Part shown: one piece after another, positions 1-64,000 of the stretch
Numbering within the stretch: position 1 is the first letter of the stretch
How the letters are laid out: the number at the start of each line of letters is the position of its first letter
DNA from: Pseudomonas kribbensis
GTDB lineage: Bacteria > Pseudomonadota > Gammaproteobacteria > Pseudomonadales > Pseudomonadaceae
Assembly (NCBI RefSeq): GCF_003352185.1
Contig: NZ_CP029608.1
Coordinates: forward strand, 2,232,001-2,296,000
Length of the DNA: 64,000 nucleotides
Direction of reading: 5' to 3'
Translations under genes and position numbers: made by a program
The notes under the pieces: generated by a model
Databases searched by the model: none
What the model was told of the DNA's origin: nothing
What the model saw: only the letters and a program-made list of their open reading frames with translations

Positions 1-3000
1 AGATACCCCTGATACAAATGGCAGCCCAGCCCTTGCAGAAACGCCAGCTGCTCGGGGGTTTCCACACCTTCGGCGATCACCTCCAGTTCCAGGCTGCGGG
101 CCATGGCGACGATGGCGCGGATGATCTCGGCGTCGTTGGGGTCGCTGGTGGCGTCGCGGATGAAGGACTGATCGATCTTCAGGGTGTCCACCGGCAGGCG
201 CTTGAGGTAAGTCAGCGATGAATAACCGGTGCCGAAATCGTCCATGGCGAAGCTCACGCCGAGCTTTTTCAGGCGACGCATCTTGCTGATGGTGTCTTCC
301 AGGTTCTGGATCACGATGCCTTCGGTGATTTCCAGTTTCAGCAGCGAGCAGGGCAGGCCATGGCTGGTCATGCTGTGTTCGATGCGTTCGACGAAATCGT
401 TCTGGCGGAATTGCCGGGGACTGATGTTCACGCACAGGCTGAACGCCAGCGGATCGATCAGGCCGTCGGCGATCAGTTGCTTGAAGGCATCGCAGGCTTC
501 ATCGAGGATCCAGGTGCCGACCTCGAGGATCAGCCCGCTGTCTTCCAGGACCTTGATGAACTCGGTGGGCGATTGCGCGCCGAGTTCCGGGTGATTCCAG
601 CGCACCAGCGCTTCGGCGCCGATGATGCGGTTGTCCCGGGCGTCCACTTGCGGCTGGAAATGTACGTTGAATTCGCCACGGGACAGCGCCAGTCGCAAGT
701 CGGTCTCCATGCGCAGTCGTTCGCTGGCCGCTTTCTGCATGGTGTTGTGATACATCTGCGTGGTGTTGCGTCCGGAGTCCTTGGCCCGGTACAGCGCGAT
801 GTCTGCACGTTTGAGCAGGTCGGTCGGGGTCGAGCCGTGATCGGGAATCAGCGCCACGCCGATGCTCGGCGTCACTTGCAGGCGCTGGCCGTCGAGGAAC
901 ATCGGCTCCGACAGTAGTTCGCGAATGGTGTCGGCCAACTCCCGCACCTGAACGCTGACCTCGTTGCGCGTGCCTTCCAGGCCGCTGAGCAACACCACGA
1001 ATTCATCGCCACCGAGCCGCGCCACGGTGTCTTCCATGCGCACACTGGCTTCGAGACGTGCGGTGATGATCTTCAGCACAGTGTCGCCAACCGGATGGCC
1101 GAGCGAGTCGTTGATGTGTTTGAAGTGATCGAGATCGAGAAACAGCAGCGCGCCGCGCAAGTTGTGGCGCTTGAGCAGGGCGATCTGCTGGCTCAGACGA
1201 TCCATCAGCAGTGCGCGGTTGGGCAGGTTGGTCAGCGGGTCGTGATAGGCCAGATGACGGATCTGCGCTTCGGCATTCTTCAGCAGGCTGACGTCCCGTG
1301 CGGTCATCAGCAGGCAGGCGATTTCGTTGAGGGTGATCGGCTCGACCGAGACTTCCACAGTCAGCAATTCCCCGCGCTTGTTGCGCCCGAGCATTTCCTG
1401 ATGGTGTACGCGGCCCTTGATCTGTAGCTCGGCGAGCAACCCCGAGCGCTGTTTTTCCTCGGCCCAGATACCGACCTGGTACACGGTTTTGCCCACCACT
1501 TCATCGGCACGGTAACCGGTCAGGCGACAGAAACCGTCGTTGACCTCCAGATAGCGTCCGGTGTCGCGTTCGGTGATGGTGATCGCGTCGGGGCTGGAGT
1601 GAAACGCCTTGGCGAACTTCTCTTCACTGGCCTTGAGCGCCGCTTCCGAGCGCTGTTGCTGGGTGATGTCGCGCAGCGTGGTGACGATGCAGGGCTGGTT
1701 GCCGACGCTGATCTGGCGACTGGAAATCACACAGGTCAGCGATTGGCCGTCCTTGTGCTGGACGATGATCGCGACATTGCTCAGGCCCTGTTCGCGGATC
1801 ACCCGCTCGATGCGTTGCAGGCTTTTCGCCGACGCATCCCACAGGCCGATTTCTTCGGCGGTATGGCCGATCACGTCGGTGGCGCTCCAGCCGAAAGTCT
1901 GGGTGAAGCTGGAGTTGATCTCGATGAACTCCCCGGTTTCCTGGCGGGTGACGCAGATCGGGTCGGGGCTGACCTGGAACAGGGTGGCGAATTTTTCTTC
2001 CGAGGCCACCAGCCGTTGTTCGCGTTCGACCTGATCGGTGATATCGAGCAGGGTACCGGCCATGCGCAGCGGCGCGCCGTTTTCGTCGCGATAGAGGCGG
2101 GCGCGGCTTTCCAGGTAGCGCGAGCTGCCGTCTGGCAGTTGCACGCGATACGTCAATTGATAGTTGCCCGCTGGTCCTTCGCGCAGGCTGCGGTAGGCGT
2201 CACGCATGCTGTCGCGCTCTTCGCCGGGCACGCCTTCGAAGAATTCGTCGAACGATTCGTGGAACGGAATCGGCTCCAGCCCGTGCAATTGCGCGGCCCG
2301 GGCCGAGCCGTAAAGCATGCCGCTGGGAATGTGCCAGTCCCAGGTGCCGAGCTGCGCCGAATCCAGTGCCAGATCGAGGCGTTCCTGGCTGTCCTTGAGC
2401 GCATGTTCGGCGGCTTTGCGTTCAGTGGTGTCGAGAAAGGTGCTCAGCAGGTATGGCTGGCCTTCCAGCTCGACCTTTTGTGCGCTGAGAATCCCGTCGT
2501 GAACCTGACCATTGCTGGCGCGGAACTGCACCTCCATGCTGATCAGTTCGCCCTTGGCTTTGGTTTTCTTGACCAGTTCCGCTCGCTGCTCGGGATGCAC
2601 CCACAGGCCCAGTTCCAGGGTGGTGCGCCCGATGGCGCTCTGCACCGGCCAGCCGAACAGGCTTTCGAAATACTGGTTGGCCTCGCTGATCAGGCCGTCT
2701 TCCTGGCGGGTCAGCAGCACCATGTTCGGGCACAGATGAAACAGTGTGGCGAAACGTTTCTCCGAGCTGCTGAGGGCTTGTTCCCGTTGCCGCTGGTGGG
2801 TGATTTCACGGATCACCCCGATCATTCGGGGGCGACCATGCTTGTCCGGCAGCAGGCTGCCATTGATCTCCAGCCAGTGCAGGCTGCCGTCGGGCCAGCG
2901 AATGCGGTGGTGCATCGCCTGTTCCAGGGGCGCGCCGGCTATCACCGCGTGGAAGGCGCGAATGGTTTTCGCCCGGTCTTCCGGCGGCAACAGGTCGAGG

Positions 3001-3230
3001 TATTCCAGGTCTTCGGGCAGCGGCTGCCGTGGATCGAAGCCGAAAAGGGCCTGGGTGCCCCGCGACCAACTGATCTGCCCACGCTCGATATCCCAATACC
3101 AGGCGCCGAGGCGGGCGCCGTTGAGCGCCGCGAGCAATTGCGGCGCGCTCTCCCAGCTCTGTTCGGAACGCCGTGGATCAATGGCCTGAATACGCGGCAT
3201 CGGCGGAATACGGTCAACAGATTTCGGCAT
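1..3230 (-). CDS. multi-PAS diguanylate cyclase/phosphodiesterase (GGDEF-EAL), 3' end outside window
   Basis: Cyclic-di-GMP turnover protein. The start ATG is at 3230 and the frame runs off the left edge after about 1076 codons, with only the last part of the EAL domain missing. My reverse-strand translation shows about five PAS/PAC sensory repeats in residues 20-650, two of them with the PAS_3-type pattern of tryptophans after LG. A GGDEF domain follows, with an intact GGDEF motif near residue 740, then an EAL domain with the EALVRW motif near 875. No membrane segment or signal peptide was seen, so a cytoplasmic sensor is likely. Both active-site motifs look intact, so the net direction, synthesis or degradation, cannot be decided. 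It is convergent with no visible partner; the next gene upstream is the LysR gene on the same strand. Confidence 0.93.
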   Translation of the reverse strand, partial: MPKSVDRIPPMPRIQAIDPRRSEQSWESAPQLLAALNGARLGAWYWDIERGQISWSRGTQALFGFDPRQPLPEDLEYLDLLPPEDRAKTIRAFHAVIAGAPLEQAMHHRIRWPDGSLHWLEINGSLLPDKHGRPRMIGVIREITHQRQREQALSSSEKRFATLFHLCPNMVLLTRQEDGLISEANQYFESLFGWPVQSAIGRTTLELGLWVHPEQRAELVKKTKAKGELISMEVQFRASNGQVHDGILSAQKVELEGQPYLLSTFLDTTERKAAEHALKDSQERLDLALDSAQLGTWDWHIPSGMLYGSARAAQLHGLEPIPFHESFDEFFEGVPGEERDSMRDAYRSLREGPAGNYQLTYRVQLPDGSSRYLESRARLYRDENGAPLRMAGTLLDITDQVEREQRLVASEEKFATLFQVSPDPICVTRQETGEFIEINSSFTQTFGWSATDVIGHTAEEIGLWDASAKSLQRIERVIREQGLSNVAIIVQHKDGQSLTCVISSRQISVGNQPCIVTTLRDITQQQRSEAALKASEEKFAKAFHSSPDAITITERDTGRYLEVNDGFCRLTGYRADEVVGKTVYQVGIWAEEKQRSGLLAELQIKGRVHHQEMLGRNKRGELLTVEVSVEPITLNEIACLLMTARDVSLLKNAEAQIRHLAYHDPLTNLPNRALLMDRLSQQIALLKRHNLRGALLFLDLDHFKHINDSLGHPVGDTVLKIITARLEASVRMEDTVARLGGDEFVVLLSGLEGTRNEVSVQVRELADTIRELLSEPMFLDGQRLQVTPSIGVALIPDHGSTPTDLLKRADIALYRAKDSGRNTTQMYHNTMQKAASERLRMETDLRLALSRGEFNVHFQPQVDARDNRIIGAEALVRWNHPELGAQSPTEFIKVLEDSGLILEVGTWILDEACDAFKQLIADGLIDPLAFSLCVNISPRQFRQNDFVERIEHSMTSHGLPCSLLKLEITEGIVIQNLEDTISKMRRLKKLGVSFAMDDFGTGYSSLTYLKRLPVDTLKIDQSFIRDATSDPNDAEIIRAIVAMARSLELEVIAEGVETPEQLAFLQGLGCHLYQGY

Positions 3231-3298
3231 TGTTAAGGGGCCTTGAGCTGATTTGGGCGTTAGGCACAGGGACGGCAGCTCTATAGGAGTAGCACAAG

Positions 3299-4189
3299 TC
3301 AGCCGAGAGTCCCTGGCAGATCGATTTGCGCGTCCAGCAGGGCCATAAACGCCCGTGCAGCATTCGACAGCGTCCGTTCGGTGTGCAGGATATAGCCTAG
3401 CTGGCGACTGAGCTGTATGCCCGGCAAAGGTATGCTCGCCACCTGTTCATCGAGCATGGTGCGCGGCAAAACGCTCCAGGCCAGGCCGATCGACACCATC
3501 ATCTTGATGGTTTCCAGATAGTTAGTGCTCATGGCGATGTTCGGCGTCAGGCCCTGAGCCTCGAACAGGCGTTGGACAATATGGTGGGTAAAGGTGTTGC
3601 CGCCGGGGAAAACCGCCGGATGGCCGGCAATGTCCGCCAATGTGACAGCGCCGTTGCTGATCAATGTGTGTTCCGGGGCGACCACGAAATCCAGCGGGTC
3701 GTCCCAGACCGGCGTGGCTTTGACCAGCGTATGCGGCTCCGGCGCCAGGGTGATGACCGCCAGTTCAGCCCGACCATGGAGAATTTCCTCGTAGGCCACT
3801 TCCGAATCGAGGAACTGAATATCCAGCGCCACCTGTGGGTAGCGGCGGGTGTATTCCCTCAATAACGGCGGCAAACGGTGCAGACCGATGTGGTGACTGG
3901 TGGCCAGGGTCAGGCGCCCCGTGACTTCGCCGGTGAGGTTGGTCAGGGCGCGGCGGGTGTCATCGAGCACGTTGAGAATCTGATAGGCCCGTGGCAGCAA
4001 AGCCCGGCCGGCCTCGGTCAGGCCCACTTCACGGCCCAGCCGGTCGAACAGCCGCACATTCAATTGCTGCTCCAGCCCGGCGATACGTTTGCTGATCGCC
4101 GGTTGCGTCAGGTGCAGGCGTTCACCGGCGCCGGAGAAGCTCCCGGACTCGGCAATTGCGATAAAAGCATTGAGGTTGGCCAGATCCAT
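3299..4189 (-). CDS. LysR-family transcriptional regulator, divergent from leuC
   Basis: DNA-binding regulator of 296 residues, the usual LysR length. The N-terminal winged helix-turn-helix (residues 1-60) shows the typical LNAF, SFSGAGERLHLTQPAIS and LFDR patterns. It is followed by the substrate-binding domain (about 90-290). I chose the ATG at 4189 because MDLANLNAF is the standard LysR N-terminus; an in-frame ATG ten codons upstream would add an atypical tail. It is transcribed away from leuC across a 140-bp intergenic region. That is the classical arrangement for a LysR protein that controls its divergent neighbour, so it may regulate the leu genes. The effector is unknown, and an isopropylmalate-type signal would be a guess. 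Confidence 0.9.
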   Translation of the reverse strand: MDLANLNAFIAIAESGSFSGAGERLHLTQPAISKRIAGLEQQLNVRLFDRLGREVGLTEAGRALLPRAYQILNVLDDTRRALTNLTGEVTGRLTLATSHHIGLHRLPPLLREYTRRYPQVALDIQFLDSEVAYEEILHGRAELAVITLAPEPHTLVKATPVWDDPLDFVVAPEHTLISNGAVTLADIAGHPAVFPGGNTFTHHIVQRLFEAQGLTPNIAMSTNYLETIKMMVSIGLAWSVLPRTMLDEQVASIPLPGIQLSRQLGYILHTERTLSNAARAFMALLDAQIDLPGTLG

Positions 4190-4329
4190 GTTCGCATTCC
4201 AGTTGGTTATCCAAAGCATAAAAAATATGAATTTGAGTTATTCAATCTAACCCCATAGGATCGGCCTCACAAGCCAAAGGGTTATTGATAAGCCCAGGGC
4301 ATAGAAACAAGCTGATGAGGAAACGTCTG

Positions 4330-5748
4330 ATGGCCGGCAAAACGCTCTACGACAAGCTCTGGGATTCGCATTTGGTCAAGCAGCGCGACGATGGTTCGGC
4401 GCTGATCTATATCGATCGTCACATCATCCACGAAGTGACCTCGCCGCAAGCCTTCGATGGCCTGCGTCTGGCCGGGCGCAAGCCATGGCGCATCGATGCC
4501 AACATCGCGACCCCGGACCACAACGTACCGACCACCCCGGAGCGCAAGGGCGGCATCAGTGCCATTGCCGACCAGGTCTCGCGTTTGCAGGTTCAGACCC
4601 TCGACGACAACTGCGATGAATACGGCATCGTCGAATTCAAGATGAACGACGTGCGCCAGGGCATCGTCCACGTCATCAGCCCGGAGCAGGGCGCAACCTT
4701 GCCGGGCATGACCGTGGTCTGCGGCGACTCCCACACCTCGACCCACGGCGCTTTCGGCGCATTGGCCCACGGTATCGGTACTTCCGAGGTCGAGCACGTG
4801 CTCGCCACCCAGTGCCTGGTCGCCAAGAAAATGAAGAACATGCTGGTGCGCGTCGAAGGCCAGTTGCCGTTCGGCGTGACCGCCAAGGACATCGTCCTCG
4901 CCGTGATCGGCAAGATCGGCACCGCAGGTGGTAACGGCCATGCCATGGAGTTCGCCGGCAGCGCGATCCGTGATTTGTCCATCGAAGGCCGCATGACCAT
5001 CTGCAATATGTCCATCGAAGCCGGCGCCCGTGTGGGCCTGGTGGCGGCGGACCAGAAGACTGTGGATTACGTCAAGGGTCGTCCGTTCGCACCGAAAGGC
5101 GCCGAGTGGGATCTGGCGGTCGAATCCTGGAAAGACCTGGTGTCCGACGCCGACGCGCATTTCGACACCGTGGTCGAACTCGATGCTGCGCAGATCAAGC
5201 CGCAAGTCAGTTGGGGCACTTCGCCGGAAATGGTATTGGCCGTTGATCAGAACGTGCCGGACCCGGCCAAGGAGATGGATCTGGTCAAGCGCGACTCGAT
5301 CGTCCGCGCCTTGAAATACATGGGCCTGACCGCCAATCAGGCGATCACCGACATTCAGCTCGACCGCGTGTTCATCGGTTCCTGCACCAACTCGCGCATC
5401 GAAGACTTGCGCGCTGCGGCGGTGATCGCCAAGGGCCGCAAGGTCGCATCGACCATCAAGCAGGCCATCGTGGTGCCGGGCTCGGGTCTGGTGAAGGCGC
5501 AGGCCGAGGCCGAAGGTCTGGACAAGATCTTCCTCGAAGCCGGTTTCGAATGGCGCGAGCCAGGCTGCTCGATGTGCCTGGCGATGAACCCGGACCGTTT
5601 GGAGTCCGGCGAGCATTGCGCCTCGACGTCCAACCGTAACTTCGAAGGCCGTCAGGGCGTCGGTGGTCGTACCCACCTCGTCAGCCCGGCCATGGCCGCT
5701 GCGGCGGCGGTGAACGGTCGTTTCATCGACGTTCGTGAATTGATCTAA
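4330..5748 (+). CDS. leuC: 3-isopropylmalate dehydratase large subunit
   Basis: Large subunit of isopropylmalate isomerase in leucine biosynthesis; it pairs with LeuD. The protein has 472 residues, full length for the family. The three cysteines that hold the 4Fe-4S cluster are visible: Cys352 in GSCTNSR, and Cys413 and Cys416 in CSMC. Substrate-loop motifs [13 protein letters not shown] are intact. The ATG at 4330 gives the family N-terminus [11 protein letters not shown] and has GAGG ten bases upstream; the longer reading from 4285 adds an unconserved tail. leuD follows after 12 bases, so the two are certainly cotranscribed. Confidence 0.98.
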
Positions 5749-5760
5749 AAGGAGCGCAGC

Positions 5761-6405
5761 ATGAAAGCTTTTACCCAGCACACTGGTCTTGTCGCGCCTC
5801 TGGATCGTGCCAACGTCGACACCGACCAGATCATCCCGAAGCAGTTTCTGAAGTCGATCAAACGCACCGGTTTCGGCCCGAACCTGTTCGATGAGTGGCG
5901 TTATCTGGATGTCGGCCAACCGTATCAGGACAACTCCAAGCGCCCGCTGAACAAGGAGTTCGTGCTCAACGCCGAGCGTTATCAAGGCGCCAGCGTGTTG
6001 CTGGCCCGCGAAAACTTCGGTTGCGGCTCCAGCCGTGAGCACGCGCCGTGGGCGCTGGAAGAATACGGTTTCCGCAGCATCATTGCGCCGAGCTATGCCG
6101 ACATCTTCTTCAACAACAGCTTCAAGAACGGCTTGCTGCCGATCATCTTGAGCGATGCCGAAGTCGACGAACTGTTCAAACAGGTCGAGGCCGCGCCGGG
6201 CTATCAGTTGCAGATCGATCTGCACGAACAGACCGTGACCAGCCCGAACGGCAAGGTGTACCGCTTCGAGATCGACGCGTTCCGCAAACACTGCCTGCTC
6301 AACGGTCTGGACGACATCGGCCTGACCTTGCAGGACGGCGACGCGATTGCGGCGTTCGAAGCCAAACATCGTGCGAGCCAGCCGTGGTTGTTCCGCGACG
6401 CGTGA
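5761..6405 (+). CDS. leuD: 3-isopropylmalate dehydratase small subunit
   Basis: Small (swivel) subunit of isopropylmalate isomerase, 214 residues. The conserved [14 protein letters not shown] segment near residues 83-97 and the N-terminal [11 protein letters not shown] loop identify it. An AAAAGGAGC ribosome binding site lies just before the ATG. It follows leuC with a 12-base gap and precedes a methyltransferase gene by 36 bases, in the leucine biosynthesis cluster. Confidence 0.98.
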
Positions 6406-6441
6406 ATTTGAAAGGTTGAAACCCCAAAAAAGGAAGTCCCC

Positions 6442-7209
6442 ATGACCAGCACCGCCCAGCACAGTCAGGTTGTACAGAAGCAATTCGGTGAACAGGCCGC
6501 CGCCTACCTGAGCAGCGCCGTTCACGCTCAAGGCACTGAATTTGCGCTGCTGCGGGCTGAGCTGGCGGGGCAGGGCGAGGCTCGGTTGCTGGACCTGGGT
6601 TGCGGCGCCGGGCACGTGAGTTTTCACGTCGCCCCGCTGGTGAAGGAAGTGGTGGCCTACGACCTGTCGCAGCAAATGCTCGACGTGGTGGCCGCCGCTG
6701 CGGTTGATCGTGGTTTGAGCAACGTTTCCACGGTCAACGGTGCCGCCGAGCGCCTGCCGTTCGCCGATGGCGAGTTCGACTTCGTGTTCAGCCGTTACTC
6801 GGCGCACCATTGGAGCGATCTCGGCGTGGCCCTGCGTGAAGTGCGTCGGGTGCTGAAACCGGGTGGTGTGGCGGCGTTCATCGATGTGCTGTCGCCGGGC
6901 AGTCCGCTGTTCGACACCTATTTGCAGAGCGTCGAGGTGCTGCGCGACACCAGCCATGTGCGCGATTATTCTGCCGGTGAGTGGCTGCGCCAGGTCAGCG
7001 AGGCCGGTCTGCACACCCGCAGCACCACGCGTCAGCGCCTGCGTCTGGAGTACAACAGCTGGGTCGAGCGCATGCGCACGCCCGAGGTGATGCGCGCCGC
7101 GATTCGCCAGTTGCAGCAATCGATGGGCAACGAAGTGCGCGAATATTTTGAGATTGAGGCCGATGGTTCGTTCAGTACAGATGTACTGGTGCTCTGGGCC
7201 GAGAAATAA
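6442..7209 (+). CDS. class I SAM-dependent methyltransferase inside the leu cluster
   Basis: Methyltransferase of 255 residues of the UbiE/Methyltransf_11 type. The SAM-binding motif I is DLGCGAGHVSF near residue 50, followed by the acidic residue of motif II in VAYDLSQQML. The post-motif block FVFSRYSAHHWSD matches small-molecule methyltransferases. It has a good AAAGGAAG ribosome site before ATG 6442. It sits between leuD and leuB and is probably cotranscribed with them. As far as I recall, a methyltransferase at this place is common in Pseudomonas, but its substrate is not known to me and cannot be read from the sequence. Confidence 0.88.
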   Translation: MTSTAQHSQVVQKQFGEQAAAYLSSAVHAQGTEFALLRAELAGQGEARLLDLGCGAGHVSFHVAPLVKEVVAYDLSQQMLDVVAAAAVDRGLSNVSTVNGAAERLPFADGEFDFVFSRYSAHHWSDLGVALREVRRVLKPGGVAAFIDVLSPGSPLFDTYLQSVEVLRDTSHVRDYSAGEWLRQVSEAGLHTRSTTRQRLRLEYNSWVERMRTPEVMRAAIRQLQQSMGNEVREYFEIEADGSFSTDVLVLWAEK

Positions 7210-7278
7210 ATTTAGAACCACAAGCATTTTTCCGGGCGCGCCAGTCGCTGGCGCACCGACTGAAGACACGAGGAAAGC

Positions 7279-8361
<1,083 letters not shown>

Positions 8362-8427
8362 TCTCTCGGGCCCGCTGCGAAATTCAATACAAAGCAGCGG
8401 CCCACTTTTCAAGAAGGTGTAGTTGCG

Positions 8428-9540
8428 ATGAAACGTGTAGGTCTGATCGGTTGGCGCGGTATGGTCGGTTCCGTGCTCATGCAGCGGATGCTGGAAGAGC
8501 AGGATTTCGATCTTATCGAGCCGGTGTTTTTCACCACTTCCAATGTCGGTGGCCAAGGCCCGTCCGTGGGCAAGGACATTGCTCCGCTCAAGGACGCTTA
8601 CAGCATTGAAGAGCTGAAGACCCTCGACGTGATCCTGACCTGCCAGGGCGGCGACTACACCAGCGAAGTGTTCCCGAAGCTGCGCGAAGCCGGCTGGCAG
8701 GGTTACTGGATCGACGCGGCCTCGAGCCTGCGGATGAACGACGACGCCGTCATCATCCTCGACCCGGTCAACCGCAAGGTCATCGACCAGCAGCTTGATG
8801 CGGGCACCAAGAACTACATCGGCGGCAACTGCACCGTCAGCCTGATGCTGATGGGCCTGGGCGGTCTGTTCGAGGCCGGTCTGGTGGAGTGGATGAGCGC
8901 CATGACCTATCAGGCGGCCTCCGGTGCCGGCGCGCAGAACATGCGTGAACTGATCAAGCAAATGGGCGCGACCCACGCCGCTGTCGCCGATCAACTGGCC
9001 GATCCTGCCAGCGCGATCCTCGACATCGACCGTCGTGTGGCCGAAGCCATGCGCAGCGACGCCTACCCGACCGAAAACTTCGGCGTACCGCTGGCCGGCA
9101 GCCTGATCCCGTGGATCGACAAGGAACTGCCGAACGGCCAGAGCCGCGAAGAGTGGAAGGCCCAGGCCGAGACCAACAAGATCCTCGGCCGCTTCAAGAG
9201 CCCGATCCCGGTCGACGGTATCTGCGTGCGCATCGGCGCCATGCGTTGCCACAGCCAGGCGCTGACCATCAAGCTGAATAAAGACGTGCCGATTGCCGAC
9301 ATCGAAGGGCTGATCAGCCAGCACAACCCTTGGGTCAAGCTGGTGCCGAACAACCGTGAAATCAGCATGCAGGAGCTGAGCCCGACGAAAGTTACCGGCA
9401 CCCTGAATGTACCGGTCGGTCGTCTGCGCAAGCTGAACATGGGTTCGCAGTTCGTTGGCGCGTTCACCGTCGGCGACCAGTTGCTGTGGGGCGCGGCCGA
9501 ACCGCTGCGCCGCATGCTGCGGATCCTGCTGGAGCGTTGA
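8428..9540 (+). CDS. asd: aspartate-semialdehyde dehydrogenase
   Basis: Makes aspartate semialdehyde from aspartyl phosphate for lysine, threonine, methionine and diaminopimelate. It has 370 residues and is of the E. coli-like Gram-negative type. The N-terminal [14 protein letters not shown] is the NADP-binding loop. The catalytic cysteine is Cys135 in GGNCTVS, and the active-site histidine region is [15 protein letters not shown]. It ends in a clear Rho-independent terminator. A paralogue lacking the cysteine lies immediately downstream. Confidence 0.98.
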
Positions 9541-9560
9541 TCGCTTGAAGCAATGAACGA

Positions 9561-9593
9561 ACCCGTGCCTTGCAAGAGGCGCGGGTTTTTTTT
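9561..9593 (+). terminator. Rho-independent terminator after asd
   Basis: Stem ACCCGtGCC / GGCgCGGGT with an eight-base loop, followed by eight T residues, 20 bases after the asd stop. Confidence 0.85.
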
Positions 9594-9652
9594 GCCTGTC
9601 TGGCAGCCACCCGGTAAAGTGCCGCTCCCCCCGTTCCACCAGAGGTCGCACC

Positions 9653-10663
9653 ATGAGCCAGCCCATTGATATTGCCGTGATCGGCGCCACCGGTATTGTC
9701 GGCGAAACCCTTGTGCAGATTCTCGAGGAGCGCGACTTCCCGGTCGGCAACCTGCACCTGCTGGCCAGCAGCGAATCCGCCGGCAGCTCGGTGCTGTTTC
9801 GCAACAAGAACGTGCGCGTGCGCGAAGTCGACGAGTTCGATTTCAGCAAGGTCAAACTGGCGTTCTTTGCCGCCGGCCCGGCCATCACCCTGAGCTACGC
9901 GGCTCGTGCTCATGCGGCGGGTTGCTCGCTGGTGGATCTGTCCGGCGCCTTGCCGGCGGATCAGGCGCCGCAAGTGGTGCCGGAGGCCAATACCGATGTA
10001 CTGGCCGGTTTGAAAGTTCCTTTCCAGGTCTGCAGCCCGAGCCCGTCGGCCACCACACTTGCCGTGGTGCTGGCGCCGTTGCTCGATCTGGTTGATCTGC
10101 AATATGTGCATGTCACCGCCAGTCTGGCCGTTTCCGCCCAGGGCCGTGAGGCCGTTGCCGAGCTGGCCCGGCAGACGACGGAGCTGCTGAACATGCGTCC
10201 GCTGGAGCCGACATTCTTCGATCGGCAGATGGCGTTCAACCTGTTGGCTCAGGTTGGTACGCCGGACGCTCACGGCCACACGCTGCTGGAAAAACGTCTG
10301 GTGCGCGAGCTGCGTCAGGTGCTGGCCAAACCTTCATTAAAGATTTCCGCAACTTGCGTTCAAGCCCCGGTGTTTTTTGGCGATAGCTTTAGCGTGACCT
10401 TGCAGTCAACGAACGCGGTCGACCTGGAACAGGTCAATGCCGCGCTTGAAGACGCCGAGGGGATCGAGCTGGTCGAGGCCGGCGATTATCCGACCGCGGT
10501 CGGTGACGCGGTGGGGCAGGACGTGGTCTATGTCGGGCGGGTGCGTAGCGGTGTCGACGAGCCGTCGGAACTTAATCTGTGGCTGACGTCAGATAACGTA
10601 CGCAAAGGCGCGGCGCTCAACGCGGTGCAAGTGGCCGAGTTGTTGATAAAAGACCTGCTGTAA
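9653..10663 (+). CDS. Asd paralogue of the USG-1 type, catalytic cysteine missing
   Basis: Semialdehyde dehydrogenase-fold protein of 336 residues. The N-terminal IAVIGATGIVGETLVQILEER is a normal Rossmann loop, and the C-terminal dimerisation domain with KPSLKISATCVQAPVF is normal for the short Asd class. Where functional enzymes of that class have NPNCSTIQL, this protein reads SPSPSATTL near residue 127. The nucleophilic cysteine is therefore a proline, and the nearest cysteine is four residues upstream. This is the USG-1 pattern known from enterobacteria, where the gene also lies upstream of truA. Asd activity is unlikely and the role is unknown. Pseudomonas annotations often call it asd2 or aspartate-semialdehyde dehydrogenase. 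Confidence 0.9.
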   Translation: MSQPIDIAVIGATGIVGETLVQILEERDFPVGNLHLLASSESAGSSVLFRNKNVRVREVDEFDFSKVKLAFFAAGPAITLSYAARAHAAGCSLVDLSGALPADQAPQVVPEANTDVLAGLKVPFQVCSPSPSATTLAVVLAPLLDLVDLQYVHVTASLAVSAQGREAVAELARQTTELLNMRPLEPTFFDRQMAFNLLAQVGTPDAHGHTLLEKRLVRELRQVLAKPSLKISATCVQAPVFFGDSFSVTLQSTNAVDLEQVNAALEDAEGIELVEAGDYPTAVGDAVGQDVVYVGRVRSGVDEPSELNLWLTSDNVRKGAALNAVQVAELLIKDLL

Positions 10664-10872
10664 AAGATACTTGGCAACAATTTGTCGACTGATTCTAGCC
10701 GGGCGCTATGCTTGGCCAGATCACTTGATGACGTAATACCCTCCGGGACTTTCCGGGGCATCAAAGAAATGATCGCGCGCGGCATACTGTCGTCGTCGCG
10801 CGCAATGCCTTACGGCAGCGACAATCAACATCTTCTCGCTCGCCGAGGAACGTTCAAACAAAGGAAGAGGCT

Positions 10873-13530
10873 ATGGTTCAAGTTCGCAAACTGGTGTTAG
10901 CAATAGCGGCCGCCTCGGCGCTGTCCTCCGGTATGGCGCATGCCCTCGGGCTCGGGGAGCTGACCCTGAAGTCGACCCTGAACCAGCCGCTGGTGGCGGA
11001 AATCGAGCTGCTCGATGTCAAGGATCTCACCGCTGCCGAAGTGGTGCCGAGCCTGGCCTCGCCCGAAGATTTCGCCAAGGCCGGCGTCGATCGCCAAGCC
11101 TTCCTCAATGATCTGACCTTCACCCCGGTGCTCAACGCCAGCGGCAAAAGCGTGCTGCGCGTAACCTCGAGCAAGCCGCTGTCGGAACCGATGGTGAAAT
11201 TCCTCGTGCAGGTGATGTGGCCGAACGGTCGCCTGCTGCGTGATTACAGCGTGCTGCTGGATCCGTCGAAGTTCTCGCCGCAGACCGCTGATGCCGCTGC
11301 TCAGGCAGCGCCGGCACAAACCATCACCGCGCCGACCACGGGTGCAACGCATCCGAGCCACACCACCACGCCGCGCGACACTCTGTGGGAAATCGCAGCC
11401 AAGGCGCGCACTGGCGGTTCGATCCAGCAGACCATGCTGGCGATTCAGGCTCTGAACCCTGACGCATTCATCGACGGCAACATCAACCGCCTGAAAACCG
11501 GTCAGGTGTTGCGTCTGCCGGATCAGGTGCAAAGCACTGCGCTGCCGCAGTCGAAAGCGATTGCCGAAGTGGCCGCACAAAACGAGGCTTGGCGTCAGGG
11601 GCGTCGTTATGTAGCCAAGCCAGGCACCGGTCAGCAGCAACTGGATGCCACCAAGCGTGGCCGCGCCAATGCCGGCGCTGCACAGAATGCCAAGGACAAC
11701 CTGAGTCTCGTTTCCGCCGAAAGCGGCAAGGCTAGCGGCAAGGGGCCGGCTGGCGATGCCAAGGCCCTGAGCAACAAGCTGGCAGTGACCCAGGAAAGCC
11801 TCGACACCACCCGTCGTGACAATGCAGAGCTGAAAAGCCGCATGGCTGATCTGCAAAGCCAGCTGGACAAACTGCAACGCCTGATCGAGCTGAAGAACAA
11901 TCAACTGGCGAAAATGCAGGCTGAGGGCCCGGGCACTGCTCCGGCGCCGGCAGCTGACGCGGCTGCGCCAGCCGTTGCGCCGGTTCCGGCCATTACTGCG
12001 GAACTGGCAGCGACTCCACCGGCGACGCCGGCCGAGGCGGCACCTGCCGCACCTGCGCCCGAAGCCGCCGCTCCGGCACCGGTTGAGCCAGTGGTCGAGC
12101 CGAAGCCTGCTACCGACGAAGACAAGACCTTCAACGAACTGCTGACCAACCCGATCCTGCTCGGTCTGGTTGGTGGTGGTGCGGTGGTGTTCCTGCTTCT
12201 GCTGTTGCTGCTGGCCCGTCGCCGCAAGGCGCAACAGGAAGCCGAGAAACACCTGCGCATGGCTCGCGCCCTGGAAGAGCAGTCGTTCTCGCCAGAGCTC
12301 GATCTGCCGGAAGACAGCTTTGAAGGCCTGGAAGTGCCGGCGGCAAGCGTCAAGCTCACGCCTGCGCCGGCACCGGCTCCAACCCCGGCACCTGCCCCTG
12401 TGGTGGCGCCAGTAGTGATGGCCGAGCCGATCGCCGCGCCGCTAGTAGCCCCGGCAGCCGAGCGCTCCGATGACGTGCTGGACAAGGCACAGTCGCACAT
12501 CGATGGCGGTCGCCTGAATCAGGCGGCAGCGTTGCTGGAGGAGGGCGTGAGCCTGGAGCCACAGCGCAGCGACCTGCGCCTGAAGCTGATGGAAGTCTAC
12601 GGTCGCCAGGGTGATCGTGATGCCTTCGTCGGTCAGGAGCGCCAACTGGTTGCCAATGGCGACAACTTCGCCAAGGTCGAAGAGCTGAAAAAACGCTTCC
12701 CGGCCATGGCGGTCGTTGCGGCTGCCGGTCTGGCGGCAGCGGCCATTGCGGCCGAGCTGGACGAGGATTACGTCAAGGAACTGCTGCTTGATGAGCCAGA
12801 AGCGCCTGCCGCTAAGGCGGACGACGATCTGGACAGCGCTTTTGACCTGAGCCTGGATGATCTCGACAACATCAAACCGGTGGAACCTGTCGCTCCTGTG
12901 GCTGCTGTCGAACCTGAGGCGCCGGTCGAGCTGGACGAATTCCCGGCCGACGACGACCTGAGCTTCGAGTCGGTGCTGCAGCAGCAGACCGAAATCAAGG
13001 AAAACCTCGACGACCTGTCTGACTTCGATCTGGATCTGGATCTCGGCGCCGATCCTGCGCCTGTGCCGGTTGAACTGGCTGACGACGATTTCCTGCTGGA
13101 TCTCGACGAGAGCGTGAAAGATCTGCCGCCGGTCGAGCCGCCAGTGGTGGCTGAAGCCCCTCTGGACGATCTGGAGCTGCCAGCCGATTTCGACCTGTCC
13201 CTGGCAGACGAGATGGATGCGACCCCGGCTGAACCGGATGCCTTCACCGCCGAATTGGACGACGTCAATGCCGAGCTGGATCGCCTGTCGAGCAGCATCA
13301 ACGAGCCGAGCTTCACCGAAGCCGACGCAGCGTTGGGCGGTGATCTGAACGACGAGGACTTCGACTTCCTCGCCGGTACCGACGAAGCCGCCACCAAACT
13401 CGATCTGGCCCAGGCCTACATCGACATGGGCGACAACGACGGCGCGCGCGACATCCTCAACGAAGTGCTCAGCGAGGGTGATGACAAGCAGAAGAGCGAA
13501 GCGAAGGAAATGCTTTCGCACCTGGCCTGA
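10873..13530 (+). CDS. fimV: FimV/HubP-family polar hub protein
   Basis: Inner-membrane peptidoglycan-binding protein that in Pseudomonas organises the cell pole, type IV pili and twitching. It has 885 residues. In order there is a signal peptide (about 1-25, ending MAHALG), the FimV N-terminal domain with the LNQPLVAEIEL start, and a LysM domain (about 160-216, DTLWEIAAKA). Next come a coiled coil near 300-350, a Pro/Ala-rich linker and one membrane segment near 425-445, followed by arginines. The cytoplasmic part has a TPR near 530-595 and a very acidic Asp/Glu-rich region. It closes with the C-terminal FimV domain (about 838-885) with LDLAQAYIDMGD. A strong terminator follows the stop. Confidence 0.96.
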   Translation: MVQVRKLVLAIAAASALSSGMAHALGLGELTLKSTLNQPLVAEIELLDVKDLTAAEVVPSLASPEDFAKAGVDRQAFLNDLTFTPVLNASGKSVLRVTSSKPLSEPMVKFLVQVMWPNGRLLRDYSVLLDPSKFSPQTADAAAQAAPAQTITAPTTGATHPSHTTTPRDTLWEIAAKARTGGSIQQTMLAIQALNPDAFIDGNINRLKTGQVLRLPDQVQSTALPQSKAIAEVAAQNEAWRQGRRYVAKPGTGQQQLDATKRGRANAGAAQNAKDNLSLVSAESGKASGKGPAGDAKALSNKLAVTQESLDTTRRDNAELKSRMADLQSQLDKLQRLIELKNNQLAKMQAEGPGTAPAPAADAAAPAVAPVPAITAELAATPPATPAEAAPAAPAPEAAAPAPVEPVVEPKPATDEDKTFNELLTNPILLGLVGGGAVVFLLLLLLLARRRKAQQEAEKHLRMARALEEQSFSPELDLPEDSFEGLEVPAASVKLTPAPAPAPTPAPAPVVAPVVMAEPIAAPLVAPAAERSDDVLDKAQSHIDGGRLNQAAALLEEGVSLEPQRSDLRLKLMEVYGRQGDRDAFVGQERQLVANGDNFAKVEELKKRFPAMAVVAAAGLAAAAIAAELDEDYVKELLLDEPEAPAAKADDDLDSAFDLSLDDLDNIKPVEPVAPVAAVEPEAPVELDEFPADDDLSFESVLQQQTEIKENLDDLSDFDLDLDLGADPAPVPVELADDDFLLDLDESVKDLPPVEPPVVAEAPLDDLELPADFDLSLADEMDATPAEPDAFTAELDDVNAELDRLSSSINEPSFTEADAALGGDLNDEDFDFLAGTDEAATKLDLAQAYIDMGDNDGARDILNEVLSEGDDKQKSEAKEMLSHLA

Positions 13531-13550
13531 GTCAGCGTTCGGCAGTAAAC

Positions 13551-13583
13551 AAAACGGCAGCCCTTTGAGGCTGCCGTTTTTGT
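13551..13583 (+). terminator. Rho-independent terminator after fimV
   Basis: A perfect 12-bp stem (AAAACGGCAGCC / GGCTGCCGTTTT) around loop CTTTGA, followed by T residues, 20 bases after the fimV stop. Confidence 0.92.
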
Positions 13584-13612
13584 TTGGGGCTGGTGTCCCC
13601 GGTGCGCCGCCT

Positions 13613-13618
13613 TATAAT
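13613..13618 (+). promoter_or_regulatory. -10 element for truA
   Basis: A perfect TATAAT lies 34 bases before the proposed TTG start of truA and just after the fimV terminator, which suggests truA has its own promoter. No good -35 hexamer was found at 16-18 bases. Confidence 0.5.
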
Positions 13619-13651
13619 GCCCGCCTTTGTAGATCAGCAGGCTGTACCGAC

Positions 13652-14506
13652 TTGGCAAACATAGATAATCCGGCCGCCGAAATGGCCCCCGAAGGCTTTT
13701 TTCGCGTCGCTCTGGGCGTTGAGTACAAGGGTTCGCGCTACAGCGGCTGGCAGCGCCAGTCCACGGGTGTGCTCACCGTGCAGGAAACCCTGGAAAAAGC
13801 CTTGTCGAAGGTCGCCAATTCGCCGATCTCGCTGCAATGCGCCGGGCGGACCGACGCCGGTGTGCATGCCTGTGGGCAGGTCGTACATTTCGACACCCAG
13901 GTCGACCGTTCGCTGAAAGCCTGGGTCATGGGCGCCAACATCAATCTGCCCCACGATATCAGTGTCAGTTGGGCGAAGGTCATGCCTGCGCACTTTCATG
14001 CGCGTTTCAAGGCGATTGCCCGGCGCTATCGTTACGTGATCTACAACGATCAGATCCGCCCGGCGCATCTCAATGAAGAAATCACCTGGAATCACCGTCC
14101 ACTGGACGTGGAACGCATGGCCGAGGCCGCGCAGTACCTGATTGGTACCCATGATTTCAGCGCCTTCCGTGCCGGTCAGTGTCAGGCCAAGTCGCCGATC
14201 AAGCAGATGCATCATCTGCGCGTGACCCGTCACGGCAAAATGATCGTGCTGGACATCCGCGCCAACGCCTTCCTGCACCACATGGTGCGCAATATCGCCG
14301 GGGTGCTGATGACGATCGGTGCCGGCGAGCGGCCGCCGGAGTGGATGAAAGAAGTGCTGGAAAGCCGCGAACGTCGCTCCGGCGGGGTCACGGCGCATCC
14401 GTTCGGGCTGTATCTGGTGCAGGTCGAGTACCACGACGAGTTCCCGTTGCCCGAGCGTTTCATCGGGCCACATTTCCTTACGGGTTTCTCGGAACTTGAC
14501 GGCTGA
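13652..14506 (+). CDS. truA: tRNA pseudouridine(38-40) synthase
   Basis: Forms pseudouridine at tRNA positions 38-40 in the anticodon arm. The catalytic aspartate is in [11 protein letters not shown], and the family motifs [17 protein letters not shown] and [14 protein letters not shown] are present. The start is uncertain. TTG at 13652 gives 284 residues, close to the family length, and lies after the -10 element and a weak AGCAGG ribosome site. ATG 13682 would give 274 residues. The frame stays open upstream into fimV, but that part is a shadow reading. trpF starts 64 bases after the stop. Confidence 0.93.
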
Positions 14507-14570
14507 CGCCCTCGAATGCATTTGTTACCATCCGGGACTTTCCCGGATTTGCCCTGAGGTTTTTATCGAC

Positions 14571-15185
14571 ATGTCGGCCGTTCGCAGCAAGATTTGCGGG
14601 ATTACCCGCATGGAAGATGCGTTGGCAGCCGTCGAGGCCGGGGCCGATGCCATCGGGTTCGTGTTCTACGCTAAAAGCCCACGTGCGGTGACAGTGCAGC
14701 AGGCGCGGGCGATCATCGCCGCGTTGCCGCCGTTCGTGACCACCGTCGGGTTGTTCGTCAATGCCAGCCGCTGCGAGCTCGGGGAAATCCTCGATGCCGT
14801 GCCGCTGGATCTGCTGCAATTTCATGGTGATGAAACCGCTGCCGAGTGCGAAGGCTGGCACCGGCCATATATCAAGGCCCTGCGGGTCAAGGCTGGCGAT
14901 GACATCGCCGCCGCCTGCAATGCCTACCCGAGCGCCAGTGGTGTGCTGCTCGATACCTACGTTGAAGGCGTGCCCGGTGGAACCGGTGAGGCGTTCGACT
15001 GGTCATTGATTCCGCAGGGTTTGAGCAAGCCGCTGATTCTGGCCGGCGGCCTGACCCCGGAGAATGTCGCTGACGCCATTGCCCGGGTGCGGCCATACGC
15101 CGTGGACGTCAGTGGTGGGGTAGAGGCGAGCAAGGGCATCAAGGATCACGCAAAGATTCGGGCGTTCATCAACGCCGTACGTTGA
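14571..15185 (+). CDS. trpF: phosphoribosylanthranilate isomerase
   Basis: TIM-barrel isomerase of tryptophan biosynthesis, 204 residues. The N-terminal [11 protein letters not shown] carries the catalytic cysteine. [26 protein letters not shown] (catalytic Asp) and [10 protein letters not shown] follow in the expected order. ATG 14571 is chosen for its TGAGG ribosome site and family N-terminus [10 protein letters not shown]. It lies apart from other trp genes, as is usual in Pseudomonas. Confidence 0.97.
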
Positions 15186-15376
15186 TGTGACGGCTGGCAG
15201 ACTGCCGCCGTCCACAGCTCTGTAGAAAAGAGGCTGAGGGTCTTTTCGGGTTGTACGCAGGTCAGTTCCGCTGACCCGGCAGTCCATCGATCATCGCCAC
15301 ACATGAATTTAGCTGAAGGGCATACGCGGGGCCGCGAACCAGAGCGTTCGGGCCGCCGGTACTGGAGAAAGAAAGC

Positions 15377-16297
15377 ATGAGCAACTGGTTGGTAGACAAG
15401 CTGATCCCTTCGATCATGCGTTCGGAGGTCAAGAAGAGCTCGGTGCCTGAAGGCCTGTGGCACAAATGCCCGTCCTGCGAGGCCGTGCTGTATCGTCCGG
15501 AGCTGGAAAAGACCCTGGACGTTTGCCCTAAGTGCAACCATCACATGCGTATCGGCGCACGTGCGCGCATCGACATCTTCCTGGATGCCGAAGGCCGTGT
15601 TGAGCTGGGCGCCGACCTGGAGCCGGTTGACCGTCTGAAATTCCGCGACGGCAAGAAGTATAAGGATCGCCTGGTGGCTGCCCAGAAGCAGACCGGCGAG
15701 AAAGACGCACTGGTTTCCATGAGCGGCACCCTGCTGGGCATGCCTGTCGTGGTTTCGGCGTTCGAATTCAGCTTCATGGGCGGCTCCATGGGCGCCATTG
15801 TCGGTGAGCGCTTCGTGCGCGCCGCCAACTACGCCCTGGAAAACCGTTGCCCGATGGTCTGCTTCTCCGCCTCCGGTGGTGCGCGGATGCAGGAAGCCCT
15901 GATCTCGCTGATGCAGATGGCCAAGACCTCGGCGGTGCTGGCACGTCTGCGCGAAGAAGGCATTCCGTTCATCTCCGTGTTGACCGACCCGGTCTATGGC
16001 GGCGTTTCCGCCAGTCTGGCAATGCTCGGCGACGTCATCGTCGGCGAGCCGAAAGCCCTGATCGGCTTTGCCGGTCCGCGCGTGATCGAGCAGACCGTTC
16101 GTGAAAAACTGCCGGAAGGCTTCCAGCGCAGCGAGTTCCTGCTGGAACACGGCGCAATCGACCTGATCATTGACCGTCGTGAACTGCGTCCGCGCCTGGG
16201 CAACCTGCTGGCGCAACTGACCGGCAAGCCGACGCCAACCTTCGTTGCCGCGCCGATCGAACCGATCGTCGTTCCGCCGGTGCCTGCCAACGTATGA
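15377..16297 (+). CDS. accD: acetyl-CoA carboxylase carboxyltransferase subunit beta
   Basis: Beta subunit of the carboxyltransferase that makes malonyl-CoA for fatty acid synthesis; it pairs with AccA. It has 306 residues. The N-terminal zinc ribbon is visible as CPSC and CPKC separated by 15 residues. The crotonase-like core has [13 protein letters not shown] and the [10 protein letters not shown] oxyanion region. An AGAAAGAAAGC stretch precedes ATG 15377. The 191-base gap upstream probably holds its promoter. folC overlaps its stop by four bases (ATGA), so the two are translationally coupled. Confidence 0.98.
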
Positions 16298-17601
16298 CCG
16301 AACGTACCCTTGGCGAGTGGCTCGCCTACCTTGAGCAGTTGCATCCCTCGGCCATCGACATGGGGCTGGAGCGTTCGCAACAGGTAGCGTCCCGCATGGG
16401 GCTGGGCCAGCCGGCGCCTCGGGTGATTACGGTCACCGGCACCAACGGCAAGGGTTCGACCTGCGCTTTCGTGGCATCGCTGCTGCGGGCGCAGGGCTTG
16501 AGCGTTGGTGTCTACAATTCCCCGCACCTGCTGCGTTACAACGAGCGGGTGCAGCTCAATGGCGTCGAAGCCACTGATGCGCAGCTGTGCGAAGCCTTTG
16601 CGGCGGTCGAGGCCGGGCGTGGCGAAACGTCCCTGACTTACTTCGAAATGGGCACCCTGGCGGCGTTCTGGCTATTTCAGCAGGCCGGGCTCGATGCGGT
16701 GGTGCTTGAAGTCGGGCTGGGCGGGCGTCTGGACACGGTCAACGTGGTTGATGCCGACATCGCGCTGGTCACCAGCATTGGTGTCGATCATGCCGATTAC
16801 CTGGGCAACACCCGCGAATCCGTGGCCTTCGAGAAGGCCGGGATTTTCCGTCAGGGCAAACCTGCGCTGTGCGGCGATCTGAATCCTCCACAACCGTTGC
16901 TGGACAAGGCGCGTGAGCTTGCTTGTCCGTTCTTCCTGCGTGGGCGCGACTTCGATCTCGGCATCACTGATCAATTCTGGCAGTGGCACGGCACCGGTGC
17001 TGACGGTCAGGTCGTCGAGCTGCGGGATTTGCCGCTGCTCGATCTGCCGATGGAAAACGCTGCGCTGGCGTTGCAGGCTTATTTGCTGCTCGGTCTGCCT
17101 TGGGATGCTCAGCAGATTGTTGCGGCCTTGCAGGCGACTCGCGTGGTCGGTCGTCTGGATCGTCGCTCGTTCGAATGGAACGGCAAGCGCCTGAACCTGT
17201 TGCTGGATGTCGGGCATAACCCGCACGCGGCGGAGTATCTGGCCCGGCGTCTGGCGGCTCGCCCGCCGGTCGGCAAGCGCCTGGCAGTGTTCGGCCTGTT
17301 GGCGGACAAGGATCTGGACGGTGTGGTCGGTGAGTTGAATGCCAGCGTCCAGCATTGGGCGGTGGCGCCACTGGATTCGCCGCGCGCGCGTCCGGTGGCT
17401 GAATTGAATGATGCATTGCAGAACCTTGGCGCCTCGGTCACGTCTTATGACAGCGTGGCGGCCGCCCTGGAAGGGCAGTGTGCAGTGGCCACCAGCGACG
17501 ACGAGATCTTGCTGTTCGGATCATTTTATTGTGTCGCCGAGGCCCTTGAATGGCTGGCCCGGCGCTCCACGGAGGAAGCGGCAAATGGCTTTGCTGGATA
17601 A
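16294..17601 (+). CDS. folC: bifunctional dihydrofolate/folylpolyglutamate synthase
   Basis: Adds glutamate to dihydropteroate and to folates. It has 435 residues. The P-loop is TGTNGKGST near residues 49-57, the omega-loop region is [13 protein letters not shown], and the Mur-ligase-like core has [12 protein letters not shown] and [11 protein letters not shown]. The C-terminal domain includes DVGHNPHAA. It overlaps accD by four bases and the following SPOR gene by 17, in a tight accD-folC-dedD unit. Confidence 0.97.
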
Positions 17602-18262
17602 AGCGTACAAGCAGCGCATGGTCGGTGCCCTAGTGCTGGTGGCGCTGGCGGTGATTTTCCTGCCGATGCTGTTTTCCCGTCAGGACGAACAGCGTCAGGT
17701 GACCGTCGATGCGCCGGCTGCTCCGAAGGCACCTGCCGTGGCGCAGATCCAGATGGAGACGGTCGCGGTGCCTGAGCCACAGGTTTTGCCTCAGGAACCA
17801 GTGCCGAGCGATTACGAAGTTGCCGAGCAAACGGCGCCAGCGGCGCCAGCGGCGCCGATTGCACCTGCTGCGCCGACACCGGCTCCAGCGCCGGTAGCCA
17901 AACCAGTCGCAGTTGCTCCGGCACCTGCACCCGTGACCAAGCCTGCTGCAGCCCCGGCCCAGCCGATCGCTGCGCTGTCTGCCAAGCCGGATACCACCCA
18001 GAGCCGCGTCGATGCCAATGGCCTGTCGGTAAGCTGGTCGGTGCAACTGGCCAGTCTGTCGAGCCGCGCCAGCGCCGAAAGCCTGCAGAAAACCCTGCGC
18101 AGTCAGGGTTACAACGCTTACATCCGCTCCGCCGATGGCAAGAACCGGGTGTTTGTCGGTCCGCTGATCGAGCGCGCCGAAGCCGATCGTTTGCGCGATC
18201 TGTTGAGCCGTCAGCAGAACCTCAAGGGGTTTGTGGTGCGCTTCCAGCCCGAGCGTGGCTGA
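17585..18262 (+). CDS. DedD-like SPOR-domain cell-division protein
   Basis: Inner-membrane protein with a periplasmic SPOR domain that binds denuded glycan at the septum. It has 225 residues: a short cytoplasmic N-terminus, one membrane helix (about 10-28, VGALVLVALAVIFLPMLF), a long Ala/Pro-rich linker with several APA repeats, and a C-terminal SPOR domain (about 145-225) with VQLASLSSRASAESLQKTL and RVFVGPLIERAEADRL. The ATG at 17585 has GGAGGAAG upstream within the folC 3' end. Position between folC and cvpA is the same as dedD in enterobacteria. Confidence 0.9.
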   Translation: MALLDKAYKQRMVGALVLVALAVIFLPMLFSRQDEQRQVTVDAPAAPKAPAVAQIQMETVAVPEPQVLPQEPVPSDYEVAEQTAPAAPAAPIAPAAPTPAPAPVAKPVAVAPAPAPVTKPAAAPAQPIAALSAKPDTTQSRVDANGLSVSWSVQLASLSSRASAESLQKTLRSQGYNAYIRSADGKNRVFVGPLIERAEADRLRDLLSRQQNLKGFVVRFQPERG

Positions 18263-18301
18263 AAACTATCACCTCGATTGAAATGCACTGACAATCGCAG
18301 C

Positions 18302-18330
18302 TTACCGACAGCCATGCGCTCTGCTAAAAT
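18302..18330 (+). promoter_or_regulatory. sigma-70 promoter for cvpA-purF
   Basis: TTACCG and TAAAAT hexamers separated by 17 bases, 31 bases before the cvpA start codon. Confidence 0.6.
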
Positions 18331-18360
18331 GCGCCGCCTTATCCGTCTGTAGGCTGCACT

Positions 18361-18921
18361 GTGCCATTTACCTGGGTTGACTGGGCGATCGTTGCAATCA
18401 TCGCCATCTCCGCTTTGATCAGTTTGAGCCGCGGCTTCGTCAAGGAAGCACTATCGCTGGTGACCTGGATCATCGCAGGAGCGGTTGCCTGGATGTTCGG
18501 TGGCTCACTGTCCGAGTACCTCGCCGGATACATTCAAACTCCATCGGCTCGTGTGATCACGGGCTGTGCCATCATGTTTGTCGCCACACTGATCGTGGGC
18601 GCAATGATCAATTATCTTATCGGCGAGTTGGTTCGCGTCACCGGGTTGTCCGGGACCGATCGATTCCTCGGCATGGCCTTCGGCGCTGCGCGTGGCGTGT
18701 TGCTGGTGGTCGTGGCGGTCGGGCTGTTGAGCCTGGGGCCGGTACAGCAGGACGGGTGGTGGAAAGAATCACAGCTCGTGCCAAAGTTTCTATTGGTCGC
18801 CGACTGGTCCAAGAACCTGATTCTCGGGTGGAGCAGTCAGTGGCTTGCCAGCGGAATCAGCGTACCCGCTGATATTCCGTTCAAGGAGCAACTCTTGCCG
18901 TCGGCCAAAACGCCTCAGTGA
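18361..18921 (+). CDS. cvpA: CvpA family membrane protein
   Basis: Four-helix inner-membrane protein of 186 residues, required for colicin V production in E. coli and linked to envelope stress tolerance. The start codon is GTG (VPFTWVDWAIVAIIAISALISLSRGF). Hydrophobic segments lie near residues 5-22, 28-48, 62-85 and 103-122. As in many gammaproteobacteria it immediately precedes purF (41 bases to the purF start), so cotranscription from the promoter upstream is likely. Confidence 0.94.
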   Translation: MPFTWVDWAIVAIIAISALISLSRGFVKEALSLVTWIIAGAVAWMFGGSLSEYLAGYIQTPSARVITGCAIMFVATLIVGAMINYLIGELVRVTGLSGTDRFLGMAFGAARGVLLVVVAVGLLSLGPVQQDGWWKESQLVPKFLLVADWSKNLILGWSSQWLASGISVPADIPFKEQLLPSAKTPQ

Positions 18922-18962
18922 GTGTTGTTCAGTTCAGATCCATTAAGTAGGGGTTGCGTCGC

Positions 18963-20468
18963 ATGTGTGGCATCGTCGGTATCGTCGGTAAGTCGAACGT
19001 CAATCAGGCGCTGTATGACGCGCTAACCGTGCTCCAGCACCGCGGCCAGGACGCTGCCGGTATCGTGACCAGCCATGATGGCCGGTTGTTCTTGCGCAAG
19101 GACAATGGCCTGGTGCGTGACGTGTTTCAGCAGCGTCACATGCAGCGCCTGGTCGGCCACATGGGTATCGGCCACGTCCGTTACCCGACTGCCGGCAGCT
19201 CGACCTCGGCCGAGGCCCAGCCGTTCTACGTCAACTCGCCGTACGGCATCACCCTGGCGCACAACGGCAACCTGACCAACGTTGAACAGTTGGCCAAAGA
19301 GATCTACGAATCCGATCTGCGTCACGTCAACACCAGTTCCGACTCGGAAGTGCTGCTGAACGTGTTTGCCCACGAGCTGGCTCAACGCGGCAAACTGCAA
19401 CCGACCGAAGAAGACGTGTTTGCCGCCGTGACCGACGTGCACAACCGTTGCGTCGGTGGTTACGCCGTCGTGGCGATGGTGACCGGTTACGGCATCGTCG
19501 GTTTCCGTGACCCGCACGGCATCCGTCCGATCGTGTTCGGCCAGCGTCACACCGACGAAGGCGTCGAGTACATGATCGCGTCCGAAAGCGTTTCGCTGGA
19601 CGTGCTCGGCTTTACCCTGATTCGCGACCTGGCGCCGGGCGAAGCGGTCTACATCACTGAAGACGGCAAGCTGCACACCCGTCAGTGCGCGACCAACCCG
19701 TCCCTGACCCCGTGCATCTTCGAACACGTCTACCTGGCGCGTCCGGATTCGATCATCGATGGCGTTTCGGTCTACAAGGCCCGTCTGCGCATGGGTGAGA
19801 AGCTGGCCGAGAAGATCCTGCGCGAGCGTCCAGAGCACGACATCGACGTGGTCATCCCGATCCCGGACACCAGTCGCACTGCGGCACTGGAACTGGCGAA
19901 CCATCTGGGCGTGAAATTCCGCGAAGGCTTCGTCAAGAACCGTTACATCGGCCGTACCTTCATCATGCCTGGTCAGGCCGCGCGCAAGAAATCGGTACGC
20001 CAGAAGCTCAACGCCATCGAGCTGGAATTCCGCGGCAAGAACGTGATGCTGGTGGACGACTCGATCGTTCGCGGCACCACCTGCAAGCAGATCATCCAGA
20101 TGGCCCGCGAAGCCGGCGCGAAAAACGTCTACTTCTGCTCGGCCGCTCCAGCCGTTCGCTTCCCGAACGTGTACGGCATCGACATGCCGAGCGCTCACGA
20201 GCTGATCGCGCACAATCGTTCAACTCAGGATGTCGCTGACCTGATCGGTGCTGACTGGCTGATCTATCAGGACCTGCCTGACTTGATCGAAGCGGTCGGC
20301 GGCGGCAAGATCAAGATCGAAAACTTCGACTGCGCGGTGTTCGACGGCAAGTACGTCACCGGCGACGTCGATGAGGCTTACCTGAACAAGATCGAGCAGG
20401 CACGCAACGATGCCTCGAAGGTCAAGACCCAGGCGGTCAGTGCGATCATCGATCTGTACAACAACTGA
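18963..20468 (+). CDS. purF: amidophosphoribosyltransferase
   Basis: First committed step of purine synthesis, glutamine plus PRPP to phosphoribosylamine. It has 501 residues. Start ATG 18963 is fixed by the chemistry: the N-terminal nucleophile cysteine must be residue 2 (MCGIVGIVG), so the three-codon-longer reading is wrong. The Ntn amidotransferase domain ([15 protein letters not shown]) is followed by the phosphoribosyltransferase domain with PRPP loop [14 protein letters not shown] terminator hairpin follows. Confidence 0.98.
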
Positions 20469-20473
20469 GTTTC

Positions 20474-20498
20474 AACCGGCCCTTAGGGGCCGGTTTTG
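20474..20498 (+). terminator. terminator after purF
   Basis: Nine-bp stem AACCGGCCC / GGGCCGGTT with a very short loop and a TTTT tail. Confidence 0.75.
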
Positions 20499-20548
20499 TA
20501 TCTGGCAAAAGACTTTTATTTATCGAGAACAGGGCAAGGAGTGACAGC

Positions 20549-21760
20549 ATGAGTCAGGAATGGGATGCCGGTCGGCTGGACAGCGACCTCGAAGGCGTAG
20601 CGTTCGATACCCTGGCCGTACGTGCCGGTCAGCACCGTACGCCGGAAGGCGAACACGGTGATCCGATGTTCTTCACTTCCAGCTACGTGTTCCGTACCGC
20701 TGCCGACGCCGCCGCACGGTTTGCCGGGGAAGTGCCGGGCAACGTTTACTCGCGTTACACCAACCCGACCGTTCGCTCGTTCGAAGAGCGCATTGCCGCG
20801 CTGGAAGGCGCCGAGCAAGCCGTAGCCACGGCGACGGGCATGGCCGCGATCATGGCGGTGGTGATGAGCCTGTGCAGTGCCGGCGACCATGTGCTGGTGT
20901 CGCGCAGCGTATTCGGTTCGACCATCAGCCTGTTCGAGAAGTACTTCAAGCGTTTCGGCGTGGAAGTCGATTACGTGCCGCTGGCGGATCTGTCGGCCTG
21001 GGATGCGGCGATCAAGTCCAACACCAAGTTACTGTTCGTCGAGTCGCCGTCCAATCCGCTGGCTGAACTGGTGGATATCACCGCGCTGTCGGAAATCGCA
21101 CACGCCAAGGGCGCGATGCTGGTGGTCGACAACTGCTTCTGCACGCCTGCGTTGCAGCAGCCGCTGAAGCTCGGTGCAGACATCGTTGTGCATTCGGCCA
21201 CCAAATTCATCGATGGTCAGGGCCGTTGCATGGGCGGCGTGGTGGCCGGTCGCGGCGAGCAGATGAAAGAAATCGTCGGCTTCCTGCGGACCGCCGGCCC
21301 GACTCTGAGCCCGTTCAACGCCTGGATCTTCCTCAAGGGTCTGGAAACCTTGAATCTGCGGATGAAGGCGCATTGTGCCAACGCTCAGCAACTGGCCGAG
21401 TGGCTGGAGCAGCAGGACGGCATCGAGAAAGTGCATTACGCCGGTCTCAAGAGTCATCCGCAGCATGAGCTGGCCCAGCGTCAGCAGAAGGGCTTCGGTG
21501 CGGTCGTCAGCTTCGAGGTGAAGGGCGGCAAAGAGGGCGCTTGGCGCTTTATCGATGCGACCCGTTTGATTTCGATCACTGCCAACCTGGGTGACAGTAA
21601 AACCACCATCACTCACCCGAGCACCACGTCCCACGGCCGTCTGGCGCCGCAGGAGCGTGAAGCGGCGGGGATTCGTGACAGCCTGATCCGCATCGCGGTC
21701 GGTCTGGAAGACGTCGCTGACCTGCAAGCCGACCTGGCGCGCGGTCTGGCGGCGTTGTGA
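20549..21760 (+). CDS. metZ: O-succinylhomoserine sulfhydrylase
   Basis: PLP enzyme that makes homocysteine directly from O-succinylhomoserine and sulfide, the main Pseudomonas route to methionine. It has 403 residues of the Cys/Met metabolism family. The PLP lysine is in [37 protein letters not shown] and the phosphate-binding [10 protein letters not shown] are intact. Assignment to metZ rather than metB rests on the order purF-metZ in Pseudomonas and on the N-terminal sequence. The stop overlaps the next start (GTGA). Confidence 0.95.
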
Positions 21761-22533
21761 TCGAGTTGTCCACGCCAAATACGGGCACCCATGGCCGCGT
21801 TGCGCTGGTCACGGGCGCCGCTCGCGGCATTGGTCTGGGGATCGCAGCGTGGCTGATCAGCGAAGGCTGGCAGGTGGTGCTGACGGATCTGGATCGGGCG
21901 CGAGGCTCGAAAGTGGCAAAGGTGCTGGGTGAAAATGCCTGGTTCATCGCCATGGACGTGGCGGATGAAAGTCAGGTGGCGCTCGGCGTCGCGGAGGTGC
22001 TGGGGCAGTTCGGTCGTCTGGATGCGTTGGTGTGTAACGCGGCGGTGGCCGATCCGCACAACATCACTCTGGAAAGCCTGGATCTGGCCTACTGGAACCG
22101 GGTGCTGGCGGTGAATCTCAGCGGGCCGATGTTGCTGGCCAAGCACTGTGCGCCGTATCTGCGGGCGCACAACGGGGCGATCGTCAATCTGGCCTCGACC
22201 CGGGCGGCGCAGTCAGAACCTGATACTGAAGCCTATGCGGCGAGCAAGGGCGGCTTGCTGGCGTTGACTCATGCGCTGGCAATCAGCCTCGGCCCGGAGA
22301 TTCGTGTCAATGCGGTGAGTCCGGGCTGGATCGACGCGCGGGATCCTTCCGCACGGCGTGCCGAACCGCTGACCGATATCGATCATGCCCAACATCCGGC
22401 GGGCAGGGTAGGGACAGTCGAGGATGTGGCGGCGATGGTGGCGTGGCTGCTGTCGAAGAATGCCGGCTTTGTGACGGGGCAGGAATTCGTGGTCGACGGC
22501 GGTATGACCAAGAAGATGATCTACTCGGAATGA
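21757..22533 (+). CDS. SDR-family oxidoreductase
   Basis: Short-chain dehydrogenase/reductase of 258 residues. The NAD(P)-binding motif is [14 protein letters not shown] near 14-27, followed by CNAAVADP in place of the usual NNAG. The catalytic Ser-Tyr-Lys triad is in LASTRA and YAASKGG. The C-terminus has the usual [13 protein letters not shown] start at 21757 overlaps the metZ stop by four bases, implying coupling. The substrate is unknown. The acidic residue after the second strand (TDLDRARG) hints at NAD use, which is only inference. Confidence 0.88.
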
Positions 22534-22572
22534 CATGTTTTTGTCTTTTTGAGAAAAACTTCAATCCTGCTA

Positions 22573-22601
22573 TTGACTTAGGTTCGCTACCTGCGTAAAT
22601 T
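22573..22601 (+). promoter_or_regulatory. sigma-70 promoter of the Val/Asp tRNA cluster
   Basis: TTGACT and TAAATT hexamers 17 bases apart, then a GC-rich discriminator, 22 bases before the first tRNA. This is typical of a strong stable-RNA promoter. Confidence 0.75.
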
Positions 22602-22623
22602 TCGCGGCCTCGGAGATGCAAAC

Positions 22624-22699
22624 GGGTGATTAGCTCAGCTGGGAGAGCGTCTGCCTTACAAGCAGAATGTCGGCGGTTCGATCCCGTCATCACCCACCA
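22624..22699 (+). tRNA. tRNA-Val (anticodon TAC)
   Basis: A 76-nt cloverleaf with acceptor GGGTGAT / ATCACCC, D arm AGCTCAGCTGGGAGAGC, anticodon TAC in loop CTTACAA, T arm CGGCGGTTCGATCCCGTCA and encoded CCA. It is the first gene of a three-tRNA transcript. Confidence 0.97.
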
Positions 22700-22753
22700 C
22701 TCCCGAGAGACTTGCGAAAGCAAGAGGTAGGCTGAAAGTGCCTCCACCGACGC

Positions 22754-22830
22754 GCAGCGGTAGTTCAGTCGGTTAGAATACCGGCCTGTCACGCCGGGGG
22801 TCGCGGGTTCGAGTCCCGTCCGCTGCGCCA
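22754..22830 (+). tRNA. tRNA-Asp (anticodon GTC), copy 1
   Basis: A 77-nt cloverleaf with acceptor GCAGCGG / CCGCTGC, anticodon GTC between CCGGCCT and ACGCCGG, G73 discriminator and encoded CCA. Identical to copy 2. Confidence 0.97.
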
Positions 22831-22923
22831 TATTCAACGAGTCAGACACTGTCTGGTTCGCGATTGAAAAGCACCGAAGCTTTCAGTCAAACGAGTTACT
22901 TGAGCGTCAGCTCAAAGCGATAC

Positions 22924-23000
22924 GCAGCGGTAGTTCAGTCGGTTAGAATACCGGCCTGTCACGCCGGGGGTCGCGGGTTCGAGTCCCGTCCGCTGCGCCA
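22924..23000 (+). tRNA. tRNA-Asp (anticodon GTC), copy 2
   Basis: Exact duplicate of the preceding tRNA-Asp over 77 nt. The intergenic spacer differs from the spacer before copy 1. A terminator follows 76 bases downstream. Confidence 0.97.
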
Positions 23001-23410
23001 TATCTGTTTCAAGGACCACTGAACGCCTTGAAACACCGAAAGCAACCGGTGGTTGATTCGGAATCGATAGCAAAGACCCTGGTCGAAAGACCGGGGTTTT
23101 TTGTGTCTGAAATTTGACCTTTCTCCAAATTCCTCCTCTGTTGCCTAGCGACGAATGCAATTAGTCCGCGCGGCAATATCCTCTGCGTCATCGGGGCGCT
23201 GCGATGCAATGCCACATTGATTTTTGATTCTTTAGTCAGATTTTTGTAACTGGTTGTTTGCTGCGGGCGCAGAAACCTTTAAAGTTAACCTTTCGGTCAG
23301 CTTTGCACTGTCATCACGCCCTTTGTTTAGCCAAAAAGGGCTTCTGCAAGACTCGAGATTCCCAGTAGATAACCAGAAGGGCGGATCCATAACCGCCCAG
23401 AGGATGATCC
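23001..23410. other. intergenic region between tRNA cluster and molybdenum hydroxylase operon
   Basis: 410 bases without a credible gene. It holds the tRNA terminator at 23077-23103 and AT-rich DNA from about 23220 to 23300, which probably contains the promoter of the hydroxylase operon. I could not single out promoter hexamers. Confidence 0.6.
23077..23103 (+). terminator. terminator of the tRNA cluster
   Basis: Stem CCCtGGTC / GACCgGGG on a GAAA tetraloop followed by six T residues. Confidence 0.9.
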
Positions 23411-26242
23411 ATGTCCAACCGTGAAATATCCCGGCGCTCGTTCCTTCAGGGCGGGCTGGTGGCGGGTGTGAGCGTTACGCTCACACCGCTCAGCAGTCAG
23501 GCGCTGGCTGCCTTGATGGAAAATAGCGTGACCGTGCCGTCCGAGCAGTGGCTCGGCAATAACGGCAAGGCGCGCCAGCGTAACGATGCCTTGTCCAAGG
23601 TCTGCGGCAGCAAGGTTTTTGCCCGCGACATCCGTTCCAAGGACATGCCGGGCTGGCCCCAGCAACAGGGCCACGCCATGTTGCTGAAAACCATCAAGGC
23701 CGACCGCATCTACGACGGCTATGACCTGTCGTGGCTCGGCGCCGATCTGCAGCCTGACCGCATCGTTACCGCCGCTGACCTGGACAAGGACGGTATCGTG
23801 TTCCCGGAAGAGCACGCTCCGGATCCGCTGCTGCCGGAAGGCAAGGTACCGATGTTCATCGGTCACCCGGTGGCTATCCTGATCTGGAACGATTTCGAGC
23901 GTTTCCGTCAGGCCAAGAACAAACTCAAATTCAATGACAAAGCGATTCGTTACGGTGCAAAAGTGCCGTTCTACGAAGGCGATCCCTATGGCAGTTTCCG
24001 CTACGTGCGCGTCGGTGGCCCGACGTCGGCGGACGAAGACGAATTCGCCAGCCTCAAGGACTCGATCCTGTTCCCGATGCTGAAGAACCGGCGTCCGGTG
24101 TGGAATTCCCAGCCGAACCTGCACGGCAACCTGACCGAGCGCGGCCTGTTCTACGCCGACCGCATGAAGAAAGAGATCGACACGCCGCCGGACAACTGGC
24201 TGGTGTTCGATGAGCGTTACAAAACTCCGTCGATCGAGCCGGCTGCGATGGAGCCGGACAACGGCAACGGCTGGTACGACCCTGCTACCAAGACCCTGCA
24301 TTTCGTCGTCGCCACCCAGTGCCCGCTGGAAGCGGCAACCGAGACCGCGAAGATGATCTCGCCGTCGCGCTTCGGCCTGGCCAACCTGAACATGCACCCG
24401 GGCTACACCGTCGGTTACGGTTCCAAGGACCACAACATTTTCGTCTACTACGCGGCCCTGGCGGCGTTGTACGGCGCAGGTGTGCCGATTCGCCTGGCCA
24501 ACGACCGTTACGAGCAGTTCCAGAGCGGCATCAAGCGTCACCCGTTCGATATCCGCTACCAGCTGGCGGTGGACAAGACCGATCACAGCTTCAAGATTTT
24601 CCGCGCCGAAATGAGCGTCGATGGCGGCGGTCGGATCAACTACAGCCCGTCGGTGGCTGCGGTGGGTGCAACGGCGGCTCAGTCGATCTACTACATGCCG
24701 CAGAACGACCTGCAAGTTACCGCTTACCACTCCCGTGGCGTTGAAGCGGGTTCGATGCGCGGCTACGGCACGCTGCAGAGCATGGCTTCCACCGAAATGA
24801 TGGTCGATGAAATCGCCGATCGCCTCGGTGTCGACGCCATTGATCTGCGCCGCAAGAACGCGTTGCGTTCGGGGATGAAAAACACCCAGGGCGCGATCCC
24901 GGCCGGTGCACTGCGTCTGCACGAGATTCTCGACAAGGCTTCGCTGCACGAAGTCTGGAAAAACCGCGACGCGATCAAGAAACAGCGTGAAACGGCGGAT
25001 CCGGACAACTGGTACGGCGTGGGTTTCGCCATTTGCCAGAAAGACTTCGGCACCGGTTCCGAAGCGCCGATGGCCAGCATCGAGTTCACCGCTGAAGGGC
25101 GCATTTCCCTGCGTCACATCGGTATCGAGATCGGCACCGGCATGTCCACTTCGCAAGCCCTGGTGGTCGCCGATTTCCTCGGCAGCCCGGCGCACGACGT
25201 GAAGACCGGCGAAACCGAATGGAAGGAAATGCAGCTGGTCACCGCCGGCAACCCTTACATCATGAGCCAGGCCGAGCAGGACAACTTCCTGCGCAACCCA
25301 CGCTGGGTCGGCAAACTGGCGTCGGCCTCGTCGGCGACCAACTCCGCCTACTACTTCAGCCATGCCACCCGTGAAGCGGCGCGCGTGCTGTTCAACCACG
25401 GCTTGTGGCCGGCAGCGCTGGAGATCTGGCGTCAGGGCCCGTACGGTGGTCAGGCCAACCCTTACGTCGTGCGTCGCGAAGATGCGCATTGGGTCGACGG
25501 CAAGCTGACAGCCAACGGCATGCAGCCGTTGAGTTTCGAAGAACTGGCCAAACGTGCTCACGAGCGTGGTCTGGTCACGGCTGCCACGGTTCACGGTTTC
25601 AACCGCTGGAGCTGGGCAGAAGCCGAATACAGCATCGACGGCGTGCGCGAGCGTCTGCCGCTTGATGGTCTGGCCGTGAAATACGGTGACGGCGCTCCGA
25701 AAGCCAAGAAAGCGCAGATGACCAGCGATGGTTTCCACTTGCTGGATCGGCAGAACATCGCCTATCCGGTGGTTCAGTTGAACAACGCCGCCGTGACCTA
25801 CTACAGCCCGGTGGCGACGCTGGTCGAGTTGAAGGTCAACAAAGGGTCGGCAGAAGTCGAAGTGCTCAACCATCACTCGTGGCTGGAGTGCGGTCGGGTG
25901 CTGGTCGAAGAACTGGTTCGTGGCCAGCTCGAAGGCGGGATCGCCATGGGCATCGGCCACGCCTTGATGGAAGAGATGCCGCTGTACGAAGGCGGGCCGG
26001 GGGAGGGTGACTGGAACTTCAACCGTTATCGCCTGCCGATGGCGCGCCATGTGGCGGTGTGGAAGCAGACGTCGGAGATCCTGCCGCCACTGTCGCCTAG
26101 CGATCCGTCCAAAGGCATCGCCGAAGTGGTGATGATCCCGGTGGTCGGTGCCATCGGCAACGCCGTGGCCCACGCCATCGGCAAACGTGTCCGCGATCTT
26201 CCAATCACTGCTGCGCGCATCAAGGAGGCCCTCAATGGCTAA
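23411..26242 (+). CDS. Tat-exported molybdopterin-binding subunit of a xanthine dehydrogenase-family (isoquinoline/aldehyde oxidoreductase type) enzyme
   Basis: Large molybdenum cofactor subunit of 943 residues. The N-terminus has a twin-arginine signal SRRSFLQGGLVAGVSVTLTPL ending near residue 33 (SSQALA), so the enzyme acts in the periplasm. Later motifs include PGYTVGYGSKDHN, the EAGSMRGYGTLQS molybdopterin contact, and near the end the DPSKGIAEVVMIPVVGAIGNAVAHAIG segment that precedes the C-terminus of this family. Size and Tat signal match the isoquinoline 1-oxidoreductase beta subunit/aldehyde dehydrogenase class rather than cytosolic xanthine dehydrogenase. It overlaps the 2Fe-2S subunit gene by eight bases. 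Substrate unknown; aldehydes or N-heterocycles are the family range. Confidence 0.92.
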   Translation: MSNREISRRSFLQGGLVAGVSVTLTPLSSQALAALMENSVTVPSEQWLGNNGKARQRNDALSKVCGSKVFARDIRSKDMPGWPQQQGHAMLLKTIKADRIYDGYDLSWLGADLQPDRIVTAADLDKDGIVFPEEHAPDPLLPEGKVPMFIGHPVAILIWNDFERFRQAKNKLKFNDKAIRYGAKVPFYEGDPYGSFRYVRVGGPTSADEDEFASLKDSILFPMLKNRRPVWNSQPNLHGNLTERGLFYADRMKKEIDTPPDNWLVFDERYKTPSIEPAAMEPDNGNGWYDPATKTLHFVVATQCPLEAATETAKMISPSRFGLANLNMHPGYTVGYGSKDHNIFVYYAALAALYGAGVPIRLANDRYEQFQSGIKRHPFDIRYQLAVDKTDHSFKIFRAEMSVDGGGRINYSPSVAAVGATAAQSIYYMPQNDLQVTAYHSRGVEAGSMRGYGTLQSMASTEMMVDEIADRLGVDAIDLRRKNALRSGMKNTQGAIPAGALRLHEILDKASLHEVWKNRDAIKKQRETADPDNWYGVGFAICQKDFGTGSEAPMASIEFTAEGRISLRHIGIEIGTGMSTSQALVVADFLGSPAHDVKTGETEWKEMQLVTAGNPYIMSQAEQDNFLRNPRWVGKLASASSATNSAYYFSHATREAARVLFNHGLWPAALEIWRQGPYGGQANPYVVRREDAHWVDGKLTANGMQPLSFEELAKRAHERGLVTAATVHGFNRWSWAEAEYSIDGVRERLPLDGLAVKYGDGAPKAKKAQMTSDGFHLLDRQNIAYPVVQLNNAAVTYYSPVATLVELKVNKGSAEVEVLNHHSWLECGRVLVEELVRGQLEGGIAMGIGHALMEEMPLYEGGPGEGDWNFNRYRLPMARHVAVWKQTSEILPPLSPSDPSKGIAEVVMIPVVGAIGNAVAHAIGKRVRDLPITAARIKEALNG

Positions 26243-26774
26243 CCGTCCGCTTCAACTGACCCTCAACGGTCAATCCGTCGGCCCGGTGGACATCCCTGAT
26301 GACCTGCCGATGATCGATTACCTGCACGAATACAAGAACCTCACCGGCTCGCGTCTGGGCTGCGGCCAGGGCATCTGCCACGCCTGTGTGGTGATCGTCG
26401 ACAACCCGGACGGCACCAGCGAAGAAGTGCGCACCTGCATCACCGGCGCGCATTACTTCGAGGGCAAGAAAGTCCGCACCATCGAAGGCCACGCCAAACG
26501 CGACGAGCAAGGCCAGGTCACCGAGCTGAACCCGATCCAGCAGCGTTTCGTCGACGAGTTCGCCTTCCAGTGCAGTTACTGCGCGCCGGGCTTCGTCAAC
26601 GCCGCGACGGTGCTGGTGGAAAAGCTGCAACGCCAGCCGATCGTCAAAAGCAAACTGGAACAAGTCATCGAGGACAGCCTCGGCCATCACATCTGCCGTT
26701 GCACCGGGTACGTGCGTTACTACAACGCCACCCGCAACGTGCTGACCGATCTCGGCCTGGTCAAGGAGGGTTAA
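26235..26774 (+). CDS. 2Fe-2S subunit of the molybdenum hydroxylase
   Basis: Small electron-transfer subunit of 179 residues with two [2Fe-2S] clusters. The plant-type ferredoxin motif is CGQGICHAC with a fourth cysteine in RTCITG, and the C-terminal helical cluster is CSYCAPGF and CRCTGY. Start ATG 26235 is used because it has AAGGAGG upstream and gives the family N-terminus. It has no signal peptide, so it presumably crosses the membrane folded with the Tat-carrying large subunit. The cytochrome gene starts two bases after its stop. Confidence 0.94.
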   Translation: MANRPLQLTLNGQSVGPVDIPDDLPMIDYLHEYKNLTGSRLGCGQGICHACVVIVDNPDGTSEEVRTCITGAHYFEGKKVRTIEGHAKRDEQGQVTELNPIQQRFVDEFAFQCSYCAPGFVNAATVLVEKLQRQPIVKSKLEQVIEDSLGHHICRCTGYVRYYNATRNVLTDLGLVKEG

Positions 26775-26776
26775 GC

Positions 26777-28012
26777 ATGAAGCGTTTATTGACCCGCCTG
26801 ACCCTGGCGGTCGGGTTTGCCGTGCCTGTTCTGTCGGCTCATGCGGATGATCAGGTCAAGCGCGGCGAATACCTTGCCCGCGCCGCCGACTGCATGGCTT
26901 GCCACACAGCGCCGGGCGGTGCACCGTTTGCCGGTGGCCTGCCGATCGTGTCGCCGTTCGGCACAATCTACGGCACCAACATCACCCCGAGCAAAGAGCA
27001 CGGCATCGGCCTGTACAGCGATGACGACTTCTTCGCTGCGCTCACCGAAGGCAAGCGTCGTGACGGCGCCAACCTGTACCCGGCTATGCCATACACTTCG
27101 TATCACTTGATGCCGCGTGCGGATTCGGATGCGATTCATGCGTATCTGAAAACCATCGAGCCAATCGAGCGTGCAGCGCCGGTGACGAGCCTGAGCTTCC
27201 CGTTCAACGTGCGTCCGGGCTTGATCGGATGGAACATGATGTACGGCAAGGCCTTGAAGCTGGAGCCGGCCGAAGGCAAAAGCGACGCCTGGAAGCGCGG
27301 CCAGTACATGGTCGAAGTGCTGGGTCACTGCGGCGAATGCCACACGCCACGCGGCTTGCCGGGCGCGATGCAACTGGACAAGCGCCTGACCGGCGGCATC
27401 CTCAACGGCTATCTGGCACCGAGCCTGCTGGCAACGGATCTGGCAGCGCGCGGCTGGAATCAGCAGGACCTGAGCACGTTCCTCAAGCACGGCATGAGTG
27501 CCCAGGGCACGATGTTCAACGAGATGTTCCCGGTGTTCCACAACAGCACCCAGGGCCTGAATGATCCGGATCTGGCGGCGATGGCAACCTTCCTGCTCGG
27601 CGACAAGCCGCCGGCGGCGAAAGAACTGGCCGATGTTCCAGTGGAGAAACTCAGTGCCAGTGCCCAGCGCGGCCGTCAGGAATACTTGAACGTCTGCGCC
27701 GGCTGTCACGCGGCCGGTGGCGAAGGCAAACCGCACATTGCGGTGGCCATGCGCGGCAATACCACGCTGCGCCTGGAAGATCCGCGCAACCTGGTTCGAG
27801 TGATCGAGGACGGCATCGGCGAACAGAAATTCGCCGGATTCGAACACATGCAGCCGATGCCGGGTTTTGCCGACAAGCTCAGTGCCGAACAACTGACCGA
27901 TCTGCTGAACTATCTGCGTCAGGGTTGGGGCGGTCAATCTGCTGAACTGGCGGTGGGCGATGTGCAGAAGCTGCAGGCTGACGCCCCGTCCATCGAGCAC
28001 AAGGCGCACTGA
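26777..28012 (+). CDS. tri-haem cytochrome c subunit (AdhB/NicB-like electron acceptor)
   Basis: Periplasmic cytochrome c of 411 residues. A Sec signal peptide (about 1-22, ending SAHA) precedes three CXXCH haem sites: CMACH near residue 39, CGECH near 187 and CAGCH near 312. The order and spacing match the cytochrome subunit of alcohol and aldehyde dehydrogenases, which hands electrons from the molybdenum enzyme to the respiratory chain. ATG 26777 follows AAGGAGGG. XdhC starts after a two-base gap. Confidence 0.94.
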   Translation: MKRLLTRLTLAVGFAVPVLSAHADDQVKRGEYLARAADCMACHTAPGGAPFAGGLPIVSPFGTIYGTNITPSKEHGIGLYSDDDFFAALTEGKRRDGANLYPAMPYTSYHLMPRADSDAIHAYLKTIEPIERAAPVTSLSFPFNVRPGLIGWNMMYGKALKLEPAEGKSDAWKRGQYMVEVLGHCGECHTPRGLPGAMQLDKRLTGGILNGYLAPSLLATDLAARGWNQQDLSTFLKHGMSAQGTMFNEMFPVFHNSTQGLNDPDLAAMATFLLGDKPPAAKELADVPVEKLSASAQRGRQEYLNVCAGCHAAGGEGKPHIAVAMRGNTTLRLEDPRNLVRVIEDGIGEQKFAGFEHMQPMPGFADKLSAEQLTDLLNYLRQGWGGQSAELAVGDVQKLQADAPSIEHKAH

Positions 28013-28014
28013 TC

Positions 28015-28986
28015 ATGCAGCATCTCGATCTGCAGGTAGTGCGTCGGGCGCTGGAATGGTCGACGGCGGGGCAGCGCATCTGGCTTTGCACCGTGCTGAC
28101 GACCTACGGCTCGGCGCCTCGTGCGCCGGGATCGCTGTTGGCGGTGAGCGATGACGGGCAGTGGATCGGGTCGCTGTCCGGTGGTTGCGTCGAGGAAGAT
28201 TTTCTCGAGCGCGTCGCTGAAGGTGCGTTTCTCGATGCAATCAATGTCGTGCGTTATGGCGAAGGTGACGATCCGCGTTCGCGGGTCAGCCTGCCCTGTG
28301 GCGGCATTCTTGATGTGCTGGTAGAGAAATTTGACGCCGACTGCGATGTGCAGGCGCACCTGCGTGAACTCGAATCGGCGTTGCTCGGGCAGCGCCGGTT
28401 GATTCGCGAGGTGGATCTGGCCACGGGGGCGCGCAGCCTGTTTGCGGATCGTGAGCAGGGTGCGCGGATCGAGCGTGAAATCGATCGCGTGCGGATCCGC
28501 ATCGGTGCCGCCCAGCGTTTGCTGCTGGCCGGATATTCCAGTGTGGCGCAGGCCTGTGCGGAGTTTGCGGTCGGTCTCGGCTTCGAAGTGATTCTCTGCG
28601 ATCCGCGTGATGAAGTGCTGGAAGGCGTGGTGCTCAATGGCGTGGAGATTCGCCGGCAACTGCCGTCGGTGTTCATCGCCGAGGGTGGCTGTCACCGTGA
28701 TACGGCGGTGGTGGCGTTGACCCACGATCCGCGCATCGACGATCTGGCGATGATGGAAGCGGTGCGCACCGAGGCCTTCTACATCGGCGTGATGGGTTCG
28801 CTGCAGACATCACAGAAGCGCTTCGAGCGATTGCGGCGGATTGGCGGTCTGGGGGAGGGCGAACTGGCGCGGATTCATGCGCCGATCGGTCTTAACCTTG
28901 GCAGCAAGACGCCTTCGGAAATCGCTTTGGCAGTGCTCGCGGATATCCTGCGGATTCGTAGCGGGATTGCACGAGATCGGCTGTGA
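28015..28986 (+). CDS. XdhC/CoxI-family maturation factor
   Basis: Protein of 323 residues that in related systems binds and sulfurates molybdenum cofactor and inserts it into the hydroxylase. The N-terminal XdhC_CoxI domain shows TTYGSAPRAPGSLLAV and SLSGGCVEEDF. The C-terminal Rossmann domain shows LLLAGYSSVAQACAEFA and the EAFYIGVMGSLQTSQKR segment. Being last in the four-gene operon supports the molybdenum-hydroxylase assignment of the genes before it. It ends at a bidirectional terminator. Confidence 0.93.
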   Translation: MQHLDLQVVRRALEWSTAGQRIWLCTVLTTYGSAPRAPGSLLAVSDDGQWIGSLSGGCVEEDFLERVAEGAFLDAINVVRYGEGDDPRSRVSLPCGGILDVLVEKFDADCDVQAHLRELESALLGQRRLIREVDLATGARSLFADREQGARIEREIDRVRIRIGAAQRLLLAGYSSVAQACAEFAVGLGFEVILCDPRDEVLEGVVLNGVEIRRQLPSVFIAEGGCHRDTAVVALTHDPRIDDLAMMEAVRTEAFYIGVMGSLQTSQKRFERLRRIGGLGEGELARIHAPIGLNLGSKTPSEIALAVLADILRIRSGIARDRL

Positions 28987-29000
28987 TTGAAGCTGAATGT

Positions 29001-29031
29001 AAAAAGGGCCGCTTTTCAGCGGCCCTTTTTT
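29001..29031. terminator. bidirectional terminator between xdhC-like gene and oxidase
   Basis: A perfect 13-bp stem (AAAAAGGGCCGCT / AGCGGCCCTTTTT) with loop TTTC, flanked by A and T runs on either side. It can serve both convergent genes. Confidence 0.92.
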
Positions 29032-29034
29032 GTG

Positions 29035-30318
29035 TCAGAAACCGAGCTTGTCGCGCAGTCCGTAATACCACGCGCCCAGCGCGGCAAACGGTGTGCGCAG
29101 CAATTGCCCGCCGGGGAACGGGTAGTGCGGCAGGTCGGCAAACGCATCGAAGCGCTCGGCCTGGCCTCGCAGCGCCTCGGCCAGTACCTTGCCGGCGAGG
29201 TGCGTGTAGGTCACGCCGTGGCCGCTGCAGCCCTGGGAATAATAGATGTTGTCGCCCAGGCGCCCGACCTGAGGCAGGCGCGACAGGGTCAGCAGGAAAT
29301 TGCCGGTCCAGGCGTAGTCGATTTTCACGTCCTTGAGCTGCGGGAAAGCCTTGAGCATTTTTGGGCGGATGATCGCTTCAATGTTCGCCGGATCTCGCGC
29401 GCCGTACACCACGCCGCCGCCGAAGATCAGGCGTTTGTCGCCAGTGAGGCGGTAGTAGTCGAGCAAGTAGTTACAATCCTCGACGCAGTAGTCCTGTGGC
29501 AGCAGGGATTTCGCCAGTTCATCGTCGAGCGGTTCGGTGGTGATGACCTGAGTGCCGCACGGCATCGATTTGGCTGCGAGTTCCGGCACCAGATTGCCCA
29601 AGTAGGCGTTGCCGGCAACGATAATGAATTTGGCCCTGACCTTGCCCTTTGGTGTATGCACGACCGGGTTGGCGCCGCGCTCGATGCGCACGGCCGGCGA
29701 CTGTTCATAGATGGTGCCGCCCAGAGATTCCACGGCAGCGGCTTCGCCAAGTGCCAGATTCAGCGGGTGGATGTGACCGCCGCTCATGTCGAGCATGCCG
29801 CCGACATATTGATCGCAGGCGACCACTTCGCGGATGCGGCGCTGATCGAGCAGTTCAAGTTGAGTGTGGCCGAAGCGTTCCCACAGACGCTTCTGCGATT
29901 CCAGGTGGCCCATCTGCTTGGCTGACAGGGCCGCGAATACGCCGCCGTCCTTCAAGTCGCACTGGATATCATATTTGGCGACTCGCTCGCGAATGATCCG
30001 GCCGCCCTCGAACGCCATCTGCCCGAGCAGCTGAGCCTGCTTGGGGCCGACGCTGCGTTCGATTACGTCGATGTCACGGCTGTAGCTGTTGACGATTTGC
30101 CCGCCATTGCGTCCCGAAGCGCCGAAGCCGACTTTGGCGGCTTCCAGCACGGTCACGCGAAAACCGTTTTCCAGCAGGAACAAAGCTGAGGAAAGTCCCG
30201 TATAACCAGCGCCGATCACACAGACATCCGTCTCCACGTCATCCTGCAGGGCAGGGCGTGGTGGTACGGCGTTGGCCGACGCAGCGTAATAAGACTCTGG
30301 GTAAGGGGTGTTCGCCAT
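29035..30318 (-). CDS. FAD-dependent oxidase, gamma-glutamylputrescine oxidase-like
   Basis: DAO-family flavoprotein of 427 residues. The dinucleotide-binding motif is DVCVIGAGYTGLSSALFLLE near residues 31-50 and the second flavin contact is GFGASGRNGGQI. The C-terminal part has the YSQGCSGHGVTYTHLAGK flavin loop. Pattern and length resemble PuuB (putrescine catabolism), but glycine/D-amino acid oxidases share it and no puu genes are adjacent. It is convergent with the molybdenum operon and shares its terminator. Start ATG 30318. Confidence 0.88.
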   Translation of the reverse strand: MANTPYPESYYAASANAVPPRPALQDDVETDVCVIGAGYTGLSSALFLLENGFRVTVLEAAKVGFGASGRNGGQIVNSYSRDIDVIERSVGPKQAQLLGQMAFEGGRIIRERVAKYDIQCDLKDGGVFAALSAKQMGHLESQKRLWERFGHTQLELLDQRRIREVVACDQYVGGMLDMSGGHIHPLNLALGEAAAVESLGGTIYEQSPAVRIERGANPVVHTPKGKVRAKFIIVAGNAYLGNLVPELAAKSMPCGTQVITTEPLDDELAKSLLPQDYCVEDCNYLLDYYRLTGDKRLIFGGGVVYGARDPANIEAIIRPKMLKAFPQLKDVKIDYAWTGNFLLTLSRLPQVGRLGDNIYYSQGCSGHGVTYTHLAGKVLAEALRGQAERFDAFADLPHYPFPGGQLLRTPFAALGAWYYGLRDKLGF

Positions 30319-30462
30319 CCTGCAGCCTCTGTTTAATATATTTTACGAGTGCGACGATCCTACCCGAGTTGAAAAACCTCCGCCAGCCACCGGGAAATCT
30401 TCTTGCGATGGGTCGAAATTAAATATTTTGCATATTCATAGGGTTAGGTGAAAAAAAGGTGT

Positions 30463-30489
30463 TGACACCCCTCCGGAATTCCGTAGAAT
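30463..30489 (+). promoter_or_regulatory. sigma-70 promoter of tRNA-Val(GAC)
   Basis: Perfect TTGACA and a TAGAAT hexamer, 15 bases apart by my count, slightly short of the ideal 17, placed 13 bases before the mature tRNA. Confidence 0.65.
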
Positions 30490-30502
30490 GCCGCCTCACA
30501 GC

Positions 30503-30579
30503 AGGCACGTAGCTCAGTTGGTTAGAGCACCACCTTGACATGGTGGGGGTCGTTGGTTCGAGTCCAATCGCGCCTACCA
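30503..30579 (+). tRNA. tRNA-Val (anticodon GAC)
   Basis: A 77-nt cloverleaf with D arm AGCTCAGTTGGTTAGAGCA, anticodon GAC in loop TTGACAT, T arm TTGGTTCGAGTCCAA and encoded CCA. The acceptor stem AGGCACG / CGCGCCT has one A-C mismatch, position 5 (30507) against 68 (30571). The rest of the fold is intact. Confidence 0.95.
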
Positions 30580-30608
30580 AACAAAATCCGCTCTGCTGGG
30601 CGGTCTGG

Positions 30609-30638
30609 AAGGGCTCACCGAAAGGTGGGCCCTTTTTT
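30609..30638 (+). terminator. terminator of tRNA-Val(GAC)
   Basis: Stem AAGGGCTCACC / GGTGGGCCCTT on a GAAA tetraloop (one G-T pair), then six T residues. Confidence 0.9.
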
Positions 30639-30731
30639 GTTGTCTGCGATTTCTAAGGCCCGGCCTTGAGGCGTCAACTCGACTCATGACGGCTACACTC
30701 CGGCGAATGTCAGCTGTGAGGGAGGGAGTGC

Positions 30732-31166
30732 GTGAGTCGCCAAGTCAGACGAGCCATCCTGGGTGATATCGAAAGCCTGTTGCAGATTGATCCTGTCGCC
30801 GGAAGAGATGACAGTCGCCGAAAATACATTGCGAGGGCTGTCCGGGCGGGGGAGTGTTGGGTTGTCTACGAGAAGAACGATCCTGGTGGTCCTATCGGCT
30901 ACGGTTGCCTGGATCGAAGTTTTTTTGGGGAATGGTTTATTCCTCTCGTGGTCGTCTCCAGTGAAATCAGGCGTTCCGGCGCAGGCCGGCAAATCGTGAG
31001 CTATATGGAGCGCCACTCCTCAGCAGAAAAGATCTTTACCTCGACCAATGTGTCCAACTTGCCGATGCGACGGCTTTTGGAGGGACTTGGTTATCAACAC
31101 AGCGGAAGGGTGGAGAATCTGGATCCGGGCGATCCAGAGCTCGTTTTCGTGAAGTTCTTGAGTTAA
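30732..31166 (+). CDS. GNAT-family N-acetyltransferase
   Basis: Small acetyltransferase of 144 residues with GTG start and GAGGGAGG ribosome site nine bases upstream. The central strand VVSSEIRRSGAGRQIVSYME carries the acetyl-CoA pyrophosphate loop (R-x-x-G-x-G/A). The later NLPMRRLLEGLGYQHSGRVENL is the usual fourth motif. Substrate cannot be inferred; it stands alone between a tRNA and a membrane protein gene. Its GC content appears a little lower than that of its neighbours. Confidence 0.82.
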   Translation: MSRQVRRAILGDIESLLQIDPVAGRDDSRRKYIARAVRAGECWVVYEKNDPGGPIGYGCLDRSFFGEWFIPLVVVSSEIRRSGAGRQIVSYMERHSSAEKIFTSTNVSNLPMRRLLEGLGYQHSGRVENLDPGDPELVFVKFLS

Positions 31167-31516
31167 ACGCGTGCCGCCGTTCGTCGCCGAAAGCCTTGGC
31201 GTCCATTTAAAAAGTGTGGATATTTAAGGGGTTACGGTTTTTTTTAACTGGCCGGTTATCAAAAATACGTTGTTACACACTGAGAAAATCAGTAATATCC
31301 GCCCCGCGTTCACCACCACGGTTTATGCATTTTTAAATCCCAAGCTTCCATCAGCTGCTTGGGATTTTTTTTGCCTGCGATTTACCTCTCCTCACGCATT
31401 CGTCCTGTCGACCTTCTCGGCCAGCGCTGCCTTTCAGGTGGGCATCGGGCAAGTCCATACTTTTTCGACTACTACTGTCTGGCCGATTTTCATCTCAGTC
31501 TGACGGGAGTTCATCA
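31167..31516. other. intergenic region with an orphan terminator
   Basis: 350 bases without a convincing protein gene. It includes an AT-rich stretch at about 31200-31275 and a strong hairpin-plus-T terminator at 31335-31372, which lies 170 bases after the acetyltransferase stop. The terminator may end that transcript or a short RNA of its own. Confidence 0.5.
31335..31372 (+). terminator. strong Rho-independent terminator, upstream gene unclear
   Basis: Eleven-bp stem AAATCCCAAGC / GCTTGGGATTT with an eleven-base loop and eight T residues. Confidence 0.85.
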
Positions 31517-31972
31517 ATGCTGGTTCATTGGTTTCTGGCTGCGGTTCACTTGCTGGCATTTGCCCTGGGTTTCTGGGCCGTGCTGACGCGCGGAACGGCG
31601 TTCAGCCGCCTGGCGGCCGGGGCGGGCGAGGTTCGACGGGTTTTGCTCGCTGACAATCTATGGGGCGTATCCGCTCTGGTGCTGCTGCTCACGGGTGGCA
31701 TGCGAGCTTTTGGCGGTTACGAAAAGGGCGCCGATTACTATCTGCATCAGCCGCTGTTTCATTTGAAGATGACGCTGTTTGTGCTGATTCTGCTGCTGGA
31801 GCTTGCGCCGATGATTACATTGATCAAGTGGCGTATAGGTCTGGCGCGGGGAAATCCCCTCGAGACAGGGCGAGCAAAGATGTTTGCACGAATCAGTCAT
31901 GCTGAGGCGTTGTTGCTGGTTCTGATGGTGATAGCGGCCACCGGGATGGCGCGTGGGGTGACGTTCGGCTAA
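31517..31972 (+). CDS. DUF2214-family membrane protein
   Basis: Inner-membrane protein of 151 residues with about four hydrophobic helices (near 4-24, 46-62, 78-98 and 130-148). The first begins MLVHWFLAAVHLLAFALGF and the third reads MTLFVLILLLELAPMITLI. The pattern HLLAFALGF, GGYEKGADYYLHQPLFHLKM and the size fit DUF2214. Conserved histidines in helices 1 and 3 could bind haem, which is inference only. Function unknown. Confidence 0.8.
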   Translation: MLVHWFLAAVHLLAFALGFWAVLTRGTAFSRLAAGAGEVRRVLLADNLWGVSALVLLLTGGMRAFGGYEKGADYYLHQPLFHLKMTLFVLILLLELAPMITLIKWRIGLARGNPLETGRAKMFARISHAEALLLVLMVIAATGMARGVTFG

Positions 31973-32188
31973 GCGGGCGCAATTCCCGGCTTTGATTCGG
32001 AAACGTCCGACAGCCAGCCATTGAAATGATGGTTAGTATCGGTGGCGAGGAAGGGGGAGGGAGTTGCAGCAGGAGGAAAAATAGCCTGCGCCGTCACCAA
32101 TGAGGTGGGGGGATGGCAATACGGCGCTCGGATCTTTAGCCAGTCATGACGCGAGGGTGAACAGACTGGCTACTGACTGCGAAAGGGC

Positions 32189-32383
32189 TCAGGGGGTTTG
32201 TGGCTTGTCCGGTGCGGTCAGGCCAGCCTGGATGCGCTGGTAAATCTCTTCACGGTGTACGGCAACGTTCTTTGGAGCGTTGATGCCGATGCGAACCTGT
32301 TGGCCGCTTACGCCGAGGATGGTGATCGTAATGTCATCACCAATGTTTATGCTTTCACCGACTTTGCGGGTGAGTATCAGCAT
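32189..32383 (-). CDS. rsmE: CsrA/RsmA-family post-transcriptional regulator, RsmE type
   Basis: RNA-binding dimer of 64 residues that binds GGA motifs near ribosome sites and is titrated by RsmX/Y/Z small RNAs in the Gac/Rsm cascade. [19 protein letters not shown], the [19 protein letters not shown] core and Arg44 are intact. The sequence, with [15 protein letters not shown] and the tail [12 protein letters not shown], resembles RsmE of fluorescent pseudomonads more than RsmA, from memory. ATG 32383 is chosen because MLILTR is the invariant N-terminus. A CsrA-type site overlaps its own ribosome binding site. Confidence 0.95.
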
Positions 32384-32388
32384 GGTCT

Positions 32389-32397
32389 TCTCCTTGA
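32389..32397 (-). promoter_or_regulatory. CsrA/RsmE-type GGA site on the rsmE ribosome binding site
   Basis: On the rsmE mRNA the sequence TCAAGGAGA lies seven bases before the AUG. It serves as the Shine-Dalgarno sequence and fits the CANGGANG consensus of Csr/Rsm proteins at seven of eight places, so autoregulation is plausible. Confidence 0.5.
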
Positions 32398-32634
32398 TTG
32401 CTTTGTAGGGCACCTGATTCAGACAGTGCAGAGGTCGGTGGTACGTATAGATTAGTGCGAAGTCTCACGGTTTGGGTGCCTCTTTCTGACGCGCAGATGT
32501 GGCATTAATTCCCAGCGCGTAACTATACAGGTGCGGCAATCATCAATCTCGTAGTTTTGTGCCCATTTTGCCGAGCTCTGAAAGTATTCGCGAATGTTAA
32601 GATCTCCCCTTTCGAGAATTCAGAGGGAAGCGTT

Positions 32635-33003
32635 GTGCGCAAATTGGTCTGGTTGGTCGCAGCACTGGCATTGGCGGGATGTGGTGAAGGCAAGAGTGTG
32701 GATGCTCAAAAGTCAAAACCGGTAGCGGTGGCAACGCCGGCAGCCGTGTCCGGTCCGCAATGGGATCTGGAAGTGCGGGGCGAAACGCCTCAAGCCGTCA
32801 GTGATCTGAGCGGCTGGTTGATCGAGCATGCGTTTATCGCCAATGTCATCAAGGATGCCAGCGGAAAGACCCGGATCCTGCTGGGGCCATTCAATTCCAG
32901 GGCCGAAGCCGAAGCGAAACAGGCTGATGTGAATGCGGCGCTGATCAAGGCGAAAAAACAGAACATCGAGACGCTGGTGATCGAACGTACCGCAGCACAG
33001 TAA
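32635..33003 (+). CDS. SPOR-domain lipoprotein
   Basis: Lipoprotein of 122 residues with GTG start at 32635 and GAGGGAAG ribosome site five bases before it. The signal peptide ends in lipobox LALAGC, and the residue after cysteine is Gly, so outer-membrane sorting is expected. The mature part has a short linker and a SPOR-like domain (about 45-118), with LSGWLIEHAFIANVIKD and RILLGPFNSRAEAEAKQ. The longer frame starting at 32557 gives no signal peptide and is rejected. It could bind septal peptidoglycan. Confidence 0.82.
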   Translation: MRKLVWLVAALALAGCGEGKSVDAQKSKPVAVATPAAVSGPQWDLEVRGETPQAVSDLSGWLIEHAFIANVIKDASGKTRILLGPFNSRAEAEAKQADVNAALIKAKKQNIETLVIERTAAQ

Positions 33004-33090
33004 AGATTCCTTTCAGCGGAGCTGACTAAAGGGTGTCCGGTGTGATTCGTTTTTACAGGAGTCACCGAAGATACTCAGAAGGAGCTCCGC

Positions 33091-34002
33091 ATGGCCTCCG
33101 CCAGTCCCTACAAATTGTTCGACGTTGTTTTACGTCACAAGCATCAGCTGAGTCCGCACCTCATGCGGATCACGCTCGCCAGCGAGACTGTTGCCGAGAT
33201 GGCAACCTGGGCGCCTGATCAGCGCGTCAAACTGTTTTTCCCGGCCGCGGACGGTTCGCCAGCCCGGCTCTCTCAGGGGGAGGGTTGGTACGCTCGTTTC
33301 CGCTCGATGCTGGCGGATCGACGTCCGGCGATGCGCACCTACACCATTCGCCACTTGCGTGCCGATCGGGGCGAAGTCGACATCGACTTTGTACTGCATG
33401 GCGAAACCGGGCCGGCTTCTCGCTGGGCTCTTCGAGCGCGGCCGGGCGAGTCGATGCAGATTCTGGCGCCCGATAGCCGGTTTTCGGCCGAGGAGGCGGG
33501 TGGTTTTGAATGGAAGCCACCGCAAACCCTTCAACAACTTTTGTTGGTCGCCGACTCAACGGCTTTGCCCGCTGCAATGGGGATACTCGATGAACTGGCC
33601 GCACTGGTAGAGCCACCCCGGACCCAGGCGTTCTTTGAGGTCGACAGTGTGCAGGACATGCTCGCAGTCCCGGACTGGCCCGGCCTGTCGGTACAGTGGT
33701 TGATTCGAGAACAAGCGGAAGCGGCGGCTGCCGGGACGCTGATGGTAGAGGCAGTGCGAAAGGCTGCGCTACCTGTCGACGCATCGACGGTCAATCAGGC
33801 GGTAGAACTGGCCGACGTCGATATCGATCAGGAGATCCTCTGGGAAATCGCCGAAACCGCCACTGACGGTTTCTATGGCTGGATTGCCGGTGAGTCTGCG
33901 GCGGTCATGAATTTGCGCCGATACCTGATCAAGGAGCGCGGTATCCCGCGAGATGCGCTCAATCTGATGGGCTACTGGCGATACAACAAGCCCGGCGGCT
34001 GA
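33091..34002 (+). CDS. siderophore-interacting protein (FAD-dependent ferric reductase)
   Basis: Cytoplasmic reductase of 303 residues that releases iron from ferric siderophores. The FAD-binding domain (about 10-140) has the diagnostic RTYTIRHLR motif and RWALRARPGE. The C-terminal SIP domain (about 145-300) has LLVADSTALPAAMGIL and the ending RRYLIKERGIPRDALNLMGYWR, which is characteristic. Ribosome site AAGGAG lies before ATG 33091. No siderophore gene or Fur box was recognised next to it. A bidirectional terminator follows. Confidence 0.93.
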   Translation: MASASPYKLFDVVLRHKHQLSPHLMRITLASETVAEMATWAPDQRVKLFFPAADGSPARLSQGEGWYARFRSMLADRRPAMRTYTIRHLRADRGEVDIDFVLHGETGPASRWALRARPGESMQILAPDSRFSAEEAGGFEWKPPQTLQQLLLVADSTALPAAMGILDELAALVEPPRTQAFFEVDSVQDMLAVPDWPGLSVQWLIREQAEAAAAGTLMVEAVRKAALPVDASTVNQAVELADVDIDQEILWEIAETATDGFYGWIAGESAAVMNLRRYLIKERGIPRDALNLMGYWRYNKPGG

Positions 34003-34006
34003 CCAC

Positions 34007-34046
34007 AAAAAAGGCCTCGAGCTTGAAGCGCGAGGCCTTTTCTTTT
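34007..34046. terminator. bidirectional terminator between the SIP gene and endA
   Basis: Eleven-bp stem AAAAGGCCTCG / CGAGGCCTTTT with A and T tracts on both flanks, between convergent genes. Confidence 0.88.
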
Positions 34047-34056
34047 GCTTGATCGA

Positions 34057-34746
34057 TCAGCCGCAGGCTTTCATGTTCACCGGCCCGACAAACTCATTGC
34101 CGCGCCCCATCACGCACGCCACGCTCTGATTGCGCTGACGCTCCCAGTCTTGCACCGGGTACGTCTTGTCCCACGCTTCATACAGTTGGCGATCCTGCTT
34201 CGACAAGCGCAAGCCGTATTGCTTGCTCATGTAGAAATAGGTGCGAGCGATCATGCCGCGAATCGAAGGGCGGGGCATGACCTTCTTCGCCTTGAAGTCG
34301 ACCTGGGTCAGGCAGGAGCCATATTGACCCTTTTCGACCGGTAGCCAGCCATAGCTGAAGTTACTGCGATCACCGTTGACCTCGCCGATGCTCGGTACCA
34401 GGTTGTGCAGGTCGGCTTCGGCTTTCTGGTAGCTCGGGTCATAACGCGTGCAATTCTTGCGTCCGCCTTCCTGCCAGCACTGGCGCTGATGGCCGAACTC
34501 CCAGGCCGGGACAATGTGCTCCCATTCAATGCGGGCGGCGCGCTTGGCATTTTTACGCGGTACATAACCGCAAGCAGCCAGGTCGACCTTGTTTCCCGTG
34601 TACTTGCACCCGCAATAAAACTCGGTGGATTGTGGTGCGTACAGCTTCCAGGCGACCTTTTTGGCCTCGGTGAATGTGCGGGGTGCGCCAGCCTGGGCGC
34701 CCAGGGAAATGAACAGTAAAAGCAAAGCAAAAAAACGGACAATCAT
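34057..34746 (-). CDS. endA: endonuclease I, secreted deoxyribonuclease
   Basis: Periplasmic or extracellular DNase of 229 residues. A signal peptide (about 1-19, ending GAQAG) precedes the endonuclease I fold. The active-site region has RIEWEHIVPAWEFG with its histidine and then DLHNLVPSIGEVNGDRSNF with the metal-binding Asn residues. Several cysteines in the first half (FYCGCKY, AACGY, RQCW, NCTRY) fit the disulfides of the family. ATG 34746 is chosen for the signal peptide. It lies four bases downstream of the DUF1654 gene and is probably expressed from the LexA-box promoter before it. Confidence 0.95.
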   Translation of the reverse strand: MIVRFFALLLLFISLGAQAGAPRTFTEAKKVAWKLYAPQSTEFYCGCKYTGNKVDLAACGYVPRKNAKRAARIEWEHIVPAWEFGHQRQCWQEGGRKNCTRYDPSYQKAEADLHNLVPSIGEVNGDRSNFSYGWLPVEKGQYGSCLTQVDFKAKKVMPRPSIRGMIARTYFYMSKQYGLRLSKQDRQLYEAWDKTYPVQDWERQRNQSVACVMGRGNEFVGPVNMKACG

Positions 34747-34750
34747 TGAG

Positions 34751-34990
34751 TCAATCTTCCTTCGGTACAACCCAGAAAATCTGCACGCCACCATCGTCTC
34801 GATAGGCGAGGGTGACGTTGTCGTTCTCGTCGATCTCTTCCAGCAGGCGCTCCCACTCATCGATCGGTTCATCCGGAAGACGGAAGATCAGAGCGGCTTT
34901 GGCTTTTTGTGCGGTGGGGGAGTTGATGATCTTTTGAACGCGCATGCCCATGCGTTCGTAGGCATCGGGAGCATCAGAGGAAGAGGCCAC
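34751..34990 (-). CDS. DUF1654-family protein, LexA-controlled
   Basis: Small protein of 79 residues with the DUF1654 pattern DAYERMGMRVQKIINSPTAQKAKAALIF, then DEWERLLEEIDENDN and a C-terminal VQIFWVVPKED. The GTG at 34990 is preferred because AAGGAT stands eight bases upstream; the ATG at 35020 would lie inside the LexA operator. The family is found in Pseudomonas and in some of its phages, and its function is not known to me. It is the first gene of a two-gene unit with endA. Confidence 0.85.
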   Translation of the reverse strand: MASSSDAPDAYERMGMRVQKIINSPTAQKAKAALIFRLPDEPIDEWERLLEEIDENDNVTLAYRDDGGVQIFWVVPKED

Positions 34991-35008
34991 GAGGTTATCC
35001 TTATTAAG

Positions 35009-35024
35009 CTGTACGTGCATACAG
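35009..35024 (-). promoter_or_regulatory. LexA operator (SOS box) for DUF1654-endA
   Basis: CTGTATGCACGTACAG fits the gammaproteobacterial consensus CTG-N10-CAG with alternating TA-like centre. It lies 18 bases before the GTG start and overlaps the proposed -10 hexamer, a classical repressing position. Confidence 0.75.
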
Positions 35025-35049
35025 TATTTAACTGTAGGCATTTTCGCAA
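35021..35049 (-). promoter_or_regulatory. promoter of DUF1654-endA overlapping the LexA operator
   Basis: On the minus strand TTGCGA and TACTGT are spaced by 17 bases. The TACTGT overlaps the first bases of the LexA box. Confidence 0.55.
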
Positions 35050-35220
35050 CTGCTTAAAAATCAAGAAAATCCTCTGACAGCGGTTTTCCGGTTTTGATGT
35101 GGCTCATCCGAATTTTTTGTGCAGGAAAGAAGCAGGGGCGATGTAGGTAATTGCACCACCCACCAGGGCGGCGAGTGGTGAGGCAAGTGCCCGGCCGAGA
35201 TCCGGCCGGGCGAGGGTGAA

Positions 35221-36657
<1,437 letters not shown>

Positions 36658-37107
36658 ATGTCACTGACGATCGGTTTTTCCAACCCCGGTGCTGTCACCA
36701 TCGGCGGCAAAACCGCCGCTACGATCAATGCGATGAGTGATGCGCAAGCGGACGCTTCTACCGAGGCGCTGGGCGTAGAAAAACCAGAGGGCAATCAGGT
36801 CAGGACCGGCGGTCCCGCGCAAGAAGACAGCAAGACCGAAGGGGGTGGCGACAACCTGAGTGTCACCGTCAAGATGCTGCTGAAGCGGATGCAGGAATTG
36901 CAGAAGCAATTGCAAGAGCAGCAGCAACGACTGGCTGCGGCACAAGCTGCGAGCTATCCGACTCCGGAAGCGAAATCGCAGGCGGTCATGGCCGTTCAGG
37001 GCGAGATCGCCGAAACCAGCGGCGCGCTGCTGGAAGTCTCGGCCGCGCTGGTCAAGGAAATGTCGAAAGGTTCTTCCGCCGGTAACGTGGTCAACACCAC
37101 GGCTTGA
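36658..37107 (+). CDS. small coiled-coil protein of unknown function behind a sigma-28 promoter
   Basis: Protein of 149 residues that I do not recognise. It has no signal peptide or membrane segment. Residues 1-70 are small, polar and probably disordered (many Gly, Ala, Thr, Glu). Residues 72-102 form a Gln-rich coiled coil (MLLKRMQELQKQLQEQQQRL). The last 45 residues are predicted helical with alternating Ala/Val and end NVVNTTA. ATG 36658 has GAGGGAG nine bases before it. Composition without cysteine or tryptophan is reminiscent of flagellar or secreted filament proteins. With the FliA-type promoter this suggests a motility link, which is inference. Confidence 0.8.
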   Translation: MSLTIGFSNPGAVTIGGKTAATINAMSDAQADASTEALGVEKPEGNQVRTGGPAQEDSKTEGGGDNLSVTVKMLLKRMQELQKQLQEQQQRLAAAQAASYPTPEAKSQAVMAVQGEIAETSGALLEVSAALVKEMSKGSSAGNVVNTTA

Positions 37108-37114
37108 GCACTCA

Positions 37115-37139
37115 AGGGGCGAATCTGCGGATTCGCCCT
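37115..37139 (+). terminator. hairpin after the coiled-coil gene, weak terminator
   Basis: Ten-bp stem AGGGGCGAATC / GATTCGCCCT with loop TGCG, eight bases after the stop. No T tract follows, so termination is uncertain. Confidence 0.35.
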
Positions 37140-37163
37140 ACAATCAATACCGATTTCTGATTG

Positions 37164-37192
37164 TTGACAAACGTGGGCGGGATTCGCATAGT
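37164..37192 (+). promoter_or_regulatory. sigma-70 promoter of the rbs operon
   Basis: Perfect TTGACA, 17 bases, then CATAGT. The predicted start point lies at about 37199, next to the operator palindrome. Confidence 0.65.
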
Positions 37193-37200
37193 TCGGTCTA

Positions 37201-37214
37201 CGCAAACGTTTGCG
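37201..37214 (+). promoter_or_regulatory. LacI-family operator, probably for RbsR
   Basis: The 14-base perfect palindrome CGCAAACGTTTGCG sits at the expected transcription start of rbsB. Its central GCAAACGTTTGC is typical of LacI/GalR/RbsR operators. Confidence 0.7.
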
Positions 37215-37308
37215 CGGCTTTCCCGAGACTCTGTTGTCTGGAAAATGCCGACGAAGCTTACGCCAGCGCAAGCGTTGCTCACAATAATCATAAGATCGGA
37301 GTGAACCC

Positions 37309-38268
37309 ATGAAGCTGCCATTCGCTGGACGCCTTCTCGCTGTCGCCATGCTGGCTGCCGCATCCGCTGCACTGCCTGTCTCTTCGGCTTTCGCCGAGTC
37401 CCCCGAAAAACCCAAGGTCGCACTGGTCATGAAATCTTTGGCCAACGAATTCTTCCTCACCATGGAAGACGGCGCCAAGGCTTACCAGAAAGAGCACTCC
37501 GCCGATTTCGACCTGATTTCCAACGGCATCAAGGACGAAACCGACACGGCAGGCCAGACCCGCATCGTCGAGCAGATGATCCTGGCGAAGGTCAATGCAC
37601 TGGTCATCGCACCTTCTGACTCCAAGGCCATGGTGCCGGTGATCAAGAAAGCCGTCGACGCCGGCATCACCGTGATCAACATCGACAACCAGCTCGATCC
37701 CGCCGTCATTAAAAGCAAGAATATCTCCCTACCGTTCGTAGGCCCGGACAACCGCAAAGGTGCACGTCTGGTGGGCGAGTACCTGGCCAAGCAACTGAAG
37801 GCCGGTGACGAAGTCGGCATCATCGAGGGTGTTTCCACAACGACCAACGCCCAGCAGCGTACCGCTGGCTTCAAGGATGCGATGGAGGCTGCGCAGATCA
37901 AGGTCGTTTCCCTGCAGTCCGGCGACTGGGAAATCGACAAGGGCAACAAGGTTGCCGCGTCGATTCTCAGCGAGTACCCGGACGTCAAGGCGTTGCTGGC
38001 CGGTAACGACAGCATGGCGGTCGGCGCTGTTTCCGCTGTACGTGCGGCCGGCAAGGCCGGGCAGGTACAAGTGGTCGGTTACGACAACATCAACGCCATC
38101 AAACCGATGCTGCAGGATGGTCGCGTACTCGCAACGGCTGACCAGTTCGCTGCCAAACAGGCCGTGTTCGGTATCGAGACCGCGCTGAAAATCATCAAGG
38201 GCGAGAAAGTCGACAGTGGCGCCAACGGCGTCATCGAAACCCCGGTCGAACTGGTCACCAAGAAGTAG
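37309..38268 (+). CDS. rbsB: ribose ABC transporter, periplasmic binding protein
   Basis: Sugar-binding protein of 319 residues. A signal peptide (about 1-27, SSAFAES) precedes the Peripla_BP_4 fold. Features include VALVMKSLANEFFLTMEDGAK, the IDNQLD hinge region and the C-terminal VVGYDNINAIKPMLQDGRV and TADQFAAKQ segments of ribose-type binders. It is first in the rbs operon and preceded by a promoter with a RbsR-like operator. The 5' leader is about 110 bases. rbsA starts 56 bases after the stop. Confidence 0.95.
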   Translation: MKLPFAGRLLAVAMLAAASAALPVSSAFAESPEKPKVALVMKSLANEFFLTMEDGAKAYQKEHSADFDLISNGIKDETDTAGQTRIVEQMILAKVNALVIAPSDSKAMVPVIKKAVDAGITVINIDNQLDPAVIKSKNISLPFVGPDNRKGARLVGEYLAKQLKAGDEVGIIEGVSTTTNAQQRTAGFKDAMEAAQIKVVSLQSGDWEIDKGNKVAASILSEYPDVKALLAGNDSMAVGAVSAVRAAGKAGQVQVVGYDNINAIKPMLQDGRVLATADQFAAKQAVFGIETALKIIKGEKVDSGANGVIETPVELVTKK

Positions 38269-38324
38269 TCTTTCGGCGACACAACGGCGCTCGTCCGTCC
38301 GGGCGAGCGCATGGAGAGTTTTTT

Positions 38325-39878
38325 ATGTCAGTTTCCGCCCCGAACGCTGTCCTCTCGGTCAGCGGTATCGGTAAGACCTATGCGCAGCCGGTGCTCACCG
38401 GCATCGACTTGACGCTGATGCGCGGTGAAGTGCTGGCACTGACCGGCGAGAACGGTGCCGGTAAAAGTACCCTGTCGAAAATCATCGGTGGTCTGGTGAC
38501 CCCGACCACCGGGCAGATGCAGTTCCAGGGCAAGGAATACCGCCCTGGCAGCCGTACCCAGGCCGAAGAGCTTGGCGTGCGCATGGTCATGCAAGAACTC
38601 AATCTGTTGCCGACCCTTTCGGTGGCGGAAAACCTGTTTCTCGACAACCTGCCAAGCAACGGTGGCTGGATCAGTCGCAAACAGCTGCGCAAGGCTGCCA
38701 TCGAAGCCATGGCCCAGGTCGGCCTGGATGCCATCGATCCCGACACGCTGGTTGGCGAGCTGGGTATCGGTCACCAGCAAATGGTCGAGATCGCGCGTAA
38801 CCTGATCGGCGATTGCCATGTGCTGATTCTCGACGAGCCGACCGCGATGCTCACCGCTCGCGAAGTCGAAATGCTCTTCGAGCAGATCACCCGGCTGCAG
38901 GCGCGCGGCGTTGCGATCATTTATATCTCCCACCGTCTCGAAGAGCTGGCCCGAGTCGCACAGCGCATTGCCGTGCTGCGTGACGGCAATCTTGTTTGCG
39001 TCGAGCCGATGGCCAATTACAACAGCGAGCAACTGGTCACCCTGATGGTCGGTCGCGAGCTGGGCGAACACATGGACATGGGGCCGCGCAATATCGGTGC
39101 GCCTGCGTTGACGGTGAAAGGTCTCACTCGTTCCGACAAGGTGCGGGACGTGTCCTTCGAAGTGCGTGCCGGTGAGATTTTTGGCATTTCCGGATTGATC
39201 GGGGCAGGGCGCACGGAACTGCTGCGCCTGATCTTCGGTGCAGATCTTGCCGACAGCGGCAGCGTTGCCCTCGGTTCGCCGGCGCAAGTGGTGAGTATCC
39301 GCTCGCCTGTCGACGCAGTGCGCAATGGCATCGCCCTGATCACTGAAGACCGAAAGGGTGAGGGCCTGCTGCTGAGCCAGTCGATCAGCGCAAACATTGC
39401 CCTGGGCAATATGCCGGAGATTTCCAGCGGTGGTTTCGTCAACAATGGCGATGAAATCTCCCTGGCCAAACGGCAGATCGATGCCATGCGCATCCGCAGT
39501 TCCAGCCCGACTCAACTGGTGTCCGAACTGTCCGGCGGCAACCAGCAAAAAGTCGTGATCGGCCGCTGGCTGGAGCGCGACTGTTCGGTGTTGCTGTTCG
39601 ATGAGCCAACTCGCGGTATCGATGTCGGTGCCAAGTTCGACATTTATAACCTGCTGGGTGAGCTGACCCGGCAGGGCAAGGCGTTGGTGGTGGTTTCCAG
39701 CGACCTGCGCGAGCTGATGCTGATCTGCGACCGCATCGGGGTTTTGTCGGCGGGGCGTCTGATCGACACGTTCGAACGCGACAGCTGGACCCAGGATGAC
39801 TTGCTTGCCGCCGCGTTCGCCGGCTACCAAAAACGTGATGCGTTGCTCAACGAAGCAGCGCCTAGGGATCTCCCATGA
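38325..39878 (+). CDS. rbsA: ribose ABC transporter, ATP-binding protein
   Basis: Double-ATPase subunit of 517 residues. The first domain has Walker A GENGAGKSTL near residue 40 and Walker B VLILDEPTA, with a degenerate signature GIGHQQMVEIAR. The second domain has a degenerate P-loop GLIGAGRTELLR near 286 but a full signature LSGGNQQKVVIGRWL and Walker B VLLFDEPTRGIDVG. This asymmetry is normal in RbsA/MglA proteins. rbsC overlaps the stop by four bases (ATGA). Confidence 0.96.
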   Translation: MSVSAPNAVLSVSGIGKTYAQPVLTGIDLTLMRGEVLALTGENGAGKSTLSKIIGGLVTPTTGQMQFQGKEYRPGSRTQAEELGVRMVMQELNLLPTLSVAENLFLDNLPSNGGWISRKQLRKAAIEAMAQVGLDAIDPDTLVGELGIGHQQMVEIARNLIGDCHVLILDEPTAMLTAREVEMLFEQITRLQARGVAIIYISHRLEELARVAQRIAVLRDGNLVCVEPMANYNSEQLVTLMVGRELGEHMDMGPRNIGAPALTVKGLTRSDKVRDVSFEVRAGEIFGISGLIGAGRTELLRLIFGADLADSGSVALGSPAQVVSIRSPVDAVRNGIALITEDRKGEGLLLSQSISANIALGNMPEISSGGFVNNGDEISLAKRQIDAMRIRSSSPTQLVSELSGGNQQKVVIGRWLERDCSVLLFDEPTRGIDVGAKFDIYNLLGELTRQGKALVVVSSDLRELMLICDRIGVLSAGRLIDTFERDSWTQDDLLAAAFAGYQKRDALLNEAAPRDLP

Positions 39879-40852
39879 AAACTGCATCTTCTGCCGGTAA
39901 ACGTAGTGGCAACTTCTACGGTCTGGGTACTTATCTGGGCCTGGCCGGTGCCTTGCTGGCGATGGTTGCGCTGTTCTCGGTCATGAGCAGCCACTTCCTG
40001 TCGTACAACACTTTCAGCACCCTCGCCAACCAGATCCCCGACCTGATGGTGTTGGCGGTGGGCATGACCTTCGTGCTGATCATCGGCGGGATCGACCTGT
40101 CGGTGGGCTCGGTGCTGGCGCTTGCGGCATCGACCGTCAGCGTGGCGATCCTGGGCTGGGGCTGGAGTGTCCTTCCGGCTGCGCTGCTTGGCATGGCAGT
40201 GGCGGCACTGGCCGGCACGGTGACCGGCTCGATCACGGTTGCGTGGCGAATTCCGTCGTTCATCGTTTCGCTTGGTGTGCTGGAAATGGCCAGGGGCCTG
40301 GCCTATCAGATGACCGGTTCGCGTACCGCTTACATCGGTGATTCATTTGCGTGGCTGTCGAACCCGATTGCCTTTGGTATTTCGCCGTCGTTCATCATCG
40401 CCTTGCTGGTGATTTTCATTGCTCAAGCGGTGTTGACCCGGACCGTGTTCGGTCGCTACCTGATCGGCATCGGTACCAACGAGGAAGCTGTACGGCTGGC
40501 GGGCATCAATCCCAAGCCCTACAAGATTCTGGTGTTCAGCCTGATGGGGCTGCTGGCCGGTATCGCGGCGCTGTTCCAGATTTCCCGCCTGGAAGCGGCC
40601 GACCCGAACGCCGGTTCAGGCCTTGAGCTGCAAGTGATCGCTGCGGTGGTCATCGGCGGCACCAGTCTGATGGGCGGCCGTGGTTCGGTCATCAGTACGT
40701 TCTTCGGGGTCTTGATCATTTCCGTCCTGGCGGCCGGTCTGGCGCAGATCGGCGCAACCGAGCCGACCAAGCGCATCATCACCGGCGCAGTGATCGTCAT
40801 CGCGGTAGTGCTCGATACGTATCGCAGCCAACGCGCAAGCCGGCGGGGCTGA
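39875..40852 (+). CDS. rbsC: ribose ABC transporter, permease
   Basis: Inner-membrane permease of 325 residues with eight to ten hydrophobic segments. The family signature GIDLSVGSVLALAAST near residue 70 and the cytoplasmic coupling loop GTNEEAVRLAGINPKPYK near 205 are present. The C-terminal LQVIAAVVIGGTSLMGGRGSV is typical of BPD_transp_2 sugar permeases. It is coupled to rbsA, and rbsR starts three bases after its stop. Confidence 0.96.
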   Translation: MKTASSAGKRSGNFYGLGTYLGLAGALLAMVALFSVMSSHFLSYNTFSTLANQIPDLMVLAVGMTFVLIIGGIDLSVGSVLALAASTVSVAILGWGWSVLPAALLGMAVAALAGTVTGSITVAWRIPSFIVSLGVLEMARGLAYQMTGSRTAYIGDSFAWLSNPIAFGISPSFIIALLVIFIAQAVLTRTVFGRYLIGIGTNEEAVRLAGINPKPYKILVFSLMGLLAGIAALFQISRLEAADPNAGSGLELQVIAAVVIGGTSLMGGRGSVISTFFGVLIISVLAAGLAQIGATEPTKRIITGAVIVIAVVLDTYRSQRASRRG

Positions 40853-40855
40853 GAC

Positions 40856-41875
40856 ATGGCGACAATCAAGGATGTGGCGGCGCTTGCGGGAATTTCCTAC
40901 ACGACCGTCTCCCATGTTGTGAACAACACCCGGCCGGTGAGCCAGGAAGTGCGGCTGAAAGTCGAGGCGGCGATCAAGAGCCTCGACTACGTGCCGAGTG
41001 CCGTAGCCCGATCGCTGAAGGCCAAGACCACTGCCACCATCGGCTTGCTGGTGCCCAACAGTCTTAACCCGTACTTTGCCGAACTGGCCCGGGGGATCGA
41101 GGATTACTGTGAGCGTAATGGCTACTGCGTAATCCTCTGCAACTCCGACGACAATCCGGAAAAGCAGCGCAGCTACCTTCGGGTGCTGCTGGAGAAACGC
41201 ATCGATGGCTTGATCGTCGCCTCCGCTGGCGGTGACAGTGGTCTGGTGCAAGGTCTGGCCGGGGTCAAGACGCCGATGGTGATCGTTGACCGGGGACTGG
41301 AAGGTGTGGACGCCGATCTCGTGCGCATCGACCATGAATATGGCGCCTATCTGGCAACGAGGCACCTGATCGAACTCGGCCATCGCGATATCGCCACGAT
41401 TGGCGGTCCGGCGAGCACCAGTGTTGCGCAAATGCGTCAGGCCGGATTTTGTCGCGCCTTGAAGGAGGCAGGTATTGAAGTGCCGCCATCGCGGATGCTG
41501 GAAAGCGACTTCACCAGCACTGGTGGTTACAACGCGGCTGCGGTTTTGCTTGAGGGCAATCCTCCCAGTGCAATCTTTGCCGGCAACGACATGATCGGCA
41601 TCGGTGTGCTGCGCGCCGCCGCCGAGCGTAATGTTCGCGTACCTGCGCAGTTGTCGGTGATCGGCTTCGACGATATCCAGATGAGCCGTTACGTGTACCC
41701 GGCGCTGACCACTGTGGGGCAGTCGATCCTGCAGTTGGGCGAGATGGCGGCGGAAGTGTTGCTGCGAAGAATTGCTACCCCGGATCTGGCTACGGATCAG
41801 CGGATCGTGACCCCGAGTATTGTCTTGCGAGAGTCGACTGCGCCGCTGGCTGGCGTGTTTACCGAATATCGCTGA
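40856..41875 (+). CDS. rbsR: LacI-family ribose operon repressor
   Basis: Repressor of 339 residues. The N-terminal helix-turn-helix reads ATIKDVAALAGISYTTVSHVVNN, followed by the hinge helix VPSAVARSLKAK. The periplasmic-binding-like effector domain has GLLVPNSLNPYFAELARGIE and ends with the ILRES-type tail IVLRESTAP. It lies inside the rbs operon, which predicts autoregulation through the palindrome near the rbsB promoter. Confidence 0.94.
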   Translation: MATIKDVAALAGISYTTVSHVVNNTRPVSQEVRLKVEAAIKSLDYVPSAVARSLKAKTTATIGLLVPNSLNPYFAELARGIEDYCERNGYCVILCNSDDNPEKQRSYLRVLLEKRIDGLIVASAGGDSGLVQGLAGVKTPMVIVDRGLEGVDADLVRIDHEYGAYLATRHLIELGHRDIATIGGPASTSVAQMRQAGFCRALKEAGIEVPPSRMLESDFTSTGGYNAAAVLLEGNPPSAIFAGNDMIGIGVLRAAAERNVRVPAQLSVIGFDDIQMSRYVYPALTTVGQSILQLGEMAAEVLLRRIATPDLATDQRIVTPSIVLRESTAPLAGVFTEYR

Positions 41876-41899
41876 AACCGAATTGATGAGTAGTGGTGT

Positions 41900-42817
41900 A
41901 TGCCTGCAAATGTAGTGGTAATAGGCAGTCTGAACATGGACCTGGTCACCCGGGCGCCTCGTTTGCCCCGGGGTGGCGAGACACTGATCGGACATTCGTT
42001 CGCGACTGTGTCAGGTGGCAAGGGTGCCAACCAGGCGGTGGCCGCCGCCCGGCTGGGCGCTCAGGTGTCGATGGTCGGCTGTGTCGGCAATGACGACTAC
42101 GGCGTGCAATTGCGCGAGGCATTGCTGGTCGAGCAGATCGATTGCCAGGCGGTCAGCGTGGTCGAGGACTCCAGTGGCGTAGCGCTGATTGTGGTCGATG
42201 ACAACAGTCAGAACGCTATCGTCATCGTTGCCGGAGCCAACGGTTCGATGACGCCTGCGGTGATCGACCAGTTCGACGCGGTATTGCAGGTGGCGGATGT
42301 GATCATTTGTCAGCTGGAAATTCCCGATGCCACCGTCGGTCATGCGCTCAAACGCGGTCGTGAACTGGGCAAGACGGTCATCCTGAATCCGGCCCCGGCC
42401 AGCCGTCCATTGCCGGCGGACTGGTTTGCTTCCATCGACTACCTGATTCCCAATGAAAGCGAAGCCGCAGCCCTCAGCGGTTTGCCGGTGGACTCGCTGG
42501 AAAGCGCTGAAAAAGCAGCTGCACAACTGATTTCCATGGGCGCCGGCAACGTGATCGTCACGCTGGGGGCTCAGGGTGCGTTGTTCGCCAACGGCTCGGG
42601 TTACCAGCATTTTCTTGCGCCCAAAGTGAAGGCGGTCGATACCACGGCTGCCGGGGACACCTTCGTCGGCGGTTTCGCGGCAGCGCTGGCCGCCGGCAAA
42701 ACCGAAGTCGAGGCCATTCGTTTTGGTCAGATAGCCGCGGCGCTCTCTGTTACTCGTGCGGGTGCCCAGCCTTCCATTCCCACATCATCCGACGTACAGG
42801 CGTTCAAACCCGCATGA
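41900..42817 (+). CDS. rbsK: ribokinase
   Basis: Phosphorylates ribose to ribose 5-phosphate. It has 305 residues of the PfkB family. The N-terminal [24 protein letters not shown] and [16 protein letters not shown] bind sugar. The C-terminal [16 protein letters not shown] contains the catalytic aspartate and anion hole. The stop overlaps the rbsD start by four bases. Confidence 0.97.
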
Positions 42818-43218
42818 AAAAGACTCCATTGCTCAATATCGCGCTGTCTCGGCTGATTGCCTCTCTTGGTCATGGCGACATCGTCGTGATCGGTGATGCC
42901 GGCTTGCCTGTGCCACCGGGTGTCGAGTTGATCGACCTCGCGCTGACCCACGGTGTTCCGGATTTCGTCAGCACCTTGAAGGTCGTGCTCAGCGAAATGC
43001 AGGTGGAAAGTCATGTGCTCGCCCAGGAAATCTTCGACAAGCAACCCACTGCGCTGGCTTCGCTGGATGCATTGAATGAAGAAGGTGCACTGGGGCGGCG
43101 CGATCTGCTCAGTCATGAGCAATTCAAGGCTCTCAGCCGACAGGCGCGAGCGATTGTTCGTACAGGCGAATGTCAGCCGTACTGCAACATCGTGCTGGTG
43201 GCCGGGGTAACGTTTTAA
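42814..43218 (+). CDS. rbsD: D-ribose pyranase
   Basis: Mutarotase that converts beta-pyranose to furanose ribose for RbsK. It has 134 residues, the usual size. The active-site histidine is in [18 protein letters not shown] near residue 20, and the C-terminal [17 protein letters not shown] is characteristic. Translationally coupled to rbsK. Confidence 0.96.
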
Positions 43219-43264
43219 CGGGGCTCAGTCCCTTTTCTGATTTCAAATGCACAAGGAATGCGCC

Positions 43265-44293
43265 ATGCACCGCTATGCTCAAAAAATTCACCAACTGATC
43301 CGGAGCCTGCTGCTTTTGTCCGTGATAACCGCAACCGGCGCCCAGGCGGCGGAAAAGATCGATCTGATCATCGATACCGATCCGGGTGCCGATGATGTGG
43401 TGGCCCTTTTGTTTGCTCTGGCATCGCCGGAGGAGCTGAACATTCGCGCGCTGACCACCGTGGCTGGCAACGTGCGTCTCGACAAGACATCACGCAATGC
43501 GCGACTGGCCCGCGAGTGGGCCGGGCGTGAAGAGGTGCCGGTTTACGCCGGTGCACCGAGGCCGTTGATGCGCACTCCGATCTACGCCGAGAACATCCAT
43601 GGCAAGGAAGGCCTGTCGGGTGTCACCGTGCATGAGCCGAAAAAAGGCCTGGCTGAAGGCAATGCGGTCAACTACCTGATCGACACCCTGAAAAAAGCCA
43701 AGCCGCACAGCATCACCATTGCCATGCTGGGTCCACAAACCAACCTGGCACTGGCGCTGATCCAGGAGCCGGAGATCGTTCAGGGCATCAAGGAAGTGGT
43801 CATCATGGGTGGCGCGCACTTCAACGGTGGCAACATCACGCCAGTGGCCGAATTCAACCTGTACGCCGATCCGCAAGCGGCTGAGGTCGTGCTCAAGAGC
43901 GGCGTGAAACTGACTTACCTGCCGCTGGATGTAACCCACAAGATTCTCACCAGCGATGCACGCCTGAAGCAGATCGCGGCGCTGAACAACAACGCGAGCA
44001 AGATTGTCGGCGATATCCTCAACGAGTACATCAAGGGCGATATGGAACACTACGGTATTCCGGGTGGTCCGGTGCATGACGCCACTGTCGTGGCTTACCT
44101 GCTCAAACCAGAGCTGTTCACCGGCCGTTCGGTGAATGTGGTGGTTGATAGCCGTGAAGGTCCGACCTTCGGGCAGACCATCGTCGACTGGTATGACGGC
44201 CTGAAAGCCCCGAAAAATGCCTTCTGGGTGGAAAATGGTGATGCTCAGGGCTTCTTCGATCTGTTGACCGAACGCCTGAAGCGTCTGAAGTAA
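43265..44293 (+). CDS. exported nucleoside hydrolase at the end of the rbs operon
   Basis: Inosine/uridine-preferring nucleoside hydrolase of 342 residues that splits ribonucleosides into base and ribose. The calcium and substrate motif IDTDPGADDVVALLFAL is intact, as are the VIMGGAHFNGGN and EFNLYADPQAAEVVL blocks and the late HDATVVAYLL. An N-terminal hydrophobic stretch (about 10-28, ending ATGAQAAE) looks like a Sec signal peptide, so the enzyme should act in the periplasm. ATG 43265 has AAGGAATGC upstream. It follows rbsD by 46 bases and ends at a terminator, so it is probably the last gene of the operon. Confidence 0.92.
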   Translation: MHRYAQKIHQLIRSLLLLSVITATGAQAAEKIDLIIDTDPGADDVVALLFALASPEELNIRALTTVAGNVRLDKTSRNARLAREWAGREEVPVYAGAPRPLMRTPIYAENIHGKEGLSGVTVHEPKKGLAEGNAVNYLIDTLKKAKPHSITIAMLGPQTNLALALIQEPEIVQGIKEVVIMGGAHFNGGNITPVAEFNLYADPQAAEVVLKSGVKLTYLPLDVTHKILTSDARLKQIAALNNNASKIVGDILNEYIKGDMEHYGIPGGPVHDATVVAYLLKPELFTGRSVNVVVDSREGPTFGQTIVDWYDGLKAPKNAFWVENGDAQGFFDLLTERLKRLK

Positions 44294-44298
44294 GCAAC

Positions 44299-44332
44299 AG
44301 GCCCGCAGGTGCCAGCCTGCGGGCCTTTTTTA
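44299..44332 (+). terminator. terminator of the rbs operon
   Basis: A perfect 11-bp stem AGGCCCGCAGG / CCTGCGGGCCT followed by six T residues. Confidence 0.92.
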
Positions 44333-44542
44333 TTCTTTCTCGATGTCCGATGTGCCTTTGAAGTCATCCGGATACTTCTCGAACAGCTGGGCAATAAATG
44401 ATTGCGCGGCTTGTGTTCCCAGTGTCTTGACCAGCAGGTCGATGCTGATCAATGCCAATTCCTCCGGGCTGCCCGGACTGTAAGAGCTATGGCCTTGTGG
44501 CCAGTGGGCCTTGATGTCGGCTGAGATGCTTACGGTCGTCAT
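44330..44542 (-). CDS. small conserved-looking hypothetical protein
   Basis: Protein of 70 residues, MTTVSISADIKAHWPQGHSS at the start and an amphipathic C-terminal half (PEELALISIDLLVKTLGTQAAQSFIAQLFEKY). No signal or membrane segment. It is convergent with the rbs operon and overlaps its terminator. No strong ribosome site was seen. Codon use looks coding. Function unknown. Confidence 0.65.
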   Translation of the reverse strand: MTTVSISADIKAHWPQGHSSYSPGSPEELALISIDLLVKTLGTQAAQSFIAQLFEKYPDDFKGTSDIEKE

Positions 44543-44674
44543 GATGGGCTCGGAAGGTTGCGGGACTGGAGTCTTGAGTTAACCACTTTGTCCGGTGTTT
44601 GGCACTGCGACTTAGGCATGAGCGCAAGGCTATGCGACACTTGGTCGTCTTCGAAATAACCAGGGGCCTGAGCT

Positions 44675-44980
44675 GTGCAGATCGATTTGAATTCCCCCGA
44701 CGGCCTGACGCTGGACGCCGTGCGTCTGATGCTGGCTTCGGCCAGCGACGATGAGCACACCCAGTTACGCGTGACCAAGGGCGGCATTGCATATATCTCT
44801 TCGGGCGTCACGGGTGGCCAGGCTATCGATGGCTTGTCGTTTCGCCTGGAGACCTGGGCCAAGGGCTCGGGTTATGTGGGCAACGTTGCGGCCAGTGACG
44901 AGGTCTGGGTGATGCAAATCTTCAATGCGCTCAAGGACAACTGGCCGAATCCGCCCTTTGACTACATTGATGTCTACTGA
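44675..44980 (+). CDS. hypothetical protein
   Basis: Soluble protein of 101 residues with GTG start at 44675 and AGGGGC nine bases upstream. Sequence MQIDLNSPDGLTLDAVRLML at the start and a C-terminus rich in aromatic residues (NWPNPPFDYIDVY). No motif recognised. It lies alone between two small genes. Confidence 0.7.
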   Translation: MQIDLNSPDGLTLDAVRLMLASASDDEHTQLRVTKGGIAYISSGVTGGQAIDGLSFRLETWAKGSGYVGNVAASDEVWVMQIFNALKDNWPNPPFDYIDVY

Positions 44981-45146
44981 GCACTGGTCATATTCAGTGA
45001 CGATTGTATGAAGAAGGATCGGGCGTTGCTGAGGCAAACTCGCCGTTTTTCTGATCGTGGGGCAGGGGAGTGGCGCAGGTCATGAAACCAAACGCTGTAT
45101 TGGCGGTCGCACGATGTTCGCTCAACTATTGAAAAAAGGAGGCTTC

Positions 45147-45464
45147 ATGCCTTGGAAGCTCGCGTCACTGGGTACTCTGATGGCAGTTGCCATGCTGGCT
45201 GGCTGCACTACCACGTCCAGCGAGTCGCAGAAGGATCCCGTGGCAACCGAAACCGGCCACAGTCGTTGCGAGGCAACCGCTGCAGAGTTCGCCGTCGGCA
45301 AAAAGGCTTCGCCGGAATTGCTGGAGCAGGCGCGCAAAAAGGCCGGCGCGCAGAATGCCCGATTCCTCAAGCCTGACGACATGATCACCCTTGAGTACCG
45401 GTCTGATCGGCTGAACCTCAATACCGACAACAATCTGGTGATCACTCGGGCCAGCTGTGGCTGA
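45147..45464 (+). CDS. I78-type peptidase inhibitor lipoprotein
   Basis: Lipoprotein of 105 residues. A short signal peptide ends in lipobox AMLAGC, and the next residues are Thr, which favours the outer membrane. The mature part has the inhibitor I78 layout: RCEATAAEFAVGKKASPELLEQARKKAGA, then the reactive loop region RFLKPDDMITLEYRSDRLNL and the C-terminal NLVITRASCG. ATG 45147 follows a near-perfect AAGGAGG. It ends at a bidirectional terminator. The target proteases are unknown. Confidence 0.85.
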   Translation: MPWKLASLGTLMAVAMLAGCTTTSSESQKDPVATETGHSRCEATAAEFAVGKKASPELLEQARKKAGAQNARFLKPDDMITLEYRSDRLNLNTDNNLVITRASCG

Positions 45465-45490
45465 GTTGTACAGACTTTTGTCACGCGCAT

Positions 45491-45522
45491 AAAAAACCCC
45501 GTCACATGGACGGGGTTTTTTT
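45491..45522. terminator. bidirectional terminator between I78 gene and cold-shock gene
   Basis: Stem AAAAAACCCCGTC / GACGGGGTTTTTT with a short loop, between convergent genes. Confidence 0.92.
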
Positions 45523-45536
45523 AGTGCGCCGGGAAA

Positions 45537-45749
45537 TTACTCTGGGCGAACTTGTGCAGCTTGCATACCCTTTTGGCCTTTCTCAGCCACGAAGGAAACG
45601 GTCTGGCCTTCTTTCAGGCTTTTGAAACCGTCGGATTCGATAGCTTTGAAGTGTACGAACAGGTCGTCACCGCCACCTTGAGGAGTGATGAAGCCGAAGC
45701 CTTTTTCATCGTTGAACCATTTAACGGTGCCGGTTTGGCGATTAGACAT
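45537..45749 (-). CDS. cold-shock domain protein
   Basis: Single cold-shock domain of 70 residues that binds RNA and single-stranded DNA. RNP1 is KGFGFITP and RNP2 is LFVHFKAI; N-terminal [14 protein letters not shown] is typical of Pseudomonas CspA/CapB proteins. ATG 45749 follows TTGGAGAT. The frame is open 21 codons upstream, but that stretch does not look like protein. It is probably preceded by a long 5' leader, since the next gene is 290 bases away. Confidence 0.95.
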
Positions 45750-46041
45750 GGTGTATCTCCAAGAAACATATATTTTCAGTAGTACTGTGCTGCTCAGGCC
45801 AACTGGGCACACCGGGGTATCATAGTCGAAATGTTCGCTTTGGTAGCCCCCCGGACGTGCTGTTTGCTTTCATATTGCAGACGCTTCGACAGTTTGAATG
45901 TCTGTAACCCCCGGTTTCAGAGGCTTTCAGCCAATTCGGCGGGGTGTAAAAAAAGCTATAAAACCTGCATAAAATATCGGATTCAGGGGCATTCTGGCCG
46001 TTTTTCGCTCGCTGAATGCCCGTAAATCCGCTCGCCAGGGT

Positions 46042-46341
46042 CTATTTCTGCACTCGGCAAACCGAGATTTCCTTCAGCGCGCGCTGACCCAGCTCACCGC
46101 TCGGCGGGGTGTTCTTGTCCATCAGCTGAGAGATTTCCTGGGTGGTGAATTTCTTCTCCAGGACATCAGCGCCACAGGTGCAGTGTTGTTTGGCTACGGT
46201 CGGGTTGACGCTTTGGCTGGCCGCTTTTGTGCAGTCGTTCATGTATTGCTCTTTGACGCCTTTCGGCCAGGCAGCCTGCGCGCTCAGCGGCAACAGCAGA
46301 ACTAAAGGGACGACTGCGGCGAATAGGGTGTTCAGACGCAT
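46042..46341 (-). CDS. small secreted protein of unknown function
   Basis: Protein of 99 residues with a signal peptide (about 1-23, LPLSAQAAW). The mature part has four cysteines (NDCTKA, HCTCG and ISVCRV), which suggests disulfides or metal binding. A ribosome site AAGGAGCATC precedes ATG 46341. No family recognised. It stands alone before the thrS region. Confidence 0.8.
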   Translation of the reverse strand: MRLNTLFAAVVPLVLLLPLSAQAAWPKGVKEQYMNDCTKAASQSVNPTVAKQHCTCGADVLEKKFTTQEISQLMDKNTPPSGELGQRALKEISVCRVQK

Positions 46342-46712
46342 GCGAGGATGCTCCTTGTGGGTCGATGTCTTGTTATCTGATGGCTGAGTGGCCGATCAAG
46401 TTCATCACTCTGGCATAAAACTGACGATTTGCCTGCCGGTAAAACCAGAGTGCGTGTGTGACCGTTCATCTGTGCTAGCATGGCCGACTCGGGCGTTCGC
46501 AGGCTCCGGATGACCTTCAGTCCCGGCAGTGGCGGCGTACGAATACTCTGATTTGAATCCCAGTCACTCTGGTTCGGTTTTCCGGTTGGCCGCAAGGCTC
46601 CTGCCGCTGTAAGGCAGGCGTTCGTCATTGAATGGCCTGGATCGGATCTTGTACTGGCTCATCCCAACCCACGTGACCTTTGGTAGGGGTCACCACTAGG
46701 AGAGGAGGCGCC
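46342..46712. other. intergenic region upstream of thrS
   Basis: 371 bases with no credible gene. It contains a hairpin at 46600-46618 (CCTGCC / GGCAGG) and the AGGAGAGGAGG ribosome site of thrS. It may hold the long thrS leader, but I see no tRNA-mimic operator or T-box that I could defend. Confidence 0.5.
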
Positions 46713-48635
46713 ATGCCAACTATTACTCTTCCCGACGGCAGTCAACGTTCATTCGATCACCCGGTTTCCGTAGCCGAGGTCGCCGCATCCATCGGTGCAG
46801 GCCTGGCCAAGGCCACCCTGGCCGGCAAGGTGAACGGCAAGCTGGTCGACGCCAGCGACATCATCGACAGCGACGCAACGCTGCAAATCATCACGCCAAA
46901 GGATGAAGAGGGGCTGGAGATCATTCGCCACTCTTGCGCCCACCTGGTTGGCCACGCGGTCAAGCAGCTGTACCCGACGGCCAAAATGGTCATCGGTCCG
47001 GTCATTGACGAAGGCTTCTATTACGACATCGCCTTCGAGCGTCCTTTTACTCCGGACGACATGACTGCCATCGAACAGCGCATGCAACAGCTGATCGATA
47101 CCGAATACGACGTCATCAAGAAAGTCACTCCGCGTGCCGAAGTGATCGAAGTGTTCAAGGCTCGCGGCGAAGACTACAAGCTGCGTCTGGTCGAGGACAT
47201 GCCGAACGAACAGGCCATGGGTCTGTACTATCACGAAGAATATGTCGACATGTGCCGCGGTCCGCACGTGCCGAACACTCGCTTCCTGAAATCCTTCAAG
47301 TTGACCAAGCTGTCCGGTGCCTACTGGCGCGGTGATGCCAAGAACGAGCAATTGCAGCGCGTTTACGGCACCGCCTGGGCTGACAAGAAGCAGTTGGCAG
47401 CGTACATCCAGCGAATCGAAGAAGCTGAAAAGCGCGATCACCGCAAGATCGGCAAGCGTCTGGGCCTGTTCCACACCCAGGAAGAAGCGCCGGGCATGGT
47501 GTTCTGGCACCCGAATGGCTGGACTCTGTACCAGGTACTCGAGCAGTACATGCGCAAGGTGCAGCGTGACAACGGCTATCTAGAGATCAAGACGCCGCAA
47601 GTCGTTGACCGTAGCCTGTGGGAAAAGTCCGGTCACTGGGCCAACTACGCTGACAACATGTTCACCACCGAGTCGGAAAGCCGCGACTACGCGATCAAGC
47701 CGATGAACTGTCCTTGCCACGTGCAAGTGTTCAACCAGGGTCTGAAGAGCTACCGCGAGCTGCCGATGCGTCTGGCCGAGTTCGGTGCCTGCCACCGTAA
47801 CGAGCCGTCGGGTGCGCTGCACGGCATCATGCGCGTGCGTGCATTCACTCAGGACGACGCCCACATTTTCTGCACCGAAGAGCAGATGCAGGCCGAATCC
47901 GCTGCGTTCATCAAGCTGACCATGGATGTTTACCGCGACTTCGGCTTCACCGATGTCGAAATGAAACTGTCCACTCGTCCGGAAAAACGCGTTGGTTCCG
48001 ACGAACTGTGGGATCGCGCCGAAGCAGCTTTGGCCGCGGCCCTTGATAGCGCGGGCCTTCCGTACGACCTGCAGCCGGGTGAGGGCGCTTTCTATGGTCC
48101 GAAGATTGAATTCTCGCTGAAAGATTGCCTCGGTCGCGTGTGGCAATGTGGTACTTTGCAGCTCGATTTCAACCTGCCAGTGCGTCTCGGTGCCGAATAC
48201 GTCTCCGAAGACAACAGCCGCAAGCATCCGGTCATGTTGCACCGTGCGATCCTCGGTTCGTTCGAGCGTTTCGTCGGGATTCTGATCGAGCACTACGAAG
48301 GTGCATTCCCTGCGTGGCTGGCGCCGACCCAGGCAGTGATCATGAATATCACTGATAAACAGGCAGATTTTGTTGCTCAGGTCGAAAAAACTCTCAACGA
48401 AAGCGGGTTTCGTGCCAAGTCTGACTTGAGAAATGAAAAGATCGGCTTTAAAATCCGCGAGCATACTTTGCTCAAGGTTCCATATCTCTTGGTTATTGGG
48501 GATAAGGAAGTCGAGATGCAGACTGTCGCTGTGCGTACTCGTGAAGGTGCTGACCTGGGCTCGATGCCCGTCGCCCAGTTCGCTGAGTTTCTCGCGCAAG
48601 CGGTTTCCCGGCGTGGTCGCCCAGATTCGGAGTAA
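46713..48635 (+). CDS. thrS: threonyl-tRNA synthetase
   Basis: Class II synthetase of 640 residues: TGS domain (1-62), editing domain (about 65-225, with the zinc-less HSCAHL and CRGPH motifs), catalytic core (about 240-535) and anticodon-binding domain (about 540-640). The catalytic zinc ligands are Cys in MNCPCH and two downstream His residues. Motif 2 is [22 protein letters not shown] 46713 has a strong AGGAGG. infC follows at once, the conserved thrS-infC-rpmI-rplT order. Confidence 0.98.
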
Positions 48636-48637
48636 TT

Positions 48638-49186
48638 ATTATTAAGCGTGAAATGAGACAAGATAAACGAACTGCACCGAAAGCCCCGATCAACGAGAAT
48701 ATCTCGGCACGCGAGGTTCGGTTAATTGGCGCTGACGGCGAGCAGATTGGCATCGTCTCGATTGATGAAGCGCTTCGTATCGCTGAAGAAGCAAAGCTTG
48801 ATCTGGTAGAAATCTCTGCAGACGCAGTCCCACCGGTTTGCCGTGTGATGGACTACGGCAAGTCGATCTTCGAAAAGAAGAAGCAGATTGCTGCGGCGAA
48901 GAAGAACCAGAAGCAGATTCAGGTAAAAGAAATCAAGTTTCGTCCAGGGACGGAGGAAGGGGATTACCAGGTAAAACTGCGCAACCTGGTACGTTTCCTG
49001 AGTGACGGGGACAGGGCCAAGGTATCCTTGCGATTCCGCGGCCGTGAGATGGCCCACCAGGAGCTGGGGATGGAACTCCTCAAGCGGGTTGAACAAGACC
49101 TGCTCGAGTACGGTTCGGTCGAACAGCATCCTAAGATGGAAGGACGCCAGCTGATCATGGTCATCGCCCCGAAAAAGAAGAAGTAA
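48638..49186 (+). CDS. infC: translation initiation factor IF-3, ATT start
   Basis: Initiation factor that monitors start-codon choice, about 182 residues. The conserved part begins [21 protein letters not shown] and ends [12 protein letters not shown]. The usual N-terminus [10 protein letters not shown] lies upstream of the first ATG (48653). It requires one of three consecutive in-frame ATT codons at 48635, 48638 or 48641, after GGAG in the thrS end. An ATT start is the well-known autoregulatory device of infC. I give 48638; 48641 has the best spacing and 48635 gives the 183 residues I recall for Pseudomonas. Confidence 0.95.
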
Positions 49187-49246
49187 TCAACAGGGCACGG
49201 CAGGCCTTCTGATTATGTTTATCAACTGAATGCGGAGTATCCGAAC

Positions 49247-49441
49247 ATGCCAAAGATGAAAACCAAAAGTGGTGCTGCTAAGCGGTTTCTGAAAACTGCT
49301 AACGGTATCAAGCACAAGCACGCTTTCAAGAGCCACATCCTGACCAAAATGTCGACCAAGCGTAAGCGTCAACTGCGCGGTAGCAGCTTGCTGCATCCGT
49401 CTGACGTGGCAAAAGTCGAGCGCATGCTGCGCCTTCGTTAA
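49247..49441 (+). CDS. rpmI: 50S ribosomal protein L35
   Basis: Basic ribosomal protein of 64 residues, [19 protein letters not shown] at the start and [15 protein letters not shown] in the middle, full length. It follows infC by 60 bases and precedes rplT by 30. Confidence 0.98.
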
Positions 49442-49471
49442 TTTTTGGATCAAGAATAGAGGAAGTAACTC

Positions 49472-49828
49472 ATGGCTCGTGTAAAGCGTGGCGTCATTGC
49501 CCGTAAACGTCACAAAAAAATTCTGAAACTTGCTAAAGGCTACTACGGCGCTCGCTCGCGCGTATTCCGTGTTGCCAAGCAAGCGGTAATCAAGGCAGGC
49601 CAATACGCCTACCGTGACCGTCGTCAGAAAAAACGTCAGTTCCGCGCTCTGTGGATCGCTCGTATCAACGCTGGTGCTCGTGTTAACGGTCTGTCCTACA
49701 GCCGTTTCATCGCTGGCCTGAAAAAAGCGTCCATCGAGATCGACCGTAAGGTTCTGGCTGATCTGGCAGTGAACGAAAAAGCGGTGTTTGCCGCGATTGT
49801 CGAGAAAGCTAAAGCCACCTTGGCTTAA
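49472..49828 (+). CDS. rplT: 50S ribosomal protein L20
   Basis: Ribosomal protein of 118 residues, [20 protein letters not shown] at the start; in other bacteria it also represses translation of rpmI-rplT. AGAGGAAG precedes the ATG. A terminator-like hairpin follows before pheS. Confidence 0.98.
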
Positions 49829-49883
49829 GTACCCCCGACAGTCACCCGGCCTCACCTCTGTGGGGTCAGGTGGTAAACGTCAT

Positions 49884-50954
<1,071 letters not shown>

Positions 50955-50980
50955 TCGTAACGAATTCTTAGGAGAGCAGG

Positions 50981-53359
50981 ATGAAATTCAGTGAACAATG
51001 GCTGCGTGGCTGGGTCAGCCCGCAGGTAAATCGCGACGAGCTGGTTGCCCGTCTGTCGATGGCCGGTCTTGAGGTCGATAGCGTTACGCCGGCCGCCGGT
51101 GCATTCAGTGGTGTAGTGGTGGGTGAGGTTCTGAGTACCGAACAACACCCTGACGCCGACAAGCTGCGTGTGTGCCAGGTGAGCAATGGTGCGGAAACTT
51201 TCCAGGTCGTGTGCGGTGCGCCAAACGTGCGTCCGGGCCTGAAGATTCCGTTCGCCATGATCGGTGCCGAGCTGCCGGGCGACTTCAAGATCAAGAAGGC
51301 CAAGCTGCGTGGCGTCGAGTCCAACGGCATGCTGTGCTCGCAATCCGAGCTGCAGGTCGGTGAAGGCAATGACGGTCTGATGGAACTGCCGGCCGATGCG
51401 CCGGTGGGCGAAGATTTCCGCGTTTATCTGGATCTGGAAGACGCCAGCATCGAGGTCGACCTGACCCCGAACCGCGGTGACTGCCTGTCCCTGGCCGGTC
51501 TGGCTCGTGAAGTGGGTGCGTTGTACGACACTCCAGTCACTCGTCCGGTGGTGATGACCGTTCCGGCAGTACATGACGAAGTGCGCTCGGTAGAAGTGCT
51601 GGCGCCTGCTGCGTGTCCGCGTTACCTGGGTCGAGTCATCCGCAATGTTGACCTGTCCAAGCCTACGCCGCTGTGGATGGTTGAGCGCCTGCGTCGCGCT
51701 GAAGTCCGCAGTATTGACGCCGCCGTCGACATCACCAACTACGTGATGCTTGAACTGGGTCAGCCGCTGCACGCTTTCGACCTCGCGGAAATCAACGGCG
51801 GCATTCGTGTGCGCATGGCGGAAGAGGGCGAGAAGCTCGTTCTGCTCGACGGTCAGGAAGTCAGCCTGCGTAGCGATACGCTGGTGATCGCCGACCACAC
51901 TCGCGCTCTGGCCATTGCCGGTGTGATGGGTGGCGAGCACAGCGGTGTTTCCGCGACCACTCGCGACGTGTTCCTGGAGAGTGCGTTCTTCGACCAGATC
52001 GCTGTGGCGGGCAAGGCTCGCTCCTACGGTCTGCACACTGATGCTTCGCACCGCTACGAGCGTGGCGTGGACTGGCAACTGGCCCGTGAAGCCATGGAGC
52101 GCGCCACTGGCCTGCTGCTGGAAATCACCGGTGGCGAAGCCGGCCCGATCATCGAAACCGTCAGCGAGCAGCACTTGCCGTCGATCGCGCCGATCACTCT
52201 GCGTGCTCAGCGCATCACCCAGATGCTGGGCATGGAAATGAATTCGGCCGAAGTCGAGCGTCTGCTCAACGCTTTGGGTCTGAAGGTTTCCGCCGACGGG
52301 GCAGGGCAATGGCGCGTAGAAGTGCCGAGCCATCGCTTCGATATCAGCCTGGAAGTCGATCTGATCGAAGAGCTGGCGCGTCTGTACGGTTACAACCGTC
52401 TGCCTGTTCGTTACCCGCAAGCTCGTCTGGCGCCGCAAGCCAAGGCTGAAGCGCGCAGCGATCTACCGGAACTGCGTCGTCTGCTGGTCGCTCGCGGTTA
52501 TCAGGAAGCGATCACCTATAGCTTCATCGATCCAAAGCAATTCGAGCTGTTCAATCCAGGTGTCGAGCCGCTGCTGTTGGCGAATCCGATCTCCAATGAC
52601 ATGGCCGCCATGCGTTCGTCGCTGTGGCCGGGTCTGGTCAAGGCGCTGCAGCACAACCTGAATCGTCAGCAGGATCGCGTCCGTCTGTTTGAGAGCGGTC
52701 TGCGCTTCGTCGGTCAGCTGGAAGGCCTGAAGCAGGAGCCGATGCTGGCCGGTGTCGTCTGCGGTAGCCGTCTGCCGGAAGGCTGGGCGCAAGGTCGCGA
52801 TACCGTCGACTTCTTCGATGTCAAGGCTGACGTGGAAGCGGTGCTGGGTTTTGCCGGTGCGCTGGATTCGTTCACTTTCACTCCGGGCAAGCACCCGGCG
52901 CTGCACCCGGGTCAAACCGCACGCATCGAGCGTGAAGGGCGTGAAGTCGGCTTTATCGGTGCGATTCACCCTGAACTGTCGAAATCCCTCGGTCTCGACC
53001 GTCCGGTCTTTGTCTTCGAGCTGGTTCTGGCTGAAGTCGCCCTGGGTAAAATGCCGAAATTCCACGAGTTGTCGCGCTTTCCTGAAGTGCGTCGTGACCT
53101 TGCACTGATTGCGCACAAAGACGTTGCGGCCTCGGCTGTACTGGATGTAATCCGTGAAAATGCAGGCGAATGGCTGACAGACCTCAGGCTATTTGACGTG
53201 TATCAGGGTAAAGGTATTGATCCTGATAGAAAAAGCCTTGCAGTCGGCTTGACCTGGCAGCATCCATCGCGCACTCTTAATGACGATGAGGTGAATTCGA
53301 CGACGCAAAATATCCTCACCTCGCTCGAACAAAGGTTGAACGCCACGTTAAGGAAGTGA
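50981..53359 (+). CDS. pheT: phenylalanyl-tRNA synthetase beta subunit
   Basis: Structural and editing subunit of 792 residues. The domains are the N-terminal EMAP-like tRNA-binding domain (about 40-150, HPDADKLRVCQV), B3/B4 editing (about 210-390), B5 (about 400-475) and the C-terminal ferredoxin-like anticodon domain (about 700-792, SRFPEVRRDLALI). TAGGAGAG stands before ATG 50981. ihfA begins three bases after its stop. Confidence 0.98.
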   Translation: MKFSEQWLRGWVSPQVNRDELVARLSMAGLEVDSVTPAAGAFSGVVVGEVLSTEQHPDADKLRVCQVSNGAETFQVVCGAPNVRPGLKIPFAMIGAELPGDFKIKKAKLRGVESNGMLCSQSELQVGEGNDGLMELPADAPVGEDFRVYLDLEDASIEVDLTPNRGDCLSLAGLAREVGALYDTPVTRPVVMTVPAVHDEVRSVEVLAPAACPRYLGRVIRNVDLSKPTPLWMVERLRRAEVRSIDAAVDITNYVMLELGQPLHAFDLAEINGGIRVRMAEEGEKLVLLDGQEVSLRSDTLVIADHTRALAIAGVMGGEHSGVSATTRDVFLESAFFDQIAVAGKARSYGLHTDASHRYERGVDWQLAREAMERATGLLLEITGGEAGPIIETVSEQHLPSIAPITLRAQRITQMLGMEMNSAEVERLLNALGLKVSADGAGQWRVEVPSHRFDISLEVDLIEELARLYGYNRLPVRYPQARLAPQAKAEARSDLPELRRLLVARGYQEAITYSFIDPKQFELFNPGVEPLLLANPISNDMAAMRSSLWPGLVKALQHNLNRQQDRVRLFESGLRFVGQLEGLKQEPMLAGVVCGSRLPEGWAQGRDTVDFFDVKADVEAVLGFAGALDSFTFTPGKHPALHPGQTARIEREGREVGFIGAIHPELSKSLGLDRPVFVFELVLAEVALGKMPKFHELSRFPEVRRDLALIAHKDVAASAVLDVIRENAGEWLTDLRLFDVYQGKGIDPDRKSLAVGLTWQHPSRTLNDDEVNSTTQNILTSLEQRLNATLRK

Positions 53360-53362
53360 CGT

Positions 53363-53665
53363 ATGGGGGCTTTGACGAAAGCTGAGATGGCGGAACGTCT
53401 GTATGAAGAGCTGGGCCTGAACAAGCGGGAAGCCAAGGAATTGGTCGAACTGTTTTTCGAGGAAATCAGGCACGCTCTTGAAGACAACGAGCAGGTCAAA
53501 TTGTCGGGTTTCGGCAATTTCGACCTTCGGGACAAACGCCAGCGGCCTGGCCGCAACCCGAAAACGGGGGAAGAAATCCCGATCACGGCTCGCCGTGTGG
53601 TCACCTTTCGTCCAGGGCAGAAGTTGAAGGCCCGAGTTGAGGCTTATGCTGGAACCAAGTCATAA
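53363..53665 (+). CDS. ihfA: integration host factor alpha subunit
   Basis: DNA-bending protein of 100 residues, half of the IHF heterodimer. The beta-arm region has [37 protein letters not shown] with its conserved proline. Located after pheT, as in many gammaproteobacteria. It overlaps the next gene by 20 bases. IHF is also the expected partner for the sigma-54 promoter of the rsr-rtc operon in this window. Confidence 0.97.
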
Positions 53666-54002
53666 CGACGAACTACCCGTCATCCCGGGCAAACGCTACT
53701 TCACCATTGGTGAAGTCAGCGAGCTGTGTGCGGTAAAGCCGCACGTGCTGCGCTACTGGGAGCAGGAGTTTCCTCAGCTCAACCCCGTCAAACGCCGCGG
53801 AAACCGCCGGTATTATCAGCGCCAGGACGTGCTGATGATCCGGCAGATCCGCGCGCTCCTTTACGATCAAGGGTTCACCATCGGCGGTGCGCGTCTGCGC
53901 CTGTCCGGTGATGAAGCCAAAGACGATACAACCCAATACAAGCAAATGATCCGCCAGATGATCGCCGAGCTTGAAGATGTTCTGGTGGTTCTCAAGAAAT
54001 AA
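53646..54002 (+). CDS. MerR-family transcriptional regulator
   Basis: Regulator of 118 residues. The winged helix-turn-helix is [28 protein letters not shown], followed by [24 protein letters not shown] and a short coiled coil. It lacks the cysteines of metal-sensing MerR proteins and is of the short type that commonly sits beside ihfA. ATG 53646 lies inside the ihfA end, so translation is coupled. Targets unknown. Confidence 0.92.
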
Positions 54003-54091
54003 TTTCCTGCTTTTAAATACTTCCAGTTTTCAAAAGCTTGCGATATATTCTTGAGCGTTCTTCGAGATGGAGAGCGGGTTTCAAACCTAGT

Positions 54092-54168
54092 CGGGGCGTA
54101 GCGCAGTCCGGTAGCGCACTAGCATGGGGTGCTAGGGGTCGAGTGTTCGAATCACTCCGTCCCGACCA
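54092..54168 (+). tRNA. tRNA-Pro (anticodon GGG)
   Basis: A 77-nt cloverleaf with acceptor CGGGGCG / CGTCCCG (one G-T), D arm GCGCAGTCCGGTAGCGC, anticodon GGG in loop ATGGGGT, T arm GAGTGTTCGAATCACTC and encoded CCA. A TATATT at 54044-54049 may be its -10 element. Confidence 0.97.
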
Positions 54169-54184
54169 TATAATTCAATGACTT

Positions 54185-54212
54185 AGCCCAACTTTAGCGA
54201 GTTGGGCTTTTT
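54185..54212 (+). terminator. terminator of tRNA-Pro
   Basis: Nine-bp stem AGCCCAACT / AGTTGGGCT with loop TTAGCG and five T residues. Confidence 0.9.
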
Positions 54213-54366
54213 CATGTGTGTGGCATTTGCGGGACTTCTTTTCGCCTTTGTTCCACAGTTGGCCGTTCATTTCCTTTTTCGCCCAAAACTGCTGATCAGA
54301 ATCGCCAGAAACGGCCTATACCGGAAAATCAGAGTGTGCCGGCAAAACTTGGAGGCAGTGAAAGTC

Positions 54367-54756
54367 ATGGAGCACACGAACCATCCTTTGACGTTCCTCA
54401 AGCGCTTTCGCTATCTGATACTAACTTTGATGGTTGCAGCGGCTCTGGTGAATGCCTTTGTGCGCTACACGGGAGAATGGAGACTTTTCTGGCTGTCTCT
54501 GGCGATGCAAGCTTGGTTTATGCAAGCCGTCTTCGCTTACCTGCGGGGCGGTTGGGTGGCCATTGGGCCGGGTGGTTTAGCTAAAGATGCCAGCCCGGTT
54601 GGCAGGGCGATATTGGCTGCAACAGCGTTTGGATTGTATTTGCTGATGTTCGGTTACGACGGCCATGATCGTGAAGGCTCTATTTACGAGCGGCGCCCCT
54701 CGGACTGGACCATGCCGACTCGCGAGGAAATCGGCCGGTCTTCCGAGCGCAAGTGA
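54367..54756 (+). CDS. small membrane protein of unknown function
   Basis: Protein of 129 residues with about three hydrophobic segments (near 14-30, 41-60 and 76-97). It begins MEHTNHPLTFLKRFRYLILT and ends with a polar, charged tail (RRPSDWTMPTREEIGRSSERK). GGAGG lies 11 bases before the ATG; a GTG three codons earlier is too close to it. The frame is open to 54202, but that part crosses the tRNA terminator and looks non-coding. It could be an unrelated bystander next to the rtc locus. Confidence 0.6.
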   Translation: MEHTNHPLTFLKRFRYLILTLMVAAALVNAFVRYTGEWRLFWLSLAMQAWFMQAVFAYLRGGWVAIGPGGLAKDASPVGRAILAATAFGLYLLMFGYDGHDREGSIYERRPSDWTMPTREEIGRSSERK

Positions 54757-54808
54757 TTCATGCTGTTGTAGATTGTCCCAGGTTCTGTTGACTGTCTTGG
54801 CGTTCATC

Positions 54809-55018
54809 TTAATGGAGCGTCGCAGCCCTGCGACTTTCTCCAATCCTGATTCTGTCGAGTGCACGATTTAGCGCATCCAGAGCGTCAAGGAGTGCCTTGG
54901 CCTCGGACTCGCGTCCATCGCCCCAAAGACGTTCTGCCATGTTGTTCAGGGCCTGGATCGAGCGCTCTATCTCGGCAGCTGTTGCCGCCGTTTTACTTTG
55001 CGGCTGATTCTTTGGCAT
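54809..55018 (-). CDS. small protein overlapping the 3' end of rtcR
   Basis: Protein of 69 residues, MPKNQPQSKTAATAAEIERS at the start, then a helical stretch with heptad-like leucines (RSIQALNNMAERLWGDGRESEAKALLDALDALNRALDRI). Its ATG lies 25 bases inside rtcR in another frame and has AGGTGA four bases upstream, which suggests translational coupling. It resembles no family I know. It could accompany RtcR or be an independent small gene. Confidence 0.55.
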   Translation of the reverse strand: MPKNQPQSKTAATAAEIERSIQALNNMAERLWGDGRESEAKALLDALDALNRALDRIRIGESRRAATLH

Positions 55019-56612
55019 CGGTCACCTGGCTCCATTCAATTCCAAACCGTCCCAGATACTTTCTCAATCGGTCCGCATCATTGGGTTGTGCCTTCGCCTG
55101 GCGCGATATGCCGAACAAGCGTCTGCCGGCATCCGACAAGCTATCTGACTCTCTACACACTGCCAGTACGGCCTTCAATTGCAATCGGTCAAACAGGTCC
55201 ATGCCTTCGGCGTCTCCCGGCAAATCGTCCGTCATTCGTCCCGGTTGCTTCAGTCCCCAGGCATAACGAAGTCGATCAATTTCTTCCTGTACCTGCACTT
55301 CATCAATTCGCCCGCTGTCGGCCAGTGTTGCCATGCGTGTGATCGAGGCTGACAGTTCGCGAAAGTTGCCAAGCCATGCCGCTTCGCGTGAGCTGGCAAA
55401 GGCCAGATAGCGCCTTCGCGCTTCGAGGTTGAAGCGTACCAGTTGGCCGTGTTCGCGCGCGTGGCGTTCAAGTTCGAAGTCGATGTTCGGTTCGATGTCT
55501 TCGCGCCGACCCGCCAGGCCTGGCAGGTCAAACGTCCAGAGGTTGATTCGTGCGTAGAGATCTTCCCGAAACAAGCCTTCAGCGACACGGCTGCGCAGAT
55601 CGCGGTGGGTGCCGGCGATAATCAGAAAGTCGCTGTCGACTTCCTTGTCCGAACCGAGCGGGAAGAAGCGCTTCTCTTCAATGGCCTTGAGCAGCATGGC
55701 TTGTTCGTCTGCGCCCAGTTCGCCGATTTCATCGAGAAACAACATGCCACCGTCGGCGGCGCGCAACAGGCCGTCGCGGGCATTTTGCGCGCCAGTGAAG
55801 GCGCCTTTGACGTGGCCGAACAGCGCGGACATCGCACCGTCGCCGCGCAGGGTGGCGCAGTTCACTTCAACGAAGCGTCCCTGCATCTGGTGGCGGCCGC
55901 GTTTGAGCTCATAGATCCGCCGGGCGAGGAAGGATTTGCCAGCTCCGGTCGGGCCAATCAGCAGCATCGGCGCTTTCGAGCGCACAGCGACGCGTTCAAT
56001 CTGTTCGATGGAACGGTTGAACGCGGCGTTGCGTGTGGCGATGCCGGATTTAAGAAACTCCAGGCCTTCCAGCCGCTTGTTGGTAAAGCGAGTGGCAATG
56101 CGATCGTAGCGTGACAAATCCAGATCGATCAGCGCGTGGGTACCGGTAGCGGGCTCATCTTCGCTCTTGCGGCGGGCGGGGGAGGTCTGGATCAGTCGTG
56201 CCGGCAGGTAGCGCGCCTCGGTCAGCAGGAACCAGCAGATCTGCGCAACGTGGGTACCGGTGGTGATGTGGACCAGATAGTCCTCACGCTCGGTATCGAA
56301 GGTGTATTCGGTGGTGAAGTCGTGCAGCGCGCCGTAGACCTCCTCGAAATCCCACGGGTTGCGCAGCGCCATCGGGTGCAGGCAGACCTCGGTTTCAGGC
56401 GATACCTGGCGAATGTCTTGGCGAACCCGTTCGGCAAGGCTGATGTCTCGGGCGTCAGTACCGTGAATCAACTCCAGCCGATGGATCAGCACATCCGGCT
56501 GCTGGCACAGGCCCACGCTCGGGCGCCAATGGTTCCAGCGATTGGCGCCTTTGCCTACGCGATCGAGGGTTGCTCCGATGAAACCGATGGCAACAGTGCG
56601 CTTGTTTTGCAT
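54993..56612 (-). CDS. rtcR: RtcR, sigma-54-dependent activator of the RNA-repair operon
   Basis: Activator of 539 residues. The N-terminal RtcR regulatory domain (about 1-180, a CARF-type fold in published work) begins KRTVAIGFIGATLDRVGKGANRW and ends in the YDRIATRF region. The AAA+ domain has Walker A GPTGAGKSFLA with Lys near 226, sigma-54 contact loop GAFTGAQ near 270 and Walker B GMLFLDEIGELG. A C-terminal DNA-binding domain follows (FDRLQLKAVLAVCRES, KYLGRFG). It is divergent from rsr. In related systems the CARF domain restrains the ATPase until RNA ligands bind. Confidence 0.96.
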   Translation of the reverse strand: MQNKRTVAIGFIGATLDRVGKGANRWNHWRPSVGLCQQPDVLIHRLELIHGTDARDISLAERVRQDIRQVSPETEVCLHPMALRNPWDFEEVYGALHDFTTEYTFDTEREDYLVHITTGTHVAQICWFLLTEARYLPARLIQTSPARRKSEDEPATGTHALIDLDLSRYDRIATRFTNKRLEGLEFLKSGIATRNAAFNRSIEQIERVAVRSKAPMLLIGPTGAGKSFLARRIYELKRGRHQMQGRFVEVNCATLRGDGAMSALFGHVKGAFTGAQNARDGLLRAADGGMLFLDEIGELGADEQAMLLKAIEEKRFFPLGSDKEVDSDFLIIAGTHRDLRSRVAEGLFREDLYARINLWTFDLPGLAGRREDIEPNIDFELERHAREHGQLVRFNLEARRRYLAFASSREAAWLGNFRELSASITRMATLADSGRIDEVQVQEEIDRLRYAWGLKQPGRMTDDLPGDAEGMDLFDRLQLKAVLAVCRESDSLSDAGRRLFGISRQAKAQPNDADRLRKYLGRFGIEWSQVTDAKESAAK

Positions 56613-56718
56613 GGCTATCTCAAAAGATAAATGACGATATCCAATGATAGTGTTCGGCGAATCGTGTTGTCGTGCCTAATGTTCAGAGATCGCCTCGTAA
56701 TAAATAAAAAACTATATA

Positions 56719-56731
56719 AATCAATTATTTA
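56719..56731 (+). promoter_or_regulatory. IHF-site match upstream of the sigma-54 promoter
   Basis: AATCAATTATTTA fits WATCAANNNNTTR exactly, 28 bases before the -24 element and in an AT-rich stretch. DNA bending here would bring upstream-bound RtcR to the promoter. Confidence 0.6.
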
Positions 56732-56759
56732 AAAAATTACTGGATGATTTTTTAAAATC

Positions 56760-56775
56760 TGGCACGGCTGCTGCA
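56760..56775 (+). promoter_or_regulatory. sigma-54 promoter of the rsr-rtcBA operon
   Basis: TGGCACGGCTGCTGCA matches TGGCACR-N4-TTGCW with GG and GC at the right spacing and one mismatch (C for T at the first base of the -12 block). It lies 42 bases before the rsr ATG, and an RtcR gene is divergent. Confidence 0.85.
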
Positions 56776-56817
56776 ATATCTCTCGCAACGAACAGGACAA
56801 CACAGCGAGACGCCACG

Positions 56818-58365
56818 ATGGCCAACTTGAATCTCTTCAACACACAATCGAACAACCTGCCGGCGTGCGATACCGTGAATGCTTCGGGAGCCGGAGCTTA
56901 TGCCTATACGCCCAAGCATCAACTGGCCCAGTTGGCAGTGACCGGTTGTCTGAACCAGACCTTTTACGCAACGGCGGAAAACCAGCTGGATCAGGTGTTG
57001 AAACTGGTGGCCGAACTGGACAGCCGCTTTGTGGCCAACGCTGCGATATACGCCCGCCAGAAAGGCCATATGAAAGACATGCCGGCCTTGTTGCTGGCGG
57101 CGCTGACCGCCCAGCGTTCGGTATTGGTACCGGAGGTGTTCGGGGAGATCGTGGACAGTGGCAAGATGCTGCGCAACTTCGTACAGATCCTGCGCAGTGG
57201 TGCGACCGGGCGAAAATCCCTGGGCTCGCAGCCCAAGCGACTGGTTCAGGACTGGCTGAACCGCGCGACCGAGCGACAACTGCTGCAAGCATCGATCGGC
57301 AATCAGCCCTCGTTGGCGGATGTGGTGAAAATGGTTCACCCCAAACCGTCCGAAGTCTGGCGCGAAGCGTTCTTCGCCTGGCTGATAGGCAAACCGGTGG
57401 ACGTACAAACGCTGCCGGAACTGACCCGCGATCTGCTGGCGTTTCGCAGCGGTGCAAGTGATCGAGTACCCGAGGTGCCTTTTCAATTGCTCGGCAACGA
57501 AACCCTGAGCAAGGAGCAATGGGCCGCTCAAGCGCAAAACATGGGTTGGCAGGGACTTCGCATCAACCTCAACACCCTGGCGCGCCATGGTGCTTTTGAA
57601 GTTCCGGGCTGCGCTGAATACGTGGCTGCGCGATTGGCGGATCCCGAAGCAGTCGCCAAGGCGCGGGTGTATCCGTACCAGTTGCTGACGGCGTACCGAA
57701 TGGTTGGTGATGATGTTCCGGCGCCAATACGTGAGGCGCTGCAAGATGCACTTGAGTTGTCGTTGGCCAATGTGCCGAAGCTTGAAGGCGCGGTGGTGGT
57801 CTGCCCGGACGTCTCCGGGTCGATGGGCAGCCCGCTGACCGGTTACCGACAGGGCGCGACCACGACGGTGCGCTGCATCGATGTGGCGGCGTTGATCACG
57901 GCAGCGGTGTTGCGCAAACAGCCAGCCGCGCGAGTGATGCCGTTCGAGGTCGACGTGGTGGATATCACGCTCAACCCGCGGGACAGTGTGATCAGCAATG
58001 CCGAAAAGCTTGCGGGCATATTCGGTGGCGGAACCTGCTGCTCGGCGCCGCTGAAAAAACTGGCAGACAGCAAGGCCAGGGTCGATACGCTGATCATGGT
58101 GTCGGACAACGAATCCTGGATCGATGCGCGACGTCGAGGGGCGAGCGAAACGATGCTGCAATGGGAGCGGATAAAGCGGCTCAACCCGCAGGCACGCCTG
58201 ATCTGTATCGACCTGCAGCCGGGTTGGGCGACTCCGGCGGCGGATCGCGGCGACATCCTGAATGTCGGCGGCTTCAGTGATGCGGTGTTTGATGTGATCG
58301 AACAATTCACCGCCGGCCGGTACGGCCCGCAGCACTGGGTCGAAGCGATCGAACGTATGGAATGA
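56818..58365 (+). CDS. rsr: Ro60-like TROVE/vWA RNA-binding protein (Rsr)
   Basis: Bacterial orthologue of the Ro autoantigen, 515 residues. The TROVE HEAT-repeat ring occupies about 1-325 (LDSRFVANAAIYARQKGHMKDMP near 65). The C-terminal vWA domain has a complete MIDAS start, DVSGSMGSP with Asp331, and a later IMVSDNESW segment. Ro proteins bind misfolded RNA in the ring and Y RNA on its outer face, and in bacteria work with PNPase. It is the first gene of the sigma-54 operon. The stop is 17 bases before the first of three Y-RNA-like elements, which supports a Ro-Y ribonucleoprotein. Confidence 0.96.
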   Translation: MANLNLFNTQSNNLPACDTVNASGAGAYAYTPKHQLAQLAVTGCLNQTFYATAENQLDQVLKLVAELDSRFVANAAIYARQKGHMKDMPALLLAALTAQRSVLVPEVFGEIVDSGKMLRNFVQILRSGATGRKSLGSQPKRLVQDWLNRATERQLLQASIGNQPSLADVVKMVHPKPSEVWREAFFAWLIGKPVDVQTLPELTRDLLAFRSGASDRVPEVPFQLLGNETLSKEQWAAQAQNMGWQGLRINLNTLARHGAFEVPGCAEYVAARLADPEAVAKARVYPYQLLTAYRMVGDDVPAPIREALQDALELSLANVPKLEGAVVVCPDVSGSMGSPLTGYRQGATTTVRCIDVAALITAAVLRKQPAARVMPFEVDVVDITLNPRDSVISNAEKLAGIFGGGTCCSAPLKKLADSKARVDTLIMVSDNESWIDARRRGASETMLQWERIKRLNPQARLICIDLQPGWATPAADRGDILNVGGFSDAVFDVIEQFTAGRYGPQHWVEAIERME

Positions 58366-58382
58366 AGCTGAATAATTGATTT

Positions 58383-58452
58383 GTCACGGGCACTGAATGC
58401 CGGTGGGACTACATCCAAGACGTCTCATCAAACCCTTGTCAGTGCGCGTGAC
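58383..58452 (+). ncRNA. Y-RNA-like element 1
   Basis: A 70-nt fold. The outer stem is 14 bp with one G-G mismatch (58383-58396 with 58439-58452). The 5' internal-loop strand is ATGCC (58397-58401) and the 3' strand AAACCCTTG (58430-58438). The inner stem GGTGGGAC (58402-58409) pairs with GTCTCATC (58422-58429), eight bp including two G-T pairs, closing a 12-base loop that begins TACA. The GAATGCC strand and the CCTTGTC strand recur in elements 2 and 3. Identity as a Y RNA is inferred from the adjacent Ro gene, the bulged helix and its resemblance to the Ro-binding helix of animal Y RNAs. Confidence 0.75.
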
Positions 58453-58537
58453 GGCACGAATGCCGATGGCTGTACATCTGAGGCCGGCTCACCCCGGTGC
58501 GCGGCGACGCGCAACAGTCATCAACCTTTGTCGTGCC
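58453..58537 (+). ncRNA. Y-RNA-like element 2
   Basis: An 85-nt fold that starts on the base after element 1. Outer stem GGCACGA (58453-58459) with TCGTGCC (58531-58537). Internal loop ATGCC against AACCTTTG. Inner stem GATGGCTGT (58465-58473) with ACAGTCATC (58514-58522), nine bp. Above it are two side hairpins: CCGG stem 58484-58497, and a six-bp TGCGCG / CGCGCA stem with GCGA tetraloop at 58498-58513. A CCACC-T5 tract follows (58536-58545). No tRNA-like part was recognised. Confidence 0.75.
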
Positions 58538-58552
58538 ACCTTTTTCGAATTT

Positions 58553-58675
58553 GCCCGGCGAATGCCGGTGGAACTACAGGACAGCGTGGGCACGGGTTCG
58601 AATCCCGTCGACCGAAGGGTCGTAGCTCAGCGGTAGAGCGCGCTGCATGTTTCACCCGACCTTGTCGCCGAAGGC
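58553..58675 (+). ncRNA. Y-RNA-like element 3 with a circularly permuted tRNA-like domain (YrlA type)
   Basis: A 123-nt fold. Outer stem GCC-CGGCGA (58553-58561) with TCGCCG-AA-GGC (58665-58675). Internal loop ATGCC against CGACCTTG. Inner stem GGTGGAAC (58567-58574) with GTTTCACC (58649-58656). On top stands a tRNA read from its anticodon loop outwards. In order it has anticodon-stem 3' strand CAGCG (58582-58586), variable loop TGGGC, T arm ACGGG-TTCGAAT-CCCGT (58592-58608) and acceptor CGACC-GAAG-GGTCG (58609-58622). Then come TA, D arm GCTC-AGCGGTA-GAGC (58625-58639), G and anticodon-stem 5' strand CGCTG (58641-58645). Known bacterial YrlA RNAs have tRNA-like domains. Confidence 0.85.
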
Positions 58676-58686
58676 TGTGTAACAGC

Positions 58687-58700
58687 GCCGAATCATCGGC
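58687..58700 (+). other. hairpin just before the rtcB start
   Basis: GCCGA-ATCA-TCGGC forms a five-bp hairpin 19 bases before rtcB. It could separate the RNA part from the coding part or affect rtcB translation, whose ribosome site is weak. Confidence 0.4.
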
Positions 58701-58719
58701 CAGACAATAAAGAATCGAG

Positions 58720-59949
58720 ATGATGAAAGAAAACACGTACCAACTGCTGGAAGTTGCCAACGGCAAGCCGATCAAGCTCTGGACCGAAGGCGTCCCGGTG
58801 GAAAACGAAGCTCGCGAGCAACTGATGAACACGGCGAAGATGCCCTTCATCTTCAAGCATCTCGCCGTAATGCCGGATGTCCACCTGGGCAAGGGCTCGA
58901 CCATTGGCAGCGTGATTCCCACCGTGGGCGCGATCATTCCGGCGGCGGTCGGGGTCGATATCGGCTGCGGCATGATTGCCGCGCGGACTTCGCTGACCGC
59001 TGCCGATCTGCCGGACAACCTGCACGGTCTGCGCAGTGCGATCGAACAGGCGGTGCCTCATGGCCGCAGTTCGACCCGGTCGCGGCGAGACAAGGGCGCC
59101 TGGGACGAGATCCCGAAGGAGGCCGATCAGGCTTGGGCGGCGCTGCATCCACGGTTCAAGGCAATCACCGACAAGTACCCGAAACTGGTCAACACCAACA
59201 ACCGTGGACACTTGGGAACACTGGGCAGCGGCAACCATTTCATCGAAGTGTGTCTGGATGAGGCCAACCGGGTCTGGTTCATGTTGCACAGCGGCTCGCG
59301 GGGTGTCGGCAACGCCATCGGCAACCTGTTCATCCAGATGGCACAGGCGGATATGCGTCAGCACATCGCCAATCTGCCGGACCGTGACCTGGCCTACTTC
59401 GAAGAAGGCAGCCAGCACTTTGATGATTACGTGGAGGCGGTGGGCTGGGCCCAGGACTTCGCCAGGCAGAACCGCGCGTTGATGATGCAGGCCGTGATTC
59501 AGGCCACGCGGCAGATTATCCGCAAGCCGTTCGAGGTAGCGCTGGAGGCGGTGAACTGCCATCACAACTACGTGCAGAAAGAGCGGCATTTCGGCGAAGA
59601 CATTCTGGTCACCCGCAAAGGTGCGGTATCGGCGAAGAAGGGTGAGTTGGGGATCATTCCCGGCTCAATGGGCGCCAAGAGCTTCATTGTTCGCGGCTTG
59701 GGCAACGAGGAGTCGTTCTGCTCCTGCAGCCACGGTGCCGGCCGGACCATGAGTCGTACCCGAGCGAAAAACACCTTCACGGTCGAGGATCAGATCCGTG
59801 CCACTGCGCACGTTGAGTGCCGCAAGGATGCTGCAGTGATCGATGAAATTCCGATGGCCTACAAGGACATCGACAAAGTCATGCACGCCCAGCGCGAGCT
59901 GGTGGAAGTGCTGCACACCTTGCGTCAGGTGGTGTGCGTCAAGGGATAG
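58720..59949 (+). CDS. rtcB: RNA-splicing ligase RtcB
   Basis: GTP- and manganese-dependent ligase joining RNA 2',3'-cyclic phosphate or 3'-phosphate to 5'-OH ends. It has 409 residues, the E. coli size. Metal ligands are in MPDVHLGKGSTIG, GVDIGCGM (Cys), NNRGHLGTLGSGNHFIEV, and NCHHNYVQKE. The guanylylated histidine is in SCSHGAGRTMSR. Two tandem ATG codons (58720, 58723) are possible starts and no strong ribosome site is visible, so translation may depend on the upstream RNA structure. The nucleotidyltransferase gene follows after 39 bases. Confidence 0.97.
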   Translation: MMKENTYQLLEVANGKPIKLWTEGVPVENEAREQLMNTAKMPFIFKHLAVMPDVHLGKGSTIGSVIPTVGAIIPAAVGVDIGCGMIAARTSLTAADLPDNLHGLRSAIEQAVPHGRSSTRSRRDKGAWDEIPKEADQAWAALHPRFKAITDKYPKLVNTNNRGHLGTLGSGNHFIEVCLDEANRVWFMLHSGSRGVGNAIGNLFIQMAQADMRQHIANLPDRDLAYFEEGSQHFDDYVEAVGWAQDFARQNRALMMQAVIQATRQIIRKPFEVALEAVNCHHNYVQKERHFGEDILVTRKGAVSAKKGELGIIPGSMGAKSFIVRGLGNEESFCSCSHGAGRTMSRTRAKNTFTVEDQIRATAHVECRKDAAVIDEIPMAYKDIDKVMHAQRELVEVLHTLRQVVCVKG

Positions 59950-59988
59950 CGCGTGCCGCAAGGCACGCTGGAACAAGGATTGAAGGAC

Positions 59989-60777
59989 ATGAAATTCGAA
60001 GAACGTCACCCGTTGTGCAGCGCCATGCGCGCGCGGGTGCTGGAAGAGCTGGCGCGTATAGAGCGCGAGCGAAATGTCACGGTGTTGTATGCCTGTGAAT
60101 CGGGCAGTCGGGCCTGGGGATTTGCCTCGACCGACAGCGATTACGACGTGCGCTTCGTTTATGTGGAGAAACCCGAGTGGTTCGTCCAGGTCGATGCACC
60201 ACGGGACGTGATCGAGCGGCCGCTGGATGATGAACTTGATGTGAGCGGCTGGGAGCTGCGCAAAACCCTCGGGCTGTTGCGAAAGTCCAATCCGACATTG
60301 TTGGAGTGGCTGGACTCTCCGCTGGTGTACCGCAGCGAAACGTCGGCGGTTTCTCAACTGCGGACGCTCGCCGAGGCGTTCTACAGCCCGCCGGCCGCGC
60401 GCAATCACTACCTGTCGATGGCAAAGAAGAACTTCCGTGGCTATTTGCAGGGCGACAGCGTGAGGTTCAAGAAATACTTCTACGTATTGCGGCCTCTGCT
60501 GGCCGTGCGCTGGATCGACCAGGGGCGTGGCCGGCCACCGATGACGTTCGCAGACCTGCTGAGCACTGTCGATGACCGGGCGTTGCTCGAAGAGGTCGAC
60601 GAGCTGCTGGCGCTCAAACGCAATGCCGATGAAAGCGCCTACGGTCCTCGTCGTCCGGCGTTGCATGACTTCATCGCCAGGGAGCTCGAGCGCGAAGTGC
60701 GAACATTGCCCAGAACCCGGGAGGACTCCAGTCAGCTCGATCAATACCTCAGAGAAACCGTCGGGTTGTACGCATAA
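59989..60777 (+). CDS. Pol-beta-superfamily nucleotidyltransferase between rtcB and rtcA
   Basis: Predicted nucleotidyltransferase of 262 residues (COG3541-like). The fold signature is LYACESGSRAWGF near 32-44 followed by the metal-binding aspartates in STDSDYDVRFVYV. A helical C-terminal domain has NHYLSMAKKNFRGYL and FKKYFYVLRPLLAVRW. ATG 59989 has AAGGA nine bases upstream; a GTG at 59953 is also possible. Position in an rtc operon suggests it adds nucleotides to damaged RNA ends. I recall a proposed RNA-repair family of this type (RlaP) but cannot confirm membership. rtcA follows after eight bases. Confidence 0.85.
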   Translation: MKFEERHPLCSAMRARVLEELARIERERNVTVLYACESGSRAWGFASTDSDYDVRFVYVEKPEWFVQVDAPRDVIERPLDDELDVSGWELRKTLGLLRKSNPTLLEWLDSPLVYRSETSAVSQLRTLAEAFYSPPAARNHYLSMAKKNFRGYLQGDSVRFKKYFYVLRPLLAVRWIDQGRGRPPMTFADLLSTVDDRALLEEVDELLALKRNADESAYGPRRPALHDFIARELEREVRTLPRTREDSSQLDQYLRETVGLYA

Positions 60778-60785
60778 GGAAGAAA

Positions 60786-61817
60786 ATGAAACAGGACGTG
60801 ATTGAACTGGACGGCGCTATCGGCGGTGGCCAGGTGTTGCGCAGCGCCTTGAGCCTGTCGATGGTGACGGGGCGGCCATTTCGCATTGAGCGTATTCGTG
60901 CCAAACGCAGCCGTCCAGGGTTGTTACGACAGCACCTGACCGCCGTGATGGCGGCGGCGCAGGTCTGTGGTGCAAGGACTCAAGGCGCAGAGTTGGGTTC
61001 GCAGGCGTTGAGCTTCGAGCCCGGGCCGATTCGCGGCGGCGAATACCGCTTTGCCATTGGGACTGCCGGCAGTTGCACACTGGTATTGCAGACCTTGCTG
61101 CCCGCATTGTTACGGGCACCGCAAGCCAGTCGGGTATGGATCAGCGGTGGCACCCATAATCCGTTGGCGCCGCCGACCGATTTCCTCACCCGCAGCTGGT
61201 TACCGTTGATGCGACGCATGGGCGCCGAGATTGATCTGGAGCTGCTGCGTCATGGGTTCGTTCCGGCAGGTGGCGGCGAAATCGAGGTCACGGTGCAACC
61301 GTCGAAACTGTCAGCGTTGCATGTGTGTGATCGAGGCTCGGCTCTTTCGCAAAAGGCGTTTGCGCTGACGGCAGGGCTCGCATCGGACATAGCCAGACGT
61401 GAGCTTGACCGTGTGGCCCGGCGTTTGGATGTGCGGCCAGCAGCGATGAATGCCATCAGTCTTGATCCGGATTGCGGGCCGGGTAACGTGTTGTTGCTGG
61501 AGTACGCGTTTGAGCACGTCACGGAAGTATTCAGCGCGTTTGGCCAGGCTTCACTGCGCGCAGAGGCCGTTGCGGACGTTGCGATCAATCAGGCAGACGC
61601 TTGGCTGCGCAGTGGCGCAGCAGTGGCCGAGCATCTGGCCGATCAACTGTTGTTGCCGATGGCGCTGGCCGGATCGGGCTCGTTTACGACCCCCGGGATG
61701 ACCGAGCATTTGCACAGCAACATCGCCGTGATCGAGCGTTTTTTGCCAGTCTCCATCGCATGTCTCGAAGAAGGCGCCGATCAATTGAGGATCGAAGTCA
61801 GCACCCGGGACCAATAG
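60786..61817 (+). CDS. rtcA: RNA 3'-terminal phosphate cyclase
   Basis: Converts RNA 3'-phosphate to 2',3'-cyclic phosphate using ATP, giving RtcB a substrate. It has 343 residues. The N-terminal ELDGAIGGGQVLRSALSLSMVTGRPF, the RPGLLRQHLTAV strand-helix and GTAGSCTLVLQTLLPAL are typical. The likely adenylylated histidine lies in the late EHLHSNIAVIERFLPV block. It is the last gene of the operon; no strong terminator was seen after it. Confidence 0.96.
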   Translation: MKQDVIELDGAIGGGQVLRSALSLSMVTGRPFRIERIRAKRSRPGLLRQHLTAVMAAAQVCGARTQGAELGSQALSFEPGPIRGGEYRFAIGTAGSCTLVLQTLLPALLRAPQASRVWISGGTHNPLAPPTDFLTRSWLPLMRRMGAEIDLELLRHGFVPAGGGEIEVTVQPSKLSALHVCDRGSALSQKAFALTAGLASDIARRELDRVARRLDVRPAAMNAISLDPDCGPGNVLLLEYAFEHVTEVFSAFGQASLRAEAVADVAINQADAWLRSGAAVAEHLADQLLLPMALAGSGSFTTPGMTEHLHSNIAVIERFLPVSIACLEEGADQLRIEVSTRDQ

Positions 61818-61891
61818 GCGGCAAACTGCTGGCCCCCGAATCTCTCCGGCACCGGCAAAATCGCCTTTTTTCAAAAGGTTAGGCTGGCCAT

Positions 61892-62221
61892 ATGCGGACG
61901 ACTGTCATCACCGTTGCAACGCTTTCCCTGGCTCTTTTCGCGCTGAGTGCCCAGGGGAGGGAACTGAGCAAGAGCCATCGTTTTGCTTGTACCTGGGGTT
62001 CGGACATCGCGGCCGGCGCGCAGCAGTCGAAGCTGTCGGGGATTTCCCTTTATGGCGCCCGCAAGCGCTTGCAGGTGCGCAAGTTTCAGCAGCCGTGGAT
62101 GCGCATGACCGCGATGGGCATCACGGAGCAAACCTACAACAGTACCTCGCGTCTCAAGCCCGCAGCCGTCAAGCAGACCTATTACGAACAGTGCGTGAGA
62201 CATGAACTGGCTCAGCGATAA
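61892..62221 (+). CDS. small secreted protein of unknown function
   Basis: Protein of 109 residues with a signal peptide (about 1-22, LSAQGRE). The mature part is basic, with two cysteines (FACTWG, EQCVRH) likely to form a disulfide. Middle segment QQSKLSGISLYGARKRLQVRKF. No family recognised. It lies 74 bases after rtcA and could be cotranscribed, but the content does not suggest an RNA-repair role. A terminator follows. Confidence 0.75.
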   Translation: MRTTVITVATLSLALFALSAQGRELSKSHRFACTWGSDIAAGAQQSKLSGISLYGARKRLQVRKFQQPWMRMTAMGITEQTYNSTSRLKPAAVKQTYYEQCVRHELAQR

Positions 62222-62226
62222 ACACA

Positions 62227-62255
62227 AAGCCCGACCTGAAGAGGTCGGGCTTTTT
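62227..62255. terminator. terminator between the secreted protein and VOC genes
   Basis: Stem AAAGCCCGACCT / AGGTCGGGCTTT with loop GAAG and T tract; usable in both directions. Confidence 0.88.
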
Positions 62256-62277
62256 CATGTCTGGTGCAATGGCTGCT

Positions 62278-62691
62278 TCACTTGCCGCTTTCGCAATTGA
62301 CCATCCACGACACGCCAAAACGATCCACCAGCATGCCGAAACGCGCGGCCCAGAAAGTGGCCTCCAGTGGCATGTCCACCCGACCGTCCTTGGCCAGGGC
62401 ATTGAAGACTCTTTCAGCTTCGGCGACGGTGTCCACGTTCAGGGAAACAGAGCAACCGCTCATGCCTTGGGTCGGGCGGTCGGGCGTGGTATCCGAAGCC
62501 ATGATCATCTGGTCACCCACCTTCAGGCAGGTATGAATGATCAGGTTGTGGTGCTCTTTCGGCACGTGCTCAGCGGCAGGGGTTTCGCCGAACGTCATCA
62601 TCGCCTCGAGCTTGCCTTGCAGGCATTGCTCGTAAAACGTGAAGGCGGCACGGCAGTCGCCATTGAAGATCAGGTACGGGTTGATTTTCAT
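62278..62691 (-). CDS. VOC-family protein, PhnB/glyoxalase-like
   Basis: Protein of 137 residues with the YjdN/PhnB pattern: MKINPYLIFNGDCRAAFTFYEQCLQGKL at the start, HTCLKVGDQMIMASD in the middle and WAARFGMLVDRFGVSWMVNCE at the end. Two beta-alpha-beta-beta-beta modules are expected. The usual metal ligands are not obvious, as in many PhnB-like members, so enzymatic activity is uncertain. Monocistronic, convergent with the gene before it. Confidence 0.88.
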   Translation of the reverse strand: MKINPYLIFNGDCRAAFTFYEQCLQGKLEAMMTFGETPAAEHVPKEHHNLIIHTCLKVGDQMIMASDTTPDRPTQGMSGCSVSLNVDTVAEAERVFNALAKDGRVDMPLEATFWAARFGMLVDRFGVSWMVNCESGK

Positions 62692-62842
62692 GGTGGTGCT
62701 CCCGAACAGGCAGTGAAACGCAGCGCGGCCGGGTGTGCCGAGGCTGCGTCATGGATTGACTCCATCCAGCAAAGCCTTGGATCGAAGAAATGCCAGTCAG
62801 TGCGGCAATTATTTACGTCGAAATGACCGATGGTCTCTGTTT

Positions 62843-63787
62843 TCAGGAGTCGCGCGCGCCTTGCAACAACGTTGCGCGTGCGACGCGTGGGGCAGGTTTG
62901 GTTTGCATCAAGGCATCTATCGCCTTGCGATAGTTTTGTCCGCCCAATGCCATGCTGTTGTTGTGCGTCCCGCCGGGCACCAATAGCAATCGCTTGGGTT
63001 GGCTGGCGGCCGCGAACAGTTGCTCGCTGAAGCGTGACGGCACAAACGCATCGGCCAGACCGTGCACCACCAGCAACGGCATATGGATGTCGGCAATCTT
63101 GTCGATGGAGTCGAACTTCTGCGACAGCAACCAGCGAACGGGCAGGGACGTGTTGGCCACCGCCGCGGCGACATCGGCCAGTGACGTGAAGGTGGACTCG
63201 ATCACCAGGCCCCGGACCGGCAGCGGCGTATGGTTTCTGGCGGCGTCCCGGCCCAGTTCGGCGGCGAGGTCGATGGCGACGGCACCGCCGAGGGAATGTC
63301 CATAGATCAGGCGTTTGCCCGGGTCGGGTTGAAGTTGCTGGAAGCGTTCCCAGGCTACCCGTGCATCCTCGTACACGGTGCTTTCTGACGGCAAGTCACC
63401 ATGACTCTGGCCAAAACCACGATAATCGATGGCCAATACCGAATAACCCGCCGCGCGCAGCTGTTCGATGCGGAACAGTTGCCCGGTCAGGTTCCAGCGC
63501 ACTCCATGCAGGTAGAGGATGGCCGGGGCATTGGCCCGTTCCGCCGGCCACCACCAGGCATGAATGTTTTGCCCGGCCTTGAAGCTTTTGGGCTTCAGAT
63601 CCAGTTCCTGAACGCTGCCGGGCAAACCGTGATACCAGCCGGCTGTGCCCGGTTCGATGCGAAACAGCAGCTTGCGTTCGGTGTGCTCCAGTACGGCGCA
63701 ACTCGTCGGCAGGCCGATGATCAAGGCGGCCATGCAAGCGAACGCCAGTCGACGGCGTCGGAGTCGGGTCATGAAGGCAAGGAACAT
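62843..63787 (-). CDS. membrane-anchored or secreted alpha/beta hydrolase
   Basis: Serine hydrolase of about 314 residues. The N-terminal stretch TRLRRRRLAFACMAALIIGLPTSC is a signal peptide or anchor; the cysteine might be lipidated, but the residue at -3 is unusual. The oxyanion region is LYLHGVRWNL, the nucleophile elbow is YGHSLGGAVA, the acid is in VHGLADAFVP and the histidine in PGGTHNNS. The pattern resembles the BEM46/YfhR (DUF3530-like) hydrolases. GTG 63802, ATG 63787 and ATG 63772 are all possible starts; none has a good ribosome site. Substrate unknown. Confidence 0.85.
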   Translation of the reverse strand: MFLAFMTRLRRRRLAFACMAALIIGLPTSCAVLEHTERKLLFRIEPGTAGWYHGLPGSVQELDLKPKSFKAGQNIHAWWWPAERANAPAILYLHGVRWNLTGQLFRIEQLRAAGYSVLAIDYRGFGQSHGDLPSESTVYEDARVAWERFQQLQPDPGKRLIYGHSLGGAVAIDLAAELGRDAARNHTPLPVRGLVIESTFTSLADVAAAVANTSLPVRWLLSQKFDSIDKIADIHMPLLVVHGLADAFVPSRFSEQLFAAASQPKRLLLVPGGTHNNSMALGGQNYRKAIDALMQTKPAPRVARATLLQGARDS

Positions 63788-63899
63788 GGACGGTTTCACC
63801 ACAGCACGGACAAAGAAGGCTTTTTACCAGAAGCCTTGATTCCCGCGTGACAATTTCGACCGTCGCCCGCCAGCAATCTTTACAAAACGATGCTGTGAC

Positions 63900-64000
63900 T
63901 CATGCCACGTTGAGCACGATTTTGCCGATGTGATCGCCTGCCTCCATGTGCGCGTGGGCCCGGGCCGCGTCGGTGAGCGGGTAAACCTTGTCGATGATCG
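63900..64000 (-). CDS. C-terminal end of a zinc-type alcohol dehydrogenase/quinone oxidoreductase, cut by the window edge
   Basis: The last 32 codons read IIDKVYPLTDAARAHAHMEA followed by GDHIGKIVLNVA and a TGA at 63900. This is the standard tail of MDR-family NADPH:quinone oxidoreductases, in which a helix ending HxxME is followed by a GKIVL strand. The rest lies beyond the right edge, so subfamily and cofactor cannot be given. Confidence 0.85.
   Translation of the reverse strand, partial: IIDKVYPLTDAARAHAHMEAGDHIGKIVLNVA

Follow-up and report, generated by a model that had tools for sequence, protein, structure and literature searches.

The 354-base gap between the Ro60 orthologue rsr and the RNA ligase gene rtcB holds an array of three Y RNA units, spanning positions 58383-58674 of the window, by which we mean the whole 64-kb stretch of DNA that was analysed. 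All three units share a common design of an outer and an inner stem joined by an internal loop whose 5' strand carries AUGC, and the last unit is YrlA. The operon is of a known kind and its array takes a new form. The feature is real and strongly supported; the observation of the earlier note on this DNA, which had placed three Y-RNA-like units in the gap, is confirmed, and its interpretation is supported in part. It is probable that two kinds of unit are transcribed with the RtcR operon, the short ones as likely partners of Rsr and YrlA as a tether of Rsr to an exonuclease, which may in addition serve RtcB.

Operon setting and structure of the three units

The genes rsr (56818-58365, + strand; Pfam vWA_Ro60 4.8e-16 and TROVE 2.7e-8), rtcB (58720-59949, +; Pfam RtcB 1.9e-132), rlaP of the RNA repair nucleotidyltransferase family (59953-60777, +; Pfam RlaP 3e-98), and rtcA for an RNA 3'-phosphate cyclase (60786-61817, +; Pfam RTC 4e-79) run in one direction with the Y array, and rtcR (54993-56612, − strand; Pfam RtcR 6.5e-84 and Sigma54_activat 1.2e-49) runs divergently in the opposite one. 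The Ro gene lies immediately upstream of the array, as the earlier note had it. A predicted sigma-54 promoter, TGGCAC-N5-CTGCA (56760-56775, +), starts 58 bases before rsr and departs from the consensus pattern by one mismatch. The predicted site alone is not significant, with 3 matches in the window against 3.43 expected. A similar site, found with a looser pattern, starts at -55 to -58 of rsr in 43/43 other arrays with upstream sequence. The divergent rtcR, the predicted sigma-54 site conserved in position, rtcB and rtcA together mark an RtcR/sigma-54 RNA-repair operon. Two marks of Rsr partners are also present, namely the linkage to rsr in the window and, in the slot alignments described below, a conserved outer stem with an internal loop.

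Unit 1 (58383-58452, +; fold, covariation and model R1) occupies slot S1 and is a short form without an effector domain, unit 2 (58453-58537, +; fold, covariation and model R2) occupies slot S2 and has two small hairpins replacing the tRNA-like domain, and unit 3 (58555-58674, +; Rfam RF02553 and covariation) occupies slot S5. Units 1 and 2 score 88.6 bits with R1 and 84.3 bits with R2, the alignment behind each model including the unit itself. Most details of the earlier note proved correct: unit 2 begins on the base after unit 1 (58452/58453), GAATGCC is found in all three units, and the inner-stem strands and the pair changes between units are as given, the second inner pair being G-T, A-T and G-C. 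The outer stems are likewise present, with the correction that the 14-bp stem of unit 1 includes one G-G mismatch. For unit 3 the Y-like stems had been recognised and the tRNA-like domain had gone unmentioned.

Single-strand folding gave -32.6 kcal/mol (z -3.46) for unit 1, -39.8 kcal/mol (z -2.68) for unit 2 and -52.4 kcal/mol for unit 3, where the z of -1.01 means that folding energy by itself is not significant; the entire gap folds with z -2.42. Across the 64 kb, a strict descriptor modelled on the units matched 4 times on the + strand, where the units account for 3, and 0 times on the − strand. The corresponding counts were 6 (again including the 3 units) and 1 at a middle setting, and 43 and 29 at the loosest.

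The tRNA-like domain, as demonstrated by the Rfam alignment and covariation, belongs to unit 3 only. It comprises a T-arm, ACGGG TTCGAAT CCCGT (58592-58608, +; sequence and Rfam alignment), an acceptor-like hairpin, CGACC GAAG GGTCG (58609-58622, +), with double changes in 4/5 pairs, and a D-arm (58625-58639, +), whose four pairs are kept in 30/30 sequences and whose position 3' of the T-arm gives a permuted order. Specifically, unit 3 reaches 75.3 bits with the YrlA model RF02553 against a curated cut-off of 69, and units 1 and 2, without a tRNA-like domain, stay below it at 23.5 and 25.3 bits. ARAGORN does not list unit 3 as a tRNA. Weak matches to part of RF02553, such as model positions 26-82, look like ordinary tRNAs and were left uncounted. 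Elsewhere in the window, a tRNA-Val gene and two tRNA-Asp genes are clustered at 22624-23000.

In unit 2, a CCGG/CCGG hairpin (58484-58497, +; fold, sequence and relatives) stands at the position of the T-arm. Its T-loop letters are lost here and read TTCGA or TTTCGATA in some relatives. The second hairpin (58499-58512, +) shows double changes at all five pairs in relatives. The cut-off of the YrlB model RF02565, 97 bits, is missed by unit 2 with 18.5 bits, and unit 1 is absent from the matches at E 5, so that S1 and S2 are at most like YrlB in position and shape. They represent two unit classes that the Rfam YrlA and YrlB cut-offs leave unreported in the window. No intrinsic terminators were found within the array.

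Base pairing in these units is conserved across relatives. The structures evaluated were the window folds with a few pairs added from relatives, counted on relatives' alignments that hold all 41 distinct normal-size sequences of S1 (excluding two large forms as well as L032 and L092), 39 of 48 distinct sequences of S2, and all 30 distinct sequences of S5. In S1, 91.7% of the cells are paired and 135 cells show double changes, compared with a shuffled mean of 37.9; the values are 96.9% and 69 against 18.9 for S2, and 95.2% and 76 against 24.2 for S5. For all three slots, 0/500 shuffles attain the observed covariation score, share of paired cells or number of double-change cells. Double changes are seen at 14/22, 12/26 and 11/34 pairs of S1, S2 and S5, which 5, 0 and 2 of the 500 shuffles equal; the weakest measure, further pair types, is equalled by 63, 5 and 66. 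The shuffles ignore relatedness, and sliding the partners by 1 to 3 columns, which keeps relatedness, removes the covariation signal. The pairs thus covary across relatives in all three units, in agreement with the earlier claim of a selected RNA structure made from compensatory change. That claim had been staked on homologous regions not having lost both the stems and GAATGCC, and it survived the comparison.

The motif GAATGC occurs in 198/200 units of rsr-bearing arrays, as counted by a scan requiring GAA[TC][GA]C, which may miss more altered units as it did at L054, and AUAC replaces AUGC in 2/200. TACA starts 15 or 16 bases after the G of GAATGC in 188/200 units, the short S1 included, and lies within 18 bases after GAATGC in 34/35 called units from nine loci of other groups. 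The inner helix bounded by AUGC and UACA hardly varies and has the look of a core common to the units, with a putative role. At the AT-rich rsr locus L054 (G160), three tandem Y-like units are seen by eye at about 1490-1890, with a YrlA match of 62.4 bits; the scan missed them because other pairs replace the G-A/T-C pairs before AUGC and GAATGC is absent.

Slots and architectures among relatives

To place the window among its relatives, we compared 54 distinct arrays drawn from named records, other genomes of the family and 398 sampled genus genomes, of which 42 yielded rsr. The arrays are distinct in sequence, some being near-copies. Dropped before this count were 14 loci whose intergenic sequence duplicated that of another locus, L021 (from the genome of L020), five loci with rtcB and no rsr match (L053, L061, L100, L102 and L103), and ten loci below 70% Rsr identity (L035, L037-L044 and L054), nine of which were analysed separately and L054 apart; loci without an rsr or rtcB match were never counted. 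A few settings were made by hand: the S1 of L092, missed by the relaxed scan, was added, that of L032 was taken at span 50, those of L016 and L047 are a larger T-arm form, and two L047 slots were named by position.

Each of the 54 Pseudomonadaceae arrays has between 2 and 5 units, which fall into a fixed order of orthologous slots (S1 to S5), and the outer stems are characteristic of the slot. Eighteen read S1-S2-S3-S4-S5, 17 read S1-S2-S4 and 10, the window included, read S1-S2-S5; the remainder are S1-S2 (4), S1-S2-S3-S4 (2), S1-S2-S1-S2-S5 (2) and S1-S2-S3-S5 (1). S1 and S2 are thus present in 54/54 arrays, and S3, S4 and S5 are variable. The earlier note had supposed that three back-to-back units would be unusual, a view that does not stand: with at least three units in 50/54 arrays, this is common and not an oddity of the present genome. 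Judged from sequence, the window's array is a smaller form of the relatives' five-unit array. Multi-unit arrays also occur in Comamonas and Alphaproteobacteria. In the alphaproteobacterial loci L039-L041 and L043, 4-6 units were called downstream of rsr, and what follows them is no more than a distant relative of RtcB, with about 26% identity to the window's RtcB. Among the titles and abstract openings of open-licence papers that we surveyed, none concerned Y RNA arrays in Pseudomonas, and an earlier account elsewhere is possible.

Slot identity extends across the deepest split of the tree. With outer stems excluded, the nearest unit across this split is of the same slot for 192/199 units, and 189/199 are closer to a same-slot unit across the split than to any unit of their own array, a test that partly reflects unit length because global alignment scores were used. 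On the first of these counts, we rejected the idea that the three units arose by recent duplication within the locus. In the Rsr tree, which comes from a quick search with a branch test only and is rooted at the midpoint, five-slot arrays lie on both sides of the root, and the presence of S3, S4 and S5 changes 4, 6 and 5 times. Given the midpoint rooting, the direction of loss, not gain, is argued from the orthology of the slots together with the stubs and relics treated below.

Searches with slot models agree with the distribution of rsr. The S1 covariance model matches 18/149 genus genomes and the S2 model 19/149, the latter being exactly the genomes in which rsr was found; the 18 all fall within these 19, and the remaining one, G001 (L016), has the larger T-arm form of S1. 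Each matching genome has one S1 locus, apart from a single weak second match in G109 (30.7 bits). In L020/L021 (G106), rsr was matched as two overlapping pieces, one with an internal TAA, and all five Y slots are present. In L031 and L036 the S1-S2 pair is duplicated, and S2 is without hairpins there.

These patterns bear on an explanation by dosage, according to which all units are interchangeable Rsr ligands, whose copy number drifts by deletion and duplication with no division of labour. Such drift would account for the range of 2 to 5 units and for the duplicated S1-S2 pair; however, the slots are distinct and ordered and keep their identity across the deep split, and S1 and S2 are never missing while the other three come and go repeatedly. 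We therefore consider pure dosage unlikely and favour two kinds of unit with different tasks.

Reciprocal losses of the tRNA-like unit and of rsr

The units likely divide labour, since some relatives keep rsr with only the short units, and others keep the tRNA mimic without rsr. The first situation is seen in L003, L023, L045 and L080, which have rsr, S1 and S2, with no tRNA-like unit left and only an S5 stub. In the stub, the 5' strands of the outer and inner stems survive with AUGC, or a variant of it, between them; next comes a deletion, whose right-hand breakpoint in L003, L023 and L045 differs from that in L080. On the Rsr tree the S1-S2-only arrays need two origins, forced by starred branches. 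YrlA gave no match at E 0.001 in the 4 genomes with such arrays. Chen (2014) is said to have reported at least one tRNA-like Y RNA per species. The S2 of the S1-S2-only arrays keeps its two hairpins, so that a PNPase tether may remain, and the deletions could be chance events.

For the opposite situation, YrlA was matched at E 1e-8 in 41/398 genus genomes. One of them, G540, seemed to be an rsr-less match (47.6 bits) and was removed as a tRNA cluster; the other 40 comprise 38 genomes with rsr and two without (G553 and G565). Four genomes with rsr have no YrlA match at this threshold: G016 and G267 are S1-S2-only, and G436 and G480 (L075 and L076) have an S4 unit scoring below it. A third rsr-less YrlA genome, G306, comes from another genus of the family, so that the three represent two lineages; among 25 genomes of that genus, one other has YrlA, and it has rsr. 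In G306, G553 and G565, YrlA immediately precedes rtcB and rtcR is divergent, and vWA_Ro60 gave no match at E 0.1, whereas three rsr-bearing controls matched. Joint absence of rsr and YrlA is nevertheless the rule, as only 2/356 rsr-less genus genomes have YrlA and 354 are without it, counted irrespective of rtcB.

The history of the loss can be read in G553 and G565, where a remnant of rsr, its first 22 bases, matches L092 exactly and continues into the 3' half of an S4 unit. The best 15 unit matches of the sequence after this remnant are all S4, with 67/81 bases identical to the 3' half of the S4 of L017. The junction suggests that rsr, S1, S2, S3 and half of S4 were lost in one deletion. 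The AUGC strand of the rsr-less YrlA reads GCGC in G553 and G565 and AUAC in G306, and no YrlA match in the 398 genomes scores higher than that of G565 (93.7 bits). In G667, sampled at order level, a YrlA of 71.5 bits (L128, 4449-4592) has AUGC intact, with no Ro60 match, and is not beside rtcB. Two further genes were observed at rsr-less loci: in L124 (4097-4690) rtcR is separated from the YrlA-rtcB operon by a gene for a C92-type amidase (Pfam Peptidase_C92), and in L127 (G306; 3610-5418) a HEAT-repeat protein gene stands between rtcB and rtcA.

The comparison of G553 with G565 gives no support to selection on S5 after rsr loss and went against that reading. Substitutions number 74/1233 in rtcB, 2/115 in S5 and 2/107 in the S4 relic; the relic is conserved like S5, and S5 is thus not singled out. 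The YrlA of G553 and that of G565 fold no better than shuffles (z -0.90 and 0.32), and that of G306 folds better (z -2.63).

Together, the two reciprocal dissociations point to short units in the service of Rsr and to an extra tie of S5 to the RtcB side. The units may accordingly be viewed as two separable classes, the short ones as Rsr partners and the tRNA mimic with a possible Rsr-independent role beside RtcB. A further-reaching version holds that YrlA belongs to the RtcB/RtcR repair side, outlives Ro, works in tRNA-end repair and sheds its Rsr dock, with the short units as obligate Rsr partners; we put this forward only tentatively and think it rather less likely than not to be the full account.

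Proposed roles and comparison with known systems

Published work provides a framework for how the array might act. The Salmonella operon is described as turned on by RtcR upon tRNA fragments with cyclic-phosphate ends (PMC7790460), and the Y RNA stem as bound by Rsr, with a tRNA-like or two-hairpin end that binds PNPase (PMC8394870 and PMC6181284). By analogy, damaged-tRNA ends would activate RtcR, a sigma-54 transcript would span rsr, the Y array, rtcB, rlaP and rtcA, and the units would be freed from it by nucleases. The outer stem and the AUGC strand of the internal loop would form the Rsr dock, and all three units would bind Rsr. S1, without an effector domain, could presumably only cap Rsr, and S2, with its two small hairpins, may cap or tether it. 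S5 would tether Rsr and display the tRNA mimic, which in YrlA is the reported binding site of PNPase.

The tRNA-like unit could instead be a decoy for tRNA-cutting nucleases and not a PNPase tether, as put forward for Salmonella YrlA by Hughes et al. (PMC7790460). The retention of YrlA with RtcB, RtcR and RtcA in the absence of Rsr would suit a decoy. On the other hand, the Rfam model is without an anticodon arm, and in the same paper Hughes et al. found no YrlA fragments, which means that YrlA stays uncut, although a decoy need not be cut; we judge this function improbable.

We give slightly less credit still to a role in cis, in which the units, as a structured leader, would control the level of rtcB expression or shield the rtcB messenger after processing. 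In the window, L124 and L127 the distance from the end of the YrlA unit to rtcB is about 24-45 bases, the unit keeps its place before rtcB after rsr loss, and T runs follow S2 in 37/56 and S3 in 18/21 cases compared with 0/37 for S4 and 0/31 for S5, all of which a leader could explain. The S1-S2-only arrays, however, have lost the very unit adjoining rtcB, and in studied species Y RNAs form particles with Ro proteins (PMC4726728). Finally, a small protein gene, for which a 109-residue open frame (58381-58710) spans the interval, is contradicted by the relatives' gaps of 242 to 797 bases with indels and by changes that preserve base pairs, and mobile repeats are at odds with the one S1 locus per matching genome, so that we attach almost no weight to either.

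Under the favoured reading of short Rsr partners beside a tRNA mimic, the added value lies in the slot structure and in the pair of reciprocal dissociations, through which the tasks of Y RNAs in bacteria become testable. The arrays with rsr and short units only, and those with YrlA and rtcB without rsr, are natural experiments that can separate a tRNA mimic acting via Ro and PNPase from one acting with RNA repair itself.

Among known systems, the closest is the Salmonella rsr-yrlBA-rtcBA operon (YrlA RF02553, YrlB RF02565), which, according to PMC9879122, has a divergent rtcR as in the window and the order rsr, yrlB, yrlA, rtcB, rtcA, again with YrlA last before rtcB. Unit 3 of the window passes the same model as Salmonella YrlA. 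The window differs in having three units, with up to five in relatives, in its units 1 and 2, which fall far below the YrlA cut-off, with unit 2 also below that of YrlB, and in the presence of rlaP between rtcB and rtcA. The Y RNA of Deinococcus radiodurans in RYPER is a stem-bound Rsr ligand with an effector end, as is proposed for units here, and its PNPase-binding end, composed of two hairpins, one of them T-arm like, resembles unit 2 (PMC6181284). Compared with RYPER, the window has the linkage to rtcB and several units, of which S5, and perhaps S2, are candidate PNPase ligands. To our knowledge, the tRNA-like domain is a bacterial feature, in contrast to vertebrate Y RNAs. The latter likewise have a lower stem with bulges, bound there by Ro60, and the vertebrate clades are described as sharing no homology with bacterial Y RNAs (PMC4726728).
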